Assembly (NCBI RefSeq): GCF_020103725.1
Contig: NZ_JAHXBG010000016.1
Span: 62,001-126,000, forward strand
Reading direction: 5' to 3'
Length of the DNA: 64,000 bases
DNA from: Hyalangium gracile
GTDB taxonomy: Bacteria; Myxococcota; Myxococcia; Myxococcales; Myxococcaceae
The notes under the pieces were generated by a model. The model worked only from the letters and a program-made list of their open reading frames with translations, ran no database searches and was not told the origin of the DNA. Of this stretch, positions 1 through 64,000 are shown piece after piece; position 1 is the first letter of the stretch; every line of letters starts with the position of its first letter. A program made the position numbers and the translations under genes.

Positions 1-1
1 T

Positions 2-636
2 GCCGACCGCATGGCGCGTGAGGGCTTCTACGGCCCGCAGGCGCCGGATGGCACCACGCTGCGCGAGCGCCTGCTGGAGGGTGTCTCGGTGAGCTCTTCG
101 GTGGCCGAGAACCTGGGGTGGGGCTCCGGGCCGCTCGCGGCGCACTTCGGCATCGAGCTGCTCTCCGAGTCGCGCCGAAACCTGCTCTCGCCGAAGCTGC
201 GCCTGGTGGGCATCGGCCTGGCCTGGAAGCCTTCGAAGGAGGGGGGGCGCGAGGCGCTCGTCGTCGAGGTGATGGCGAGCGATTCACCCGTGCATCTCCA
301 GGCTGGCAGCCCGGGCGAGGAGGCCTACCAGACGGTGGCGCGGCTGCGCGCGCTGCCGCGCGAGGCGAAGCGCCCTGCCCTCGTGCGCAGCCCGGTGCTG
401 GTGTCCCTGGCGGCAGAGGTGGCCCGAAGCAATCACGCGCCTGGCGAGGTGGTCCACACCGCCCTGTACGAGCGAGCGATGAAGGTGCTCCCGGAGGCGC
501 GCACGGTGGCCATCGAGCTCTACGAGGTGGCGGATGTGCTGAACCTGCCACGCGCCGCGGCGCAGGCGGACGCACCACCTCGCACGTGGGCGCGGCAGTG
601 GTGCGCACCGAGGCTGGCAAGGGGGCGCCCACGTAA
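2..636 (+). CDS. CAP/SCP-domain protein, 5'-partial, probable frameshift near its end
   Basis: The frame is already open at the left edge, so the true N-terminus lies outside the window. The visible part resembles a CAP (cysteine-rich secretory/PR-1) domain: an AENLGWG block (ENIA-like), then RRNLLSPKLRLVGIGLAW, which matches the family's 'NLL.P....VGIG' core. CAP proteins are usually secreted; in bacteria the molecular role is mostly unknown. Around 555-585 the reading appears to move from frame 2 to frame 1: frame 2 runs on into low-complexity Arg/Pro sequence to 757, whereas frame 1 gives SHVGAAVVRTEAGKGAPT and a stop at 636, a better CAP-like end. A single lost base would explain this; a sequencing error or real decay cannot be told apart. 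An IS66 remnant follows directly. Confidence 0.55.
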
Positions 637-644
637 CGGGTGGC

Positions 645-865
645 CCTCGTCTACGCCGCCGGACCAACACCATATCGCGGATTGCCGCTCGACATGGTTT
701 CATCAGTGGATACAACTGGATTGTTCAAGAAGAGGCACAGCCCGTCCCACAGTTTGAGCATGTGCTCAAGGGCCTTGCGAAACGCGCTGCCAGGGTCGGC
801 TCGCTAGGCGATCGCCCACTGACAGATGCGCTCGACCAAGGGGGCCGACTGTCGTCGGACAGATA
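645..865 (-). pseudogene. IS66-family transposase remnant (C-terminal part)
   Basis: Reading the minus strand from about 865, the translation gives QSAPLVERICQWAIA, an in-frame TAG (804-806), RADPGSAFRKALEHMLKLW and DGLCLFLNNPVVSTDE. After a frameshift it gives AAIRDMVLVRR. This order (PLVE.I..W, PGSAFRKAL.YML.LW.GL..FL..P.VP.D, ER.IR..V.GR) matches the C-terminal half of one IS66 transposase subgroup. The catalytic DDE residues and the N-terminus are not present, and at least one stop and one frameshift interrupt it, so it cannot make a working transposase. No terminal inverted repeats were found. It sits beside the lower-G+C island at 1183-6503 and may mark past insertion there. The family match is from memory of the motif, not from a search. 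Confidence 0.65.
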
Positions 866-1182
866 CCTTCGATGAGCAGGCAGCAAGCGGTGACGTCCAG
901 GACGTAGAGGTCATCGGCCGCAGTGGCACGGTAGCGAGCGACGGCGAGGGCGAATCCCGGATTCCCGCCACCACCACTTGCACGCCATGCTTACGGTTGA
1001 TTAGCAACTTCCTCCATTCGTGCTGCACGTATGTCGCACGCGAGCGCCAGTGGCAAGGTCGTGTCAGCCAATCCGCCCCCTCCCGGCCGATGCCCGCCCA
1101 CTTGCGGGCACGACGCAGCGGTCACTCCAGCTTGCCCGTCGCAAGCGGCTGCCGCAGGCCCGACAAGGGCCACTACCAAAGA
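866..1182. other. Intergenic stretch with no supportable gene
   Basis: Short open frames exist on both strands but none has a recognisable domain, convincing start or codon pattern. On the minus strand a fragment reading AADDLYVLDVTACCLL looks protein-like but is broken by stops, so it may be more decayed mobile-element sequence next to the IS66 remnant. Confidence 0.4.
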
Positions 1183-4100
1183 TTACCGCTCATCAAGCTT
1201 CTCTAGTTCGGCCTTTTTCCGCTCATCTTCCCGCTCACGAACTTCATTCCGTCGAAGGCGGGCAGCAAGCATCGCCGCCCAAGATCTAAATTGCTTCGGA
1301 AAGGTTTGTTCAGAAGCCCATCCCTCAAGCGCATGCGCCTGCTTGGCATAATGCTCAGAGACAGGACCCCAAAAAGTACCCGAGAGGAACTCAGCACTGA
1401 AAGCAGAAGCAAATGTGCTCGACGCGCCAAATCGCTCGAACATTGCCAATACCATGGGCAATGGAGCAGTAGGAACTATCATAGCCAGCACAGCTTGAGC
1501 TGGCTTGCCCTTATTCTGTGCCCACTCAAGGACAGCATCGACACCAAGTGCTTCGACTACCTCGGGCCCCAACAGCCTGACAACTCTCGGGTTGTACTCT
1601 TCTCCCACAACAGCATGCCCAAGACTTCTCATTGCCAGTTTCGAACCTACAGCAACAATGCACTCCTTGAAGACTTCAACAGCTTCATCATCAAACGCAA
1701 TCCAATCATGCTTGTTTACGTTATCAAGCAGCATTGCCCCGATTTCAAAGGCACGTTTGGGCAGCGCGGCTCTCGCAACCTTGGCCCATTGGTGCGAACT
1801 GTGCCGCGGAACTCCCAGTCCTCTCTCAGTAAGTTCAAGCAGCAAATCACTATCCAACGACACCTTGCCATGAATAGCCATGCGTGCCGCATCAAGCGCA
1901 ACTTCAACGCCCTCTGAACTATGCTCCAAGAGTGCACGCATAAGGACAGTCAAACCAACCTTATCAACGCGCGACGTCCATCCACCCAATTGAATTCCTG
2001 CGAGCCAACTGGGTGCAATCTGATGACGTCTGATGCGTTCACCAACATCTTCAAGAATGGCGCGACTGGGCTCAATCCCTGGAAGTGTCCGGCTACCCAC
2101 CTCTACAAAAAAGCGATCACCTGAGGATAGGAGAGACAGCAAGAACTCCTGCTCCTGTGAACGTGAATGAAGATTACCCGACAGGTAGATGGAAGCGACC
2201 CATGCCGCTCGACTGTTGCCCCTCTGCCGCATGACTGAGCCCCAGAGATTTCGGCCCACATCAGCTCGGCCAAGTTCATATGCAAATGGCCCTGAGTTTT
2301 GTGCCTGCTCTGAAAGCAAGATCGAGACAACCTGATCCCCTAGGTCAGAGACGAGAACACGCCGCGCAAGTTCTGCCAAGCCAGGCCGCTGCCGGAGGCC
2401 AAACTCGGAGTGTTCATTTTCAAGGAGATCCCAACCTCCCGTAGCAAATCTGACTTCAGTCAACAAATCACTTGGTAGTTCTGCATAGAGGCGCTTTACG
2501 TCCTCCATGGCTTCGGGAGTAACTCTCTTCGCATCCCACGCGATAGCATGCTCTAGTTCTTCACGAACGATTGGCAATCCAAGCCCAACCAAACGAAGCG
2601 CATTTAGCGCCTCCACATGCAAGCCAACCCACAGCAATGAGCGGAAGTTTTGCACGATCTGCTTTGCGGCATTTCCCCTGATAGAACTATCATCATCAGC
2701 CAATGCTGCGGAGACAAAGTCGAGCGCCTCCCTTTTCGCAGCAAGCTTTTCGCCAAGAGACCGCGGCCTCCAACTTTTGCGAAGGTCTCGACCAAGAGGG
2801 GAAACAATCCCAGTCTCCCGAATCTCCAATCCCGACGCCACGGCATTAACCAGCAAGCGTCGAACTGGAACAACTCCTCTAGCAAAAAACTCCCGTGCAG
2901 TCTCGACTCGCTCTACATATGAAACCTGAGTCGGAGCGAGATGAATCAAGAATACCGCCTCAATCGATCCAGTTGCATTGTTGGCAACACCCGGTTCGGC
3001 CTCATCACATGCAAGGCGAAGCATTTGCTCAAAGGCGAAGCGGAACCAATCCGGATGCCACAGAAGTTCAAGCAGCAGATAGACGAGAGCACGGCGGACT
3101 GACACAGGGACATCGTTTATTTCAACTAACCGGCCCCATCGCTCAACCAAGGCCGCCGTACTAGATGTCGCAACCCGCGCAAGGCGGCAAACAGCACGGG
3201 CCACATGCTCATTCTCAAGCGATCGTATCTCGGCGAACGTGGGACTATCAAGAACGAGTTGCCCAACCAAGTGTTGAGCTCTTTGAACTCCCTCATCGAC
3301 AAACCTATTCAGGCGTGGCGCGGCCAAGTTCAAGAGTTCGGGAGGCGCCCCTTGGAGCATACGCAGCGTAGCATCAAATGAATCACGAAGAAGAACAGTA
3401 ACGAGCCAGTCTTGCAGCAACTCTGGGGTCACATAGCAGTACGGTTCCGCACGTGAAACGAATCCTCTTCTTTCTGCCTCACCGCGAACGAAATCCGCGT
3501 CGACTCGCGAAACGCCAAGCCTGCGTGCCACGTATTCAAACTGCTGTGCGACTTCGCCCGAGAAGCCGACTCTGGTGAACAGTGCCATCATCTTGAAAAG
3601 CTTGAGACTCTCATCGCCCCTGAGAACAACGCGCAAGTAATCGGAGACAAGTCGCTTTTCATCCAAGCGTTCAAGACGCTCGTTGTCAGCACTGGCTATC
3701 GCATCGGCTAGCAGCAAGGCAAGCTTGACATAGCCTCCCGTCTTCAGCGCGACCCATGCTGCTCTCTCTGGTGGCATAGACGGGTGCTTTGCGAGCAGGA
3801 CTCTTTCAACCGATGGCGAATCGAGTCGTTTGACAGCGATAACAGTTGTCTCTGGCCCGTATGTCCCTTCTGTCTCGTCTTCAATATGACCAATTGAAAT
3901 CAGCCGTACCCTATCGAAGACATGTCCGAATGCAGACACCAGTTCTCGCAATTCGGCATCGCGGCACTCATCGACAACGAGAATGCACTCCCAATCGCTA
4001 CTTGCAGCCTGCGCGAGAAATCCCCCTGGGATGGCGTTTTTGCCGGGGGCGTAGAGAACAACAGGGAGAATCTCGGCAATGCGAAGTGCTTCCAGAACAA

Positions 4101-5052
4101 GCCGCGTCTTGCCTATCCCAGGAGACCCTAGAACTCGAATATTACTAGCGCGAGTCGTGCTGGGTGCTCTCAGCCACTCCATGATTTGACGCATTTGCTC
4201 GGTTCGACCGCTCGACGCTTGGAACTCGGTGTCGTGCGGGTATTCCTTCGACCATTCTATCCCAGCCTTCATGCTTCCGAATGCGTCGGCCGAACCTGTC
4301 AGAGCAGCGACCAATCGAGCGATACTTGGATAACGCCGTGCGTGTTCCTCCAAGCTTGACTGACCTACAAAAACCGCACGTTCTGTCTTCGCAACCTTCT
4401 TGAGGTCTTCTCTAACGCGAACTTGTCCACTGGCTGTATTGGGCTGTTGCGCTACAAGAATGTAACTACCGTTGATTTTCAGCGCCTTCTGGACAGCCGA
4501 CTTCTTAATTTCTCTTCTGATTTGCTCAAGTGTAGGTGCACGCTTTTCAGCCTTAAGTTGCCAGATAGCTACTCCTTCCGGAATCAACTTGGATGCTCGC
4601 GACGAAGAAGGAGGAACAGAGGTGCAGAAGTAAGTTGTAACTGCATCTGCTCCTTGGTCGGCAGCCTTCATTTCATCGCCGAAAGTCGCCTCTCCACTCG
4701 TGAATGATGTGTCATTTCTCTCACACCTGATCAGCGCCTTCACGAACTCCTTGAATTGCTCTTCAGGTAAATTGGCAATATCAGCGGCTCGCACCATAAA
4801 CGGAACCCGATAGGCAGCCTTCTGTAACCCTCCACCTTGAGAAGCAGACCTCACTGCACCACGCTGATTTGCCGCCTGTATATCTCCGCGACTCCTCCTT
4901 CTCGAACGCGGCTTTGCCTTGCCGATGGCTCTCTTGGCAGTCTTCTTGGCGGCTTTGGCAGTCTTCTTGGCGGCTTTCGTCGCAGTCTTCTTCGTCGTCA
5001 CGGCTGTTCCCGACTTCTCGCTGGCTGCTAGCTCAGTTAACGTACTAGCCAT
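1183..5052 (-). CDS. Giant STAND-type NTPase with nuclease-like N-terminus and histone-H1-like tail
   Basis: A 1289-residue protein, probably an anti-phage defence effector. Order: residues ~15-55 are rich in Lys/Ala/Thr/Arg (AAKKTAKAAKKTAK), like histone H1 or AlgP tails. Residues ~85-240 carry GADAV (D~136) and WQLKAEK (Q~165, K~167), a D...QxK pattern like Mrr-type PD-(D/E)xK nucleases. A P-loop GSPGIGKTR (~309-317) and Walker B ILVVDECRD (~357-365) follow. About 800 helical, HEAT/TPR-like residues complete the protein, the usual sensor part of STAND NTPases. ATG at 5052 is chosen over the TTG one codon upstream; ATG at 4797 would remove the tail. Base and codon use are visibly less G+C-rich than in the flanking genes, suggesting transfer. 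The next gene upstream on this strand is a second nuclease-like gene, 179 bp away. Nuclease activity and defence role are inference. Confidence 0.75.
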   Translation of the reverse strand: MASTLTELAASEKSGTAVTTKKTATKAAKKTAKAAKKTAKRAIGKAKPRSRRRSRGDIQAANQRGAVRSASQGGGLQKAAYRVPFMVRAADIANLPEEQFKEFVKALIRCERNDTSFTSGEATFGDEMKAADQGADAVTTYFCTSVPPSSSRASKLIPEGVAIWQLKAEKRAPTLEQIRREIKKSAVQKALKINGSYILVAQQPNTASGQVRVREDLKKVAKTERAVFVGQSSLEEHARRYPSIARLVAALTGSADAFGSMKAGIEWSKEYPHDTEFQASSGRTEQMRQIMEWLRAPSTTRASNIRVLGSPGIGKTRLVLEALRIAEILPVVLYAPGKNAIPGGFLAQAASSDWECILVVDECRDAELRELVSAFGHVFDRVRLISIGHIEDETEGTYGPETTVIAVKRLDSPSVERVLLAKHPSMPPERAAWVALKTGGYVKLALLLADAIASADNERLERLDEKRLVSDYLRVVLRGDESLKLFKMMALFTRVGFSGEVAQQFEYVARRLGVSRVDADFVRGEAERRGFVSRAEPYCYVTPELLQDWLVTVLLRDSFDATLRMLQGAPPELLNLAAPRLNRFVDEGVQRAQHLVGQLVLDSPTFAEIRSLENEHVARAVCRLARVATSSTAALVERWGRLVEINDVPVSVRRALVYLLLELLWHPDWFRFAFEQMLRLACDEAEPGVANNATGSIEAVFLIHLAPTQVSYVERVETAREFFARGVVPVRRLLVNAVASGLEIRETGIVSPLGRDLRKSWRPRSLGEKLAAKREALDFVSAALADDDSSIRGNAAKQIVQNFRSLLWVGLHVEALNALRLVGLGLPIVREELEHAIAWDAKRVTPEAMEDVKRLYAELPSDLLTEVRFATGGWDLLENEHSEFGLRQRPGLAELARRVLVSDLGDQVVSILLSEQAQNSGPFAYELGRADVGRNLWGSVMRQRGNSRAAWVASIYLSGNLHSRSQEQEFLLSLLSSGDRFFVEVGSRTLPGIEPSRAILEDVGERIRRHQIAPSWLAGIQLGGWTSRVDKVGLTVLMRALLEHSSEGVEVALDAARMAIHGKVSLDSDLLLELTERGLGVPRHSSHQWAKVARAALPKRAFEIGAMLLDNVNKHDWIAFDDEAVEVFKECIVAVGSKLAMRSLGHAVVGEEYNPRVVRLLGPEVVEALGVDAVLEWAQNKGKPAQAVLAMIVPTAPLPMVLAMFERFGASSTFASAFSAEFLSGTFWGPVSEHYAKQAHALEGWASEQTFPKQFRSWAAMLAARLRRNEVREREDERKKAELEKLDER

Positions 5053-5231
5053 CAATGACTTTGTCGGCTCTCTAATGGTCAGGAATTCCGCAATTCAGAC
5101 CTTCGCCTGATGTTTGCGCCCCACTCATCATTAGAGTGAACAATGCACACCAAGGTATATTCATTTTGCTCGAACAAATTGGACCGACTCCTGTCACTAT
5201 GCCTGCTCGCCCCACCAGAAATTCCCTCCCC

Positions 5232-6503
5232 TCACAGTGGCTGTGTCTCTTTGAGAGCTGCGGCCGCCTCGCTCGTCACTTCATCTTTGCTGGCCTTCGA
5301 GAGCTCCAGGCTCCGCAGAACGAGCGCCTTCAAAGCCCAGATTTGCGCGATGTTATCGATGTAGACGCGTGAGACCCCAAACGTGGAGGGAGCCTCTTCA
5401 ATCACGAAACCGGAAACGAGCTGCTTTGCTTCCTCTGCAGGCACCCATGTAACGATGCTCTTGCGCCTAGCGTTGCTGAAGAAGCGCAAGAACCACTTGG
5501 TGGGCTTGCGGTAGGAGATATTGAAGTAGCCCGTCGTGTCCCTGTAGAGGATCTCTTCCGGGTTGGTGCCCCCTTTGCCGCAGATGTCCCGAATGAGGCC
5601 GAAGAAGTCGAGTTCCTCCTGAGTCGTCTCGATGGCCATGCGCTGCTTCTCTTCAGCAGGAGTCGCTTTTGCATCCTCGAACGGTTTTGCTGATTCGAGC
5701 TTGATGACGTTCTGGGGCAGTTCCCCCGATGTCTCGGTTGTCTCGCGTAGGCGCTGGATGCGCTCCTTGAGCTTGTCGAGAAAGTCGTCGCCCATGACAC
5801 GGAGCAGAGCGGGTTCGATCGCTTCCTTCGCGACCTCGCCGAGCCGGGTCATCACCGCGCCCGTCCGCTTTCCTTTGTAGACCTCCTCCGTCAACCACCG
5901 CATGAAGCCCTCGTTCTCGGCAGGAGCCTTCAGGGCCGCCGCGAGCCTGTCGATCATCGCCTGGCGGTAGCGGCTGTTCTCCGCATCCGTCACCAGGGTC
6001 TCGGCATTGAAGGAATCCCGGCTGAACTTTGAGAGGAACTTCGCCACTTTGGACCAGTCGGTCTTGGTGTCCTCCAGAGAGAAGCTGAAGAAGGGTTCGC
6101 GATCCATCTGGTTCGGGTTTTCGAGATCACCGAAGAAGAGGTAGTGACACCCATCCGTAATTATCCCGAAATGGAGATCCGCCATCTGCGCGATGTACCG
6201 GGCCAGTTGTTGCGACTTGGCCATCAGGTCCGTGCCGAGTGGCTTCGTCTCGATCACCATCAAAGGCTTGGTGCCTGCCTGATCGAAGATGGCGAAGTCC
6301 ATCCGGTCCTGCAGGCGCTTCCCATCTCCCTGGGTGAACTCCGCCGCGTATTCGAGGCGAACTTCCTTGGGAGTATTGGGGTCGTAGCCAAGCAACCTGA
6401 TGAAGGGGACCACCAGCGCCATCTTGGCGGTCTCTTCGTTGGTGATGTACTCCCGGTTCTCGTTGAATCGCTTGACCAGATCGAGCAACTGGTTGGCTTC
6501 CAT
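5232..6503 (-). CDS. Stand-alone HsdR N-terminal-type restriction nuclease
   Basis: A 423-residue protein resembling the N-terminal nuclease domain of type I restriction R subunits (HSDR_N family). The visible PD-(D/E)xK core is D69 in RMDFAIFD and E85-T-K87 in VIETKPLG. The N-terminus (helical, then FIRLLGYDP) is typical of the family. There is no helicase motif, so the protein is a nuclease-like module only; residues ~200-423 form a second region I do not recognise. It is the first gene of a minus-strand pair with the STAND NTPase, so the two probably act together. Its G+C is intermediate between the NTPase gene and the genomic background. No methyltransferase or specificity subunit is nearby, which argues against a classical type I system. 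ATG at 6503 is the only good start. Confidence 0.75.
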   Translation of the reverse strand: MEANQLLDLVKRFNENREYITNEETAKMALVVPFIRLLGYDPNTPKEVRLEYAAEFTQGDGKRLQDRMDFAIFDQAGTKPLMVIETKPLGTDLMAKSQQLARYIAQMADLHFGIITDGCHYLFFGDLENPNQMDREPFFSFSLEDTKTDWSKVAKFLSKFSRDSFNAETLVTDAENSRYRQAMIDRLAAALKAPAENEGFMRWLTEEVYKGKRTGAVMTRLGEVAKEAIEPALLRVMGDDFLDKLKERIQRLRETTETSGELPQNVIKLESAKPFEDAKATPAEEKQRMAIETTQEELDFFGLIRDICGKGGTNPEEILYRDTTGYFNISYRKPTKWFLRFFSNARRKSIVTWVPAEEAKQLVSGFVIEEAPSTFGVSRVYIDNIAQIWALKALVLRSLELSKASKDEVTSEAAAALKETQPL

Positions 6504-6764
6504 TCTATACCTCCATAGGAACCTTGGGAGGTCCCCCCATTGAGCTGCTTGAGCTTACACCAGAAAGCGCGGGACCTCGCGTGCTCGGACACGAGTTCAC
6601 CGCCACCGAGCGAGCAGACCGAGGCCTCGACAGAACCTCTCGGGTGGAGAGATGGCTTGGAGGATCACGAAGTATATGCGGATAGAAGTCAGTGAGCCCT
6701 GGTAAACCGGGGAACCCAGGCCGCTCGCGCTTGGAAGCGGATTGACCCATCCACGGAGGGGTAC

Positions 6765-7169
6765 ATGGGGCTGCTGGACAAGATGATCGGCCATGCCGAC
6801 GTCAACGCGAAGTCGTCCTACAACCTGGAGCGATTCCTGAGCGAGGGCGAGACGGTGCTGGCCGTGTTCCGCTTCGCTCGTGACGAGATCGCCGTGACGA
6901 CCAACGGCATCTTCACCGTCGACGTCCAGGGCATCTTCGGCGGGAAGAAGGAGTACAAGTACTTCCCCCTCAAGGGCGTGAAGTACGTCGCCTACGAGAG
7001 CGCCGGCACCTTCGATACCGACGCCGACATCAAGATCGGTGTCGATGGCAACACCGAGCTCGTCAACAACGTCGCGGTCAACAAGCCGCTGTCCTTCAAG
7101 ATCCCCAAGTCCCAGGCGGCCGAGGGCGAGCGCTTCTTCAAGCTGCTGAAGGCTGCCCTGGACGCCTGA
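6765..7169 (+). CDS. Bacterial PH-domain (bPH_1/DUF1696) protein
   Basis: A 134-residue protein covering almost exactly one bPH_1 domain: the ITTNGIF-like strand (AVTTNGIFTVDVQGIFGGKK), YKYFPLKGVKYVAYESAG, then FDTDADIKIGV, which follows the family pattern 'D.F.FTNKRLI..D.QG..GKK..Y.SIPY..I..F..ETAG.FDLDAELKI'. No signal peptide or membrane segment, so it is cytoplasmic. The biochemical role of this family is unknown; it forms oligomeric rings in solved structures. It stands alone: the upstream 260 bp separate it from the divergent defence island, and downstream lies a dispersed repeat copy. The gene has normal high G+C, so the island boundary lies between 6503 and 6765. Confidence 0.85.
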   Translation: MGLLDKMIGHADVNAKSSYNLERFLSEGETVLAVFRFARDEIAVTTNGIFTVDVQGIFGGKKEYKYFPLKGVKYVAYESAGTFDTDADIKIGVDGNTELVNNVAVNKPLSFKIPKSQAAEGERFFKLLKAALDA

Positions 7170-7184
7170 GCGCACAGGTTGAGT

Positions 7185-7380
7185 CATTCCGAGCAACTTC
7201 TTGCACCTGGAGGGAGGCGCCTGTGCCCAGGCAACTGCCCTGCCAGGGAGGAGCCCTGTGAGCGGACCGGTTCCCAACTGGTATGACAAGCAGACCAGTA
7301 CGGACAAGTTGCGCCCGGCACGAGGGCGGACCGGACGCGGGGGCAGACTCGAGCGCTCTGCCCGTTTCAGGTGGCGCAGC
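7185..7380 (+). repeat. Dispersed intergenic element, copy 1
   Basis: About 196 bp that recur at 16482-16678 in the same orientation, with long identical blocks: CTGGAGGGAGGCGCCTG, CAACTGGTATGACAAGCAGA, CGCCCGGCACGAGGGCGGAC and CTGCCCGTTTCAGGTGGCGC. Inverted arms are present (CGCCC/GGGCG; ACTGGT/ACCAGT). This copy lies between the convergent bPH_1 and DMFase-like genes. It has no consistent reading frame on either strand and no transposase. Orientation is given by convention only. It may be a structured RNA or a non-autonomous mobile element. Confidence 0.8.
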
Positions 7381-7417
7381 CCTGGCAGACGTCGCGAAAG
7401 GACTTCTTCGAGCCTGC

Positions 7418-9979
7418 TCAGGGCCGCACGGAGCGCAGCAGCGCGTTGCCCGAGTCCGCCACGTAGAGCGTTCCGTCCGGCCCCACCGCCAGTCCCGCCG
7501 GCAGGACGAAGTCCGCGTTCTGCCCATCCCCGTCCCGAGCGCCGAACCGTCCCGAGCCCGCCAGCGTCGTCACCTCGCGGGCCTTGCCGTCGGACCGGAA
7601 GAGGATGCGCCGGATGCGGTAGTTGCCAGGGTCCGCCACCGCCAGCGAGCCATCCTCCAGCAGCGCGATGCCCAGGTACGGCAGCATCTGCGACGTGGCC
7701 GGCGCGCCATCCGCGTACCCCGGCGTGGTGCCCGCCACCGTGGAGACGATGCCGTTCTTCAGCTCCACCACGCGCGCCATGCCCGTCTCCACGATGTAGA
7801 GCGTGCCGTCCGTCTTCGACACCAGCGCCGACGGCCGGTAGAGCCACTTGTCCGCCTGCAGCGTCGTCACCGGGTTGCCCGGCGCCACCAGATCGATCCG
7901 GCGGATGAGGCCGTTGGTCATGTCCGCCACCAGCAACGCTCCGTCCGGCGCGATCGTCAGACCCGCGGGCTGGTTGAAGCGCGCGCTCGTGGCGAGCCCG
8001 TCCGACGAGCCCGCCTGCCCCAGCGCCCCGGCGAACACCGTCGCCGTGCCATCCCAGCTGATGCGGCGGATGCAGTGCTGGTCCGTGTCCGAGACATAGA
8101 TGTTGCCCGAGGCATCGACGGCGGCTCCCATCGGACCGTCGAGCCCCGTCAGCACCGTCTGGATGTCTCCCATGGAGGACACGCGCTTGACCGAGTCCGA
8201 GAGCGCGTCCGCCACCACCCACCCGCCGTCAGGCAGAACCGCCACGGCGACCGGCGCGCCGAGCTGCCCCAGGCCCGCGGGCCCGTCGATGCCGCCCTTC
8301 AGCCCCGCCTGGCCGGCCACCGTCTGCACGCGGCTCGCGAAGGGCCCCTGCGGCACCGGAGGCCTCGGCGGGGGGAACTGCACCAGGTTGGAAGGCACGG
8401 AGCGCCCCAGCGCCCGGTAGAGGACGTTGGCCACGATGCGCGCGGCGCGTGGATCCGCGGCCTGCGCGTCCGACAGCGTGTGCACGAAGTCGATGCCGCC
8501 CGAGGAGAAGACCCACGCATCGCCCTGCTTGCGCAGCACCATCTGCCCGATGCCGAACGCACCCTGCAGCGAGAGGCCAGGAGACTCGGCCAGCACCTGC
8601 AGCCCCTGCGGCGACTGGCCGTTGTTGACGATCTCGTCCAGCTCGTAGCCGTTGGCCATCCAGATGGTGTCGCCCGCGCGGAAGCCCGTGCCCGCCATGG
8701 CCCAGTGGTTCGGGTCGGTGATGACCAGCGGGAACGAGAACTGGTGCCAGCGGCTGTTGAACATCACGCCGAAGAGCTTGTTCTCCGGCCGCGACACCGG
8801 CGCATCGCGGAACTTCACCGTCCGCAGCGGGCTCTGCGCCCCCACCGGATCGCGCACATCGCCCTTGTAGCAGGTGACGATGCGGCGGGGCCGGCCGTCC
8901 TTGGCCGGATCCAGGCGCACCTGCCAGTAGGCCTGGTTGGCGCCCAGGTTGATCAGCGAGCGGCCCTCCGCCACAGCCCGGTCCACCCGGTCGCGGATCG
9001 TCCCGGTCCAGTACTCGTCATGGCCCGACATGAAGATGGCCTTCGCGCCGCTGAAGAAGTCCCGCGCGTCGACGTCCTCGTTCGTGGCGTAGCCCACGTC
9101 CAGCCCCTGCGCCTCCAGCCACGTGACCAGGCTGAGATCGTCCATCAGCAGATGTCCGGCGCCATGGCCTCGGTAGTAGGGACGGTCATAGGAGGACTGG
9201 AACGCCCGGCTCACGCCGTACTTGCGCTTCATCACTCCGAGCTTGTCGTCATAGAGGCTCGTGCCTCCCCACACGTTGTACGCGGCCCACGTGGCCGTGG
9301 GGATGATCGCCACCACCTCCGAGCGCGGCCTGGCGTCACGCACGAAGAAGGGCACGTACCGCTCGTAGCCGTCCTCGCGCACCAGCTTCACCAGGTAGAC
9401 GCCGCGCACCCAGTCGGCCTTCGTCTCGATCTCGATGGTGGGCGCCCACTGGCAGGCCACCACGCCCGTGCTCTCGTCGATGGGGCACTCCGGCTGACGC
9501 GGCGCCCGGAGCGGGCCTCCACGGGCCAGCTCCCGAGCGCCCTTACCGCCGTAGTGGCCCAGCCGGTACACGTACCAGCGGAAGTTGCGCGCCTCGGGCA
9601 CGTTGACCGCCACTGGGACGCGCTGCCCCTGCGTCACCGTGGCCACGAGCGGATAGCCCTCGATCTCCCTGCCATTGGCACCGCGCCGGATGCGCCAGTC
9701 CTCGGTCCCCGAGCGCTGGTTCTCCTTGCGCACGGCGTCGGCGTCGGGCTCGGGCAGGGGCTGCTCCGGCGTGCCGCCATCCGGCTTCGGGGGAGGGTTC
9801 TCGGTTCCCCCATCTCCCGACTCCGGAGGCAGACCCGCGTCCGGATCGCCCGAGAGGGGCGGCGTCTCGCTCTTGCCTTCGGAGGGAGGCGGCCGGCTGG
9901 TGCGGTCCTGGCAGCCCGCAAGCCCCAGCAGGCACAGCACGATGATTCCCAGTCCCCAGCACCGCCTTGCCTGCCCCAT
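7418..9979 (-). CDS. Lipoprotein: N,N-dimethylformamidase beta-like domain plus NHL propeller
   Basis: An 853-residue exported protein. ATG at 9979 is preferred over 10018 because it gives a short signal peptide with lipobox LAGC (Cys ~23). A Pro/Gly/Asp-rich linker (to ~85) leads to a large domain (~90-500) resembling the C-terminal domain of the N,N-dimethylformamidase large subunit (AYNVWGGTSLYDD, FMSGHDEYW, LINLGANQAYWQVR). The last ~300 residues contain NHL-type blades (GPAGLGQLGAP, LLVADMTNGLIRRID, VADPGNYRIRRI, LYVADSGNALLRSV), a six-bladed propeller usual in surface or adhesion proteins. Amidase activity is not assured; many proteins with this domain are uncharacterised. The gene stands alone, opposite in direction to its left neighbour. 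Confidence 0.85.
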   Translation of the reverse strand: MGQARRCWGLGIIVLCLLGLAGCQDRTSRPPPSEGKSETPPLSGDPDAGLPPESGDGGTENPPPKPDGGTPEQPLPEPDADAVRKENQRSGTEDWRIRRGANGREIEGYPLVATVTQGQRVPVAVNVPEARNFRWYVYRLGHYGGKGARELARGGPLRAPRQPECPIDESTGVVACQWAPTIEIETKADWVRGVYLVKLVREDGYERYVPFFVRDARPRSEVVAIIPTATWAAYNVWGGTSLYDDKLGVMKRKYGVSRAFQSSYDRPYYRGHGAGHLLMDDLSLVTWLEAQGLDVGYATNEDVDARDFFSGAKAIFMSGHDEYWTGTIRDRVDRAVAEGRSLINLGANQAYWQVRLDPAKDGRPRRIVTCYKGDVRDPVGAQSPLRTVKFRDAPVSRPENKLFGVMFNSRWHQFSFPLVITDPNHWAMAGTGFRAGDTIWMANGYELDEIVNNGQSPQGLQVLAESPGLSLQGAFGIGQMVLRKQGDAWVFSSGGIDFVHTLSDAQAADPRAARIVANVLYRALGRSVPSNLVQFPPPRPPVPQGPFASRVQTVAGQAGLKGGIDGPAGLGQLGAPVAVAVLPDGGWVVADALSDSVKRVSSMGDIQTVLTGLDGPMGAAVDASGNIYVSDTDQHCIRRISWDGTATVFAGALGQAGSSDGLATSARFNQPAGLTIAPDGALLVADMTNGLIRRIDLVAPGNPVTTLQADKWLYRPSALVSKTDGTLYIVETGMARVVELKNGIVSTVAGTTPGYADGAPATSQMLPYLGIALLEDGSLAVADPGNYRIRRILFRSDGKAREVTTLAGSGRFGARDGDGQNADFVLPAGLAVGPDGTLYVADSGNALLRSVRP

Positions 9980-10128
9980 TCCGCCCTCCGCCGGTCGACG
10001 AGTTCCGACGGTAAGCACGTGCCACGGGATCGGAAGCGCCGTGTCATGGAAAGCCCCCAGCGCTCAACACTCCACCCCCTCGTTCCGTCAGGAGATGGAG
10101 ACGCGGCTACCCAGAAGGGGCACTGCCG

Positions 10129-11325
10129 TCACGCGCCGAGGAACTCGCGGTGCAGGCGAGCGGTGAGGGGCTTCAGGTACGCCTTGTCCACCAGCAGGGA
10201 GAGCTGGAGCGGCGAGGTGTGGACCGCATGCACCCGAGCCCCCAGCTCCTCCGCGGCCAGCAGGGCCCGGCGCAGGTACGCCCAGTCCGCGTTGATGCCC
10301 GCCCCCACGCAGGTGACGGTGCCCACCTGTTCCTGGAGCGACACATCCTGGCCGAAGCGCGTGGCCAGATCCTGCCTCACCGCCTCCAGCCCGTGGATGT
10401 CCTGCAGCGGCACCGCCAGGTAGCTCCTCGGCTCCCGCCCGAGCAGCCCGTCGAAGCTCAGCGCCCTGCCCCGCACGCCTCGGGCGTCCAGGAACTCCAG
10501 CAGCTCCGGCAGCCGCACCCGCTCCGAGGACGCCGACAGCACCGCCATCTCCTGCTCCGCCGTCACACCCTTGACGCGCGTGTCGGAGGGGACCGTCAGC
10601 TCCTGAACGGCCGTGCCCGTGCCCTGCGCATGCGCGGTGCGCGCGAGGATGACGATGCCCTTGGCCTTGGCGAACTCCACCGCCTGGGCGTTGAGCACCT
10701 TGGCGCCCGCGCTGGCCAGCTCCTGCATCTCGTCATAGGAGAGCGTCTCCAGCTTGCGCGCGTCCGGCACCACCCGCGGGTCCGCGGAGAAGATGCCGTC
10801 CACGTCGGAGTAGATCTCACACGCCTCCGCCTCGAGCGCCGCGGCCAGCGCCACCGCCGTGGTGTCCGAGCCGCCACGCCCCAGCGTCGTCACCTCCTTC
10901 TTATAGGAGACGCCCTGGTAGCCGGCGACGATGACGACCTTGCCCCGGTCCAGCTCCTCGAAGACGCGGAAGGGGCGCACCTCGACGATGCGGGCTTGCG
11001 AGTGCGTGTCATTGGTGATGATGCCGCTCTGGCTGCCGGTGAAGCTGATGGCCGGCACGCCCTGCTCCTGGAGCGCCATGGAGAGCAGCGCCATGGAGAT
11101 GCGCTCGCCGCACGTCAGCAGCATGTCCAGCTCGCGCCGGGGCGGATCGGGCGACACCTGCTTGGCCAGCGAGAGCAGCTCGTCCGTGGTGTCTCCCATG
11201 GCGGAGACCACGACGACCACCTGGTAGCCCGCCTCGCGCCTGGCCTTCACGCGCTGGGCGACCTTGCGAATCTTCTCCACATCGGCGACCGAGGAGCCGC
11301 CGTACTTCTGGACCACGATGGGCAT
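10129..11325 (-). CDS. lysC: Aspartate kinase
   Basis: A 398-residue aspartokinase, which phosphorylates L-aspartate in the first step of the lysine/threonine/methionine/diaminopimelate pathway. The N-terminal kinase signature [45 protein letters not shown] and the [11 protein letters not shown] block are all present. The C-terminal ~140 residues form a pair of ACT domains ([30 protein letters not shown]) for allosteric feedback. ATG at 11325 begins exactly at the conserved [10 protein letters not shown]; the longer frame to 11406 adds unrelated residues. Length is close to the usual ~405. It is transcribed divergently from the ABC operon. Essential metabolism; nothing unusual. Confidence 0.97.
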
Positions 11326-11435
11326 AAACGCCTCGTAACTCAGGTTGGGTGCGTCCGGAAAACCACACCATGAGTCCTTCATGCAGGACGCTGGCCAACC
11401 GGACACGCGGGGTTGTCAGGTGAGCGGTCGCCTCC

Positions 11436-11463
11436 TTGACAGCTCGATCCCCCCCTTTATATT
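11436..11463 (+). promoter_or_regulatory. Near-consensus sigma-70 promoter of the ABC/Gld operon
   Basis: TTGACA (11436-11441), a 16-bp spacer and TATATT (11458-11463). The downstream ATG at 11551 leaves a leader of roughly 80 nt. This is the strongest housekeeping promoter visible by eye in the window. Confidence 0.75.
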
Positions 11464-11550
11464 CGCGCGCCGATTCCCAGGCCGTCAGAGGGAGCTGTCC
11501 TCCCACGGCCGGCGGCCTTTGGTCGAAGACTTCCGGGCTGGAGGCTTCCC

Positions 11551-12279
11551 ATGGCGATGATCGAGGTCCAGAACCTCACGAAGAAGTACCGGGAGCGGAG
11601 CGCCATCGAGGGCCTCTCCTTCAGCGTCAACGAGGGGGAGATCCTCGGCTTCCTGGGCCCCAACGGGGCGGGCAAGTCCACGACGATGAAGATCCTCACC
11701 GGGTTCCTGCCCCCGTCCTCGGGCACGGCGAAGGTGGCGGGCTTCGACGTCTTCGAGCAGCCGCTGGAGGTGAAGCGGCGCATCGGGTACCTGCCAGAGA
11801 CGCCGCCGCTCTACCCGGAGATGACGGTGCGCGGCTACCTGAAGTTCGTCGCCTCGCTCAAGCGGCTGCCGGGGCGCGGGCTCAAGGCAGAGGTGGACCG
11901 GGTGGCCGGGCTCACCGGGGTGGCGGACGTCATGGACCGCGTCATCCAGAACCTCTCCAAGGGCTTCAAGCAGCGCGTGGGCATCGCGCAGGCCCTGCTG
12001 GGCGCGCCGCCGGTGCTCATCCTCGACGAGCCCACCGAGGGGTTGGACCCTTCTCAGCGCGCCGACGTGCGCGGCCTCATCAAGGGGCTGGCCGGCAAGC
12101 ACACCCTCATCCTCTCCACGCACATCCTGCCGGAGGTGACGATGACGTGTGAGAAGGTGCTCATCATCAACCAGGGGAAGATGGTCGCCTACGACGAGAT
12201 CCGGAAGCTGGCCTCGGTGCACGGCCAGTCCGAGAACGTCTCGCTCGAGGAGATCTTCATCAAGCTGACGGCCGCCTGA
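11551..12279 (+). CDS. ABC transporter ATP-binding protein (GldA-like)
   Basis: A 242-residue ATPase of the ABC-2/GldA type. Walker A GPNGAGKSTT (~35-44), Q-loop region YLPETPPLYPEMTV, signature variant LSKGFKQRVGIA, Walker B LILDEPTEGLD and the switch His in LSTHIL are all in place. It energises the permease encoded next. The start is the first of two close ATGs (11551/11557). It is the first gene of a four-gene operon with permease, GldG-like protein and DUF4340 protein; the intergenic gap to the permease is 36 bp. The same cassette is conserved across myxobacteria and Bacteroidetes, where Gld homologues were linked to gliding; here the substrate is not known. Confidence 0.93.
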   Translation: MAMIEVQNLTKKYRERSAIEGLSFSVNEGEILGFLGPNGAGKSTTMKILTGFLPPSSGTAKVAGFDVFEQPLEVKRRIGYLPETPPLYPEMTVRGYLKFVASLKRLPGRGLKAEVDRVAGLTGVADVMDRVIQNLSKGFKQRVGIAQALLGAPPVLILDEPTEGLDPSQRADVRGLIKGLAGKHTLILSTHILPEVTMTCEKVLIINQGKMVAYDEIRKLASVHGQSENVSLEEIFIKLTAA

Positions 12280-12315
12280 GCCGCCCTCCCCCACGACTTC
12301 CCGAGAGGACTCCAC

Positions 12316-13119
12316 ATGCGCACCGCGCTGGCGATCGCCCGCAAGGAGCTGTCCATCTACTTCACCACCCCGTGGGCCTACGCGGTCTTCACGGCGATGG
12401 TGGGCATCTCGTCGTTCTTCTTCATGGGCCTGCTGCAGACGTTCAAGGACGTGCAGGAGATGGCCCAGGCGTTCGGCTGGGGGCAGATGCCGCCGGACAC
12501 CGTGGCCTACCGCAACCTCACGGACGGCGTCGTCGTGCAATTGTGGGGCGTCATCCTCATCGTCACACTCTTCGTGGCACCGTTCCTCTCCATGCGGCTG
12601 TTCGCCGAGGAGAAGCGCAACAAGACGTTCGAGCTGCTGATGACCACGCCGGTGAGCCCGCTGGAGCTGGTGCTGGGCAAGTACCTGGGCGGGCTGGGCA
12701 TCATCGGCGCGACGCTGGGGCTGACGATCGTCTTCCCGCTCATGCTGTCTGCGTTCGGGTCCAGCGCCTCCGGCACGGTGCTGGAGTGGCCCACGGTGCT
12801 GCTGGGCTACGGCGCGGTGCTGCTGTGGGGCGCCACGTGCATGGCGGTGGGGATGTTCATCTCCTCGCTCACCGAGAGCCAGATGGTGGCCGCGCTGCTC
12901 ACCTTCGCGGTGATGCTGCCGTGGATGCTGCTGCGCGGGCTGGCGCAGAGCGCGGAGGAGCCCGTGCGCTCCTTCATCAACTACCTGGCCTTCGACGCGC
13001 AGCTGTCCAACCTGCTCAAGGGCGTGCTGGACCTGAAGGCGCTGGTGTTCTTCTTCTCCGTCATCCTCTTCTCGCTGCTGCTCACCCACCGCACGGTGGA
13101 AGCACAGCGCTGGGCCTAG
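12316..13119 (+). CDS. ABC-2 type permease (GldF-like)
   Basis: A 267-residue inner-membrane permease with about six hydrophobic segments. The N-terminal ARKELSIYFTTPWAY is the usual ABC-2 opening, and the central APFLSMRLFAEEKRNKTFELL motif with PVSPLELVLGKYLGG is diagnostic of the family. It forms the channel partner of the ATPase at 11551 and has the family's normal length. Good spacing to its neighbours (36 bp upstream, 18 bp downstream) supports one transcript. Function in motility is inferred only from the GldF resemblance. Confidence 0.93.
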   Translation: MRTALAIARKELSIYFTTPWAYAVFTAMVGISSFFFMGLLQTFKDVQEMAQAFGWGQMPPDTVAYRNLTDGVVVQLWGVILIVTLFVAPFLSMRLFAEEKRNKTFELLMTTPVSPLELVLGKYLGGLGIIGATLGLTIVFPLMLSAFGSSASGTVLEWPTVLLGYGAVLLWGATCMAVGMFISSLTESQMVAALLTFAVMLPWMLLRGLAQSAEEPVRSFINYLAFDAQLSNLLKGVLDLKALVFFFSVILFSLLLTHRTVEAQRWA

Positions 13120-13137
13120 CCCCTCCGCGAGGAACCC

Positions 13138-14709
13138 ATGAGAACCTCCTCCGTCGGAAAGATCCTCGGCGCGCTCGGGCTGATGTTCCTGCTGTCCAGC
13201 CCGTTCACCCTCTTCTTCACCTCGGGCTCGGTGGCGCTCACGGCCGCCAAGGCGGTGGCCGGGCTGGTGCTGCTGGGCGTGTACTTCGCCACCCATTTCC
13301 AGCAGTTCGGCCAAGTCGCCACGCGCCGCTCCAGCTTCTTCTTCGGCACCTCGGTGCTGCTGGGCGTGGTGACGCTGGGCGGGCTGGTGGCCGTCAACTA
13401 CATCGCCTTCAAGAAGAACAAGAGCTGGGATCTGACGAGGGCGAAGCTCTTCACCCTGGCGCCGCAGACGAGCACCACGCTCGGCGGCCTGAAGGAGAAG
13501 GTGCACGCCCTGGCCTTCCTGCCGCCCAGCCACCCCTACTACGACACCGTGGAGCAGCTGTTCCGCCTCTATCAGGCCGAGGCCCCCGAGAAGTTCGGCT
13601 ACGCCTTCAAGGATCCGCAGCGGAACCCGGACCTGGCGGCGAAGTACCAGCTCAAGGAGGGTCAGGCGACGGTGGTGCTCGTGCGCGGCGAGGGCGCCAG
13701 CGCGTCCCACACCACGCTCAACACCATCTCCGAGCAGGAGCTGACCAACGCCCTCATCAAGCTCAACGCGGTGGGCACCCAGAAGGTCTACTTCCTCACC
13801 GGACACGGCGAGTGGCCGCTGGAGTCCGAGCCCCCCGCCCCCGGTCAGCCGAGCGACAGCCTCTCGGAGCTCCGCAAGCAGCTGCTCCAGGAGGGCTACA
13901 CCGCCGACGAGCTGAACCTGGCCGGCCAGAAGGAGGTGCCGAGAGACGCCGCGCTGGTGATCATCGCCGGGGCGAAGACGCCCTACACGCCGCCGGAGGT
14001 GGAGGCGCTGCGCCAGTACCTGGCGGCGGGCGGGAGGATGCTCTACTTCGCGGAGGCCAGCGTCGAGCCGAAGCTGGACACGCTCCTGGCCGAGTACGGC
14101 GTGGAGGTGGACAAGGGCATCGCCGCGGACCCGCAGTTCAACAGCGGCAACCCCTATGTCCTCGTCTCCATGTTCTACGGCGAGCACGAGCTGACGCGGC
14201 CGCTGCGCCAGCGCAAGCTCAACCTCGAGTTCCCCACGGCGCGCAGCCTCACGGTGCTCCGCCAGGGCATGGCCCCGGGGGTGACGGCCCAGGCCGTGGT
14301 GCTCACCTCGCCCTTTGCGTGGGTAGAGACGACGCCGGATGCGGACGCCACGCCCTCGGATGGAGAGAAGTCCGGCCAGCTCACCCTGGTGGCCGCCGCC
14401 ATGCGGGACACGAAGAGCGCCCAGGACAAGCGCTTCGACGAGGCGCGCGTGGTGGTGGTGGGTGACTCGGAGATCCTCCTGGATCCCAACTGGGGCCACG
14501 AGGCCAACCGCAACCTGGTGCTCAACGCCCTGGGCTGGGCGACGAACCAGGTGGAGAAGATCACCATCCGCCCGCCGGACCGGGAGGTCTCCACGCTGGA
14601 GATCGATCGGGACATGCTGGACAACATCCGCTTCGTGTCCACGGACCTGCTGCCCCTGTCCCTCCTGGGCGTGGGGCTGGCCATCTGGCTGTCGAGGCGA
14701 AACAAGTGA
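13138..14709 (+). CDS. GldG-like ABC-associated membrane protein
   Basis: A 523-residue protein with two N-terminal membrane segments (within ~1-90), a large periplasmic region and a C-terminal membrane anchor (LLPLSLLGVGLAIWLS). The soluble part carries the GldG/ABC-transporter-associated domain: tension-like ARAKLFTLAPQT, KVYFLTGHGEW, and VVVGDSEILLDPNWG. It follows the permease by 18 bp and overlaps the next gene (the GTG start lies inside its last codons), so translation is likely coupled. It probably acts as an extracytoplasmic subunit of the ABC complex. Confidence 0.88.
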   Translation: MRTSSVGKILGALGLMFLLSSPFTLFFTSGSVALTAAKAVAGLVLLGVYFATHFQQFGQVATRRSSFFFGTSVLLGVVTLGGLVAVNYIAFKKNKSWDLTRAKLFTLAPQTSTTLGGLKEKVHALAFLPPSHPYYDTVEQLFRLYQAEAPEKFGYAFKDPQRNPDLAAKYQLKEGQATVVLVRGEGASASHTTLNTISEQELTNALIKLNAVGTQKVYFLTGHGEWPLESEPPAPGQPSDSLSELRKQLLQEGYTADELNLAGQKEVPRDAALVIIAGAKTPYTPPEVEALRQYLAAGGRMLYFAEASVEPKLDTLLAEYGVEVDKGIAADPQFNSGNPYVLVSMFYGEHELTRPLRQRKLNLEFPTARSLTVLRQGMAPGVTAQAVVLTSPFAWVETTPDADATPSDGEKSGQLTLVAAAMRDTKSAQDKRFDEARVVVVGDSEILLDPNWGHEANRNLVLNALGWATNQVEKITIRPPDREVSTLEIDRDMLDNIRFVSTDLLPLSLLGVGLAIWLSRRNK

Positions 14710-16247
14710 AGCAGACCGAAAAGAGCCTGATCACCCTGCTCGCCGTCACCCTCGCCGCGGGAGGGCTCGGCCTGTACGCGTACTTCGGCGTGAAGAAGCC
14801 GGAGGAGGCGCAGGTCCAGCGCAAGGAGCAGTCCGAGAAGATCTTCGCCACGAGCACGCCGGACGAGAAGCCCGGGAGCGCCAGCACCGCGGCGCCCGTC
14901 TTCACGCAGCTCACCGTGCAGGCCCAAGGCGTCACCGCGACGCTGGAGCGCCAGGGAGACACCTGGCGCCTGACCTCGCCCGTGTCGGGCAAGGCGGACA
15001 AGTGGGTCGTGGACAACATCACCCAGCAGCTCCAGTCCGCGAAGTTCAAGGCCACCGTCGAGGAGGCTCCCACCGACGCGGACCTGGAGAAGTACGGCCT
15101 CAAGACGCCCGTCTTCTCGGTGACGGCGAAGGCCTACGTCCCGGATGCCTCCGGCGGCGGCAAGGACGACCCGGCCCGCCAGCGCACGGTGACGCTGCAT
15201 GGAGGCATCGAGAACACCTTCGACGGCTCCGTGTACGTGCGGCGCGATGGGGACCCGCGCGTGTACTCGGCGGACGGCTCGGTGCGCTACGCGCTGGAGA
15301 AGGACCTTTACGCGCTGCGTGACAAGGAGGTTCTCGGCCTCGACGAGGCCTCGCTGAAGGCCGTGGAGGTGACGGCGAAGGCGAACAGCTATGCGCTGGA
15401 GCGCGGGGCGGACGGGGCCTGGCGGCTGACGAAGCCCACGGCGGTGGCGGCGGACGCGGACCGCCTGAAGCTGATGCTCCAGTCGCTGCGCGAGCAGCGG
15501 GCGCTCTCCTTCCCCACGGACTCGCCGGCGGAGCGCACGAGGCTGGGCCTGGACAAGCCCGTGGCGGATGCGCGCTTCACGCTCAAGGAGGGCGAGCCGG
15601 TGCGCGTGCGGCTCTCCCAGGCGAAAGAGGGAGCGGCCACGAAGACGTACGCGCTGCGCGAGCAGGGCTCGGAGGCGACGCTCGCGGAGGTGCCCGAGGC
15701 CGCGCTCACCGCGCTGGACGTGGGGCTGCCGGAGCTGCGGACCAAGCTGCTGCTGACCTTCAAGCGCGAGGACGTGAAGCGCCTCGTCTTCCACGCGGGC
15801 GCGGGTGGCGCTCCCCTCACGCTGGCCAACACGAAGCCGGACTCGAACGCCCTGGACGGCTGGCAGGTGGAGTCTCCCAAGGCGGGCAAGGCCCAGTCGG
15901 TGAAGGTGGCCTCGCTGCTCAACACCCTGGGCAACCTGAAGGCTTCCACCCTCGGAGAAGCCAACCCGAGGAAGTGGGAGCAGTACGGCATCACCGACAC
16001 CTCTCGCGGCGTGTCGCTGCAGGACGCGAGCGGCAAGGAGCTGGCGCGGCTGTGGATCGGCTCGGCGGTGCCCGGCAAGGAAGGCTCCGTCTACGTCCGG
16101 GGCTCCAGCAACCAGGTGGCAGAGGTGGAGCAGGTCCGCCTCTCCAATCTCCCCGAGCGTCCCGAGGACGTGCTGGAGGGCTCCTCCCCCGCTGCCACGG
16201 ATGGTGGCAGCGCCTCGGATGGCGGAGCTCCCCTGGCTCAGCCCTGA
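14706..16247 (+). CDS. DUF4340-domain protein of the Gld-type ABC cassette
   Basis: A 513-residue protein with one N-terminal membrane segment (LITLLAVTLAAGGLGLYAYF) and a long periplasmic part built of repeated DUF4340 units. Each carries the pattern 'W.L..P....AD...V..LL..L' (DTWRLTSPVSGKADKWVVDN, GAWRLTKPTAVAADADRLKL, GWQVESPKAGKAQSVKVASL). The GTG start overlaps the TGA of the GldG-like gene (GTGA). The gene closes the operon. DUF4340 proteins almost always accompany GldG-like proteins, so it is most likely a structural partner; its exact role is unknown. Confidence 0.88.
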   Translation: MKQTEKSLITLLAVTLAAGGLGLYAYFGVKKPEEAQVQRKEQSEKIFATSTPDEKPGSASTAAPVFTQLTVQAQGVTATLERQGDTWRLTSPVSGKADKWVVDNITQQLQSAKFKATVEEAPTDADLEKYGLKTPVFSVTAKAYVPDASGGGKDDPARQRTVTLHGGIENTFDGSVYVRRDGDPRVYSADGSVRYALEKDLYALRDKEVLGLDEASLKAVEVTAKANSYALERGADGAWRLTKPTAVAADADRLKLMLQSLREQRALSFPTDSPAERTRLGLDKPVADARFTLKEGEPVRVRLSQAKEGAATKTYALREQGSEATLAEVPEAALTALDVGLPELRTKLLLTFKREDVKRLVFHAGAGGAPLTLANTKPDSNALDGWQVESPKAGKAQSVKVASLLNTLGNLKASTLGEANPRKWEQYGITDTSRGVSLQDASGKELARLWIGSAVPGKEGSVYVRGSSNQVAEVEQVRLSNLPERPEDVLEGSSPAATDGGSASDGGAPLAQP

Positions 16248-16262
16248 CTTCTCGCGCCGCGC

Positions 16263-16421
16263 TCAGAACCAGCGCAGCGTGCGATCCACCAGTACTTCGC
16301 TCTCCTTCCCCGCGGCGTCCGGCTTCGCGCCAGTGCCCGCGCAGGCATCCGCGCGAGGCGGGCCGCTCGAGGCCTGGGCAGAGGAGACGGCAGGGAGCAC
16401 CCACCCGGCGAGCAGGAGCAC
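16263..16421 (-). CDS. Possible small exported peptide, uncertain
   Basis: A minus-strand frame encodes ~52 residues: a hydrophobic run with a signal-peptidase-like AVSSAQA site, then a short polar tail ending in EVLVDRTLRWF. The only standard start is a GTG at 16421, which makes the hydrophobic core short; a CTG lies slightly upstream. It converges on the DUF4340 gene with 15 bp between stops. The coding look (a signal peptide followed by a charged tail) is the only support, and no homologue is recognised. Confidence 0.25.
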   Translation of the reverse strand: MLLLAGWVLPAVSSAQASSGPPRADACAGTGAKPDAAGKESEVLVDRTLRWF

Positions 16422-16481
16422 CAGGAGGAGCGGACGACCCAGGGGGCGAAGGGAGCGCGAGTCACGCCTCGCAGCTCAAGG

Positions 16482-16678
16482 CATTCCGAAACAGTGCTTG
16501 CCCCCTGGAGGGAGGCGCCTGAGCCAAGGGAACGGCCTGGACAGGGAGACGCCCTGGGAGCGAACCGAGCCCCAACTGGTATGACAAGCAGACCAGTTCG
16601 GACTGGTTCCGCCCGGCACGAGGGCGGACCGGACGCGGGGGCGGACTCGGGCCCTCTGCCCGTTTCAGGTGGCGCAGC
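16482..16678 (+). repeat. Dispersed intergenic element, copy 2
   Basis: About 197 bp matching 7185-7380. This copy has cleaner inverted arms. AACTGGT (start of the central block) can pair with ACCAGTT, and that same ACCAGT can instead pair with ACTGGT just downstream across a TCGG loop, so two hairpins are mutually exclusive. A second stem, TCCGCCC/GGGCGGA, encloses a 7-nt loop. No open frame is conserved between the two copies. It lies downstream of the Gld-type operon and upstream of the gene at 16889. Confidence 0.8.
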
Positions 16679-16786
16679 ATCTGACGGGGATGGGCCGGCG
16701 CGCTCGCGCTCGTCAAGGTGTTAGGACGCCGACACCCGGCCGACTCCACGAGAGCGCACCTCCTTTCGGTAACAACCGTCGATCAA

Positions 16787-16803
16787 ATGCAACTTGATTG
16801 CAT
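16787..16803. promoter_or_regulatory. Fur/Zur-like palindrome, left edge of metal-type locus
   Basis: ATGCAA-CTTGA-TTGCAT, six-base arms around a 5-bp centre, about 85 bp before the ATG at 16889. Most of it (TGCAACTT..TTGCA) recurs at 24266-24280. Read as a 7-1-7 repeat it has the geometry of Fur-family operators, but the sequence is not a consensus I can assign. Regulator and target are inference. Confidence 0.4.
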
Positions 16804-16888
16804 CTGGATCACTATGGCATCTATTGGCCCGTCCTCCACATCGGAGTGAAGACACCGGGCGACAGGTGCGCCCGAGGACCGACGAGCC

Positions 16889-17581
16889 ATGAGCCGAATC
16901 GTCTGGAGTGTGGGAGGTACCGGTCTGCTTGCGGCAGGAGCCCTTTCGCTCTGGCTGCGTCAGCCCGTCGAGCTGGCTCGGGACGAGTTCCCCGCCGAGC
17001 CCCTCCCCACCGCGGAGCCTCGAGCGCCTGGCCCCACCTCCGGCGCGGCCGCCCTCGCCGCCTCCCCCACGCCAGAGAGCAAGGCGCCCTCCTCTCCCAG
17101 GCGGACCACGAGCCCGCGTCCTGCGCCGGCCGCTCCGCCGCTGCCCTCCTCGCCAATGCAGGCCTCCGCGGTCGAGGACGCCCCCAGTCAGGCCACGCGG
17201 CTGCGCCACCGCATCGTCCAGGCGCTACGTGGCCAGTACCCCACGCCGCTGGCACGCCGGGATGCCGTCCTGGCCGAGTTCCTCTCCTCGGGCGAGAGCC
17301 AGGAGCCCTGGACGCAGCAGGCCCGCGAGGCGCTGGAGCGCTGGCGCGAGCAGATCAGCGCCTCCGTCCTGCCCGTCCGTGCCGGGCCCTCCTCCTGCTA
17401 CGCCGCCGGCTGCCTGGAGCGGGTGACGTTTCCTGACTCCGAGTCCTACGCGGAGGCCCAGCGGCGGGTGCCTCATCTCCAGCTCGGAGACGTCGGGCCA
17501 CACATGCAGCTCCCCCCCGAGTACCTGCCCTCGGGCGAGGTCGTCGTGTCCTGGGCCGTGCTGCGCCCCGAGGCCTTCTGA
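16889..17581 (+). CDS. Hypothetical single-span membrane protein
   Basis: A 230-residue protein I do not recognise. An N-terminal hydrophobic segment (GGTGLLAAGALSLWL) anchors it in the membrane or acts as a signal. A Pro/Ala/Ser-rich linker of about 70 residues follows, then a folded-looking domain (~100-230) with two cysteines in SSCYAAGCLERV that could form a disulfide in the periplasm. The start ATG at 16889 is the first in frame after the palindrome at 16787. The downstream lipoprotein gene begins 54 bp after its stop, so it could be the first gene of that group, but nothing in its sequence ties it to metal binding. Confidence 0.7.
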   Translation: MSRIVWSVGGTGLLAAGALSLWLRQPVELARDEFPAEPLPTAEPRAPGPTSGAAALAASPTPESKAPSSPRRTTSPRPAPAAPPLPSSPMQASAVEDAPSQATRLRHRIVQALRGQYPTPLARRDAVLAEFLSSGESQEPWTQQAREALERWREQISASVLPVRAGPSSCYAAGCLERVTFPDSESYAEAQRRVPHLQLGDVGPHMQLPPEYLPSGEVVVSWAVLRPEAF

Positions 17582-17635
17582 GCGCTCGCGTCCTTCCCGC
17601 GCCTGTCCCCCCCGTAGTGCCCAAGGAGTGTCACC

Positions 17636-18217
17636 ATGAAGATGGAGTCGCTGTTCAAGAAGGCCCTGCTCGCTTCCAGCCTCTCGCTGCTGCTCGTCGG
17701 CTGCGGCCAGACGATCGAGGCCTCCGAGGAGCCGGTGCTTGCCGAGGAGGAGTCCGCCGTCCAGGCCCTCAACACGTGCGAGGGCCCGGACGAGGAGGTC
17801 GTCGAGCACGCGTGCTACCACGGGGACTTCGGCCCGTTCACGGCCGTCACGGCGGCTTCGCTCGGCAGCACCACCTTCCCCAACGTCAACCTGCCACACA
17901 CCGCGTACAACATCACCCTGCCGACCCAGGGCTGGATCTACGCCGGCGCGGTCACGTACCGGCCCGCCGAGTCGGGTGAGTACGCCTTCCTGCTCTCTCG
18001 CCGGCGCGGCCTGAAGATCTACGACGGGACCACTGTCGTCTCGAAGGAGTGCTCGTACCTCATCGATGAGGCCGCCTGCGGCAGCCTGCGTCGGATGGTG
18101 ACGGCGGACCTGGAGGCGGGGAAGGTCTACCGCCTCGAGTTCCAGGCCGTGTTCCCGCAGAACGCCTCCTTCACCCTCGTCATCGAGGAGGCGGGAGAGC
18201 ACGACCACGAGGAGTAG
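17636..18217 (+). CDS. HACxH-family lipoprotein 1
   Basis: A 193-residue lipoprotein: signal peptide with lipobox LVGC (Cys23), an acidic linker, then a domain shared with the next three genes. Conserved points are HACYH (H58, C60, H62), the GPFTAVTA strand, H88 in HTAY, an LP..GW.YAG turn and a late Cys pair (KECSY, AACGS). The C-terminus ends in EHDHEE. The His/Cys pattern suggests metal binding or a buried disulfide; neither is shown. The leading position in a run of four paralogues implies local tandem duplication. I do not know a named family for this domain. No enzyme motif is visible. It is probably outer-membrane-anchored in the periplasm or on the surface. Confidence 0.8.
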   Translation: MKMESLFKKALLASSLSLLLVGCGQTIEASEEPVLAEEESAVQALNTCEGPDEEVVEHACYHGDFGPFTAVTAASLGSTTFPNVNLPHTAYNITLPTQGWIYAGAVTYRPAESGEYAFLLSRRRGLKIYDGTTVVSKECSYLIDEAACGSLRRMVTADLEAGKVYRLEFQAVFPQNASFTLVIEEAGEHDHEE

Positions 18218-18241
18218 TCGCTGCTGAACGCCGCCGGGTGG

Positions 18242-18273
18242 AGCCCACGGGTTTCCTCCAAGGTCCGTGGGCT
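18242..18273 (+). terminator. Inverted repeat after lipoprotein 1
   Basis: A perfect 9-bp stem, AGCCCACGG (18242-18250) with CCGTGGGCT (18265-18273), begins 25 bp after the stop at 18217. There is no T-run, so termination is possible but not certain; it may instead stabilise the 3' end or attenuate read-through. Confidence 0.5.
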
Positions 18274-18315
18274 TCCCCGGCGGTTCCCCTCCTCCCTTGC
18301 TCCGGGTTCCTGCCC

Positions 18316-18954
18316 ATGCGCCCTTCCCAGCGTCCCCTCGTCCTCGCCGCGTGCTGCGCGCTCCTCACCGCCTGTGGTGCGTCCGAGCTCCCTCCCTCCG
18401 AAGAGCCGCCCGCGCAGCTGGAGGATCCCTGCGCTCCCCACGGCCACATCCACCGCGAGCCCACCGGTGACTGGTGTCACTGCGACCGCGGCTACCGGGC
18501 GCCCGAGCAGCAGCTGGTGTGCGAGGTGGACCCTGACTACAAGCCTCGGGAGGGCTTCGACTTCGGGGATGACGGCGTCCACGCCTGCTGGCACGTGGAC
18601 AACGGCCCCTACGCCACGGTGACGGCCTCCGAGAGCCGCATGCCGCGAGCGGACGCCTTCCACACGCTCTACACGGTGAACCTGCGGCCGGTGGAGGGCG
18701 GCCAGTACACCGGCACCTTCCAGTTCAAGGCCTTCGGCACCGGGGACTTCATCGTCTACCTGAGCCAGAACGTGCCCTTCGCCGTGCGCGAGGGCGAGCG
18801 GGTGGTGGCATCCGTCGCGGAGAAGCCCACCACGGCCTGCTCCGGCCTCCAGCACATGATCGGCCTCGAGCTGACCGAGCGCGTCGTCTACACCTTCACG
18901 CTCGGCCCCACCTCCCTGGAGCAGCTCCGGATGGTGACCGAGTACTTCCCGTGA
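18316..18954 (+). CDS. HACxH-family lipoprotein 2 with EGF-like Cys module
   Basis: A 212-residue lipoprotein; ATG at 18316 gives a signal peptide with lipobox LTAC (Cys20), so the longer GTG frame from 18238 is rejected. Residues ~39-69 form a small Cys/His-rich module (CAPHGHIHREP, DWCHCDRGYR, VC) like short EGF-type units of myxobacterial lipoproteins. The paralogous domain follows: HACWH (H89, C91, H93), NGPYATVTAS, H116 in HTLY, GGQYTGTF, and TACSGLQHM. Order and spacing match lipoproteins 1, 3 and 4. The extra His residues (HGHIH) make metal binding plausible. Function unknown. Confidence 0.8.
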   Translation: MRPSQRPLVLAACCALLTACGASELPPSEEPPAQLEDPCAPHGHIHREPTGDWCHCDRGYRAPEQQLVCEVDPDYKPREGFDFGDDGVHACWHVDNGPYATVTASESRMPRADAFHTLYTVNLRPVEGGQYTGTFQFKAFGTGDFIVYLSQNVPFAVREGERVVASVAEKPTTACSGLQHMIGLELTERVVYTFTLGPTSLEQLRMVTEYFP

Positions 18955-19074
18955 CGCGCTCGAGGGCCCTGGCTCTCGCGCGTCGCACGCCCTGCCTCAC
19001 CGCAGCACCCCGTGGAGGACGACGGCGCTCATGGCGAGCGCCGTGCTTCCACGGCTCACCGAAAGGGACATGAC

Positions 19075-19785
19075 ATGAAGATGAAGACGCGGAACAGCTG
19101 GGCCGCCGCACTGGGCCTCGCCCTGGCGGCCTGTGGCCCCATCGAGTCCATGGAGGAGACCCAGGCCCCCGCTCAGGAGGAGCAGGGCCTGATGGAGGCC
19201 GGCTGCACGGCGCTGGGCCCCGTGGTCATCGGCCACGCATGCGGGCACATCAACAACGGCCCCTATGCCTCGGTCACGGCGACCAGCTCAAGCACGGATC
19301 CCAGCATGCCGGGCATCAACACCACGCACACGGCCTACACCGTGACGCTGCCGGGCTCGGGCAGCTCCTATACCGGCACCGTGAAGTTCGTGCCGAACCG
19401 CACCAACTCGGCGTGGGCCTTCTTCGTCTCCTCCAACATCACCGTGGTGCTCAAGGACGCGTCGGGCAACACGGTGACGCAGGCCTTCTCGGCGCCGCAG
19501 GCCATCAGCCAGTCGGGCTGCGGCCTGAGCCAGGTGGTCGTCTACAACAACCTCACCAAGGATGCGACGTACAGGCTGACGCTGGGGCCCTCCACCTCGA
19601 GCACGGTGCAGGTCATCCCGGAGCGCGTGGAGGACAACCGCGTCTATTACTTCCAGGACGCGGACGGTGACGGCTACGGCAACACCAACGTCTTCTCGCT
19701 GACCGCGTGCACGCCGCCCACCGGATACGTGCTCGACGACACCGACTGCAACGACTCCAACCCCGCCATCCACACGGGCTGCTAG
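19075..19785 (+). CDS. HACxH-family lipoprotein 3 with MopE-like C-terminal motif
   Basis: A 236-residue lipoprotein. ATG at 19075 follows an AAAGGGA ribosome site; lipobox LAAC (Cys20). The shared domain has HACGH (H54, C56, H58), NGPYASVTAT, H85 in HTAY, and SSYTGTVKF, closest to lipoprotein 2. The last ~40 residues, DADGDGYGNT, then TPPTGYV and DTDCNDSNPAIH, match the repeat motif of the Cu-binding MopE-type family (PF11617 pattern). That motif is common in myxobacterial surface proteins and is more often calcium-like, so copper binding is only a possibility. It follows lipoprotein 2 after 120 bp. Confidence 0.82.
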   Translation: MKMKTRNSWAAALGLALAACGPIESMEETQAPAQEEQGLMEAGCTALGPVVIGHACGHINNGPYASVTATSSSTDPSMPGINTTHTAYTVTLPGSGSSYTGTVKFVPNRTNSAWAFFVSSNITVVLKDASGNTVTQAFSAPQAISQSGCGLSQVVVYNNLTKDATYRLTLGPSTSSTVQVIPERVEDNRVYYFQDADGDGYGNTNVFSLTACTPPTGYVLDDTDCNDSNPAIHTGC

Positions 19786-19792
19786 CCCGCGC

Positions 19793-19850
19793 GAAGCCCC
19801 GCTCCATCGGGCTTCCTTCCGGGGCGTCCTTCCACCGAGGGGCGCCCCGG
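19793..19850 (+). terminator. Two consecutive inverted repeats after lipoprotein 3
   Basis: GAAGCCC (19793-19799) pairs with GGGCTTC (19809-19815), and CCGGGGCG (19819-19826) pairs with CGCCCCGG (19843-19850). They lie between the stop at 19785 and the next ATG at 19884. No T-run follows, so these are hairpins that may limit read-through rather than proven terminators. Confidence 0.45.
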
Positions 19851-19883
19851 TCCTTCACCCTGGTTCCCCCTCGAGGTCCTGGA

Positions 19884-20864
19884 ATGCGCCGTCTCCCTCT
19901 TGCCCTCCTGCTCATCGCGGCCTGCTCGCTGCCACTCATCCCCGGCTGCGGCGACGATGACACCTCCCCCCAGCCTCCGAGCCAGCCCGCGCCCGATGGA
20001 GGTACCCCGGATGGTGGAGGCACTGGAACGCCGGACGCCGGGCCCGACGCGGGAGCGGGCGACACCACGGCTCCCAGCGTGATCTCCTCCAGCCCCGCCG
20101 AGGGCACCACGGGCCTCTACCCCGTCGAGGTGTACTACCGGACCACCGGGCAGGCAGGGCTGTCCGAGCGCAAGGTCTTCACCGTGGAGTTCAGCGAGCC
20201 CATGGACACCTCCGTCATCCAGGCCACGCTGTTGAACCTGACGGACAGCACGGCCACGCCGCGTTCCGTTCAGGGCACCTGGGCCGCGGACGGGCGGAAG
20301 CTGACCCTCGTCGCGCTCCAGCCCGATGAGGGCGGCCCCGTGCTCGAGGAGGACAGCTCCTACGCCCTGGACCTGAAGGGCTTCCGGGATCCATCGGGCA
20401 ACCCGCTCGATGCGACCCATCCCGGGCTGGGAGATGGCCGGCTCGACTTCAAGACGGGCGCCAACGATCCGCTGCTCAACCATGCCTGCGGGCACACGCT
20501 CGTCGACACCGTGCTGCCCGTGAGCGCGTCCGCGACTCCCACGGGGACGGTGCCTCGCACGGATCAGACGCACAAGCTCTATGAGGTGACGATGCCGCAG
20601 GAGGGCAGCGGGTACTCCGGCTACACCCGCCTGCGGCTGGCGCCCGAGACCGCCTATGTGCTCTTCCTCGACCACGAGGTCTCCGTGGCCCTGAGCACGT
20701 CCACGGACGGTGCCCCCGTGGATTCCTCGATCGAGACAGCCCCCCCCGCATGCTCGGGCATCACGCACCGCGTCCTCTTCACGGCGCCGGATGCCCCCGA
20801 GGTTCGCGCGCGCTTCACCTCGCCAGACTCGAAGCTCCGAGTGATCCTCGAAGAATCCTTCTGA
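19884..20864 (+). CDS. HACxH-family lipoprotein 4 with Ig-like (SbsA-type) domain
   Basis: A 326-residue lipoprotein; ATG at 19884 gives a signal peptide and lipobox IPGC (Cys22), followed by a Pro/Asp/Gly linker. Residues ~60-190 form an SbsA-type Ig-like domain (TAPSVISSSPAEGTTG, FTVEFSEPMDTS, GNPLDATHPGLGDG). The shared domain follows: HACGH (H200, C202, H204), H230 in THKLY, GSGYSGY, and PACSGITHRV. The Ig module is absent from the other three, so the family domain was joined to different N-terminal parts. The gene stops 9 bp short of the convergent gene at 20874. Function unknown. Confidence 0.8.
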   Translation: MRRLPLALLLIAACSLPLIPGCGDDDTSPQPPSQPAPDGGTPDGGGTGTPDAGPDAGAGDTTAPSVISSSPAEGTTGLYPVEVYYRTTGQAGLSERKVFTVEFSEPMDTSVIQATLLNLTDSTATPRSVQGTWAADGRKLTLVALQPDEGGPVLEEDSSYALDLKGFRDPSGNPLDATHPGLGDGRLDFKTGANDPLLNHACGHTLVDTVLPVSASATPTGTVPRTDQTHKLYEVTMPQEGSGYSGYTRLRLAPETAYVLFLDHEVSVALSTSTDGAPVDSSIETAPPACSGITHRVLFTAPDAPEVRARFTSPDSKLRVILEESF

Positions 20865-20873
20865 GCCTCCTCT

Positions 20874-21704
20874 TCAGGGGGCGAAGGGCTCCCAGGCGCT
20901 TGTGAAGGCGGTGTGCCGTCGCAGGTTGATGAAGAGGGCGCGGTGCACCTGGCTCTCGGGTGGAGCCGTCACCCGCCCTCCTCCCTCCGGCACTTCCAGC
21001 CGCTCGAAGAGCGCCCCGGAGAACCAGGCGTGGGGCCGCGGCTCCACGATGAACAGTCCATCGTCGTCCAGCTCCACCTGGCTGGGCACGAACTCCACGC
21101 GCTGCAGCTCCACCGGCGGCGGGAAGTCCAGCTCCACCCGGAACATCACCTCCCGCGCCTCGCGTGAGGCCGTCCCCTCCAGCACCACCGAGTGCCCGCC
21201 CAGCGACGTCGCCTCCGGGCCCAGCACGCTGGCCGGCTGGAGCAGCAACGAGAACGAGCGCACCTCCCCGGCGATGCCCGGGGAACGGCCGAGCACCTGC
21301 GTGGCCCCGTCTCCCCCGAGGAGATCGAACACCACCTCCCGGTCCCACTCCCCGAGCACCCGTCCCCCGGAGAAGAAGGTGTCGTGCGCGTGCGCGGTGG
21401 GGAGCAGCAGCTCGCCCAGCCCGCGCCACAGCCCTCGGACCGTGGTGCCCGCCAGGGGCGAGGGGTTCTCGAACAGGTAGATGGGCCCCAGCAGCATCCG
21501 CGCGGCCGTCAGCTCCACCCGCCAGCCCGTATCCGTCGTGAAGCGGCCCACCTGGGGCTCTCCGGGCGCACGCGCGGCGCGCAGCCCCATGTGGAACATC
21601 ACCGAGCGGCCTCCCGTGGCCGAGAGCCCGCACCGCAGCCCCGTCAGGCCGCCCAGCAGGCCTGCTCCCAACACCTGCGCGAAGGCCCTGCGCGTCGTCT
21701 TCAT
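20874..21704 (-). CDS. Exported HAHD-motif protein, partner of TonB receptor
   Basis: A 276-residue exported protein. The N-terminus TTRRAFAQVLG resembles a twin-arginine signal and is followed by a possible lipobox (GLRC, Cys25). The body has a beta-rich look; TGWRVELTAARMLLGPIYL parallels the SVRFTKYLVSVGDFTL segment of the lipoprotein at 24297, suggesting a distant shared fold. H105 and H107 in TAHAHDTFF could bind metal. Its ATG overlaps the stop of the receptor gene (21701-21704), so it is translationally coupled to the receptor and likely works with it, for example as a periplasmic ligand-binding or delivery protein. I do not recognise a named family. Confidence 0.75.
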   Translation of the reverse strand: MKTTRRAFAQVLGAGLLGGLTGLRCGLSATGGRSVMFHMGLRAARAPGEPQVGRFTTDTGWRVELTAARMLLGPIYLFENPSPLAGTTVRGLWRGLGELLLPTAHAHDTFFSGGRVLGEWDREVVFDLLGGDGATQVLGRSPGIAGEVRSFSLLLQPASVLGPEATSLGGHSVVLEGTASREAREVMFRVELDFPPPVELQRVEFVPSQVELDDDGLFIVEPRPHAWFSGALFERLEVPEGGGRVTAPPESQVHRALFINLRRHTAFTSAWEPFAP

Positions 21705-24232
21705 GGGTGCTCCTCCTCGAAGTCCAGGTACACGGTCAGCGTTCCCCGCACGGTGCGAGGAGCTCCGGCGGAGAAGTGGCGCGTGGCCAGCAGCGACGCG
21801 GGCGCGTCCGGGCCGCGGAAGTTGGAGACGTAGTTGAACTCGGCCTCACGCCACCGAGCGTCCAGCAGGTTCTCCACCGTCAGCCCGAGCTCCACCGCCT
21901 GCCACCGGCCTCGCACCGCCGCGTCGAACAGGAAGATGGGCTCGCTGAAGCGCCCCAGCGGCAGGGGCTTGGGGCCGATGCTGCCGTGCCCGAGCGCCAC
22001 GTTCCATCCCAGCCGCTCGCCCCGCAGCGTCACCTCCCCGCGCAGGGATGCATCCACCCGACCGAGGAGCTGGGGAATGTAGGGGAGCACCTCTCCCTCG
22101 AAGAGTCTCCATGGTGAGGCACCGGGCGCCGGCAGCGAGGCTCGCGCCCACGCGACGCTCGCCAGCACATCCAGTCGCTCGTGCAGCAGGAAGCGCGCCT
22201 GCACGAAGGCGCCCACCCGTTGAGAGGCGCCCACCGGCTGGTTGCGGCCCGCCTCTTCATTGAACACGAAGTCCTGCGAGACGCGGGTGGCGAAGAACGA
22301 GCCCCGGGTCTCCAGCGTGAGCCCGCCATGGCTGCCCGTGTAGCTCAGCCCCGTCTCCGCCGACGTCACCCGCGCGAAGGGAGCGAACTCCGAGTCCGAC
22401 AAGGCCGCCGCATCGCTGGAGCGCGCGCCCAGGCCCACGCTGGTGAGCCAGGAGAGCCGCTCCGTCAGCCGGGCCTCCGCGGTCGCCCGAGGGCTCAGCG
22501 TGAGGCCGTATGCCTCGATGGCCTCTGACGGAATCCGCTCGCCCTGCCGATCCTCCGAGGGTCGGTTCTCGTCCTCCACCGCGAAGAGGAAGCTGTCCAT
22601 CCTCACCCCGCCGCGCGCCGACAGCCAGGAGAGGGGCGCCGCCTTCAAGGACGCGTAGGCGCCCAGGTTCGTCACCCGCACCTGGTTGTCGAAGAGCGTG
22701 AGGTAGGGCGCCCCGCCCCGATCCCTCAGCCGGCGCGAGCGCGTCCGCACATTGTCGAAGCGCCCGACGTAGCCCAGCTCCAGGGGCTGCGGCTGTCCCC
22801 ACACCGTCCCGCCCGGGGTGTAGCGCCCGCGCAGGCCCAGGGTCGTGCCCGTGTAGAACTGCTCCGTGTTGTCGCCGCGCTGGGACTCGCCCTCGGGGGG
22901 CACGTCGTTGAGGAAGCCCGTGAAGTTCTCCCGGACGCGCATCTGCCTCAGGACGACGAAGCCCTGCTGGAGCAGGCGCCCTCCGCCTGCCAGGCGGGTC
23001 ATCAGCTCCACCGAGCCGAGGTGCCGCTGCCCGGCGCCGCCCTGGTTCGGGTCATGGAGGCAGAAGAACTGCGCGTCCTCGTCCGCGTCGCAGTCCAGCC
23101 GCCCCGCGACCTGGTCCGTCTCCCGGATGACGCCCGCCGAGGCATAGCGCGCCCCATAGCTGGCCCCGAGCACGCGGATGCGCGCCTCGTTCCCGACGCG
23201 GAACTCTCCCTGGGCCATGAGCCCCGCGTTCGCATAGGCCCGGTTGGGACCAAAGCCGTGTCCCTGGCGCAGCAGCAGGCCCACGAAGGTGGCCTCGCTC
23301 GTCTCTCGAGGTCCCCACACCAGCGCCAGCCGCCGGGAGGTGAAGCTGCCGTAGCTGGCGGACACCATCAGCCCCCGCCGCTTCAGCGCGAGCTGGTACT
23401 CCACCGTCCCCGCGACGCCGAAGTCTCCCTGCGCCGGATCGTACGGCCCCTCCGTGACTCGCAGCGAGTCCACCAGCTCCGGGATGATGAAGTAGGTGTC
23501 CGAGTAGCCATGGCCGTGCGCGTGCGACACCTCGTTGAGGGGCACGCCGTTGAGGCGGAACTCCACGTCCTTGCCCTCGCCCGCGTCGAAGCCCCGGAGG
23601 AACACCGTCTCCGCGTGGCCCTCTCCTCCGTGGTTGGCCAGCATCACGCCCGGTGCCAGCAGCAGCAGCTCCGTGGCGGAGTTGCGCGGTACGTCCGCGA
23701 GCTGTCCCACCTCGATCTGGAAGTCCCCTGCCGCCGCGGGCGGAGGCCGCGCCCCCTGGCCTCGCACCAGCGTGGAGAAGGACCGGGACGCTGGAACTGG
23801 CGGGCTCTCCTCGGCTCCTGGCGAGCTCGGCTCCGAGCCAGCCACGGCTGCCTCCGGACTGGAGGGCTCCGGCACCGGGAGCTCGGATGAGGTGGCAACG
23901 GGCAAAGGCGGTGGCGGCGCGAACGTCACGGGGATGTCCGCCTGGACCTCCACGGGCACCTCGCCCCTGCGCGCCGGGAGGAACCGCCAGCGCGTCGCCG
24001 CTCCCATGGCCGCACGATCCAGCACCCCCCCGGCGGACTCGCGCACCTCCACCCGCGACACGCTGCCTTCCGTGTCGATGGTGACCCGCAGCAGCACGGT
24101 GGCGGCGCTCTCCAGGCGCGGAGCGTCCTCGGGCAGCACCGGCGGAGCCGCCTCCTGGGGCACCGGCGGGGACACAGGCACCTCCACAGGCGCCGCGCCC
24201 AATGCCCACAACAGCACGAATGAAGTCCACAC
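21701..24232 (-). CDS. TonB-dependent receptor fused to a TonB C-terminal domain
   Basis: An 843-residue outer-membrane receptor. After a short signal peptide, residues ~40-105 form a TonB-type domain (SAATVLLRVTIDTEGSVSRV, AATRWRFLPARRG), followed by a Pro/Ser linker, a plug domain (~165-290; TELLLLAPGVMLAN, ETVFLRGFDAGEG, LNGVPLNEV) and a beta-barrel ending in VYLDFEEEHP. The plug carries HAHGHGY (237-243), a His cluster suggestive of metal ligand handling. A TonB domain at the N-terminus of a receptor is an unusual arrangement also seen in other myxobacteria. The start is GTG 24232; no ATG is available upstream. Divergent from 24297, with a palindrome in the 64-bp gap. The substrate is inferred, not shown. 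Confidence 0.85.
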   Translation of the reverse strand: MWTSFVLLWALGAAPVEVPVSPPVPQEAAPPVLPEDAPRLESAATVLLRVTIDTEGSVSRVEVRESAGGVLDRAAMGAATRWRFLPARRGEVPVEVQADIPVTFAPPPPLPVATSSELPVPEPSSPEAAVAGSEPSSPGAEESPPVPASRSFSTLVRGQGARPPPAAAGDFQIEVGQLADVPRNSATELLLLAPGVMLANHGGEGHAETVFLRGFDAGEGKDVEFRLNGVPLNEVSHAHGHGYSDTYFIIPELVDSLRVTEGPYDPAQGDFGVAGTVEYQLALKRRGLMVSASYGSFTSRRLALVWGPRETSEATFVGLLLRQGHGFGPNRAYANAGLMAQGEFRVGNEARIRVLGASYGARYASAGVIRETDQVAGRLDCDADEDAQFFCLHDPNQGGAGQRHLGSVELMTRLAGGGRLLQQGFVVLRQMRVRENFTGFLNDVPPEGESQRGDNTEQFYTGTTLGLRGRYTPGGTVWGQPQPLELGYVGRFDNVRTRSRRLRDRGGAPYLTLFDNQVRVTNLGAYASLKAAPLSWLSARGGVRMDSFLFAVEDENRPSEDRQGERIPSEAIEAYGLTLSPRATAEARLTERLSWLTSVGLGARSSDAAALSDSEFAPFARVTSAETGLSYTGSHGGLTLETRGSFFATRVSQDFVFNEEAGRNQPVGASQRVGAFVQARFLLHERLDVLASVAWARASLPAPGASPWRLFEGEVLPYIPQLLGRVDASLRGEVTLRGERLGWNVALGHGSIGPKPLPLGRFSEPIFLFDAAVRGRWQAVELGLTVENLLDARWREAEFNYVSNFRGPDAPASLLATRHFSAGAPRTVRGTLTVYLDFEEEHP

Positions 24233-24265
24233 GATGGGCGCAGATAACCCACCCTCGACTTGACT

Positions 24266-24280
24266 TGCAACTTCGTTGCA
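24266..24280. promoter_or_regulatory. Fur/Zur-like palindrome between divergent receptor and lipoprotein genes
   Basis: TGCAAC-TTC-GTTGCA, a perfect six-base inverted repeat (7-1-7 geometry with one mismatch), within the 64-bp gap separating GTG 24232 and ATG 24297. It closely matches the site at 16787-16803. It would cover a promoter of either gene. Assignment to a Fur-family repressor is inference. Confidence 0.45.
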
Positions 24281-24296
24281 TTTACTTCACCGCTAC

Positions 24297-25193
24297 ATGA
24301 GACCTCCAGACATCCTCGGCGGAGTGGCGCGCGGCCTCCTCGCGGTGACGTTCCTGCTCTCGGGCGCCGCGTGCTCTCCGGTGGCCATGGGTGAGGCGCG
24401 GGTGATGATGAGCGGCGAGGAGGGCGCCCAGGACGGCTATTCCAGCCACCTCTTCCAGGACGACTGGTCCGTCCGGTTCACGAAGTACCTGGTGTCCGTG
24501 GGGGACTTCACCCTCACCTCCAGCTCCGGACAGACACACAGCTCCAGCCGGCACGTCCTGGTGGACCTGCAGAAGGGCGACGTGGACCTGACGCGGCTGG
24601 CGGAGGTGCCCGCGGGGCGCTGGAACGTGGGCTTCGCGGTCCGCCCGCCGGATGACGCCACCGAGCTGCCCGACGGCCAGGTCTCCGCCGCGGATCTCGA
24701 GCTCATGCGCTCGCGCGGCTACAGCTACTGGCTGGAGGGCGAGGCCGTGAAGGTGGGCCAGGGTGTCTTCCGCTTCGCCTTCGGCTTTCCGGTCAACGCG
24801 CGCATGGTGGACTGCATCAACGGCGTGGACGGGACGCAGGGCATCATCGTCCCGGAGAACTCCATCGCCGAGGCGGAGGTCACCATCCACGCCGAGCACA
24901 TGTTCTACGATCGGCTGGGGACCCACCGGGGCGTGCAGCTGCGCTTCGAGGCCTTCGCCGCCTCCGCCGGCCCCGACAAGCTCATCACCTCCGAGGGTCT
25001 GGCCGGCCAGCAGCTCCTGGATCTGCGGGGAATGAACGGGGGGGAGCTGCTCGACGCGGCAGGCAAGCCCGTCATCTATGAGCCGGGCGCCTACGCCGTC
25101 CAGACGCTCTGGGAGTTCGTGACCCAGAGCATCGTGGACCAGGCCCACCTCAATGGCGGTGGTGTGTGCGCGGTGGTGCCGCTCACCCGCTGA
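24297..25193 (+). CDS. Lipoprotein divergent from TonB receptor, MbnP-like layout
   Basis: A 298-residue lipoprotein. ATG at 24297 gives a signal peptide with a GAAC lipobox; the TTG at 24276 would start inside the palindrome and is rejected. The body is beta-rich: WSVRFTKYLVSVGDFTL, HVLVDLQKGDVDLTRLAEV, PAGRWNVGFAVRPPDD. This order (strand, 'vDL', PAG.W) resembles MbnP-type periplasmic proteins in layout, but the similarity is by eye only. Cys in MVDCINGVDG and near the end (GGGVCAVV) may pair. Its position opposite the receptor and the shared palindrome suggest that they are co-regulated. Substrate unknown. Confidence 0.72.
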   Translation: MRPPDILGGVARGLLAVTFLLSGAACSPVAMGEARVMMSGEEGAQDGYSSHLFQDDWSVRFTKYLVSVGDFTLTSSSGQTHSSSRHVLVDLQKGDVDLTRLAEVPAGRWNVGFAVRPPDDATELPDGQVSAADLELMRSRGYSYWLEGEAVKVGQGVFRFAFGFPVNARMVDCINGVDGTQGIIVPENSIAEAEVTIHAEHMFYDRLGTHRGVQLRFEAFAASAGPDKLITSEGLAGQQLLDLRGMNGGELLDAAGKPVIYEPGAYAVQTLWEFVTQSIVDQAHLNGGGVCAVVPLTR

Positions 25194-25205
25194 GCGCCAC
25201 CCCGC

Positions 25206-25736
25206 TCAGAGGCGGAAGGTGCCTGCCCCACCCTGGGGCCAGAGGACGCGAGGCTCCTGCCCTTCGGGCACCAGGGCCATGACGGCGCCCTCCAGGTACC
25301 CCTCCTCCTCGAGCGCCTCCACGAGGGTGCGCATGGCGACCTGCGGGTCCATGACGCGACAGAAGATGTTCATCCGCCCCGCCTGGGTCTCCGCCCCCTC
25401 GACCTCGCCGTTCCCCGTCCAGCCGAGGATGTCGGTGAGCAGCTCCTCCACGGCGTTGCGCTTCTCGAAGTCGTGTCCCGTGCCCTTGCCCTCCAGCGTG
25501 TACTGGACGACGAGCGGGATCAGCGAGTCCGGCTCCGGCTCGTCATAGCCCTGATCCACGAGCGGCTCGGCGGCCTGGGCGATGGCCATGTCCGGGTCCT
25601 CGTCGGGAGGAACGGGCGTCGTCTTGTGTTCGCCCATCTCGCCCACGGCGCCCCAGTGCACGGAGAGCCCGGCCTCGTCCACCCACGCCTCCCAGTAGCG
25701 GAGCGTGTCCCCTTCCTTCTTGTAGAGCCTCAGCAC
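25206..25736 (-). CDS. Hypothetical protein with WGR-like N-terminus
   Basis: A 176-residue cytoplasmic protein. The first ~45 residues (LRYWEAWVDEAGLSVHWGAVGEMGEHK) resemble a WGR domain, whose pattern is an aromatic-rich strand followed by 'T.WGRVG..G'. WGR domains bind nucleic acid ends in PARP-like proteins, but the match here is short. The remainder is acidic with two possible repeat units (FEKRNAVEELLTDILGW and AMRTLVEALEEEGYLEG). It lies tail-to-tail with the lipoprotein at 24297 and 39 bp downstream of the metallophosphoesterase gene on the same strand, so the two may be co-transcribed. Confidence 0.65.
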   Translation of the reverse strand: MLRLYKKEGDTLRYWEAWVDEAGLSVHWGAVGEMGEHKTTPVPPDEDPDMAIAQAAEPLVDQGYDEPEPDSLIPLVVQYTLEGKGTGHDFEKRNAVEELLTDILGWTGNGEVEGAETQAGRMNIFCRVMDPQVAMRTLVEALEEEGYLEGAVMALVPEGQEPRVLWPQGGAGTFRL

Positions 25737-25775
25737 GCGGGCACCCTACCGCCTTGGCAGGGAGGCGTCACCGGC

Positions 25776-26510
25776 TCAGATCTCCATCAGCGCGAAGCGC
25801 TGATCCGGCGTGTGACGGGCCATCAACGGCATCGCCACGTTGTAGACGGGGATGCCGCCCCGCGTCTTGCCCTCCCGCGTGCCGTGGTGCGCGTGCCCGT
25901 GGAACACCGCCTCCGCCCGGTAGTGATCGATGGGCATGGCCAGGCGGCTCGTGCCCAGGAAGGGGCGGATCTCGATGTTCTCCCCCTCCAGCGTCTCCGG
26001 GATGGGGGCGTAGTGCATGATCACCACCTTCTTCGGCGTGTCCAGGTGGCTCAGCGCCGCCTCCAGCTTGAGGGACTCGGCCACCGCCTCCTGCACGAAG
26101 GACTTGGTCTGCCCCTCGCCGAACGCCTGCAGCGTGGCGTTGCCGAAGCCTCCGCCGAACCCCTTCACCCCGGCCACCCCGAGCACCTTCTCGAAGATGA
26201 AGTGGTCTCCATCCAGGATGTGCACCCCCACCTTCGCCAGCTCGGAGCAGATATCCTTCACCTGGCCGTGCTCGTAGTCGTGATTGCCCAGCACCGCGGC
26301 GCACGGCACGCGCAGGGCCGACAGCTCCTCGGCCAGCACCTTGCCCTCCTCCGCCATGCCGCGATCCGTCAGGTCGCCGCACAGCAGCAGGATGTCCGCA
26401 GAGGCGTTGACCTGCTTCACGAGCAGCCGGAAGCGGCCATGGTGGTCCTCACGGCAGTGGAGATCACCGACTGCTGCCAGCCGAATCTTCGAGCTCGGGT
26501 CGCGCGCCAC
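25776..26510 (-). CDS. Calcineurin-like metallophosphoesterase
   Basis: A 244-residue phosphoesterase of the calcineurin-like superfamily. The metal-binding motifs are all present in order: GDLH (D~16, H~18), GDLTD, GNHD, a later H in VIMHYAP, and GHAHHG. Cytoplasmic, no signal peptide. The substrate (phosphodiester, phosphoprotein or nucleotide) cannot be told from sequence. The start is GTG at 26510; it overlaps the end of the nucleotidyltransferase gene by 47 bp, implying coupled translation. Length is normal for stand-alone family members. Confidence 0.93.
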   Translation of the reverse strand: MARDPSSKIRLAAVGDLHCREDHHGRFRLLVKQVNASADILLLCGDLTDRGMAEEGKVLAEELSALRVPCAAVLGNHDYEHGQVKDICSELAKVGVHILDGDHFIFEKVLGVAGVKGFGGGFGNATLQAFGEGQTKSFVQEAVAESLKLEAALSHLDTPKKVVIMHYAPIPETLEGENIEIRPFLGTSRLAMPIDHYRAEAVFHGHAHHGTREGKTRGGIPVYNVAMPLMARHTPDQRFALMEI

Positions 26511-27321
26511 GCTCTCCTCCGTGCTTCCTGTCGTTCTCGTCCCACAGCCGACCGTCTCGGAACCCCCAGTGGTGGATGTCCACGTGGTAGTTCACCCTCG
26601 AGATGAGGTTGCCGCGACACAGCGGCTCCTCCCAGTTGCCCTCGCGCACCGTCTCCAGCGTGCGCGACAGCAGCTCCGCCATCACCCAGTCCGGGACGTT
26701 GTCCCGCTGCGACGGGTAGGCGTACCGGAACATCATCAGGTGGCTGAACAGCACCTCCCAGTACCGGTCGAAGCGCCACATCAGGCGCTCCCAGTCCATC
26801 TCCCGCCCGGCCTTGAGCAGCAGGTGGTTCACGTCCGAGCCGTCATAGCGCTCGCGCTCGTTGACGAAGGCCTTGGACCAGATCATCTCCTCGGCGGGCG
26901 CCACCAGGCAGCGGTGGCCGAACACGGTGGCCGTCTTCGCGTGCTCGAACCACGCGTCGTCCACCACCGCCACGCCGTTGCCGGACGAGAAGATGAAGTC
27001 CACGAAGTATTCGCCCTTGAAGGCCTTGTAGAGCCACACCTCGTCGGTGCGCTCGGTGCGCCACCCGTCCAGCTCCAGCACCTCGAGCGCGCGGCCCGCA
27101 TCGCGTTTGCGTGGGAAGAGGTCCAGGTCCTTCGTGTCCCGGTAGATGCCGGTATAGGTCGCGTAGGCATACGCCCCGCCGACGACGAAGGGCACGCCCG
27201 CATCCAGCAGCAGTCCGATGGCTCGGGCCCGAGCGTTGATCTCATCGGGAGTTCGAGCGATCTCGGCCAGGCTGGCATCGAGGCCCATCTCCCCGGGATG
27301 GTTCGGATGTCGCTTTTCCAT
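26464..27321 (-). CDS. Nucleotidyltransferase-fold protein
   Basis: A 285-residue protein with a polymerase-beta-like nucleotidyltransferase core: VVGGAYAYATYTG, then RDTKDLDLFPRK, in which the D-L-D metal ligands sit at the expected spacing from the GG helix. A third acidic residue may be in FVDFIF. The C-terminal half is helical (WERLMWRFDRYWEVLF). Proteins of this kind are often annotated as putative aminoglycoside- or MNT-type NTases; no specific substrate can be given. ATG at 27321 was chosen; the longer frame to 27495 has no ribosome site and poor composition. It forms an operon with the metallophosphoesterase and probably the WGR-like gene. Confidence 0.8.
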   Translation of the reverse strand: MEKRHPNHPGEMGLDASLAEIARTPDEINARARAIGLLLDAGVPFVVGGAYAYATYTGIYRDTKDLDLFPRKRDAGRALEVLELDGWRTERTDEVWLYKAFKGEYFVDFIFSSGNGVAVVDDAWFEHAKTATVFGHRCLVAPAEEMIWSKAFVNERERYDGSDVNHLLLKAGREMDWERLMWRFDRYWEVLFSHLMMFRYAYPSQRDNVPDWVMAELLSRTLETVREGNWEEPLCRGNLISRVNYHVDIHHWGFRDGRLWDENDRKHGGERGARPELEDSAGSSR

Positions 27322-27545
27322 GGGGCATAACCTAGGGACGGGGGAATTTGTCCGTCGGGCCAGCGTCGATGCGTGCCCGGTGAGCAGCCGAGCAGGCTGC
27401 AACCCCGCGTCATTACTGGCTTTTTCAGCACCGAAAAATCCGGCTAGAAATCGGGCTTTCTGTTTTCCGGGGGTGCCGTGTCCATGGGGACGCAAACACG
27501 CTGCACGGCCCCGCCGGGGGGCCGAACCCCGAAAGGAAGAACCCC

Positions 27546-28544
27546 ATGTTCCGCAAGAGCCTGATGCTGTGCGCCGCCTCCCTCCTCGCCGTGGGTTGTG
27601 GTCAGACCCCCGAGGACGAGTTCCGCGACGGTCTCCCCTCCAAGCAGATGGTCGAGGTGAAGGAGCCGGGCGGCAGCTCCGGCCAGGGCCTGCAGAGCGA
27701 CTCGGTGAGCGCGATGGAGCTCCGGCTGGGCGCCCGCAGTGACTTCTACGTGCTGACCCGTGGGGCGACGGTGACGGTCAACGGCGGCACGGCGTTCGCG
27801 CTCAACCTGGTGGAGGAGATCAGCAAGCACACGCCCACCTCCATCGAGGGCGAGGTGGCCGTGTGGGGGCCGTACACCGAGGCGCTGAGCCCCAACACCT
27901 GGAAGCTCACCATGACGAAGACGGCCGAGCACAGCTACACGTACAAGCTGGAGGGCAAGGCGAAGACGGCGGCGGACTCGGAGTTCAAGGTCGTCCTCTC
28001 CGGCACGCACACCATCGGCCTGGATGCCCAGGGCAACCGGCTGCGGGACTTCGGCTCCGGCGACATGAAGCTGGACTGGGACGCGGCGGCGACGATGCCC
28101 GAGCACGACGATGAGATTGGCGCGGTGACGATCCGCTACGCGCGCGCCAGCGCCACCGCCGTGGCCACCGTGGAGGCGGACTTCCGCAACGTGAAGGACG
28201 ACGAGCGCCCCGGCACCAAGATCAACGTCGACTACCGCTACAAGGAGACGCCGGGCGCGGGCGGCGAGTTCGACTTCGCCATCAACAAGAACTTCGACAA
28301 CGAGCCGACCCGCTCGCAGATCGAGCACCTCACCATCAAGAGCCGCTGGACGCAGAGCGGCTCGGGCCGCGCGGACGTGAAGATCACCGGCGGGGACTAC
28401 AACATCGCCGCCGCCACCCTCAGCGAGTGCTGGGATGCGAACTTCTCCAGCCAGTTCCTGGAGGCCAGCTGGGTGCCCCTCCCGGTGTACGGCGCCGTCT
28501 CGGCGTGCGGCAGCTTCAGCACGGCCGTCTATTCGCAGCTGTGA
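27546..28544 (+). CDS. Lipoprotein paralogous to 31538 product
   Basis: A 332-residue lipoprotein with lipobox AVGC (Cys18). It shares its full layout with the lipoprotein at 31538: an LPSK..VEVK.P..SSG segment after the signal, a WGPY motif, a central ETPGAGGEFDF stretch (ELPGGFGEMRF in the other) and a C-terminal SRWTQSGSGRADV...GGDY...ECWDANF (TRWTPDRGGVGGF...AGDL...ECWDAQN). The repeated Trp/Cys of ECWD is likely structural. Function unknown. It directly precedes the ECF sigma gene (24 bp), so it may belong to that operon. An A+T-rich patch at 27417-27470 upstream is a plausible promoter region. Confidence 0.85.
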   Translation: MFRKSLMLCAASLLAVGCGQTPEDEFRDGLPSKQMVEVKEPGGSSGQGLQSDSVSAMELRLGARSDFYVLTRGATVTVNGGTAFALNLVEEISKHTPTSIEGEVAVWGPYTEALSPNTWKLTMTKTAEHSYTYKLEGKAKTAADSEFKVVLSGTHTIGLDAQGNRLRDFGSGDMKLDWDAAATMPEHDDEIGAVTIRYARASATAVATVEADFRNVKDDERPGTKINVDYRYKETPGAGGEFDFAINKNFDNEPTRSQIEHLTIKSRWTQSGSGRADVKITGGDYNIAAATLSECWDANFSSQFLEASWVPLPVYGAVSACGSFSTAVYSQL

Positions 28545-28568
28545 TCCGCACCTAGACTGCGACGCGCG

Positions 28569-29108
28569 ATGGGAACCAGCCAGCCGGTCCTGAGGGTCAT
28601 CCAGGGCGGTCCGACCGAGGACCGGCGAGCCTTCCTGCGCGAGCTGTACACGAAGCATGGCGGCAGCGTCCTGGGGCGCTGCCGCTACCTGTTGAAGGAT
28701 CCGGCGAAGGCCGAGGACGCGATGCACGACGTGTTCGCCCGGGCGCTCAGCCACGGCAGCGACTTCCGTGCCGAGGCCTCGCCGCTGACGTGGCTGATGA
28801 AGATCGCCACCCACCACTGCCTCAACCAGATCCGCTCGGAGCGGGCCGGCTGGCGCAGCTGGTTCGAGCGCCAGGAGGCGGCGCGCCCCGAGGGCCACGG
28901 CGGCCAGCAGTCCATGGAGACGAGGGACCTGGTGCGCCGGCTGCTGTCCAAGGTGGATCTGGAGACGCAGGCCGCGGTCATCCACTACCACGTGGACGGC
29001 ATGACGCTGGAGGAGGTGGCCGCGCTGCTGGGGCGCTCGGTGCCCACGGTGCGCAAGCGGCTGGAACACTTCGCGGAGCTGGGTGGAGAAGAGCTGAGGG
29101 TCCCATGA
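28569..29108 (+). CDS. ECF-type RNA polymerase sigma factor
   Basis: A 179-residue extracytoplasmic-function sigma factor. Region 2 is seen in LRELYTKHGGSVLGRCRYLL, AEDAMHDVFARAL and SPLTWLMKIATHHCLN; region 4 in VIHYHVDGMTLEEVAALLGR, SVPTVRKRLEHF. The length is typical. It would direct transcription of an envelope-stress or developmental regulon when released from its anti-sigma factor, encoded next with overlapping ATGA codons (29105-29108). The gene set downstream (caspase-like protease, lipoprotein) is the obvious candidate target. No autoregulatory promoter motif was identified by eye. Confidence 0.93.
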   Translation: MGTSQPVLRVIQGGPTEDRRAFLRELYTKHGGSVLGRCRYLLKDPAKAEDAMHDVFARALSHGSDFRAEASPLTWLMKIATHHCLNQIRSERAGWRSWFERQEAARPEGHGGQQSMETRDLVRRLLSKVDLETQAAVIHYHVDGMTLEEVAALLGRSVPTVRKRLEHFAELGGEELRVP

Positions 29109-29890
29109 GCGCGCAACTGTCAGAGCACCCCACGGAGTGGACGCTGCGTCGCCTGCACGCGGGCGAGCTGGCCACCGACGAGGCGATCCGGGCCCGGACC
29201 CATGCCGCCAGCTGCGAGCGGTGCGGCGCGGTGCTCCGCGAGGCCGAGGAGGCCCAGCACAAGTTCGAGTCGGAGCTTCCCTTCGAGCGCTTCGAGGCGG
29301 GGGTGAAGCAGGCGGAGGAGAAGGCTCGCCGGCAGGAGGCCTCGCAGCGAGCCGCGCGCCAGCGGTGGATGGGGACGGCGGTGGCGCTGGCGGCCACGGT
29401 GCTGGTGGTGGTGGCGGCCAGGCCCCTGCTCTCCTCGAGCCCTGTGTCGGGCGTGCGGACCAAGGGCGGCGCGACGGCGGAGCTGCGCATCGGTGGTGGA
29501 GAGGGCTCTCAGCGGGTGGCGCGCACGGATGCGCCCGAGCCGCTGGCCCAGGGTGAGCGCGTGCGGCTCGGCTATGCGCCAGACGCGCGCCGGTACGTCC
29601 TGGCGTTGTCGGTGGACGCCTCGGGCGAGGTGACGCCGCTCTACCCCGAGGCCGGGCAGAGCCTGCCGGTGGAGCCCGGCGCCGGCACGCACTGGCTGCC
29701 GGACAGCATCGAGTTCACCGGCTCGGGCGCCGAGCGCGTGGTGGTGCTGCTGAGCGACGCGCCCGTGGCGGTGGAGGATGCCGCCGCCGCCGCGCGCCGG
29801 GCCTTCGAGGCGGCCGGGCGGGACGTGGGGCGGATGGCGCCCCTGGACGTGGACGGCGATCAGACCCACTGGATGCTGCTCAAGCCGTGA
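29105..29890 (+). CDS. Membrane-anchored zinc-finger anti-sigma factor
   Basis: A 261-residue protein. The N-terminal HAASCERCG (H-x3-C-x2-C) is the ZAS-type anti-sigma signature, following EWTLRRLHAGEL. One membrane segment (GTAVALAATVLVVVAAR, ~residues 91-107) separates the cytoplasmic inhibitor from a periplasmic sensor domain of about 150 residues. The periplasmic domain has a DUF4384-like feel (LAQGERVRLGYAP, YVLALSVDASGEVTPLYPE). ATGA overlap with the sigma gene and GTGA overlap with the caspase-like gene place all three in one tightly coupled operon. It presumably holds the ECF sigma at the membrane until an envelope signal releases it. Confidence 0.9.
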   Translation: MSAQLSEHPTEWTLRRLHAGELATDEAIRARTHAASCERCGAVLREAEEAQHKFESELPFERFEAGVKQAEEKARRQEASQRAARQRWMGTAVALAATVLVVVAARPLLSSSPVSGVRTKGGATAELRIGGGEGSQRVARTDAPEPLAQGERVRLGYAPDARRYVLALSVDASGEVTPLYPEAGQSLPVEPGAGTHWLPDSIEFTGSGAERVVVLLSDAPVAVEDAAAAARRAFEAAGRDVGRMAPLDVDGDQTHWMLLKP

Positions 29891-31527
29891 AGCGCTCGGG
29901 ACGACAGCCGGGCGTCCTCGCCCTCGCGCTGCTGCTGGCCACCGTCGCGGGGGCGGAGCCGATGCGCCGCTTCGCCCTGGTGATCGGCAACGACGAGGGC
30001 GGCCCGGACACGCGCCCCCTGCGCTACGCCCGCGAGGACGCGCGCAAGATGCACGGCCTGCTGGCTCGACTGGGCGGAGTGGCGCCAGCGGACGCCCGGC
30101 TGCTGCTGAACGAGGACGCCAAGGACGTGCTCACCGCGCTGGCGGAGGTGGAGGCCCAGGTCCGGGCAGCCCAGGCGCGGGGGGCGCGCACGGCGCTCGT
30201 CATCTACTACTCGGGCCACGCGAAGGATGGCGCGCTGCGGCTCGGGGACACGCGGCTGCCCTTCGACACGCTCAAGCGGCACCTGGCGGACGCGCCCGCG
30301 GACATCCGCATCGCCATCCTGGACTCGTGCCGCTCCGGCGCGCTGACGCGGACCAAGGGCGCCCGGCGCGCGCCCGCCTTCGAGATCGACTCCGGCGCCA
30401 CGCGCAACGCGCGGGGCATGGTCATCCTCACCTCCAGCTCGTCGGACGAGGACTCGCAGGAGTCGGACGCCATCGGCGGCAGCTACTTCTCGCACCACCT
30501 GGCCAGCGGGATGCTGGGGGACGCGGACCGCTCCGGGGATGGCCGGGTGACGCTCTTCGAGGCGTACTCGCACGCGTACGCGCGGACGGTGGCGGACACG
30601 GCCGCCAGCAGCGCGGGGCCGCAGCACCCCACCTTCAGCTACGATCTGGCGGGCAACGGCGATCTGGTGCTCACGGATCTGCGCGCCTCCGAGGGCCTCG
30701 TGGTGCCGTCCCGTGCTCCGGCGGGCGCCTACTACTTCGTGGATCCGAGCGGGCTGGTGGTCGCGGAGCTGGAGAAGGCACCGGAGGTGGAGCGGCGGGT
30801 GGCGCTCGCGGCGGGCACGTACCGGGTGAAGCGCCGGCTGGTGGATCGGCTGCGCATCGGCGAGGTGGAGGTACGGCGCGGCCAGGAGACGGTGCTGGAG
30901 GAGGCGCGCTTCCGGGACGCTCCCTTCTCGGACGATCCGGTGAAGGGCGCCAGCGCGCGAGGCTCCTACTGGACGGTGGGGCTCGCGGGTGGCTACCACT
31001 CCTTCTTCAACGAGAACGCCCGGCAGACGCTGTTCCTCTCCGTACCTCTCGTCGGCGCCGAGGCGCACCTCCACGACTACTTCCGCGAGGACTGGGTGTG
31101 GAGCTTCGACGTGGCGCTGGGCGGGCGCACCACGAAGCTGAACCTGGCGACGCTGGCGGGCGCCGGCTACCGGTACTCGGTCATCAACCTGGGCACCTCG
31201 CTCACCACCGAGTGGCACGTGGGGGACCTCTCCCCGTTCATCGGCGCGCGGCTCACCTACCTCTACACCGGCCGCAGGTTCGACCAGGACGTCTTCCCGG
31301 CCCAGTACTACGCGACGTTCTCGCCCGGACTGGTGGCGGGGCTGCGCTATCGCCTGCTGCGCAGTCTGCAGATCACCGGGCGCGGCCGGATCCACTACTT
31401 CACCTATAACGTCCACGAGCAGGGCACCAACACCCCCAACCCCAACCTCTCCGAGCGGGCCATCCAGGATCCGCCCAGCGCCCTGGGCTACTGGGAGCTC
31501 GGAGCCCTGGTGACCTATGAGCTCTAA
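29887..31527 (+). CDS. Secreted caspase-family (C14) protease with C-terminal barrel-like domain
   Basis: A 546-residue protein with a signal peptide (VLALALLLATVAGAEP). Residues ~27-235 form a caspase-like p20 domain: FALVIGNDEGG, YYSGHA with catalytic H111, and LDSCRSG with C148. Both catalytic residues are intact. Residues ~260-350 look like a PEGA-like or Ig-like domain (APAGAYYFVDPSG, AAGTYRVKRRLV), and ~355-546 alternate polar and hydrophobic residues like an outer-membrane barrel or beta-sandwich (GYRYSVINLGTSLTTEW, LGALVTYEL). The GTG start overlaps the anti-sigma stop. Prokaryotic caspase homologues often act in regulated proteolysis or cell death; placing one under an ECF pair suggests signalling across the envelope. 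Confidence 0.85.
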   Translation: MKRSGRQPGVLALALLLATVAGAEPMRRFALVIGNDEGGPDTRPLRYAREDARKMHGLLARLGGVAPADARLLLNEDAKDVLTALAEVEAQVRAAQARGARTALVIYYSGHAKDGALRLGDTRLPFDTLKRHLADAPADIRIAILDSCRSGALTRTKGARRAPAFEIDSGATRNARGMVILTSSSSDEDSQESDAIGGSYFSHHLASGMLGDADRSGDGRVTLFEAYSHAYARTVADTAASSAGPQHPTFSYDLAGNGDLVLTDLRASEGLVVPSRAPAGAYYFVDPSGLVVAELEKAPEVERRVALAAGTYRVKRRLVDRLRIGEVEVRRGQETVLEEARFRDAPFSDDPVKGASARGSYWTVGLAGGYHSFFNENARQTLFLSVPLVGAEAHLHDYFREDWVWSFDVALGGRTTKLNLATLAGAGYRYSVINLGTSLTTEWHVGDLSPFIGARLTYLYTGRRFDQDVFPAQYYATFSPGLVAGLRYRLLRSLQITGRGRIHYFTYNVHEQGTNTPNPNLSERAIQDPPSALGYWELGALVTYEL

Positions 31528-31537
31528 GGAGCGCGCG

Positions 31538-32491
31538 ATGCGAACCCCCTGGCCCGCACTCCTCTGCCTCCTCGCCGCGTGCGGCGGCAACATCTCCAAC
31601 GAGGACCTCGAGTACCTCAACGCCCTGCCCACGCGCGAGGTGCTCGCCACCAAGCTGCCCGACAGCGGCTCGAGCTCCGGCAGCAACCTGACCCAGCGGC
31701 AGGATCGGCTCGTCGTCGGAGAGCTCTCGCCCATCTACGCCGAGACCCGGCAGACCTCGATCGAGTTCAACACGGCCCTGGACGAACTGCTCAGCCTGCT
31801 CGAGAACATCCGCACGGTGCCGCCCACCACCCGCGAGCCGAACCGCCGCACCTGGGGGCCCTACCCGGACAGCAAGCAGCCGGGACACGACGTCCGCTTC
31901 GTGATGACCCGCGAGGGCGACTTCTTCGACTACGAGCTCCAGTACAAGCCGTCGAAGGGCACCGAGGCCGACTGGTGGCCCTTCCTGATGGGCTCCTTCA
32001 AGGCGGACGCGGGCATCCGCAAGGGCGAGGGCGAGCTGCACCTCTTCATCAAGGAGGCGATGGCCAAACGCCTCGACGTGGGAGACCTGAAGGACCTCGA
32101 GCGGCTCGATGTCGGGTACCAGAACCGGGTGCTGCCCACGCGGGTGGAGATGATCATCACCGCGCTGCCGTCCCTGCCCTCCGCGCCCGCGCTCCAGATC
32201 CGCTTCAACTACCGCGAGCTACCGGGGGGCTTCGGCGAGATGCGCTTCCTCCAGAAGGGCATTGACGCGGTGCCCGGCGGGCTGACGGAGGACGTGGAGA
32301 TCACCACCCGGTGGACGCCGGACCGAGGCGGCGTGGGGGGCTTCGTCATCCGCGCGGGAGACCTCATGGGCGCCGGCTACACCGAGTGCTGGGACGCGCA
32401 GAACCGGCTCACCTTCGCCAAACGCAGCTGGGAACTGTTCGGTATCGGTCTCGCCAGCAGCTGCCCGGACGTCCCTGGCTTCGAGGAATGA
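31538..32491 (+). CDS. Lipoprotein closing the ECF/caspase operon
   Basis: A 317-residue lipoprotein with lipobox LAAC (Cys15). ATG at 31538 is preceded by AAGGA and avoids the overlap with the caspase gene that ATG 31517 would give. It is a full-length paralogue of the lipoprotein at 27546 (shared LPT..V..K.P..SS, WGPY, ELPGGFGEMRF, TRWTPD, ECWDAQN). The pair flank the sigma/anti-sigma/caspase genes, suggesting duplication within one functional module, perhaps surface ligands or targets of the protease. No enzymatic motif. Function unknown. Confidence 0.85.
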   Translation: MRTPWPALLCLLAACGGNISNEDLEYLNALPTREVLATKLPDSGSSSGSNLTQRQDRLVVGELSPIYAETRQTSIEFNTALDELLSLLENIRTVPPTTREPNRRTWGPYPDSKQPGHDVRFVMTREGDFFDYELQYKPSKGTEADWWPFLMGSFKADAGIRKGEGELHLFIKEAMAKRLDVGDLKDLERLDVGYQNRVLPTRVEMIITALPSLPSAPALQIRFNYRELPGGFGEMRFLQKGIDAVPGGLTEDVEITTRWTPDRGGVGGFVIRAGDLMGAGYTECWDAQNRLTFAKRSWELFGIGLASSCPDVPGFEE

Positions 32492-32704
32492 ATCCGCTCG
32501 GACACGACCACCGTACAGAGGGACATGACGCGGCGTGTCCGTGCACGAAAAAATTGGCCGACGTCAGAGCTGCTTGTTAGGCAGGCAGCCCCCACCCGAC
32601 AGGCTTCCGGACGGTAACCCCCAGGATCCGGGCATGACTTCGTGCCATGCCACTTCGCGCCGCGGAGCCCGGCGCACAGTGGGACAACTCAGGAGGTTTA
32701 CACA

Positions 32705-33151
32705 ATGAAGGCGAATCGTCTTTTCATCGCGTGCGTGGCGGCCCTCTCCCTCGCGGCGTGCGGTGGTGCCACCGAGTACACCGCCGCGTTGACCGGCGGC
32801 GCGCAGAAGCCCACCGCCGTCTCCACCCCTGCCAGCGGCACCGTCACCGTCAAGGTGAGCGACAAGCTCGAGGTCGAGGGCAACTTCAAGGACCTCACCT
32901 CGAACACCGCCGGCGCCCACATCCACGGCCCGATCAACGCCACAGGCGAGGGCGACATCTTCTGCAACCTGATGGTGCCCACCGGGACGACCGGTGACAT
33001 CAGCGCGGGCTCGGGCGCGGGCTCCTGCGGCGACAAGGAGCTGACCGACGAGCAGCAGAAGTTCTTCGAGGACGGCAAGATGTACGTCAACATCCACACC
33101 ACCACCTACGGCGGTGGTGAGATCCGCGGCGACCTGAAGAAGGCGGACTAG
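32705..33151 (+). CDS. CHRD-domain lipoprotein
   Basis: A 148-residue lipoprotein: lipobox LAAC (Cys19), then one CHRD domain seen in TGGAQKPTAVSTPASGTVTV, FKDLTSNTAGAHIHGP, and MYVNIHTTTYGGGEIRG. CHRD domains were named from chordin and occur in many secreted bacterial proteins; their function is unresolved. The conserved His residues (AHIHG, NIHT) are typical of the family. ATG at 32705 follows a clear AGGAGG site at 32691; the longer GTG/ATG frame from 32642 is rejected. A second CHRD protein lies at 52380. Single-gene unit. Confidence 0.92.
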   Translation: MKANRLFIACVAALSLAACGGATEYTAALTGGAQKPTAVSTPASGTVTVKVSDKLEVEGNFKDLTSNTAGAHIHGPINATGEGDIFCNLMVPTGTTGDISAGSGAGSCGDKELTDEQQKFFEDGKMYVNIHTTTYGGGEIRGDLKKAD

Positions 33152-33220
33152 TCCCCGCCCGCGGTCCCCTGGGGCAGGTCGGGCGCCTGCTTGCCCGCCT
33201 GCCCCTCTTGTCGTCCTTCC

Positions 33221-33249
33221 TTGACTCGGCCGGGCGCGCTCTTTAGGTT
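33221..33249 (+). promoter_or_regulatory. Probable sigma-70 promoter of rpoZ
   Basis: TTGACT (33221-33226), 17-bp spacer, TAGGTT (33244-33249), 34 bp before the rpoZ ATG. The -35 is strong and the -10 moderate. Confidence 0.6.
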
Positions 33250-33282
33250 CCGTCACTCCTCAGAGAAGCCCGAAGGATTTCC

Positions 33283-33576
33283 ATGGCCCGCATCACTGTC
33301 GAAGACTGCCTCCCCCTCGTCGACAACCGTTTCGCCCTGGTGCTGCTCGGCGCCAAGCGCGCCCGCCAGCTGATGGCCGGCGCCCGCCCCATCCTCGAGA
33401 TCTCCAAGAACAAGCCGCCCGTGCTCTCCCTGCGTGAGATCGCCACCGGCCGCGTGAAGTTCGACCGCGACGTGCGCGAGGCGCTGTCCGGCAAGTACAC
33501 CAGCGAGGAGGCCAAGGCCGCTGCTTCCGCCTCCGCCGCCCCGGTGCCGCCGCTCGCTCCGCCGCCGGCCGTCTAG
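33283..33576 (+). CDS. rpoZ: RNA polymerase omega subunit
   Basis: A 97-residue omega subunit, which assists folding and assembly of the beta' subunit of RNA polymerase. The core [30 protein letters not shown] and [16 protein letters not shown] is the family signature. The C-terminal ~25 residues are an Ala/Pro-rich tail, a common extension in high-G+C lineages. The stop overlaps the convergent Nudix gene by 4 bp. In many bacteria rpoZ sits with gmk/spoT; that context is absent here. Confidence 0.95.
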
Positions 33577-34043
33577 CCCCGGCTCCCCTCCGGGAGCCCT
33601 CCCGGGGGAGTCGAGTCTCCCGCGCGCAGCAGCCTCACCGCGCGCGCGGCGATGGACTTCTCCCCCTTGTAGCCCAGCACCGGGACGAGCTGCGCCAGCG
33701 GCACCCAGCGCACCTCATCCACCTCCACGCGCGGGCCGGGCGGGAGCACTCCGAGCTCCCCCGCCTGATAGCGGAACAGGTAGAAGTGCACGCGCTTGAA
33801 GATGCGCTGCCCCCGGAACTGGTAGACGTAGCGGATCTCCCCCAGCGAGGCCATCAGCGTGGCGGTGAGCCCCGTCTCCTCCCGCACCTCGCGCGCGGCC
33901 GTCTGCTCGGGCGTCTCGCCGGGATCCACGTGCCCCTTGGGCAGAGCCCACAGGTTGCGCCCGTGAGGACGGATCACGGCCACCTCCCAGCTCCCCGCAT
34001 TCTCGCGGATGACCACTCCTCCGGCGGACGCCTCGCGCGGCAT
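33573..34043 (-). CDS. Nudix hydrolase
   Basis: A 156-residue pyrophosphohydrolase of the Nudix superfamily. The Nudix box is intact ([11 protein letters not shown] with REVREETG, i.e. GX5EX7REUXEEXGU). It hydrolyses a nucleoside diphosphate linked to another moiety; the phrase [16 protein letters not shown] and the short length resemble Ap4A- or 8-oxo-dGTP-type enzymes, but the substrate cannot be fixed. It lies downstream of two unknown minus-strand genes with a 38-bp gap, so it may be the last gene of that operon. Convergent with rpoZ. Confidence 0.93.
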
Positions 34044-34081
34044 ACGGGGAGCACCCTACCCCGAAGCGGGCCGCCAGTGGC

Positions 34082-34723
34082 TCACATCCCTTGCGAGAAA
34101 TGACGGAGCTTGGCCTCCGCCCCCAGCCGGTAGGCGTAGCGCAGGTCCGACAGCAGCCGCTCCAGTCGGCGCTCCCCCACATGCCCCATCAGCCGCGTAC
34201 AGAAGCTCCGGGACAGGCGGTTGGCCTCCTCGTACCGCCAGCGCTCCTGGGCCGACAGCCGGGGGCGGTAGGACACGCGCTCGAAGAGCCGGTGCAGCAG
34301 CTCCTCCGCCCAGCCCTTCACCCCCTCGCCCCAGCGGTGCAGCAGGCAGACGGCGAACTTGTCCACCTCCGCCTGGGCCTCCAGCTCCAGCAGCGACAGG
34401 GCCCGGCCGTGCGTCGCCGTGTGCGCCACGTAGAGGAAGTGCGAGACGCCCTCGGCCACCTGGCAGTACCCGTCCAGGTCCCCGTCCAGCACGTGCCCCA
34501 CCGGGCCCGCCTCGTACGGCTTGAGCCTGTCCAGAAGCGAGGGCGCCAGGTACAGGGCCAGCTCCAGCTCGCCCTCTCCCTCGCTCACCAGCAGCTCCTC
34601 CTCGGACCGGCCCGTGCCCCCGAGCTGCACCGCGGACTCCGTGTCCACCACGAAGGTCTCGGCCCGTGCCGCGCACGTGATGCCGTAGATGGCCTCCAGG
34701 TGGTCCTGGATACGACCGATCAT
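34082..34723 (-). CDS. Hypothetical protein, partner of 34736 gene
   Basis: A 213-residue cytoplasmic protein I do not recognise. The N-terminal half (IQDHLEAIYGITCAARAETFVV, SEGEGELELALYLAPSLLDRL) is acidic and mixed alpha/beta; the C-terminal half is strongly helical and Arg-rich (SAQERWRYEEANRLSRSF, RLERLLSDLRYAYRLG). The central HFLYVAHTATHGRALSLLELEAQAEVDKF may be a helical bundle. Its gene follows 34736 by 12 bp on the same strand, and the pair is divergent from groES. Proteins of this look are conserved in myxobacteria, but I cannot name a function. Confidence 0.75.
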   Translation of the reverse strand: MIGRIQDHLEAIYGITCAARAETFVVDTESAVQLGGTGRSEEELLVSEGEGELELALYLAPSLLDRLKPYEAGPVGHVLDGDLDGYCQVAEGVSHFLYVAHTATHGRALSLLELEAQAEVDKFAVCLLHRWGEGVKGWAEELLHRLFERVSYRPRLSAQERWRYEEANRLSRSFCTRLMGHVGERRLERLLSDLRYAYRLGAEAKLRHFSQGM

Positions 34724-34735
34724 GCGCGCTCCTGG

Positions 34736-35338
34736 CTAGTTGGGCATATGGCCCTTGGGCGACAACATCCCCGCGTCCACCAGCACCCGCTCCAGCTTGT
34801 TGTTCCCGGTGCGGACCCACGTCTCGTACACCTTCAGCGTCCCGGTGGGCCCGCCCTGCACCATGCCGCGCGCGGAGATCTCCTCCAGCACCTCCACCAG
34901 CGCCCGGAACTTCGAGCACAGCTCCCGGTACACGTCCGCGAAGCCCGCCGCGGGCGACAGCTCGGCCACCTGCCCGTAGGCCGTGCCGCCCATCTGGATG
35001 TAGTAGTCCGAGCCCACCACGCTGCTCTGCAGCGCGCCCGCGAAGAAGCCGGCCTTGTACAGCGACACGTCTCCCAGGCGGCGGAGCGTCCGGATGCGCT
35101 CCTCGCGCTCCTGCTGGAGCGCCCGGTGGTACAGCACCGCCAGGGGCTCGTGGTCCTTTCGGCCCTCCTGATCCTGGCTGAACAGCTTGTCCGACGTGGC
35201 GAACTCGGTGAGCAGGTTGACCAGGTAGAACTCGGTGAGCTCCGCGATGACTACCCGCTGGCGCCGGATGACCTCGTCCAGGACCGACTTGAAGAACTCC
35301 TTCAAAGAAGAACCCGTCACCAGTTCACTCATGGACAT
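34736..35338 (-). CDS. Hypothetical protein divergent from groES
   Basis: A 200-residue protein, largely helical (KEFFKSVLDEVIRRQRV, LAVLYHRALQQEREERIRTL), with Arg-rich segments and no signal peptide. ATG at 35338 (MSMSEL) is preferred over the longer frame to 35401, whose extra residues are translated from A+T-rich upstream DNA. Function unknown; partner of the gene at 34082. Upstream, 95 bp from its start, lies a CIRCE-like repeat, so it may respond to HrcA together with groESL, but the repeat could serve groES only. Confidence 0.72.
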   Translation of the reverse strand: MSMSELVTGSSLKEFFKSVLDEVIRRQRVVIAELTEFYLVNLLTEFATSDKLFSQDQEGRKDHEPLAVLYHRALQQEREERIRTLRRLGDVSLYKAGFFAGALQSSVVGSDYYIQMGGTAYGQVAELSPAAGFADVYRELCSKFRALVEVLEEISARGMVQGGPTGTLKVYETWVRTGNNKLERVLVDAGMLSPKGHMPN

Positions 35339-35432
35339 CGGCCTCCTTCCCCTCGAGTTCGGGGATATCCAAAGACTACCAACGGGCGATTTTTGCCGCA
35401 AAGGTAGACCCCAGTCTTTTCAAGGACTTACA

Positions 35433-35459
35433 CTGGCACTCTCACAGAGAGAGTGCCAA
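35433..35459. promoter_or_regulatory. Upstream CIRCE-like element
   Basis: CTGGCACTC-N9-GAGTGCCAA, differing from the CIRCE consensus TTAGCACTC-N9-GAGTGCTAA at a few outer bases but keeping GCACTC/GAGTGC and the 9-bp spacer. It lies between the minus-strand gene starting at 35338 and groES, about 157 bp upstream of the classical element. A second HrcA-binding site is the natural reading. Confidence 0.65.
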
Positions 35460-35571
35460 TTCCCGGACGTGTGAGTGCCCTGGAGTCGGGGATGCTCCGT
35501 CCGGGAGCGAGCTGGAAAATGGCAGTCAGGACGGCTGTTTAGCCGGACACAAGGACCCGCATTCGGGTCGC

Positions 35572-35599
35572 TTGACGGGGTGACTTCGCTGGTTATTAT
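35572..35599 (+). promoter_or_regulatory. groESL promoter
   Basis: TTGACG (35572-35577), 16-bp spacer, TATTAT (35594-35599), a near-consensus sigma-70 promoter. Transcription would start near 35606, just ahead of the CIRCE element, which would then lie in the 5' leader. Confidence 0.75.
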
Positions 35600-35615
35600 C
35601 CCGCGCGCTCGAGCC

Positions 35616-35642
35616 TTAGCACTCGGTGGTTATGAGTGCTAA
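35616..35642 (+). promoter_or_regulatory. CIRCE element (HrcA operator)
   Basis: TTAGCACTC-GGTGGTTAT-GAGTGCTAA, a perfect match to the CIRCE inverted repeat with the standard 9-bp spacer, 74 bp before the groES ATG and just downstream of the promoter. HrcA binding here represses groESL until heat or unfolded protein titrates it. Confidence 0.95.
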
Positions 35643-35716
35643 AGCCCCCGGGCCCCCAGGCCCTATCCCACCCAGGCGCACGGTCATCCGGGCGCCTTTT
35701 CGAAGGAGACCGAACC

Positions 35717-36007
35717 ATGAAGATTCGCCCCCTGCAGGACCGCCTCATCGTCAAGCGCGTGGCCGAGGAGAACAAGACCAAGGGTGGTCTGTTCATCCCC
35801 GACACGGCCAAGGAGAAGCCCCTGGAGGGCAAGGTGGTCGCCGTGGGCAACGGCAAGGTCCAGGAGGACGGCAAGGTGCGTCCGCTGGACATCAAGGCCG
35901 GTGACACCATCCTGTTCAGCAAGTACGCCGGCACCGAGATCAAGCTCGACGGCGAGGAGCACCTGATCCTCCGTGAGGAGGACGTGCTGGGCGTGATCGA
36001 GAAGTAG
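35717..36007 (+). CDS. groES: Co-chaperonin GroES
   Basis: A 96-residue GroES, the lid of the GroEL folding chamber. The signature [15 protein letters not shown], the mobile-loop region [18 protein letters not shown] and the roof and C-terminal strand ([31 protein letters not shown]-like) are canonical. An AAGGAGA site precedes the ATG. It forms a heat-shock operon with groEL (42 bp gap) under promoter 35572 and CIRCE 35616. Confidence 0.98.
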
Positions 36008-37696
<1,689 letters not shown>

Positions 37697-37734
37697 TGCC
37701 CCCTCCCTCGGCGCTCGGTGCGCCAGGGTGAGCA

Positions 37735-37776
37735 CGGCCTCCGGTTCCCTCGTGGAGCCGGGGGCCGTCTGCTTTT
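37735..37776 (+). terminator. Probable groESL terminator
   Basis: ACGGCC near 37734-37739 pairs with GGCCGT at 37763-37768, with an inner CCGG pair, followed by CTGCTTTT (37769-37776). It lies 38 bp after the groEL stop and before the glutaredoxin gene. Confidence 0.5.
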
Positions 37777-37843
37777 GGGGGCAAGGTGGCGCGCCGTCGC
37801 CCTGCCCCTTAACTTTCCGGGAAGGACGATCAGGAGGCATTTC

Positions 37844-38101
37844 GTGAAGCCCGTGAAGATCTACACCACCAACTACTGCGGCTACTGTGTCCGGGCGAAG
37901 GACCTGCTCAAGCGCAAGGGCGTCACCTACGAGGAGGTGGACGTCACCGGGGATGACGACATGCGCGCCAGGCTGGTGGAGATGAGCGGCGGCCAGCGCA
38001 CCGTGCCGCAGATCTTCATCGGCGAGACGCACGTGGGCGGCTACACGGACCTGGCGCAGCTGGATCGCGACGGCCGGCTGGAGCCCATGCTCCAGGGCTG
38101 A
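37844..38101 (+). CDS. grxC: Glutaredoxin
   Basis: An 85-residue monothiol/dithiol glutaredoxin. The active site is CGYC (Cys12, Cys15), a variant of CPYC; the TVP motif (RTVPQIFIG) and GGYTDL glutathione-binding segment are present. It reduces disulfides and mixed glutathione disulfides in the cytoplasm. GTG at 37844 is preceded by a strong AGGAGG site (37832) and gives the normal family length; longer frames upstream have no similarity. Located right after groESL but behind a probable terminator, so a separate unit is likely. Confidence 0.94.
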   Translation: MKPVKIYTTNYCGYCVRAKDLLKRKGVTYEEVDVTGDDDMRARLVEMSGGQRTVPQIFIGETHVGGYTDLAQLDRDGRLEPMLQG

Positions 38102-38192
38102 GCAGCCGAGCAGCCGGCCATCCCAGGCGCTCCCCTGGCGTGCATAGGTTCCTGACTACCACAAGGAACTTCACGGAAGAGGGAGGCAGGCC

Positions 38193-38588
38193 ATGGCCGG
38201 CGAAGAGCAGCAGACGGGAACCCGGGACGAGCACTTCAACCTGATCAGCGTGCTGTACCACCTGCTGGAGGGCGCGGCGACGGTGGATCAGTACATCCGT
38301 GATGCCCAGGAGGCAGGCGATCAGGAGCTGGTCCAGTTCTTCCAGGACTGGCAGGAGGAGCAGCGCAACTTCTCCGAGCGGGCGAAGAACCTCCTCGGCA
38401 GCCGCATGGTCACCGCCGGGGCCGGCGTCGGCGGCACCCAGCCTGGCTCGAAGCGCAAGGCGGGTTCCAGGAGTGACAGGGACGTCACCAACGCCAATGT
38501 GAACTCCGGCGGCAACAGTCGCGACGACATCGTGGACGAGCAGTCCAAGGAGTCCTTCCCCGCCAGCGACTCGCCCGCGAAGTACTGA
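38193..38588 (+). CDS. Hypothetical small stress-type protein
   Basis: A 131-residue soluble protein. Residues ~1-75 are helical and acidic (HFNLISVLYHLLEGAATVDQ, AGDQELVQFFQDWQEEQRNF), resembling a ferritin-like helical pair. A flexible Gly/Ser/Asn linker follows, and the C-terminus DEQSKESFPASDSP matches a short tail found in many small bacterial stress proteins. No catalytic residues are identified. ATG at 38193 has a GAGGGAGG ribosome site. Single gene. Confidence 0.75.
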   Translation: MAGEEQQTGTRDEHFNLISVLYHLLEGAATVDQYIRDAQEAGDQELVQFFQDWQEEQRNFSERAKNLLGSRMVTAGAGVGGTQPGSKRKAGSRSDRDVTNANVNSGGNSRDDIVDEQSKESFPASDSPAKY

Positions 38589-38653
38589 GGGCTCTCCCCA
38601 GCCCGCGGCATCCGGCTGGATTCCGCGGGGCCGATGATCTTGACTCACCGGCC

Positions 38654-39676
38654 GTGAACCGAGCCGGTGTGTCACTCCTTGGCGCCGTCCTGCTGCTGGC
38701 CCTCGCGGGCTCCGCGTGCGGCGCCACGTACAAGGTCCAGCGTGAGGTGCCCGAGGAGCTGTCCGCCTCCGCGGTGGTGGTGTACCCGTTCCTCTTCCGG
38801 TGGCCGGAGCCGGCGTTCCGCTCCTTCGAGCTCTCCGGACGGCTGCTGGACGTGGCGCTGGCCGAGGCCGGCGAGCGCGCCCTCTTCTTCGGTCCCTCCG
38901 AGTTCAAGGTCTACCGTCCGGAGGATGACAACGCCTGGGCGGCCAGCACCGCCGTCACGCGGCTGGCGCCCTACGGCGTCCGGCCGGAGCAGGCGCTGGT
39001 GCTGCGGGCCTGGGCGGAGCGGCGCGTCCAGTCCGCGCAGGGAGAGCTGCTCGACGCGAAGGGCCGCGCCGTGGGCCAGAACCTGGTGGAGGAGACCACC
39101 TACCTGGGCCATGTGGAGGTGGTGCACCCCTCCACCCGCAAGCGCGTGCTGGAGCTCTCCGGCGAGGTGAAGGTGGATCCGTTCGCCGAGCGCACCGATG
39201 ACGGGGCGGACCCCGCGCCGGAGCTGACCCGCTTGATGGAGGACCTCACCCGCGAGGCGCTCCGGGCCCTGGACGATCACCTGCGCGCGCCGCGCGAGCC
39301 CTCCCCCGCCCCCGCCCGGGTGGCTCGCGTCCCCTGGCAGGCCTTCGAGTACACGGAGCAGGGCCGGCCCGCCCACGTCGGGGCGCTCGCGCTGATGGAC
39401 CCGCTGGATGCCGAAGTGCTGCGCCAGCAGCGCCTGCGTTTCGCCAACCCTGCACTGGAGACATCCCTGCTGGATCGCATGGTGCGGCTCCCCGCGGGCC
39501 TGTACGTCCTCTCCGCACCCGAGGGGGGAAAGCTGGCTCCGGGCGACGTCATCCTCCAGCTCGAGGGGCAGCCCGCGCTGCCGCAGGTGCTGGCCCGGGC
39601 CCGACTGGCGCCCGCTCCGGTCCAGGCGCAGGTGCTCCGCCCGAGCGGAGGAACGTTCCAGATTCACCTGCCTTGA
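38654..39676 (+). CDS. Lipoprotein with C-terminal PDZ-like segment
   Basis: A 340-residue lipoprotein, GTG start, signal peptide with lipobox GSAC (Cys22). The first ~200 residues are mixed alpha/beta (VVVYPFLFRWPEP, YGVRPEQALVLRAWAERRV) and unknown. After a Pro-rich linker, ~270-340 look like a PDZ domain: LPAGLYVLSAPEGGKLAPGD, VILQLEGQPALPQV, an arrangement that binds protein C-termini. There is no protease domain, so it is not a DegP-type enzyme. It precedes the FHA-AAA+ regulator by about 100 bp. Confidence 0.75.
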   Translation: MNRAGVSLLGAVLLLALAGSACGATYKVQREVPEELSASAVVVYPFLFRWPEPAFRSFELSGRLLDVALAEAGERALFFGPSEFKVYRPEDDNAWAASTAVTRLAPYGVRPEQALVLRAWAERRVQSAQGELLDAKGRAVGQNLVEETTYLGHVEVVHPSTRKRVLELSGEVKVDPFAERTDDGADPAPELTRLMEDLTREALRALDDHLRAPREPSPAPARVARVPWQAFEYTEQGRPAHVGALALMDPLDAEVLRQQRLRFANPALETSLLDRMVRLPAGLYVLSAPEGGKLAPGDVILQLEGQPALPQVLARARLAPAPVQAQVLRPSGGTFQIHLP

Positions 39677-39774
39677 GTTTGTTTGACTTGCCCCTCACGT
39701 CCAAACGCCCCTAAACAGGGCGCACCCAGAGCTGACCGGGCCTGTGCTTCTGCCCGGGGTTGAAGGCGAGCACC

Positions 39775-41163
<1,389 letters not shown>

Positions 41164-41199
41164 GCGCTCGCATTCAGCCGCACGGAGGGGAAACCACAC

Positions 41200-42396
41200 A
41201 TGTTGCGCCGTCTTGCCATTGCATCCGTCATGATCACCGCCGCCTGCGCGGGCCAGCAGAAGGCCGCGGGTCCCGCCGCAACCGCCTCGGTGCAGGAGCG
41301 GATGCGCATCACCAACCAGCCCGTCTACGACGTGGCGCTGTGCCACCCGCGCCAGCTCACCCTGCCCCAGCCGCCCAACCAGGCCACGCTGGTGGGTGCG
41401 CTCATCTCCACCCGCCCCCAGGTGATGGAGTGCCTGGTGGATCCGAAGAACCGCGGCCAGGGTGCCACCACCAAGGCCACGGTGAAGACGCACATCACCG
41501 AGACGGAGGCCACCCACGCCGTCACGGGCGAGAACCTCACGCCCGAGGGCCAGAAGTGCATCCAGGACGCGGTGAACAAGGCCGTGGCCATCCAGCCGCT
41601 CACCACCAAGGGCGCCCAGCCGGTGGATGCGCAGGCGGAGTTCATCCACGAGCTGAACAACAGCCCGGCCATCACCTTCGGCATCAACGAGGGCTCGGAC
41701 TTCTCCGGGCAGATCCGGCTCGCCCAGGAGCAGTGGTGTGACTGCTACGCGGCGTACGCCACCCAGGCGCCGCCGGTGCTGACGGCGAAGATCACCCTGA
41801 AGAAGGCCTCGGCGACGCCGGCCGACATCACCTTCGAGCCCAGCGGGAGCACCGAGGGTGACCAGCTGGCCGCCTGCCTGAAGGCGAAGATCGCCGCCCT
41901 GCCGGCGAAGCTGACCTCGGACGAGCTGAGCTTCCCCCACCGCTTCGTGCACTTCCACTCGCTGGCCACCGAGGCGGCCACGAGCCTGCCGCCCGAGCTG
42001 CGCTTCTACCAGCTGGAGCTGGTGCGCGGGCAGCGCGCGGCGAGCACGGCCATCGCTTTAGGCGTCCGCGCCAACGCGGCCGAGGCGTATGACGCCATCG
42101 TCACCGAGTACAAGAAGGACCCGAAGAAGAACTGGAACATGGTGTCCCAGCTCAAGGACAAGTGCGCCGCGCTGGTGAAGGCCGCCGACGAGTGGATCGC
42201 CGCCATCGAGGCGCAGCAGTCCGCCGAGCAGCAGACCGTGACGATCGTCCAGGAGCTCAAGGCCAAGGACGAGGGCTGGGCCAACGTGGAGACGGCCAGC
42301 CAGGCCGCCCTCGCCAACACCCAGAAGGACCTCGAGGCGGCCAGGCAGCGCCGCACCGAGGACCAGGCCGCCTGCCCCAAGGAGCGCGGCAAGTAG
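41200..42396 (+). CDS. Hypothetical Cys-containing lipoprotein
   Basis: A 398-residue lipoprotein, lipobox TAAC (Cys16). The body has paired Cys (ALCHPRQ, VMECLVD, KCIQ, WCDCYAAY, AACLKAKI) typical of an extracytoplasmic protein with disulfides, and contains two similar beta-rich halves ('PP...V.A.I...' segments) resembling AgmX/TonB-C-like repeat folds seen in myxobacterial proteins. The C-terminal ~100 residues are helical, coiled-coil-like (WIAAIEAQQSAEQQTVTIVQ, KDLEAARQRRTED). It follows the FHA regulator closely and is ended by a strong terminator. Function unknown. Confidence 0.75.
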   Translation: MLRRLAIASVMITAACAGQQKAAGPAATASVQERMRITNQPVYDVALCHPRQLTLPQPPNQATLVGALISTRPQVMECLVDPKNRGQGATTKATVKTHITETEATHAVTGENLTPEGQKCIQDAVNKAVAIQPLTTKGAQPVDAQAEFIHELNNSPAITFGINEGSDFSGQIRLAQEQWCDCYAAYATQAPPVLTAKITLKKASATPADITFEPSGSTEGDQLAACLKAKIAALPAKLTSDELSFPHRFVHFHSLATEAATSLPPELRFYQLELVRGQRAASTAIALGVRANAAEAYDAIVTEYKKDPKKNWNMVSQLKDKCAALVKAADEWIAAIEAQQSAEQQTVTIVQELKAKDEGWANVETASQAALANTQKDLEAARQRRTEDQAACPKERGK

Positions 42397-42419
42397 TCTC
42401 TCGGAAGTGAGGCGACGAA

Positions 42420-42452
42420 GGCGCGGGAGCCTCCTGGGGCCCGCGCCTTTTT
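42420..42452 (+). terminator. Rho-independent terminator
   Basis: GGCGCGGG (42420-42427) pairs perfectly with CCCGCGCC (42440-42447), followed by TTTTT (42448-42452). It closes the FHA regulator/lipoprotein unit, 24 bp after the stop at 42396. Confidence 0.9.
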
Positions 42453-42480
42453 CGTGCCCGGAGGTGCGCGGCCAGGGCCG

Positions 42481-43770
42481 TCAGTCCACGGGCCCCTGCG
42501 CGATGATGACCCAGCCCGGAGGGTTGATGGGCACGCTGCCCATCTGGCCCGGAGGGATGGCGCGCAGCTTCTGGACGGTGGCCGGCCAGTCCTGCTCGGG
42601 GCCATAGGGCCGCAGCTTGCGGCGGTGCAGGGAGAGCGCCACGAAGCTCACGCACAGCGCCAGCGCGAGCGCGGGCCTCCAGCGCACCGGCCCCAGGGTC
42701 TGCAGCGCTACCAGCCAGAGCAGCAGCCCCAGCGGTGTCCCGCCCCACGAGTGCCGGTCCCGGAAGGTCGCCGTGGTGTGGATGAGCCCGAACGAGGGCT
42801 CCCCCTCGCTGCCCGGCCGCACGTACCAGGTCAGCGGCAGCATCCCCCAGAGGCACAGCGCCGCCACCACCAGCAGCAGCACCGTGACGCTGCGAGTCCG
42901 GAGCAGCCTCCACGCCAGCAGCGCCAGCAGCACCGCGGAGAGCGCCAGGAACGCCCCCGGGCTCCGGTGCAGCCAGAGGGTCGCGTGGTCCCCGACGAGC
43001 GGATGGACGAGGAAGCGCGTGGAGAAGACGTAGAGCGCGCCGAGCACGTAGTCGATCGCGTCCCATCGCTCCGCGGGCTTGAACGTGCCCAGGCTCTGCT
43101 GGTGGTGCCACGTCACCGTGTTGACCACGACCCAGCCGAGGATGATGGCCAGCGCCAGCCACTCCATCCGCTGCGCGCGGGGCTCGTCGCCGCGCCGCCA
43201 GCGCACGAGCGCGCGCAGGGCGAACACCGGGGTGAGCACCACCAGTTCGCCCGCCGTCGAGCCGATCACGAAGAGCAGCCCCAGCTGCCAGGCCCTCAGC
43301 GGGACGGCCAGATCCTCGAGGCACAGCAGCACCGCGGCCAGGAAGACGGCGGAGTGGAGGTTGGCGAGGTTGCCGGCGATCTCCCCCAGCCCGGGCAGGA
43401 AGCACAGCGCCACGGCCGCCAGGACCCGCAGCCCATCGCTCGGGAGGAGCGCCCTCATCGACGGCCGCGCCAGCATGGACGCCGAGGCCGCATAGAAGGC
43501 CAGGCTGGTGACGGTGACCAGCCTCGCGAAGGCCTCCAGGGGGAGCAGCGTGAAGGTGGCGGCGAGCAGCCGGGGCAGGACGTGGAAGTAGCCGGCGTAC
43601 TGCTCGAGCGTGGCGCCGTACCCGCGCGCCAGCGCGTCCGCGAGGAACAGGGCCCCATCCTCGGCCCACAGGTGCGCGTGGATGAGCCGGCCCCGGCTCC
43701 GCAGCAGCAGCACCCCGAGGCAGAGCAGGAAGGTCAGCGGGACGACCCATCGCCGGGAATCGGCTCTCAT
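42481..43770 (-). CDS. Polytopic membrane protein, GT-C-like
   Basis: A 429-residue protein with about ten hydrophobic segments starting at WVVPLTFLLCLGVLLL. The first loop carries an acidic pair in AEDGALFLADALARGYG followed by FHVLPRLLA, an arrangement like GT-C type glycosyltransferases and related polytopic proteins in which an Asp/Glu pair sits outside the first helix. No donor-binding motif can be confirmed, so enzyme function is inference. The C-terminal ~40 residues are soluble (VQKLRAIPPGQMGSV). It lies 12 bp downstream of the histidine kinase gene on the same strand and may be co-transcribed. Confidence 0.7.
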   Translation of the reverse strand: MRADSRRWVVPLTFLLCLGVLLLRSRGRLIHAHLWAEDGALFLADALARGYGATLEQYAGYFHVLPRLLAATFTLLPLEAFARLVTVTSLAFYAASASMLARPSMRALLPSDGLRVLAAVALCFLPGLGEIAGNLANLHSAVFLAAVLLCLEDLAVPLRAWQLGLLFVIGSTAGELVVLTPVFALRALVRWRRGDEPRAQRMEWLALAIILGWVVVNTVTWHHQQSLGTFKPAERWDAIDYVLGALYVFSTRFLVHPLVGDHATLWLHRSPGAFLALSAVLLALLAWRLLRTRSVTVLLLVVAALCLWGMLPLTWYVRPGSEGEPSFGLIHTTATFRDRHSWGGTPLGLLLWLVALQTLGPVRWRPALALALCVSFVALSLHRRKLRPYGPEQDWPATVQKLRAIPPGQMGSVPINPPGWVIIAQGPVD

Positions 43771-43782
43771 TCGAGGCGCACC

Positions 43783-46692
43783 TTAGTGCGCGAGGTGCGC
43801 CTCGGCACGCGCGACGGTGGGGAGCGTGAAGAAGAAGGTGCTCCCCAGGCCGGGCCTGCTCTCCACCCAGACCTGCCCGTCGTGGGCCTCGACCAGGCCT
43901 TTCACGATGGCCAGCCCCAGCCCGGCCCCGTTCCTCCTGCCCCCCTGGGCCTGCCAGAAGGGCTCGAAGAGGTGCGGCAGGCTCTGCTCCGGAATCCCCA
44001 GCCCGGTGTCCTGGACCGAGAGGCGCAGCATGTCCCCGGCTGGCTCGACCCGGAGGGAGATCTGCCCTCCCTCGGGCGTGAACTTGAGCGCATTGCCGAG
44101 CAGGTTCGAGAGGATCTGCACCAGGCGGTCCCTATCGGCCAGGACGTCGGGGCAGTCCTCCGGAATGGAGACCGTGAGCTGGATGGACCGGGCCTCCGCG
44201 AGGGTGCGATGCAGCTCGAGCACCTCCCTGACGAGCGGAGCGAGCGGCTCGGGGCGGCGCTCCACGGCGATACGTCCGGCTTCCAGGCGGGCGACGTCCA
44301 GCAGATCCTGGATGAGCCTGTTGGAGCGCGCGACCGCTTTCTGGATGCTCTCGAGCTGCTTCCTGTCCGCGGGGCGCTCTTCCGGCAGCCGCTTCAGGAG
44401 GGTCTGCGTGCTCAGGGAGACGACCTGGAGGGGAGTCCGGAGATCGTGCGCGACGATCCGGAGCACCTCGTCGCGAACCCGGGTGGCCTGCTCGGAGCGC
44501 ATGTAGAGGCGCGCGTTGTCGATGGCCAGCGCGGCGCGGCGCGCCAGCTCCTCGGCCAGCATGAGGCTGCGAGCATCGTAGCGGCGCCCGGACTCGGAGG
44601 CCGCCAGGATGATGGCGCCCAGGGTGTGCCCACGCGCGAAAAGCGGCACGACCATGCCCGAGCGCGGCTCGAGCTGAAGGAGCAGCTCCAGGTGCCGCTC
44701 GTCCTCCGCCGTCTCCTCGAGCACCTCGTGGGGTATCTCGGGGAGGAGCGCCGGCTCACCCGTGCGGATCACCCGGGAGGCGATGTGTCCGTGCCGGGCC
44801 GGATCATGCGAGTAGAGGGAGAGCAGTGTTCGCAGGGTGGCTTCCTGCCTGGCGCTGGCGGCGGCCCCCTCCACCGCCACCACCTTTCCCTCCTCATCCA
44901 GGAGATCGATCACGCACCAGTCCGCCAGGGCGGGCACCACCAGGCGCGCCACGATGCCGAGCGTGGCTCGCGAATCGAGCGAGCCCGCGAGCTGGGGCCC
45001 CGTGTCCGCCAGGAAGCGCCAGTCCTGCTCGAGCCGCTTGCGCTCGGAGATGTCCTGGATCTGCGCGATGAAGTAGAGCGGCTCTCCGCGGGAGTCATGG
45101 ACGAGCGAGCCCGTCAGCAGCACCGTGACGAGGTGTCCCTTCTTGTGGATGTAGCGCTTCTCGAGTTGATAGGAGCTGATCTCTCCCTCTCGGAGCCGGC
45201 GCGCGTTCTCGAGGTCCACCTCCAGGTCCGCCGGCCAGGTGATGTCCTGGAACGTCCGGGCCAGGAGCTCCCGCTCCGAGTAGCCGACGATCTCGCACAG
45301 GGAGCGGTTCACGTTCAGGAACCGGCCATCCAGACCCACCAGGGCCATCCCGATGGCGGCATTCTCGTAGGCCGTGCGGAAGCGCTCCTCGCTCTCGCGG
45401 AGTGCCTCCTCGGCTCGCTTGCGCTCGGTGCTGTCGCGCAGGATGGCGGTCATCAGCATCGTCCCGCCCACGTCGACCTTCGAGACGCTCGCCTCCGCCG
45501 GGAACTCCTCACCGCTCTTGCGCAGGCCCAGAAGGGTCGGCCGCTCGTCCAGCCGCCGCGTGGTCCGCGGCCCCGCCGCGAAGTCCCGGACGTGTTGCCG
45601 GTGGATGGCCCTGAGCCGGGGGGGCAGGAGGATGTCCAGCGGCTGTCCGAGGACTTCCCCCGCGGAGTAGCCGAAGACGCGCTCCGCGCTCGCGTTGAAG
45701 AGGGCAATCCGCTGGTGCTCGTCGATCGAGATGATCGCGTCGGCGGCGTTGGAGACGATGCCGGAGAGGCGGGCCTCCGACAGACGTGCCGCCTTCTCCA
45801 GCTCGCGCCGCCGCAGGTCCAGCCGCCGGAGGCTCGCCGCGTTCCACGCGATGAGGATCAGCAGGACCGACGTGGTGATGACCACGAAGATGGCGACCCC
45901 GCCCGAGCTCCCATACATCCCCCGTCGCATTCCCATCAGCTGGAAGGCGCCCACCACCGTGGGAACGAAGATGGCGGCCGGGAGCAGCCGCCGCGCCATG
46001 AAGCCGCCCGCGTCATCCCCGGTGAAGACCTTCATCAAGCCGCGCTCGGGCCGGGCACAGAGCAGCCCCAGCGACAGCGCCAGGAACGTGGCCGCGGTAT
46101 GGACCGACAGGCGGGTGAAGAGCGGGAACGAGGCGCCCTCTCCCTGGGAGGCCACCAACCCCTCCTCCATATACAGGTAGCCGAGGAGGGCCAATGAGGC
46201 GACGCCTCCGAGCAGGAGCGCGAGGTACTGGGCCGGGCGGTGCCCACCCCGTGTCTCGGCGTCCAGCCACCGGAGGGAGAGCCCGGTCAGGATGAAGCAG
46301 AGCGTGGTCGCCGGCGCGGCCCGCCCCGGACGATACGGGGCCAGGCTCCGGACCGTCTCCGGGAAGAGGATGAGATCGATCCCGAGATCGACTCCAAAGA
46401 GGTACTCGGAGAGCGTCAAGCCTCCCAGCACGACCGCCGCGAGCGCGAGCGCGTGGCTGACTCCACGACGGAGTGAGCTCGCACCTGGCTTGCGCGCCAG
46501 CCAGAGCGAGGCGCCGCAAAGGAAGAGGCCCACCGCCGTGTTCGGCATCATCACGCCGGAGTGCGGCATGGGGACGACGCGGACGAGGCTCAGCTGGCCC
46601 AACCACCAGCCGATCAGATCGAGCACCGCCACCAGCATGGCAAGAAGGCTCACGGCTGGAGTCAGCCTGCCGAGCACTTGCTGGAGTCGCAT
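43783..46692 (-). CDS. Membrane sensor histidine kinase, PAS-PAS-GAF
   Basis: A 969-residue sensor kinase. About eight N-terminal membrane segments (~1-290) form an uncharacterised sensor module. PAS 1 (~305-425; NAADAIISIDEHQRIALFN), PAS 2 (~430-550; VGLDGRFLNVNRSLCEIVGY) and a GAF domain (~560-725) follow. HisKA is VAHDLRTPLQ with the phosphorylated His at ~747, and the HATPase has N (LLGNALKFTPEG), G1 (DTGLGIPEQ) and G2 (GAGLGLAIVKGLVEAH) boxes intact. No receiver is attached, so its partner response regulator is elsewhere. It may signal redox or light state through PAS; no ligand residues are assigned. Catalytically complete. Confidence 0.92.
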   Translation of the reverse strand: MRLQQVLGRLTPAVSLLAMLVAVLDLIGWWLGQLSLVRVVPMPHSGVMMPNTAVGLFLCGASLWLARKPGASSLRRGVSHALALAAVVLGGLTLSEYLFGVDLGIDLILFPETVRSLAPYRPGRAAPATTLCFILTGLSLRWLDAETRGGHRPAQYLALLLGGVASLALLGYLYMEEGLVASQGEGASFPLFTRLSVHTAATFLALSLGLLCARPERGLMKVFTGDDAGGFMARRLLPAAIFVPTVVGAFQLMGMRRGMYGSSGGVAIFVVITTSVLLILIAWNAASLRRLDLRRRELEKAARLSEARLSGIVSNAADAIISIDEHQRIALFNASAERVFGYSAGEVLGQPLDILLPPRLRAIHRQHVRDFAAGPRTTRRLDERPTLLGLRKSGEEFPAEASVSKVDVGGTMLMTAILRDSTERKRAEEALRESEERFRTAYENAAIGMALVGLDGRFLNVNRSLCEIVGYSERELLARTFQDITWPADLEVDLENARRLREGEISSYQLEKRYIHKKGHLVTVLLTGSLVHDSRGEPLYFIAQIQDISERKRLEQDWRFLADTGPQLAGSLDSRATLGIVARLVVPALADWCVIDLLDEEGKVVAVEGAAASARQEATLRTLLSLYSHDPARHGHIASRVIRTGEPALLPEIPHEVLEETAEDERHLELLLQLEPRSGMVVPLFARGHTLGAIILAASESGRRYDARSLMLAEELARRAALAIDNARLYMRSEQATRVRDEVLRIVAHDLRTPLQVVSLSTQTLLKRLPEERPADRKQLESIQKAVARSNRLIQDLLDVARLEAGRIAVERRPEPLAPLVREVLELHRTLAEARSIQLTVSIPEDCPDVLADRDRLVQILSNLLGNALKFTPEGGQISLRVEPAGDMLRLSVQDTGLGIPEQSLPHLFEPFWQAQGGRRNGAGLGLAIVKGLVEAHDGQVWVESRPGLGSTFFFTLPTVARAEAHLAH

Positions 46693-46942
46693 GAACCCTC
46701 CCTTCTCGAAGGGCCCTGGGCATGTTCACGGTGAGGATGCTGTCCGAGACAGAACGTGGTCATGGTGCACGCGAGGGCAATCGACCCTGGGGGGCAGGCC
46801 CGTGTGGCGCGCTGGGCCGCTCGAGCAAGCCTCAGCCGTGTGGCCCTCACTCCATGCGGGCCCTCCCGCCCTGCCTGGCCAGCGGGTCGCGGAGTGCCTT
46901 CTTTAGCTTGTGCGGGTTGTGGCTTCTCACGGGGGAGGAACC

Positions 46943-48298
46943 ATGCGCTTCGTGGATCGGGAAGACGCGGGACGGCGGCTTGCTTCATTGCTCCTCGACT
47001 ACGAGCGCGAGCAGCCCATCGTCCTGGCGCTCCCACGAGGAGGTGTCCCCATTGGCTACGAAGTGGCCAGGGCGCTGAGGGCCCCGCTGGACGTCTGGGT
47101 CGTCCGCAAGGTGGGAGCCCCGGGACACTCGGAGCTCGGACTGGGAGCGGTCGCGGAGGGAGGCATCGTCTACCTCAACCGGGAGCTCATGGAGGAGGTG
47201 GGCGCCACCGACGAGGACATCCAGGAGCTCGTTCGGGAGCAAGCCGAGGAGGTCTCCGAGCGGGTGAAGCGCTTTCGAGGGACACGGACTCCACCTCGGC
47301 TCCAGGGCCGCACCGTCATCCTCGTGGACGACGGCATCGCCACGGGAGGAACCATCCGGGCCGCCATCGAGGCGCTTCGGCAGATCGGCCCACGGAAGAT
47401 CGTGATCGCGGTCCCCGTGGGGGCTTCTCAGTCCCTGGAGGAGCTGCAACCCCTCGTGGAGGATGTCGTCTGGGTGCATGCCACGCCCTCGCTCTATGCC
47501 ATCGGGGCCTGGTACGAGGACTTCCAGCAGGTGCCCGACGCGGAGGTCGTGCGGCTTCTGGAGCGTGCCCGGCAGAGGCACGACGCCTCGGAAACCCGCC
47601 CCGCCATGGGCGAGGCTCCGGGAGAAGAGCAGGAGGTCTCCATCTCCGCTGGAGACGCGCTCCTGGGTGGAACGCTCGGTGTGCCGCTGGCCCCCCGGGG
47701 GCTGGTGCTGTTCGCCCATGGGAGCGGCAGCAGCCGGTTCAGCCCGCGCAACCGCCACGTCGCGGCCATCCTGCGGCGGCACGGGCTGGCCACGCTCCTC
47801 TTCGATCTGCTGACGAGCGAGGAGGAGACCATCGACGAGGTGACGGCGGAGCTGCGCTTCGACATCGACCTGCTGGCGCGGCGGCTGGTCCAGGTCACGG
47901 ACTGGGCCGCCTCCTTCCCGGCCACCCGAGGCCTCGCCATCGGCTACTTCGGCTCGAGCACCGGAGCGGCCGCGGCCCTGCTGGCGGCCAGCGAGCGGCC
48001 CATGCGGGTGGGCGCCATCGTGTCGCGGGGCGGTCGCCCGGATCTCGCATGGGACAGGCTGGAGGCCGTCCGCGCCCCCACGCTCTTCATCGTGGGGGGG
48101 CGGGACAGCTCCGTCATCGAGTTCAATCGGTGCGCGAGCGAGCGGATGAGCGCGCCCCGGGAGCTACAGCTCATCCCCGGCGCCTCCCACCTCTTCGAGG
48201 AGCCGGGGGCGCTGGACTCGGTGGCCGAGCTCGCGGGCAGGTGGTTCATCCAGCACCTCTCGAGGGCAACCCTCGAGGAGGAGGCCTCTCCCGCCTGA
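46943..48298 (+). CDS. Phosphoribosyltransferase-alpha/beta-hydrolase fusion
   Basis: A 451-residue bifunctional protein. Residues ~1-215 are a type I phosphoribosyltransferase (PRGGVPIGYEVARAL; PRPP loop VILVDDGIATGGT). Residues ~235-451 are a dienelactone-hydrolase-like alpha/beta hydrolase with nucleophile motif GSSTG (GYFGSSTGAAA), acid D in VGGRDSS and His in PGASHLFEEPG, so the catalytic triad appears complete. Both domains occur together in many bacteria, though the joint function is unsettled. ATG at 46943 has a strong GGGGAGGAA site; an upstream in-frame start at 46910 is rejected. Single gene. Confidence 0.9.
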   Translation: MRFVDREDAGRRLASLLLDYEREQPIVLALPRGGVPIGYEVARALRAPLDVWVVRKVGAPGHSELGLGAVAEGGIVYLNRELMEEVGATDEDIQELVREQAEEVSERVKRFRGTRTPPRLQGRTVILVDDGIATGGTIRAAIEALRQIGPRKIVIAVPVGASQSLEELQPLVEDVVWVHATPSLYAIGAWYEDFQQVPDAEVVRLLERARQRHDASETRPAMGEAPGEEQEVSISAGDALLGGTLGVPLAPRGLVLFAHGSGSSRFSPRNRHVAAILRRHGLATLLFDLLTSEEETIDEVTAELRFDIDLLARRLVQVTDWAASFPATRGLAIGYFGSSTGAAAALLAASERPMRVGAIVSRGGRPDLAWDRLEAVRAPTLFIVGGRDSSVIEFNRCASERMSAPRELQLIPGASHLFEEPGALDSVAELAGRWFIQHLSRATLEEEASPA

Positions 48299-48356
48299 CC
48301 GGTGCCCTGCTCCATCGCGGGAGCATGCTCCACCCAGGGCGGCTCGGGCCCCCGGC

Positions 48357-49544
48357 TCAGGCGGGCTGCGGCTGGCCAGTGGCACCTGGCGGGCGCCGGC
48401 CCCGCGCCGCCGTGAGGACGAGCGCCCCGAGCCCGAAGAGCAGCGTGGCCAGCACGATCAACGCGCCGAGCACCGGGACACGGCCCACCAGCGTCAGGAG
48501 CACCAGCCCCACCAGCAGCGTCAGGAGGAGGGGCGTGCCCGCCTTGCCGAAGCGATCCGTCAACCACCGGCCGATGAACATCCCCACCACGGGGAAGCAC
48601 AGCGCCAGCGCCAGCGCGTACAACCCCAGGGCCAGCAGGCCGATCCACCAGCCCCCGAGCAGCACTCCCAGGAGGAAGATGAGCCCCGCGAGGATGGGAG
48701 TGCCCACGAACACGGCGGCGCCCCAACCCAGGCTCTTCCAGGGGGATTGTCGCAGCGTGGCTGGCACCCGGCGCGCGAAGTCCGGCGAGAGCAGGACGAG
48801 CAGCAGCCCCAGCGCGAAGAGGCCCACCAGCGAGCGGACCCAGCCGATGAGGTAGAGCAAGGGCAGCGATCTCGCCTGCTCCCGCGGGCTCAGCCGCTCC
48901 ACGATCCCCGCCACCGGGACGCCGCTGGCGATCTTCGCCTCCTGGGCGCTGCGGTAGCGGAGGCTCCCGCCGACACTCGCCGTCTGGGAGAGCTGGAGCG
49001 TGCCCACCTCGGCCCAGAGGTCGCCGCTCACGGGAGCCCCCACCGTGAGCGCCTCCGCCGCCGCTCGCACCTCACCGCCCACCGGGCCCTGGATCTCCGC
49101 CTGGTTGGCCGCCAGGAAGACGTCACGGCCCACCTGCGCGCCAGGCACGATGCGCACCAGCCTGCCGGCGAGCAAGCCGTCCTCCCGCACCTGGCCCGCG
49201 ATGACGACTGTCTCCCCCGCCGACCGGATGCTCCCCCGCACCTGGCCGGTGGACTTGAAGTCCGCGGCCATGGACATCACATCCCCTTCCACGTTGCCGG
49301 AGATGTCCACCGTCCTCGCCATGGTGAGCACGTCTCCCCTCACGGTGCCTCGGATGAGGACCGTGGTTCCGAACGCGTAGAGGTCCTCCTCGATGATCTC
49401 CTCCGGGCCTATCGTCACCACGTCTCCCTGGCGCACCTCCACGGCCAGAGCCTCCGCGGGAAGCAGGACTCCGAGCAGCGCCCCGACCAGGAGCAGGGCT
49501 GACAGCCCCCGCCTGTGAACTGCGCGATTCGCGAGCGTGAACAT
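48357..49544 (-). CDS. Bactofilin-like beta-helix protein with membrane segments
   Basis: A 395-residue protein. A signal peptide (ALLLVGALLGVLLPAEALA) is followed by ~160 residues of short hydrophobic repeats typical of polymer-forming bactofilin-like beta-helices (VLIRGTVRGDVLTMARTVDI, GNVEGDVMSMAADFKSTGQV, GPVGGEVRAAAEALTVGAPV). The C-terminal half has about six membrane segments (LIGWVRSLVGLFALGLLLVL onwards). Soluble bactofilins are cytoplasmic; here the repeats sit outside the membrane. ATG at 49544 has GGGAGGT upstream; GTG 49553 is less likely. Possibly an envelope scaffold. Divergent from the ZIP transporter gene. Confidence 0.8.
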   Translation of the reverse strand: MFTLANRAVHRRGLSALLLVGALLGVLLPAEALAVEVRQGDVVTIGPEEIIEEDLYAFGTTVLIRGTVRGDVLTMARTVDISGNVEGDVMSMAADFKSTGQVRGSIRSAGETVVIAGQVREDGLLAGRLVRIVPGAQVGRDVFLAANQAEIQGPVGGEVRAAAEALTVGAPVSGDLWAEVGTLQLSQTASVGGSLRYRSAQEAKIASGVPVAGIVERLSPREQARSLPLLYLIGWVRSLVGLFALGLLLVLLSPDFARRVPATLRQSPWKSLGWGAAVFVGTPILAGLIFLLGVLLGGWWIGLLALGLYALALALCFPVVGMFIGRWLTDRFGKAGTPLLLTLLVGLVLLTLVGRVPVLGALIVLATLLFGLGALVLTAARGRRPPGATGQPQPA

Positions 49545-49736
49545 GGCACGCACCTCCCTGCACCGATCTCCGAACGGTCAGCACATGGTGGGGCGGCCCC
49601 GAGCGCCGCGCCAACGGATGGCACTCGCTCGATCCTCCCGCTGCCCCCGGCGTCCAGGGATCTTGCGCGGCCTCAGCGGCCCTCCGTACCTTTCCCGGCG
49701 CTGCACGGAGGAACCCTTCATGGAAGAGGCCCCGAA

Positions 49737-50498
49737 GTGAGCTGGATCTGGCCGCTGCTGGCAGGCTTCCTCGTCAGCTCGGCGGCGCTCGTGGGCAGCA
49801 GCGCCATCCTGCTACTGGGGCAGAAGGCGGAGCAGGCCTCGACCTGGCTCCTCTCGTTCGCGATCGGGACACTGCTCGGGGCGGCGACGCTCGGACTGCT
49901 GCCAGAGGCCCTGGAGCATGCGCCGGCCGAGCGGGTGATGCCCCTGCTGCTCTCGGGGATGCTGGCCTTCATCCTCCTGGAGCGCGTGCTGCGGTGGCGC
50001 CACCCGCATGAGCATCACGCCGGCCTGCACCACCCGGAGGTCGAGCAGGCGACCGCCACCATGCTCTTGTGGGGGGATGCGGTCCACAACTTCATCGACG
50101 GCCTGGTCCTCGGAGCCTCCTTCAGCGTGAGCCCGGCGGCCGGCCTCACCGCCTCGCTGGCGGTCTTCGCCCACGAGGTGCCCCAGGAGCTCAGCGACTT
50201 CGCCATCCTCCTGCGGACAGGCATGTCCCGGCGCCGCGCGCTCCTGCTCAACTACCTGTCCGCGCTCAGCCTCATCCCCGGGGTGCTCATCGCCTTCATG
50301 GGCGCCTCCTTCTGGAGGGAGAGCATCGGCTGGCTGCTGCCGCTCGTCGCGGGGGGCTTCATCTACATCGCCCTGGCCGATCTCGTCCCCGCGCTCCACC
50401 ACCGGCGCGGCGTCCGGGCGGGCATCCTCCAGATGCTCCTGCTCCTGGCGGGCATCCTGGTGCCGTGGGGGCTCGGCCGGCTGCCCCATGGCGCATGA
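49737..50498 (+). CDS. ZIP-family metal transporter
   Basis: A 253-residue inner-membrane transporter with eight predicted helices. The diagnostic HNFIDGLVLGASF (helix IV) and HEVPQELSDFAILL (helix V) carry the metal-site His/Asp/Glu residues of ZIP proteins. The loop RWRHPHEHHAGLHHPEVE is His-rich, as expected for zinc or iron handling. It probably imports divalent Zn/Fe/Mn into the cytoplasm. GTG at 49737 was chosen because longer frames upstream are Arg/Pro-rich and have no similarity. Followed 69 bp later by the triple-Usp gene. Confidence 0.92.
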   Translation: MSWIWPLLAGFLVSSAALVGSSAILLLGQKAEQASTWLLSFAIGTLLGAATLGLLPEALEHAPAERVMPLLLSGMLAFILLERVLRWRHPHEHHAGLHHPEVEQATATMLLWGDAVHNFIDGLVLGASFSVSPAAGLTASLAVFAHEVPQELSDFAILLRTGMSRRRALLLNYLSALSLIPGVLIAFMGASFWRESIGWLLPLVAGGFIYIALADLVPALHHRRGVRAGILQMLLLLAGILVPWGLGRLPHGA

Positions 50499-50567
50499 AG
50501 GCGCCGCCGTGAGGACTGGCTCCCGTCACGGAGAGTGGACAGGGTACGAAGGCTCGCGGGAGGCACC

Positions 50568-51863
50568 ATGCCCATCGTCTGCGCCACTCATTTCTCCGAG
50601 GCCGCCCATGCGGCCTGTGAGGCAGCGGCCCTGCTGGCCCGGAAGGCGGGCGACACGCTGTGGGTCGTCCATGTCCTGCCCAAGGACACGGTGAAGGCGC
50701 TCGGAAAGCCCCTGCTGGTGGCGGCCGAGGGAGCGCTCGCCGCCGAGGCCCGTCGCCTGGAGGAGTCTGGCGCCAGGGTCCAGTACCAGCTCCTGACGGG
50801 CGAGCCCGCCGAGGTGCTCCAGGAGTTCGCGGTGAAGCAGGGGGCCACCCTGGTGGTCACCGCGGCCCCGAGCCGGGACACTCCGTTCCTGGGACTCGGA
50901 GGCACGGTGGATCGGCTGGCGCAGGCGCTCGAGGTGCCGCTGCTCGTCGCCCGAGAGACACGCGCGCTGGAGGCGTGGGCGCGCGAGGAGAGGCCCCTCA
51001 AGGTGCTGCTGGGAGTGGACCGCTCGCGGCCCTTCGAGGCGGCGCGAGACTGGGTCAAGGCGCTGTGCGGGCTGGGGCCGGTGGAGCTGGTGGGAGGCCG
51101 CGTCTTCTGGGCGCACGCGGAGGCGCAGCGGTTGGGGCTACAGCACCCCGCGGGCTTCGGGGAAGCGACCCCGGAGCTGTGCCAGGCGCTGGAGCGGGAG
51201 GTGGAGGCGCTGGTGGAGCCCTTGTCGAAGAGCTGCCCCCAGGTGCGCGTGCGGCTGGAGGAGGGCATCGGCCGCATCGCCGATCACCTCGTCACGCTGG
51301 CGCAGAAGGAGGAGGCGGACCTGCTGGTGGTGGGGACCCACCACCGCCGGGCGATGGCCAGGCTCTGGAGCGTGTCGCACCACGCGCGGAGGCTGGCGCC
51401 GATGTCCGTGGTCTGCGTGCCAGCGCATGCGGCGACGCGTGGAGCGGGCGCGGAGCTGCCCCGGGTCCGCACCGTGCTGGCGACGACGGACCTCTCCGAG
51501 CTGGGCGACCGCGCCATCGCCTACGCGTGCGCGCTGCTGCCCCCGGGAGGCACGCTGCACCTGCTGCACGTGGCCCCACCCCAGGCGACACCCGAGCAGC
51601 TCAGCGCAAGGAGGCAGCAGCTCGAGCAGAGCCTCCCCCGCGCGGCGACCGAAGGCGGACGCACGGTGGAGCTGAGCGTCGTGTCGGGACATGAGGTGGC
51701 CGACCTCATCACCCAGGCCGCCGAGAGACACTGCGTGGATCTCCTCTGCCTGGGCACCCACGGCCGGACGGGGATGAAGCGGGCCGTGCTGGGCTCGGTG
51801 GCGCAGGCGGTGCTGGCTCGCAGCGATCGCCCGGTGATCCTGGTGCGTACCCCCACCGCCTGA
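50568..51863 (+). CDS. Triple universal-stress-protein
   Basis: A 431-residue protein of three Usp domains: ~1-135 (PIVCATHFSEAAHAACEAAAL), ~145-285 (KVLLGVDRSRPFEAARDWVKA, LLVVGTHHRRAMARLWSVSH) and ~295-431 (RTVLATTDLSELGDRAIAYA, LLCLGTHGRTGMKRAVLGSV). Only the third keeps the full ATP-binding G-x2-G-x9-G-(S/T) pattern; the first two are degenerate, so they may be structural or bind differently. Usp proteins support survival under stress. Two-domain forms are common; three is less usual. ATG at 50568 begins the first domain. Confidence 0.9.
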   Translation: MPIVCATHFSEAAHAACEAAALLARKAGDTLWVVHVLPKDTVKALGKPLLVAAEGALAAEARRLEESGARVQYQLLTGEPAEVLQEFAVKQGATLVVTAAPSRDTPFLGLGGTVDRLAQALEVPLLVARETRALEAWAREERPLKVLLGVDRSRPFEAARDWVKALCGLGPVELVGGRVFWAHAEAQRLGLQHPAGFGEATPELCQALEREVEALVEPLSKSCPQVRVRLEEGIGRIADHLVTLAQKEEADLLVVGTHHRRAMARLWSVSHHARRLAPMSVVCVPAHAATRGAGAELPRVRTVLATTDLSELGDRAIAYACALLPPGGTLHLLHVAPPQATPEQLSARRQQLEQSLPRAATEGGRTVELSVVSGHEVADLITQAAERHCVDLLCLGTHGRTGMKRAVLGSVAQAVLARSDRPVILVRTPTA

Positions 51864-51872
51864 GCCCCGTCC

Positions 51873-52184
51873 TCACGCGTGCGCGGGGCGGCGAGCGCCC
51901 TTCTCGCATCTCGGGGACGAGGGAGTGCTCCATCGCCCGCGACCGCTTCCCACGTCGAGCAACAACGCGACAACCAGCCCCACGACGGGCCACAGCGTCC
52001 ACTGCCCGCCGAACCACCGCTGCACGGCCGAGTACCAGAGCAGCGTCGTGGGCAGGAAGAAGAACCCGAGGATGGGCCAGAGCCGCGTGGGGAACATGCC
52101 CTGGAACCAGCTCGTGAAGAACCAGAGGATGAGCACCACCAGCCTCGGGACGAAGAGCGAGAGGCACCCCAGCAGGACGGGCAT
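51873..52184 (-). CDS. Small hydrophobic membrane protein
   Basis: A 103-residue protein with three hydrophobic segments (LLGCLSLFVPRLVVLILWFF, LWPILGFFFLPTTLLWYSAV, LWPVVGLVVALLLDVG) and a short Arg-rich C-terminus. The WF..WF...P..LWP pattern recurs in small conserved membrane proteins of unknown role. No motif identifies it. It lies tail-to-tail with the triple-Usp gene and is transcribed alone; a good ATG at 52184 follows GACAGGAGG read on the minus strand. Confidence 0.7.
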   Translation of the reverse strand: MPVLLGCLSLFVPRLVVLILWFFTSWFQGMFPTRLWPILGFFFLPTTLLWYSAVQRWFGGQWTLWPVVGLVVALLLDVGSGRGRWSTPSSPRCEKGARRPAHA

Positions 52185-52379
52185 GTCCGCCTCCTGTCAG
52201 GCCGAGCGGAATCGCCGGGCGGCGAAGACTCCCGAGCCGACCTGCCTCCAGGAAGTCCGCCCTTGAAGGTGCACCGGGGCGGTGGCGCCCGCCAGCGAGA
52301 GCGGGCAGTCCTCCCCGGCGCCCCCCCGTCCGTCAGCCCTGGCCCCACCTGGAACCGGGGCGAGGGCCAGCAAGCACCG

Positions 52380-53012
52380 CTACTCCTGCGCGAGGTAGAT
52401 CTGACCGCGCATCTCTCCGTAGTAGGTGTGGGCCTTGGTGTGGAGGTTGAAGTAGAGCACCCCCTTCTTCGCCAGGTACTCGAGGCCGGCCAGCGTCTTC
52501 GCCTGGGCCAGGAAGCCCAGCTCCGCGGGGCAGCTCTCGGGCAGCGAGGGCTTCATCCGAGGCATGTCCTTGACGAAGGAGACGTTCTTGTTGGTCAGCT
52601 CCATGGAGAGCTTGCCGTTGGCCAGCTTCTTCGCCGCGCTCTCCTGCTCGCCAAAATCCACGATGATGGGGCCGAGCACGCCCGGCGGGCCGCAGTGGAT
52701 GTGGAACATGAGGATGTCGGAGGCATTGACGCCCTGGATCTCGACCTCGACATAGGCCTTGCTCAGATCCTTGGCGAACTTGATCTGCCCATAGCCCCGG
52801 GACTTGCGGCTCTCGCGCGGCACCGAGGGCGCCGTGGCCCCCAGGCTCTTCTCCAGCACCTTGGGGATCTCCGACTCCTCGCCGGGCTCCTGGGCGGGGC
52901 TGAGCCAGGCCTCGTAGACCGTGAACGTCGTGGCGCCGAGGGCCGGATCCTTGGCGTGAGCGGGCAGCGTGGACACAGCGAGGGTCAATGCGAGGACCGT
53001 TGGGATGCGCAT
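52380..53012 (-). CDS. Secreted CHRD-domain protein
   Basis: A 210-residue secreted protein: signal peptide (TVLALTLAVSTLPAHA), then one CHRD domain: AWLSPAQEPGEESEIP, QIKFAKDLSKAYVEVEI, LMFHIHCGPPGVLGPI, and YFNLHTKAHTYYGEMRGQI. No lipobox, unlike the CHRD lipoprotein at 32705. The insert between halves carries Cys residues (HCGPPG, ESCPAE). ATG at 53012 gives the signal peptide; the longer frame does not. Divergent from a LysR regulator starting 120 bp away, which is the likely regulator of this gene. Confidence 0.88.
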   Translation of the reverse strand: MRIPTVLALTLAVSTLPAHAKDPALGATTFTVYEAWLSPAQEPGEESEIPKVLEKSLGATAPSVPRESRKSRGYGQIKFAKDLSKAYVEVEIQGVNASDILMFHIHCGPPGVLGPIIVDFGEQESAAKKLANGKLSMELTNKNVSFVKDMPRMKPSLPESCPAELGFLAQAKTLAGLEYLAKKGVLYFNLHTKAHTYYGEMRGQIYLAQE

Positions 53013-53131
53013 GGTGGGCTCCACCGGGAAGTTGGTGAGCTGCTTCGTAGCCCCAGCGGCGCTCGCCCGATGGCCAAAGACGGCCATGCGGTGTCCAATC
53101 GCTGTGCAACCCCCGGCAGGGAGGTGAGTGC

Positions 53132-54016
53132 ATGGATCTGGAAGAGCTGCGAGCCTTTCTCGACGTCGTGGAGACCGGCTCGTTCCTGGCCGCCGCGGAT
53201 GCCCTGGGCGTCTCGCGGACGACCTTGCGACGCCGCGTCGAGGCGCTCGAGGCCCGCGCCGGCGTGGCGCTCCTCAAGAGCACGCGTCAGGGCGTCGTCC
53301 TGACAGAGGCCGGCGAGGTGCTCGCCCAGCGCGGGCGCATCATGATGCAGGAGACGTCCGCGCTGCTCAGCTCCATCCGCGAGCTGGGCCAGGCCCCCTC
53401 GGGGACGCTCCGGATGGTGATGCCCGTGGGGCTGCCTCCCCACCTGCTCGCTCCGCTCTTCGGGATGTTGCGCACCTCCTATCCCCTGCTGAGCGTGCAC
53501 GCCCGCTTCAGCGCGGATCCCCTGGGCGAGCCGCTGGACGACGTGGACATGGCGATCCACTTCGGGGAGGACATGCCTCGGGGGCCGTGGCTCTCGCACG
53601 TGGTGCTACGGGTGCGAGAGGGGCTGCTCGCCAGCAAGGAGTACCTGGAGCGGCGAGGCGCCCCGCGCTCGTTGAGGGAGCTGCAAGGCCACGAGCTCTT
53701 CTCATGGGAGGCGCCGGGAGGGGATGCGCGCTCCTGGCCCACGCCACGGGGCACCACGTTCACGGTCGAGCCGGCGCTCATCACCCCGGACATCCACCTG
53801 ATCCGCTCCTGCGTCATCGCCGGGATGGGCATCGGCCTGCTCCCCAGCGTCGAGCTGGCCGATCCCGGCATCCCCGAGGATCTGCTGGTGCCCGTGCTGC
53901 CCGACGAGGTGGGACGCGAGCGCCCCGTCCGCATCAGCGTGCCCGAGGCGCTCGCGGAGATTCCCAAGATCAAGCTGGTGCTCACGCACGTGCGCCGCTC
54001 CCTGGATCCCCTGTGA
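53132..54016 (+). CDS. LysR-family transcriptional regulator
   Basis: A 294-residue regulator. The N-terminal winged helix is MDLEELRAFLDVVETGSFLAA with the recognition part DALGVSRTTLRRRVEALEAR and ALLKSTRQGVVLTEAG. The remaining ~200 residues form the periplasmic-binding-like effector domain (GTLRMVMPVGLPPHLLAPLF, RSCVIAGMGIGLLPSVE). The effector is unknown. It is divergent from the CHRD gene, the standard LysR arrangement, so it probably controls that gene and itself from the 119-bp gap. Confidence 0.92.
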   Translation: MDLEELRAFLDVVETGSFLAAADALGVSRTTLRRRVEALEARAGVALLKSTRQGVVLTEAGEVLAQRGRIMMQETSALLSSIRELGQAPSGTLRMVMPVGLPPHLLAPLFGMLRTSYPLLSVHARFSADPLGEPLDDVDMAIHFGEDMPRGPWLSHVVLRVREGLLASKEYLERRGAPRSLRELQGHELFSWEAPGGDARSWPTPRGTTFTVEPALITPDIHLIRSCVIAGMGIGLLPSVELADPGIPEDLLVPVLPDEVGRERPVRISVPEALAEIPKIKLVLTHVRRSLDPL

Positions 54017-54044
54017 GGACAGCCTCCCGCCCGCGAGCCTTGCC

Positions 54045-54083
54045 TTCCCAGGGAAAGGCGCCGACAGCTTCCCTTTAGGGAAG
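54045..54083. promoter_or_regulatory. Tandem TTCCC/GGGAA palindromes before sensor gene
   Basis: TTCCC-A-GGGAA (54045-54055) and CTTCCCT-TT-AGGGAAG (54068-54083) lie in the 90-bp gap between the LysR stop and the ATG at 54107. Two related palindromes about 25 bp apart look like an operator; the first could alternatively be a LysR-gene terminator stem. Confidence 0.4.
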
Positions 54084-54106
54084 GGTACCAACCATCACGT
54101 CCCGTT

Positions 54107-56179
54107 ATGTTCGCCATGACTACGGGTGCGCTTGGATGGAAGAGAAGCTCTTCGGGGCCCCTTGGGGGTGGACGGGTGAATTCACGGCAGCCTCACACCA
54201 GCCCTGTGAAGGTGCGGGCTGGAAGCTTGTCCTTGGAGGAACGCTGCGAGTGGATGATGCAGGTCAATCAGGTGCTGGTGGCCCACCCGGAGGAGGAGGG
54301 GCTCTACCGCGCCCTTGCACGGCTGGCGGTGCCGCTGCTGGGGGATTGGGGCGGAGTCGCCATGCTCCAGGGAGAGCGACTCGAGCACGTCACGCTCCTC
54401 TCCCCTGCTCCGCTGAAGACCCAAGCGCCCTGGAGCCGGCCCTCCCCCTTCAACACCCGCGTCATCCACGCGGGCAGGGCCCAGTTGCTGAGCGGCTCGA
54501 CCGCATCCGTGCCGCGGGCCATCGCCGAGGATGAAGAGCACCAGCAGCAGCTTCAGGGAGCCGGGCTCCAGGACTTCATGGCGGCACCGCTCTTCCGCGA
54601 GGGCGTGTCCCGGGGCTGCCTCTGGTTCGCCTCGACCGATCCCATGGCTCCGCTCGGGCTGGAGGAGCTGAAGCTCGCCGAGCAGCTGGCCCTGCTCGCC
54701 TCACCCGCGCTCGAGGCCGCCCGGCTGCACGCGGTGGAGCAGCAAGGGCGCGAGCACAAGGCCGGGCTGAAGCAGAAGACCGAGAGCTTGAGCCGGGTCG
54801 CGTCCGCCCTGGGCAAGGCGCTGCTGCCAGCGCAGGTGGCCGATGCCGTCATGGGAGAAATCAAGACCGCGCTCCACGCCTGGGCGTCGGTGGTGTACCG
54901 ACTCGATGCGAGCGGTGAGGCCCTGGAGCTGCTCCGCTCCCGAGGCTACGGCGCGGAGGCCACGCGTGGGTTCGAGCGGCTTCCCCTGGAGCTGAACACG
55001 CCCATCACCGTCGCGGTGCGCCGCCGGGAGGGCATCTGGGTCGAGTCCGCGGAAGCGTTCCGGCGTGACTACCCCGAGCTGGCCGCGCGCGTGCCGCCCC
55101 GGCCGGGGGCGCGGGTGGCCCTTCCCCTGCTCATCGAAGGCCGAGTCCTGGGGGTCCTGGCGATGAGCTTCGAGACGGACCACTCCTTCAGCGACGAGGA
55201 GCGCGCCTTCGGCCTCGTCCTCGCGCAGCTCTGTAGCCAGGCCCTGGAGCGCGCCCAGCTCTGCCTGCGGCTGCAGGGGCAGCTCGAGGAGCTCCGGACG
55301 CTGCTCGACGTCCTGCCCATCGGGCTCGTCATCTCTCGCGATCGCGAATGCGAGCAGGTCGAGCAGAACCTCGCGCTGACACGGATGCTGGGCCCAGCGG
55401 CCCACGTCTTCCATCGAGGACGGGAGCTGGAGCCCGAGGATCAGCCTCTCCAGCGGGCCGCCTCCTCGGGCTTTCCGGTGCTCGACTTCGAGATGGAGGT
55501 CGAGCAGGAGGGAGGTCCGCGGCGCACGCTGCTCAGCTACGCGACCCCGCTCTTCGATCCGACGCACCGCCTGCGTGGAGCCGTGGGGGCGTTCCTCGAC
55601 ATCACCGAGCGCAAGAGAGCCACCGAGGCGCTGCAATTGCTGGCCGACAGCGGCCCGCTCCTGTCCGCCTCGCGCGACCCGAAGCAGACGTTCCAGGGCC
55701 TGACCCGCCTGTGCATCCCGACGCTGTCACGCCTGGCGCTGCTCTATACGGGCACGGAGCAGAGGCTCCAGCTGATGTCCTACGCGCACGAGCAGCCCTC
55801 CCTGGAGCCGCTCCTGGCGGAGCTGGGGGTCAGGACGAAGCTCCTCGAGCTGCCGCTGCTCCAGCGGGCCCTGAAGAAGGGCAAGAGTGTGTCGCTCGAC
55901 GTGTGGCGTGCGCTGGCCAGAATCAGTCATGACGACGCGGAGCTGAGTGAGCTGCCGCGCAGGCTGGCCGTCCGTGAGGTCCTGCTCCTGCCGCTGGTGG
56001 TCAGCAAGCGGGTGGTAGGCCTGCTGGTGTGTGGAGTGGACGAGGAGCACTCCTCGAAGGGGACCCGTACGCTCGCGCGGGCCTTCGCGCAGCGGGCGGC
56101 CTTCGCGGTGGACAACGCGAGCCTCTATCGAGAGGCTCGAGAGGCTCGAGAGGCGTCAGCCGCCGGCAAGGGCTCGTAG
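54107..56179 (+). CDS. GAF-GAF-PAS-GAF sensor without output domain
   Basis: A 690-residue soluble protein. GAF 1 (~50-205; LYRALARLAVPLLGDWGGVA), GAF 2 (~235-385; HAWASVVYRLDASGEALELL), PAS (~390-505; LLDVLPIGLVISRDRECEQV, ending FLDITERKRATEAL) and GAF 3 (~515-680; QTFQGLTRLCIPTLSRLALL) are seen. Family members of this layout normally continue into HisKA/HATPase, but here the frame stops after AFAVDNASLYREAREAREAS. No kinase fragment is found in other frames just downstream, so it is either a true stand-alone sensor or an old truncation. The start could be ATG 54107 or 54116. Confidence 0.85.
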   Translation: MFAMTTGALGWKRSSSGPLGGGRVNSRQPHTSPVKVRAGSLSLEERCEWMMQVNQVLVAHPEEEGLYRALARLAVPLLGDWGGVAMLQGERLEHVTLLSPAPLKTQAPWSRPSPFNTRVIHAGRAQLLSGSTASVPRAIAEDEEHQQQLQGAGLQDFMAAPLFREGVSRGCLWFASTDPMAPLGLEELKLAEQLALLASPALEAARLHAVEQQGREHKAGLKQKTESLSRVASALGKALLPAQVADAVMGEIKTALHAWASVVYRLDASGEALELLRSRGYGAEATRGFERLPLELNTPITVAVRRREGIWVESAEAFRRDYPELAARVPPRPGARVALPLLIEGRVLGVLAMSFETDHSFSDEERAFGLVLAQLCSQALERAQLCLRLQGQLEELRTLLDVLPIGLVISRDRECEQVEQNLALTRMLGPAAHVFHRGRELEPEDQPLQRAASSGFPVLDFEMEVEQEGGPRRTLLSYATPLFDPTHRLRGAVGAFLDITERKRATEALQLLADSGPLLSASRDPKQTFQGLTRLCIPTLSRLALLYTGTEQRLQLMSYAHEQPSLEPLLAELGVRTKLLELPLLQRALKKGKSVSLDVWRALARISHDDAELSELPRRLAVREVLLLPLVVSKRVVGLLVCGVDEEHSSKGTRTLARAFAQRAAFAVDNASLYREAREAREASAAGKGS

Positions 56180-56326
56180 GGGCGGCCGGTGACGAGCGGC
56201 CCCTGCCAGTCCCCAGCGCTGGCTCGGGGGCAGGCGCTCAGGCCCCGGCTGGCGGGCAGCCTGCCCCGGCGAACCGGTGGACATGAGCCTGGAGCACCTC
56301 CCACTTTTCCAGGGGAGGTAGCGCCC

Positions 56327-56647
56327 ATGCCTGACGACAGGAGTGAGGACCCCATCTACAAACGCGCCCGCAAGCGGGTCGAGGAGCTGCGCGAGTTCTA
56401 CACGCACCTGGGGATCTACTTCGCGGTGATCCTGGGCTTGTTCCTGATCAACATCCTGGCGAACCCTCGGGTGCTCTGGTTCATCTGGCCCGCCATCGGC
56501 TGGGGCGTCTTCGTGCTGTTCCATGGACTCACCGTCTGGTTCGAAGGGGGCATCGGCCAGCGGTGGGAGGAGCGCAAGACTCGCGAGCTGGTGGAGAGGG
56601 AGCGCTCGAGGTGGGGCCCGCGGCCTCCCCAGCCTCGCGCCCCTTGA
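56327..56647 (+). CDS. 2TM-domain protein
   Basis: A 106-residue membrane protein of the 2TM family: a charged N-terminus (DPIYKRARKRVEELREFYTH), two membrane helices (LGIYFAVILGLFLINILA, VLWFIWPAIGWGVFVLFHGL) and a conserved WEERKTRELVERE tail. In many bacteria the domain is fused to a LytTR- or histidine-kinase-type output; here it stands alone. ATG at 56327 has AGGGGAGG upstream. Single gene; role unknown. Confidence 0.88.
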   Translation: MPDDRSEDPIYKRARKRVEELREFYTHLGIYFAVILGLFLINILANPRVLWFIWPAIGWGVFVLFHGLTVWFEGGIGQRWEERKTRELVERERSRWGPRPPQPRAP

Positions 56648-56689
56648 GCCAGCGCGGCCCGCTGGGGCCCGAGCGGCGGCGAGCGCGGG

Positions 56690-57340
56690 CTATGGAGGAC
56701 CGAGGCGCCTGCGGAGGACATGGAGGGCCCACCCGCTGGTGAGGATGGCCAGAGCGCCCAGGCCCAGCAGCACGAGGGTGCGCTGCTCGAGGATGCTCTC
56801 GCCGAGGTAGACGGTGCCCACCGCGTACGGCAGCTCCGCCAGCGCCAGGACCGCCAGGTACCTGCGCACCCCATAGCGCGCCAGGCCGAGCACGTAGCCA
56901 GGAATCTCGGAGGGGACCGCCAGCTGGAAGAGGAGCACCAGGCCCCAGGGGGTGTGCCGGGAGATTCCCTCCTCGTAGCGGGCGAGCCCCCGGGCCGAGG
57001 TCAGCCGGCGGACCACCGGCCGGCCCCAGAACCGCGCGAGGGCATAGGCGCTGACGCCTCCCAGGATCCAGCCGAGCCAGAGCAGGAGCGCGCAGGCGAG
57101 CTTCCCCCAGGCGTGGACGGCCACGGGCACGAGCACCGCGCTGGAGAAGAAGGCCATCATGGCCGAGAGCGCGGACAGGAGCAGGAAGAGCACCGCGCCC
57201 CGCACGGGGTGCTCGGTGATGACAGGCTCCGCCCTGGCAAGCCCCCAGGACAAGGCGGACCTGAACGCGTCGGAGGAGACCAGGAGGGCCAGGCCCCCGA
57301 GCAACAGCAGGAGGATGAGTGCTCGCGTCCAGACCGCCAT
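56690..57340 (-). CDS. VTT-domain (TVP38/TMEM64-like) membrane protein
   Basis: A 216-residue inner-membrane protein with about six hydrophobic segments. The VTT/SNARE-associated core is present: SSAVLVPVAVHAWGKLACAL, LGGVSAYALARFWGRPVVRR, LLFQLAVPSEIPGYVLGLAR. DedA/VTT proteins are linked to lipid scrambling or polyprenyl-phosphate recycling, but this member is unassigned. ATG at 57340 was chosen; an alternative ATG at 57388 would add 16 residues. Divergent from the hydrogenase operon across a 311-bp gap. Confidence 0.85.
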   Translation of the reverse strand: MAVWTRALILLLLLGGLALLVSSDAFRSALSWGLARAEPVITEHPVRGAVLFLLLSALSAMMAFFSSAVLVPVAVHAWGKLACALLLWLGWILGGVSAYALARFWGRPVVRRLTSARGLARYEEGISRHTPWGLVLLFQLAVPSEIPGYVLGLARYGVRRYLAVLALAELPYAVGTVYLGESILEQRTLVLLGLGALAILTSGWALHVLRRRLGPP

Positions 57341-57651
57341 GGGAAGCCGCTCCGGGAGAGGAGGCAACGTCGTCGTTCTTCGTCCCATTCTGCGCACCGG
57401 ACAGGGCAACGAGGCAGTTCCTGGACTGAACCTGTGCATGGGCGCGTCGCGAGGCCCGTTCACCGTCGGCCCCACCCGGGTTGCGCGCCGCGTCCAGCGT
57501 CGCGAAGTACGAGCCAGACGTCGGAACTGAACGAGCAGGCCCTCTCATCTTTGCGCCCCAGGACATTGCCTCGATGCCGCCTTGAGGCCGGCCCTCGGGT
57601 TCCTTCAGGGTCTGGCGCCTGTCGCACGCCCGTGACCGCGTGGGAGTCCAC
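57341..57651. other. Intergenic region before hydrogenase operon
   Basis: A 311-bp gap between the divergent VTT gene and hydB that should contain the hydrogenase promoter. I could not identify a convincing sigma-70 or sigma-54 promoter, an FNR-type palindrome or a terminator by eye, and saw no coding sequence. Confidence 0.5.
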
Positions 57652-58803
57652 ATGCCAGAAGTCCCCTCATCCGCCTCCGAGAAGGCACGAGCCAGGCTCT
57701 CGCTGGAGCAGTTCGAGGCGCTGCTGGCGGCGCTGCGGAGCGACGGCTGGCAGCTCACCGGGCCCGCCGTTCGACAGGGAGCCATCGTCCACACCCGGCT
57801 CTCCGGGGCGGAGGAGCTCCCCCGCGGCTGGACGGCGGTGCAGGCAGCCGGGAGGTACACGCTGGCGCGGCGCGAGGACGAGGCGCTCTTCGGCTACTCC
57901 GTGGGCCCCCAGTCCTGGAAGCAGCTCCTGTTCGTTCCCAGGCTGCGCCTGATGCGCGCCCAGCGCGAGGCAGAGGGCTTCCGCGTCGAGCCCGAGCCTG
58001 CCGAGCCACCCCGGCTGGCCCTCATCGGAGCCCGCTCGTGTGATCTGCACGCCATCGCGGTGCAGGACCGGACCTTCCTCGAGGGCCCCTACGAGGACCC
58101 GGACTACGCCGCCCGGCGCGAGCGGCTCTTCGTGGTGGCGGTGAACTGCGGGCAGGCGGGCGGGACGTGCTTCTGCGTCTCCATGGGCACAGGCCCTCGC
58201 GCCACCTTCGGGTTCGACATCGCCCTCACCGAGCTGCTCGAGGGCGGGCATCGCTTCCTGGCGGAGGCGGGCAGCGAGCGGGGCGCGGACCTGCTGGCAC
58301 GCGTGGGCGCCGGCCCCGCCTCGGAGGACGAGCTCCACGCCGCGGACGCCGTGGTGGAGCGCACGGCCCGGGGCATGGGCCGCACGATGGACACCACGGA
58401 CATCAAGGACCTGCTCTACCGCAACCTGGAGCACCCTCGCTGGGACGACGTGGCCCAGCGCTGCCTGGCCTGCACCAACTGCACGCTGGCCTGCCCCACC
58501 TGCTTCTGCTCCACGGTGGAGGACACTTCGGACCTTCGAGGCGAGGTGGCCGAGCGGTGGCGACGCTGGGACTCGTGCTTCACCCTGGACCACTCCCATC
58601 TGCACGGAGGAAACGTCCGCCACACCATCCGAGGCCGCTATCGGCAGTGGCTCACCCACAAGGTGGCGAGCTGGTGGGATCAGTTCGGCACCTCCGGGTG
58701 CGTGGGCTGCGGGCGCTGCATCACCTGGTGTCCCGTGGGCATCGACATCACCGAAGAGGTGGCCGCCATCCGCGCCACCGATGGCGCTCGCAGCGGTGCC
58801 TGA
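57652..58803 (+). CDS. hydB: Hydrogenase iron-sulfur subunit (group 3b beta subunit)
   Basis: A 383-residue protein resembling the beta subunit of group 3b [NiFe] hydrogenases (sulfhydrogenase type). Two ferredoxin-type Cys blocks are visible: [16 protein letters not shown] (~277-292) and [16 protein letters not shown] (~350-365), binding two 4Fe-4S clusters that relay electrons between the FAD subunit and the hydrogenase module. The N-terminal ~240 residues carry conserved [10 protein letters not shown] and [15 protein letters not shown] at 57652 is used; GTG 57640 is possible. First gene of the operon, with an order (B, CNB, G, D, A) that follows hydBGDA of archaeal sulfhydrogenases apart from one insertion. 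Confidence 0.9.
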
Positions 58804-58812
58804 GAGGACCCC

Positions 58813-59274
58813 ATGCCCCCTCCCCTTCCTTCCCTCGAGCAGCACCCCTTCCTGAGCGGGCTCTCGCCCGAGCAGGTGAGCCTCGTCGCCCGCCGCAGCC
58901 ACGCGGTGTCCTTCCCCGCGAGGGCGTTGCTGCTGCGCGAGGGCGAGCAGGCCAACACCCTCTACCTGCTGCGCAGCGGACGCGTGGTGCTGGAGCAGAA
59001 CGTGCCCGGCCGAGGCCCCACCTTGCTGGAGACGTTGAAGGGGGGCGACATCCTCGGGCTGTCCTGGCTGTTCCCACCCTACCGCTGGCACCTGGATGCG
59101 CGGGCGGTGGAGCCGGTGGAGGCCTTCGCGATCGATGCGTCCTGCCTGCGCGGCCCCACCCCGGAGCACCCCGTGCTGGAGCCGGTGCTGGCCATGCGCC
59201 TGCTGCGCCACCTCTACGACAGGCTGGAGCGCGTCCGTCTCCAGCGGCTCGATGTCTACAAGGCGGGCGCATGA
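58813..59274 (+). CDS. Cyclic-nucleotide-binding domain protein in hydrogenase operon
   Basis: A 153-residue protein consisting essentially of one CNB (Crp-type effector) domain: [40 protein letters not shown], the [11 protein letters not shown] turn and a terminal helix ([14 protein letters not shown]). The helix-turn-helix of Crp/Fnr is missing, so it is not a DNA-binding regulator. The usual phosphate-binding GE..A.R.A segment is replaced by DILGLSWLF, so cyclic nucleotide binding is uncertain. It overlaps hydG by ATGA and sits inside the operon, so it probably modulates the hydrogenase. Confidence 0.85.
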
Positions 59275-60128
59275 ACCTCCACGCGCCCCTCTCCACCTTC
59301 GCCGCGGGCCCGATGACGCCCGAGCCGCTCCGCGTACGGAGCATCCGCCGCGAGACGGCCGACACGTGGACCTTCTCGATCGACGTCTCCCGGCGTCCCG
59401 GTGGCTTCCCGTTCCGGCCGGGCCAGTTCAACATGCTGTACGCCTTCGGCGTGGGCGAGGTGGCCATCTCCATCAGCGGAGATCCTGGCCGGCCGGGTGA
59501 GCTGCTCCACACCGTGCGCACCGTGGGGCCCGTCACCCACGCGCTGCGCGGCATCGGGCGCGGAGGCACGCTGGGGGTCCGCGGGCCCTACGGCCAGCCC
59601 TGGCCCCTGGAAGAGGCTCGAGGCCAGGACGTGGTGGTGGTGGCGGGAGGGCTCGGCCTGGCCCCGCTCCGCCCCGCCATCCTCCACCTGCTGCGGCACC
59701 GCGCGGAGTACGGCCGGGTGTCCGTGCTGATGGGCGCGCGCACGCCGGAGGATCTCCCCTTCCGCCGCGAGCTGATGCGCTGGCGGACGAACTCCCGCCT
59801 GCGGGTGCTCGTCAGCGTGGACAAGGCGAGCCCTGGCTGGACGGAGCACGTGGGCGTGGTGCCGGCCCTGCTGCGCGATGTGGAGGTGGAGCCGGCCCGG
59901 ACCGTGGCGTGGATGTGCGGCCCGGAGGTGATGATGCGCTTCGCCGTGCGAGAGCTGGAGCGGCTGGGAGTGCCGGACTCCCGCATCCACCTGTCCCTGG
60001 AGCGCAACATGAAGTGCGCGGTGGGCTTCTGCGGCCACTGCCAGCTCGTCCCGCACTTCGTGTGCAAGGACGGGCCGGTCTTCCCCTACGAGCGGCTCCG
60101 GCCGTTCATCCACCTCCGCGAGGTGTGA
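59271..60128 (+). CDS. hydG: Hydrogenase FAD/NAD(P)-binding subunit
   Basis: A 285-residue ferredoxin-NADP reductase-like subunit. FAD-binding [11 protein letters not shown] with [14 protein letters not shown](P)-binding [12 protein letters not shown] and WMCGPEVMM; the C-terminal Cys set [14 protein letters not shown] and FVCKDGPVF binds a 2Fe-2S cluster. It exchanges electrons between NAD(P)(H) and the FeS chain of the hydrogenase. The ATG overlaps the stop of the CNB gene. The next gene (hydD) begins 1 bp after its stop, so the coupling is tight. Matches group 3b gamma subunits in length and layout. Confidence 0.95.
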
Positions 60129-60129
60129 G

Positions 60130-60909
60130 ATGGCGCGCGCACGGAAGAGGCCCACGCTCGCGGTCTGGAAGTTCGCCTCGTGCGACGGGTGCCAGCTCAC
60201 CGTGCTGAACCTGGAGGACGAGCTGCTCGCGCTGGCGGATGCCGTGCGCATCGTCCACTTCGCCGAGGCCACCAGCGCGTCGCGGAAGGGACCGTATGAC
60301 GTCTCGCTCGTGGACGGCTCCATCACCACTCCCCAAGACTTGGAGCGCATCCGCGAGGTGCGGCGGCTGTCGCGCCGGCTGGTGAGCATCGGCGCATGCG
60401 CCACGGCGGGCGGCATCCAGGCGCTGCGCAACTTCCGCGACGTGCAGGGCTTCCTCTCGAGCGTCTACGCGAAGCCCGAGTACATCGCGACGCTGGCCAC
60501 CTCCACCGCCATCGCGGACCACGTGCCGGTGGACTTCGAGCTGCGGGGCTGCCCCATCAACAAGCGCCAGCTGCTGGAGGTGCTGAGCGCCTTCCTCCAG
60601 GGGCGCCGGCCCGACGTGCCGGCCCACAGCGTGTGCGTGGAGTGCAAGCTGCGCGGCAACGTGTGCGTGATGGTGACGGGCACGCCGTGCCTGGGGCCGG
60701 TGACGCACGCGGGCTGCGGGGCGCTCTGCCCCACCTACCAGCGTGGCTGCTACGGCTGCTTCGGGCCGATGGAGACGCCCAACACCGCCTCGCTGGCGCG
60801 GGCCTTCCAGGCGGCGGGGCACTCGGAGGCGGAGCTCGTCCGCGCCTTCCGCAACTTCAACGCGAACGCCCCGGCGTTCCGAGAGGAGAGCGAGCGCCAT
60901 GACGAATAG
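60130..60909 (+). CDS. hydD: [NiFe]-hydrogenase small subunit
   Basis: A 259-residue small (delta) subunit carrying the 4Fe-4S clusters next to the NiFe site. The N-terminal [10 protein letters not shown], then [58 protein letters not shown] supply the cluster ligands in the group 3b order. No Tat signal, as expected for a cytoplasmic enzyme. The start is 1 bp after hydG; it overlaps hydA by 11 bp. Confidence 0.95.
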
Positions 60910-62194
60910 GACGCGCACCCTCCAGGTGGACTACCTCACGCGCGTGGAAGGGGAGACGTCGCTCACCCTCCGCCTGGAGGGAGACAAGGCCACGGACGTG
61001 CGCCTGTCCATCTTCGAGCCGCCGCGCTTCTTCGAGGCGCTGCTGCGCGGGCGCTCGTACCTGGAGGCGCCCGACATCACCTCGCGCATCTGCGGCATCT
61101 GCCCGGCGGCGTACCTGATGAGTGCCTGCCTCGCGGTGGAGGACGCGCTGGGCGTACAGGTGGACGGACCGCTCCGGGTGCTGCGGCGGATCCTTTACTG
61201 CGGGGAGTGGATCGAGAGCCACGCCCTCCACGTCTTCCTGCTGCACGCGCCGGACTTCCTGGGCTACCCGGACGCGCTCTCCATGGCGAAGCGGCACGGA
61301 GAGTGGGTGCAGCGGGGCCTGCGCATCAAGAAGGCGGGCAACACACTCATGTCCATCCTGGGCGGCAGGTCCATCCACCCCATCAACGTGCGCGTGGGCG
61401 GCTTCTACCGGGCCCCCTCGCGCGCCGAGCTGGAGGCGCACCTGCCCGAGCTGCGCTGGGGGCGAGCGGCCACAGCCGAGGCGCTGGAGTGGATGGCCGG
61501 CTTCCCCTTCCCCGCCTTCGAGCGCGCATACGAGTTCGTCTCCCTGCGCCACCCCAGCGAGTACCCGCTGCTTGGCGGGCGGATCGTGTCCTCGGAGGGC
61601 CTGGACATCCCGGTGCACGGGTGGGACGCCCACTTCGAGGAGACGCAGGTGCCCTACTCGAACGCGCTGCACGCTCGGCGCGTGGGACGCGGCGCCTACC
61701 TGTGCGGCCCGCTGGCCCGCTTCAACCTCAACTTCGACCGGCTGGCGCCCGAGGTGCAGGAGGCCGCCCGCCGGGCGGGGCTGTCCGTGCCGTGCCGCAA
61801 TCCATTCCGGGCGCTGCTCGTGCGGCTGGTGGAGGTGCTGCACGCGTTCACAGAGGCCATCCAGCTCATCGAGCGCTACGAGGAGCCGGCCGCGCCTTAC
61901 GTGGACACTCCGGCCCGAGCGGGCATGGGCTCCGGTGCCACCGAGGCGCCTCGCGGGCTGCTCTACCACCGCTACACGCTCGACCCGGACGGCGCCATCC
62001 GCGAGGCGCGCATCGTCCCTCCCACCTCCCAGAACCAGCTCTCCATCGAAGACGACCTGCGCACGCTCGCGCCAGAGCTGGCCTCTCGGAGCCATGCGGA
62101 GGCTACCCGGCTGGCCGAGCAGGCCATCCGCAATCACGACCCGTGCATCTCCTGCGCGACGCACTTCCTCACCCTGAAGGTGGAGCGAGCATGA
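60899..62194 (+). CDS. hydA: [NiFe]-hydrogenase large subunit
   Basis: A 431-residue catalytic subunit that binds the Ni-Fe centre. L1 is RICGIC (63-68) and L2 is DPCISCATH (414-422), so the four metal-binding Cys are C65, C68, C416 and C419. After H422 a 9-residue tail (FLTLKVERA) remains, the expected peptide removed by the maturation protease encoded next. The layout fits group 3b, NADP-linked bidirectional hydrogenases. ATG at 60899 overlaps hydD. The protein is cytoplasmic. Confidence 0.95.
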
Positions 62195-62673
62195 GCGGGC
62201 GGACGCGTGTCATCGGCCTCGGCCAGGCAGCCGCCGGCGATGACCAGGTGGGGCTGGCCGTCATCGAGCACCTGCGCGAGCGCGGCGCTCCCGACGGGGT
62301 GGAGCTGCTCACGGCCGCCGAGCCGAGCGCGCTCCTGCCGCTGCTGGAGACCCCCGCGCCGGTGGTGCTGGTGGACGCGGTGCTGGCGGCGCCCCCGGGC
62401 GAGGTGCTCGTGCTGGAGCCGGAGGAGCTGGAGCAGCGCGGGCTCTCCACGATGTCGACGCACGGACTCGGAGTGGCGCAGGCGGTGGCGCTGGCGCGGG
62501 TGCTGTCTCCCGCGGCGGTGTCCCCGTCCATCCGCATCATCGGCGTGAGCATCTCCCCGCCCGGGCGCTTCCAGCAGGGGCTCTCGCCCGACGTGGCCGC
62601 CGCCGTCCCTCGCGCCGCGGAGCACATCCTTCGAACCCTCACCCACTGGAGCCAGGAGCCGCGCCATGCATGA
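62191..62673 (+). CDS. Hydrogenase maturation endopeptidase
   Basis: A 160-residue HyaD/HycI-type protease that removes the C-terminal peptide of the large subunit after nickel insertion. The N-terminal [16 protein letters not shown] corresponds to the family GxGN..xgDDGvG, with N and G replaced by Gln; the nickel-binding acidic residue D is kept. A later H in TMSTHGLGV matches the second ligand region. ATG overlaps the hydA stop (62191-62194), so it is dedicated to that subunit. The Gln substitutions are unusual but need not abolish activity. Confidence 0.88.
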
Positions 62674-63007
62674 AACGTCGCTTGCCCGCCATGTCCTCGC
62701 CGCCGTTCTCCGGCACGCCGAGGACCAGGGAGCCTCTCGCGTGCGAGAGGTGCGCGGTTGGATCGCCGAGACGGAGTCCCTGTCCCCCGAGAGCCTCTCC
62801 CTCCACTTCGCCGCCCATGCGCGAGGCACGAAGGCGGAGGGGGCGCAGCTCTTGCTGGAGCTCATCCGAGTGGAGGCGCGGTGCCGGGCCTGTGGCCGCA
62901 CCTACGCTCCGGAGCACCACGTGCTGCTGTGTCCGGGCTGCGGCAGCACGGAGGGAGAGGCGCTCCGGCAGACAGGGCTCGCCGTCACCTCCATCGAGGT
63001 GGAGTGA
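62666..63007 (+). CDS. hypA: Hydrogenase nickel-incorporation protein HypA
   Basis: A 113-residue nickel metallochaperone. The N-terminal [10 protein letters not shown] supplies the Ni-binding His2; the zinc site is CRACGRTYAP with CPGCGSTEG. It delivers nickel to the large subunit with HypB (not in this window). Overlaps the maturation protease gene by 8 bp. Confidence 0.95.
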   Translation: MHETSLARHVLAAVLRHAEDQGASRVREVRGWIAETESLSPESLSLHFAAHARGTKAEGAQLLLELIRVEARCRACGRTYAPEHHVLLCPGCGSTEGEALRQTGLAVTSIEVE

Positions 63008-63022
63008 GGAGGACTCCGAGAT

Positions 63023-64000
63023 GATCCGGCTGGCCATCACCCTCCGAGGCGTAGTGCAGGGCGTGGGCTTCCGCCCCTTCGTCCACGCCGCCGCCACGGC
63101 TCGGGGGCTTGCGGGCTGGGTCCGCAACCGCACCGACGGCGTCCGCATCGAGGTGGAAGGGCCAGCGCCCAGGGTGGAGGATTTCCGACGCGCCCTCGAA
63201 CGAGAGGCTCCGCCCGCGGCCCGGCTGGAGCGCATCGACGTGGCGGAGCTGCCGCCCCAGCGCGAAGAGGGCTTTCGCATCCTCGACAGCGACCCGAGCG
63301 CACCTCCGCGTCCAAGCGTGCCAGCGGACCTGGCCACCTGCCCGGAATGTCTCGAGGAGCTGGCCTCTCCCCAGGAGCGGCGCTTCCGCTACCCCTTCAC
63401 CAACTGCACGCGCTGCGGGCCTCGGTGGTCGCTCATCGAGTCCCTACCCTATGACAGGGCACGCACCTCCATGCGGGGCTTTGCCCTGTGCGCGGACTGC
63501 GAGGCCGAGTACCGCAACCCGAGGGACAGACGCTTCCATGCCCAGCCCATTGCCTGTCCCACGTGCGGCCCCTCCTTGCGTCTGCTGTCGCCCGAGGGGA
63601 CGCGACTCTCGGAGGGAGGCTCCGCGCTGCGCGAGGCCGTGGCGGGAGTGCTCTCGGGCCGCGTCCTCGCGCTCCAGGGCCTGGGGGGATTCCAGCTCCT
63701 CGTGGACGCCACGAGCTCCGAGGCCGTGGCGCTCCTGAGGGAACGCAAGCGCCGCCCGGAGAAGCCCTTCGCGGTGATGTTCCCGTCGCTCGAGGCCCTG
63801 CGGGCCTCCTGCTCGCCGACACCGGAGGAAGAGGCCCTGCTCACCTCCCCGGCGGCCCCCATCCTGCTACTCCGCAAGCGTCCGCCTGGCCGTGGAAGGG
63901 CGCTCGTGGCCGAGAGGGTCGCTCCGGACAACCCGTGGCTCGGCGCATTGCTGGCCTATACGCCCCTGCACCGGCTGCTGCTCGACGGGGCCGAGCGTCC
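63023..64000 (+). CDS. hypF: Carbamoyltransferase HypF, 3'-partial
   Basis: The first 326 residues of HypF, which makes the cyanide ligand of the NiFe site from carbamoyl phosphate. Residues ~1-90 are an acylphosphatase domain (RGVVQGVGFRPFVHAAA); ~100-185 contain two zinc-finger-like Cys blocks (CPECLEEL, NCTRCGPR, CADCEAEY, CPTCGPSL); a YrdC-type domain begins at ~200 (GRVLALQGLGGFQLLVDA, RKRRPEKPFAVMF). The ATG at 63023 is preceded by GAGGAGG. The frame is still open at the right edge; the remaining ~430 residues lie beyond. Confidence 0.95.

What the first reader, a model, noticed from the sequence alone, without database searches (positions are those of the whole stretch)
16787..25193. 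Candidate metal-acquisition locus framed by two similar palindromes
HACxH lipoproteins, a TonB receptor with a HAHGHGY plug motif, an exported HAHD protein coupled to it and an MbnP-like-layout lipoprotein all lie between two Fur/Zur-like palindromes (TGCAACTT..TTGCA). Together they read like outer-membrane capture, surface binding and periplasmic handling of a metal, possibly copper or zinc.
Basis: inference. Interest (0 to 1): 0.7.

Follow-up and report, generated by a model that had tools for sequence, protein, structure and literature searches.

The report
Zinc-scarcity uptake locus of myxobacteria
A soil predator bacterium carries a cluster of surface proteins that is very probably switched on when zinc runs short and helps it capture zinc; the control sites and most of the proteins appear to be undescribed versions of a known kind of system.

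Summary
The observed features are there: four HACxH lipoproteins, a TonB-dependent receptor and an overlapping HAHD gene lie between two like palindromes; the MbnP-like lipoprotein gene starts 16 bp outside the second. TGCAA-N5-TTGCA occurs three times in the 11.7-Mb genome, twice here; the third and a one-mismatch fourth bracket genes for Cys-poor S14 and L33 and the zinc GTPase ZigA. Palindrome 2 is kept within one mismatch in 18 of 18 orthologous regions examined (0.08 expected). In relatives such sites also front S14/L28, S18/L33 and AztD-like genes, near a Fur-family gene whose orthologue here is 70% identical. So the palindromes are most likely myxobacterial Zur boxes (TTGCAAC-N3-GTTGCAA) and the locus a zinc-starvation acquisition system. 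Zinc is favoured over copper, although p8 has the MbnP (copper-protein) fold (7L6G, Z 9.6): it is no PF20243 member by HMM and lacks the MbnP tryptophan motif. The HACxH protein modelled has a PPC-like domain behind its Cys/His motif. Against: own znuA and zur show no site, and many one-mismatch palindromes lie near no recognised zinc gene. Nothing has been measured. Verdict: new variant of a known kind.

The parts
16788..16802 (.). Palindrome 1, predicted Zur operator of the p1-HAC genes (TGCAACTTGATTGCA; p1 ATG 86 bp downstream)
   Evidence: a site within one mismatch lies upstream of p1/HAC1 in 12 of 17 orthologous clusters
16889..17581 (+). p1: conserved protein of unknown function with an N-terminal hydrophobic stretch (my reading), first gene after palindrome 1
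   Evidence: no Pfam family over its cut-off
17636..18217 (+). p2: HACxH lipoprotein 1 (HACYH; tail EHDHEE)
18316..18954 (+). p3: HACxH lipoprotein 2; predicted PPC/collagen-binding-domain-like beta-sandwich with HACWH just before it
19075..19785 (+). p4: HACxH lipoprotein 3 (HACGH)
19884..20864 (+). p5: HACxH lipoprotein 4 (Big_5 domain, then a HACGH domain)
20874..21704 (-). p6: exported HAHD protein with RRAF signal region (my reading), overlaps the end of p7 by 4 nt
   Evidence: Ala104, Ala106 and His107 invariant in 14 sequences; the first His of HAH is not kept in the paralogues
21701..24232 (-). p7: TonB-dependent receptor with N-terminal TonB_C domain and HAHGHGY plug motif
24266..24280 (.). 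Palindrome 2, predicted Zur operator between divergent p7 and p8 (33 bp and 16 bp from their starts)
   Evidence: 18 of 18 orthologous intergenic regions examined keep it within one mismatch, 0.08 expected
24297..25193 (+). p8: MbnP-fold lipoprotein with invariant His198, His201, His284 and Cys173/Cys291

Best explanation
A Zur-controlled zinc-acquisition locus. Inferred: with enough zinc the Fur-family protein Zur (L005 product, contig C10) binds the TTGCAAC-N3-GTTGCAA palindromes and represses p7-p6, p8 and p1-p5; when zinc falls it lets go. The TonB-dependent receptor p7 then imports zinc, or a zinc carrier, across the outer membrane; lipoproteins p2-p5 (HACxH) and p8 (MbnP fold) bind zinc at the outer membrane and hand it over; p6 binds zinc on the periplasmic side; the ZnuA-type ABC transporter (contig C11) finishes uptake. 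Like palindromes elsewhere in the genome release zinc-sparing ribosomal proteins and the ZigA chaperone. Shown by computation: genes, palindromes, their conservation and neighbours, predicted folds. Inferred: binding, repression, metal, direction of transfer.
For: Own genome: 3 exact palindromes in 11.7 Mb, two here; the third and a one-mismatch fourth bracket a contig-C31 cluster with S14 lacking CxxC pairs, L33 without cysteine and ZigA (659.3 bits, cut-off 600), while a type-Z S14 is on C30. Palindrome 2 in 18 of 18 regions, 0.08 expected. G073 (L098): two palindromes between p1-HAC and S14-L28, two more before S18-L33, then a Fur-family gene; own L005 is 70% identical to it. G075 (L099): that gene directly upstream of p1. 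G135 (L053): the module in one 13-kb stretch with an AztD relative (E 9e-53, under its cut-off), ZigA (643.6 bits, over it) and DUF1826, a one-mismatch palindrome ahead of the AztD relative. Labilithrix L151 and Sorangium L152/L153: module with zigA and palindromes, plus zur and the methyltransferase (L151) or L33 (L152).
Against: No expression, binding or metal data. In 11 kb round own znuA the best site has 4 of 14 mismatches, and none that good lies within 9 kb round own zur. Of 13 own sites within one mismatch (control 1), 9 lie beside no zinc gene I could recognise. Of 10 strict 17-bp sites in 145 genomes (control 0), 7 are not at recognised zinc genes. In 5 of 17 clusters no site within one mismatch precedes p1/HAC1. 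The L005 protein's best NCBIfam match is ferric Fur (35.4 bits, cut-off 146), Zur lower (23.9, cut-off 167).
Confidence: 0.87

Rival explanations
1. Copper acquisition: the MbnP-fold lipoprotein and His-rich receptor import copper or a copper chelate, as in methanobactin operons.
For: p8 model matches MbnP best in Foldseek and VIA-align (Z 9.6, 187 residues, 3.9 A); weak profile match to true MbnP (probability 46); 2 of 31 HAC-alignment members match a MopE-type metal-binding motif.
Against: Palindromes and neighbours are zinc-type; p8 is not PF20243 by HMM, lacks the W-x-W motif kept in 18 of 18 PF20243 sequences and has no diheme (CCP_MauG) partner among the nine genes scanned.
Confidence: 0.05
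2. Another Fur-family metal circuit, such as nickel (Nur-like) or iron.
For: The operator register equals the Streptomyces Nur-box tTGCaa-N5-ttGCAA (passage of PMC3919588); L005 scores higher on Fur than on Zur models.
Against: Zinc-independent ribosomal proteins, ZigA and AztD-like genes share the operator; the other Fur-family protein of the genome is much closer to iron Fur models (119 bits).
Confidence: 0.04
3. Same Zur regulon, but the cargo of p7 is a zinc-carrying chelate or zinc protein, possibly from prey, rather than the free ion; HACxH/PPC-like lipoproteins dock that cargo.
For: Four paralogous lipoproteins, the one modelled having a domain like collagen-binding domains; Zur-controlled receptors for zincophores exist (passages of PMC6103462).
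Against: No zincophore synthesis gene among the nine genes scanned; nothing tested about cargo.
Confidence: 0.25
4. Palindrome 2 is a transcription terminator hairpin.
For: The scan lists 24266-24280 as terminator-like; 2 found in the region, 1.8 expected.
Against: It lies between divergent gene starts, and the half-sites are kept while the centre varies in 18 of 18 regions.
Confidence: 0.01

Closest known systems
Zur regulons with TonB-dependent zinc receptors (Caulobacter znuK/L/M, Pseudomonas znuD; table of review PMC6103462, passages; PMC4176598, listing only)
   Same: Fur-family palindrome in front of a TonB receptor; C-minus ribosomal proteins and a COG0523 GTPase in the regulon
   Different: Operator TTGCAAC-N3-GTTGCAA; receptor accompanied by HACxH lipoproteins, HAHD protein and MbnP-fold lipoprotein, none of which I saw in the table passages
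Streptomyces coelicolor Zur regulon
   Same: rpmB2, rpmG2, rpsN2, rpsR2 and yciC (COG0523) in the review table; L28, L33, S14, S18 in G073 and L33, S14, ZigA in the own genome
   Different: Gram-positive, no outer membrane (recalled)
C-minus ribosomal protein paralogues of Myxococcus xanthus (PMC3087516, passages)
   Same: That paper lists C-minus S4 with S14, L33 and L28 paralogues for M. xanthus DK1622
   Different: It searched with Zur profiles of Actinobacteria, Bacillus and gamma-proteobacteria and reports no sites near these paralogues outside Salinispora; the operator proposed here is of another kind
MbnP / PF20243 of methanobactin operons (PDB 7L6G)
   Same: Predicted fold of p8
   Different: No PF20243 match, no W-x-W motif, no diheme partner seen, zinc-type regulation
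Nur box of Streptomyces (tTGCaa-N5-ttGCAA, PMC3919588)
   Same: Same half-site letters and spacing
   Different: Nickel regulator; here C and G inside the half-sites and a zinc-type regulon
ZepA zinc exoprotein of Anabaena (PMC10957091)
   Same: Zur-controlled extracytoplasmic zinc-uptake protein
   Different: PEP-CTERM protein found in other phyla; the term myxo does not occur in its main text

Membership tests
Zur regulon | Shared palindromic operator in front of several zinc-homeostasis genes | tested here: met
Zur regulon | Contains C-minus ribosomal protein paralogues and a COG0523 GTPase | tested here: met
   S14, L33, ZigA bracketed by sites in the own genome; S14, L28, S18, L33 in G073
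Zur regulon | Zinc ABC transporter under the same operator | tested here: not met
   no site with fewer than 4 mismatches in 11 kb round own znuA; in L154 znuABC, zur, a distant module and a one-mismatch site are neighbours
Zur regulon | Zinc-dependent binding by Zur and derepression on zinc depletion | not testable with these tools
   needs EMSA and RNA-seq
Zur protein | Equivalog-level match to a Zur model | tested here: not met
   L005 matches PF01475 over cut-off but NCBIfam Zur PRK11639 only at 23.9 bits against 167, Fur at 35.4 against 146; L098 likewise under all cut-offs
TonB-dependent receptor | Plug domain | tested here: met
   PF07715 43.4 bits, cut-off 23.9
TonB-dependent receptor | Beta-barrel domain | tested here: inconclusive
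   no barrel model reported for p7; reported for the paralogue in L057; p7 not modelled
MbnP (PF20243) | HMM match | tested here: not met
   0 of 15 members at E up to 5; the own-genome search at E up to 1 finds 3 other proteins, not p8
MbnP (PF20243) | Fold | tested here: met
   7L6G top match, Z 9.6, 187 residues, 3.9 A; next entry 7.4
MbnP (PF20243) | Conserved W-x-W-x3-Y motif (link to the modified tryptophan recalled) | tested here: not met
   invariant in 18 PF20243 sequences, absent among conserved p8 columns
AztD | NF038015 over its cut-off (L053 neighbour) | tested here: not met
   179.2 bits against 400; E 9.1e-53, so a relative
PPC / collagen-binding domain | Fold of the HACxH domain (p3) | tested here: met
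   5IKU Z 10.0, 104 residues, 2.6 A
PPC / collagen-binding domain | Pfam match | tested here: not met
   no PPC family among matches of 31 members at E up to 1

The most novel reading that the evidence does not exclude
Myxobacteria use a zinc-capture machine at the outer membrane not described elsewhere: a TonB receptor served by a set of paralogous HACxH/PPC-like surface lipoproteins, a HAHD protein and an MbnP-fold lipoprotein in which a three-histidine zinc site has replaced the copper/kynurenine site of MbnP, all under a myxobacterial Zur box; it may strip zinc from prey proteins.
Probability: 0.4. Interest if true: 0.75.

Novelty: new variant of a known kind. Interest (0 to 1): 0.58.

Why it matters
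It gives a testable Zur operator and regulon for a group in which a 2009 search with known Zur profiles found no sites near the ribosomal paralogues (PMC3087516, passages). In the rows I saw, no title or abstract start concerned a myxobacterial Zur regulon: 6 of 6 papers, 1 of 1, 20 of 24, 10 of 77, open-access library only; the Zur review's main text lacks the terms myxo and deltaproteobacteria. It gives a likely metal and role to four uncharacterised protein families (p1, p6, p8, HACxH), and suggests that the MbnP fold, known from copper handling, also serves zinc, which bears on how metal choice changes within one fold.

Tried and rejected
Copper by MbnP membership: rejected on HMM, motif and neighbours, though the fold is shared. 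Sequence searches of the PDB with p8 alone and with p8, HAC and p6 profiles gave no row or only weak rows (best E 0.049), MbnP not among them. p6 against true MbnP by profile: no support; p6 against p8: weak (probability 61). A strict 17-bp operator over 145 genomes was too narrow: 9 genomes, 10 sites, three at p7-p8 and seven at genes I could not tie to zinc (no ORF was called in L083). The sigma-70 scan found none. Paralogous module: 17 of the 20 loci fetched were checked in about 600 bp upstream of p7, best 2-4 mismatches; L060, L065 and L071 were not given to that check, and L060 has a one-mismatch site inside its p7 match. For the 18-region count, 20 loci were fetched; L053, L054 and L055 were left out because p7 and p8 are not divergent there. 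p6 and p7 were not folded (both prediction jobs went to p8 and p3). Literature: PMC6103462, PMC2770081, PMC3919588, PMC7010606 and PMC3087516 passages only; PMC10957091 abstract, passages and section 11; other papers search listing only.

Full report
1. What is there. Between 16788 and 25193 the window holds two palindromes and eight genes. Palindrome 1 (16788-16802) precedes p1 and four lipoprotein genes p2-p5, each with a HACxH motif. Palindrome 2 (24266-24280) lies between divergent p7 (TonB-dependent receptor, -) and p8 (lipoprotein, +), so p8 is just outside the pair; p6 (HAHD) follows p7 with a 4-nt overlap. Signal peptides and lipoboxes are my reading of the translations. p7 has a TonB_C domain and a Plug domain over Pfam cut-offs; its best NCBIfam hit is the N-terminal part of the myxochelin receptor MxcH, far under the cut-off.

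2. Are the palindromes more than chance? In the window 2 matches against 0.02 expected. In the own genome (G000, 11,725,557 bases) TGCAAN5TTGCA occurs 3 times, control pattern 0. With TGCAAYNNNRTTGCA and one mismatch there are 13 sites, control 1: 4 at the two loci discussed here and 9 where I recognised no zinc gene. Between p7 and p8, 18 of 18 regions (the window and 17 loci) keep it within one mismatch, 7 exactly; shuffles predict 0.08. These 17 come from 20 loci fetched; the other three (L053-L055) have no divergent p7-p8 region. By my count 56 of 145 genomes of the order, own included, have a p8 relative at 47% identity or more. The extended pattern reads roughly GAMTTGCAAC-N3-GTTGCAW. 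Upstream of p1/HAC1 a site within one mismatch is present in 12 of 17 clusters and missing in L092, L094, L097, L100 and L101; several clusters have further sites between HAC genes.

3. Which metal? (a) Own contig C31 (L121): the third exact palindrome stands about 40 bp before a UbiE-like methyltransferase gene. 4.5 kb on, a one-mismatch palindrome stands 13 bp before a minus-strand ORF for a small exported-looking protein with HAHRFCPEHQ (38% identical to one in the gene row of own znuA); 0.6 kb behind that palindrome, on the same strand, come L33 without cysteines, ZigA (659.3 bits, cut-off 600), an L28 remnant (34 of 78 residues) and S14 with no CxxC pairs. That these are one transcript is not shown. 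A type-Z S14 with CxxC pairs lies on C30. (b) G073 (L098): two palindromes between p1-HAC and S14-L28, two more 5' of S18-L33, then a Fur-family gene on the same strand. In G075 (L099) the Fur-family gene is directly upstream of p1 with two palindromes between them. (c) G135 (L053): p6, p7, a HAC protein and p8 in one stretch with an AztD relative (E 9.1e-53, 179 bits against 400), a MerC-like His-rich protein (under cut-off), a CobW-type GTPase, ZigA (643.6 bits) and DUF1826; a palindrome with one mismatch precedes the AztD relative. The AztD relative is in 2 of 145 genomes. (d) Named genomes (79 loci, the best of 124 relatives): Labilithrix L151 has zur, zigA and the same methyltransferase (73%) with palindromes; Sorangium L152 and L153 have HAC genes and zigA, L152 also L33, with palindromes; Polyangiaceae L154 has a more distant module beside znuA, zur, znuC and znuB with a one-mismatch site. 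Gene sets of this kind are what the review's table lists for Zur regulons (PMC6103462, passages).

4. Regulator. The genome has 2 proteins over the FUR cut-off. L004 scores best on iron Fur models (119 bits, under cut-off). L005 scores low on every model, Fur (35.4) above Zur (23.9), but is 70% identical to the Fur-family protein of the G073 zinc cluster, against 23% for L004. I propose L005 as Zur; this rests on context, not on a model match.

5. Proteins. p8 was modelled from 46 sequences (pLDDT 93.5). Foldseek's five best PDB rows are MbnP chains (7L6G); VIA-align gives Z 9.6 over 187 residues at 3.9 A, next entry 7.4. By sequence it is not PF20243: 0 of 15 members at E up to 5, while three other proteins of this genome are. 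Profile against profile gives probability 46. Invariant or nearly so in 46 p8 sequences are His198, His201, His284, Cys173, Cys291, Tyr261 and Asp205; a three-His zinc site is inference. The MbnP W-x-W-x3-Y motif (18 of 18) is absent. p3 was modelled from 31 HAC sequences (pLDDT 88): residues 96-210 match collagen-binding/PPC-type domains (Z 10.0), with HACWH at residues 89-93 just before; Cys91, His93 and Cys175 are invariant, His89 and His116 nearly so.

6. Mechanism, graded. Shown by computation: gene order, operators, operators shared with zinc-sparing genes, fold predictions. Inferred from family knowledge: Zur repression with zinc, TonB-driven outer-membrane import, later steps by the ZnuA-type transporter. 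Speculative: metal ligands, order of hand-over, whether the cargo is free zinc or a carrier.

7. Against. Own znuA and zur carry no recognisable site; many one-mismatch sites and seven of ten strict sites in 145 genomes are not near zinc genes I recognised, so the palindrome alone is not specific. No experiment supports any step.

8. Known or new. PMC3087516 (2009; passages) already lists C-minus S4, S14, L33 and L28 paralogues for M. xanthus and reports that known Zur profiles found no sites near them; the operator proposed here would fill that gap. In the rows seen no title or abstract start concerned a myxobacterial Zur regulon. The kind of system is known; the operator, the lipoprotein set and the MbnP fold in a zinc setting make it a new variant. 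The window's genome is probably a Hyalangium: G082, same genus, has a contig of the same length as H. versicolor NZ_JAHXBF010000020.1.

Noticed in passing
L055-L075 (and L155-L202), no counterpart found in the window's genome (one p8 match): A second, paralogous TonB receptor / HAHD / p8-like module, mostly on one strand, without the palindrome where checked; in L057 an unmatched His-rich 139-aa ORF lies just upstream. Its metal is open.
   Followed up: partly
L121:3055-3912 (own contig C31): UbiE-like methyltransferase behind the third exact palindrome; a 73% identical gene lies in the zinc cluster of Labilithrix (L151). Role in zinc starvation unknown.
   Followed up: partly
L121:7093-7512 and L106:6668-7090: Two related small exported-looking proteins with HAHRFCPEHQ (38% identical), one 13 bp behind the fourth palindrome, one in the gene row of znuA; no Pfam match for the L106 one.
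   Followed up: partly
L121 about 4690-5300: Remnant of an L28 paralogue and a frame resembling DUF1826 (by eye) between the S14 and ZigA genes; looks decayed.
   Followed up: partly
L086:632-1477 (own contig C11): An exported protein with, by eye, a p6/p8-like layout sits right behind znuA; no Pfam or NCBIfam match.
   Followed up: no
G126:C33 (L083, site at 13077): A strict 17-bp palindrome 3.9 kb from a weak p8 match (E 1.5e-6) in a 2.7-Mb genome.
   Followed up: no
L130 and L171: Records titled Comamonas sp. KCTC 72670 carry myxobacterial-type loci (p8 at 69% in L130); probably mislabelled or mixed.
   Followed up: no
L203, L204, L205 (own contigs C9 and C12): Three true PF20243 MbnP-family proteins elsewhere in this genome.
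   Followed up: partly
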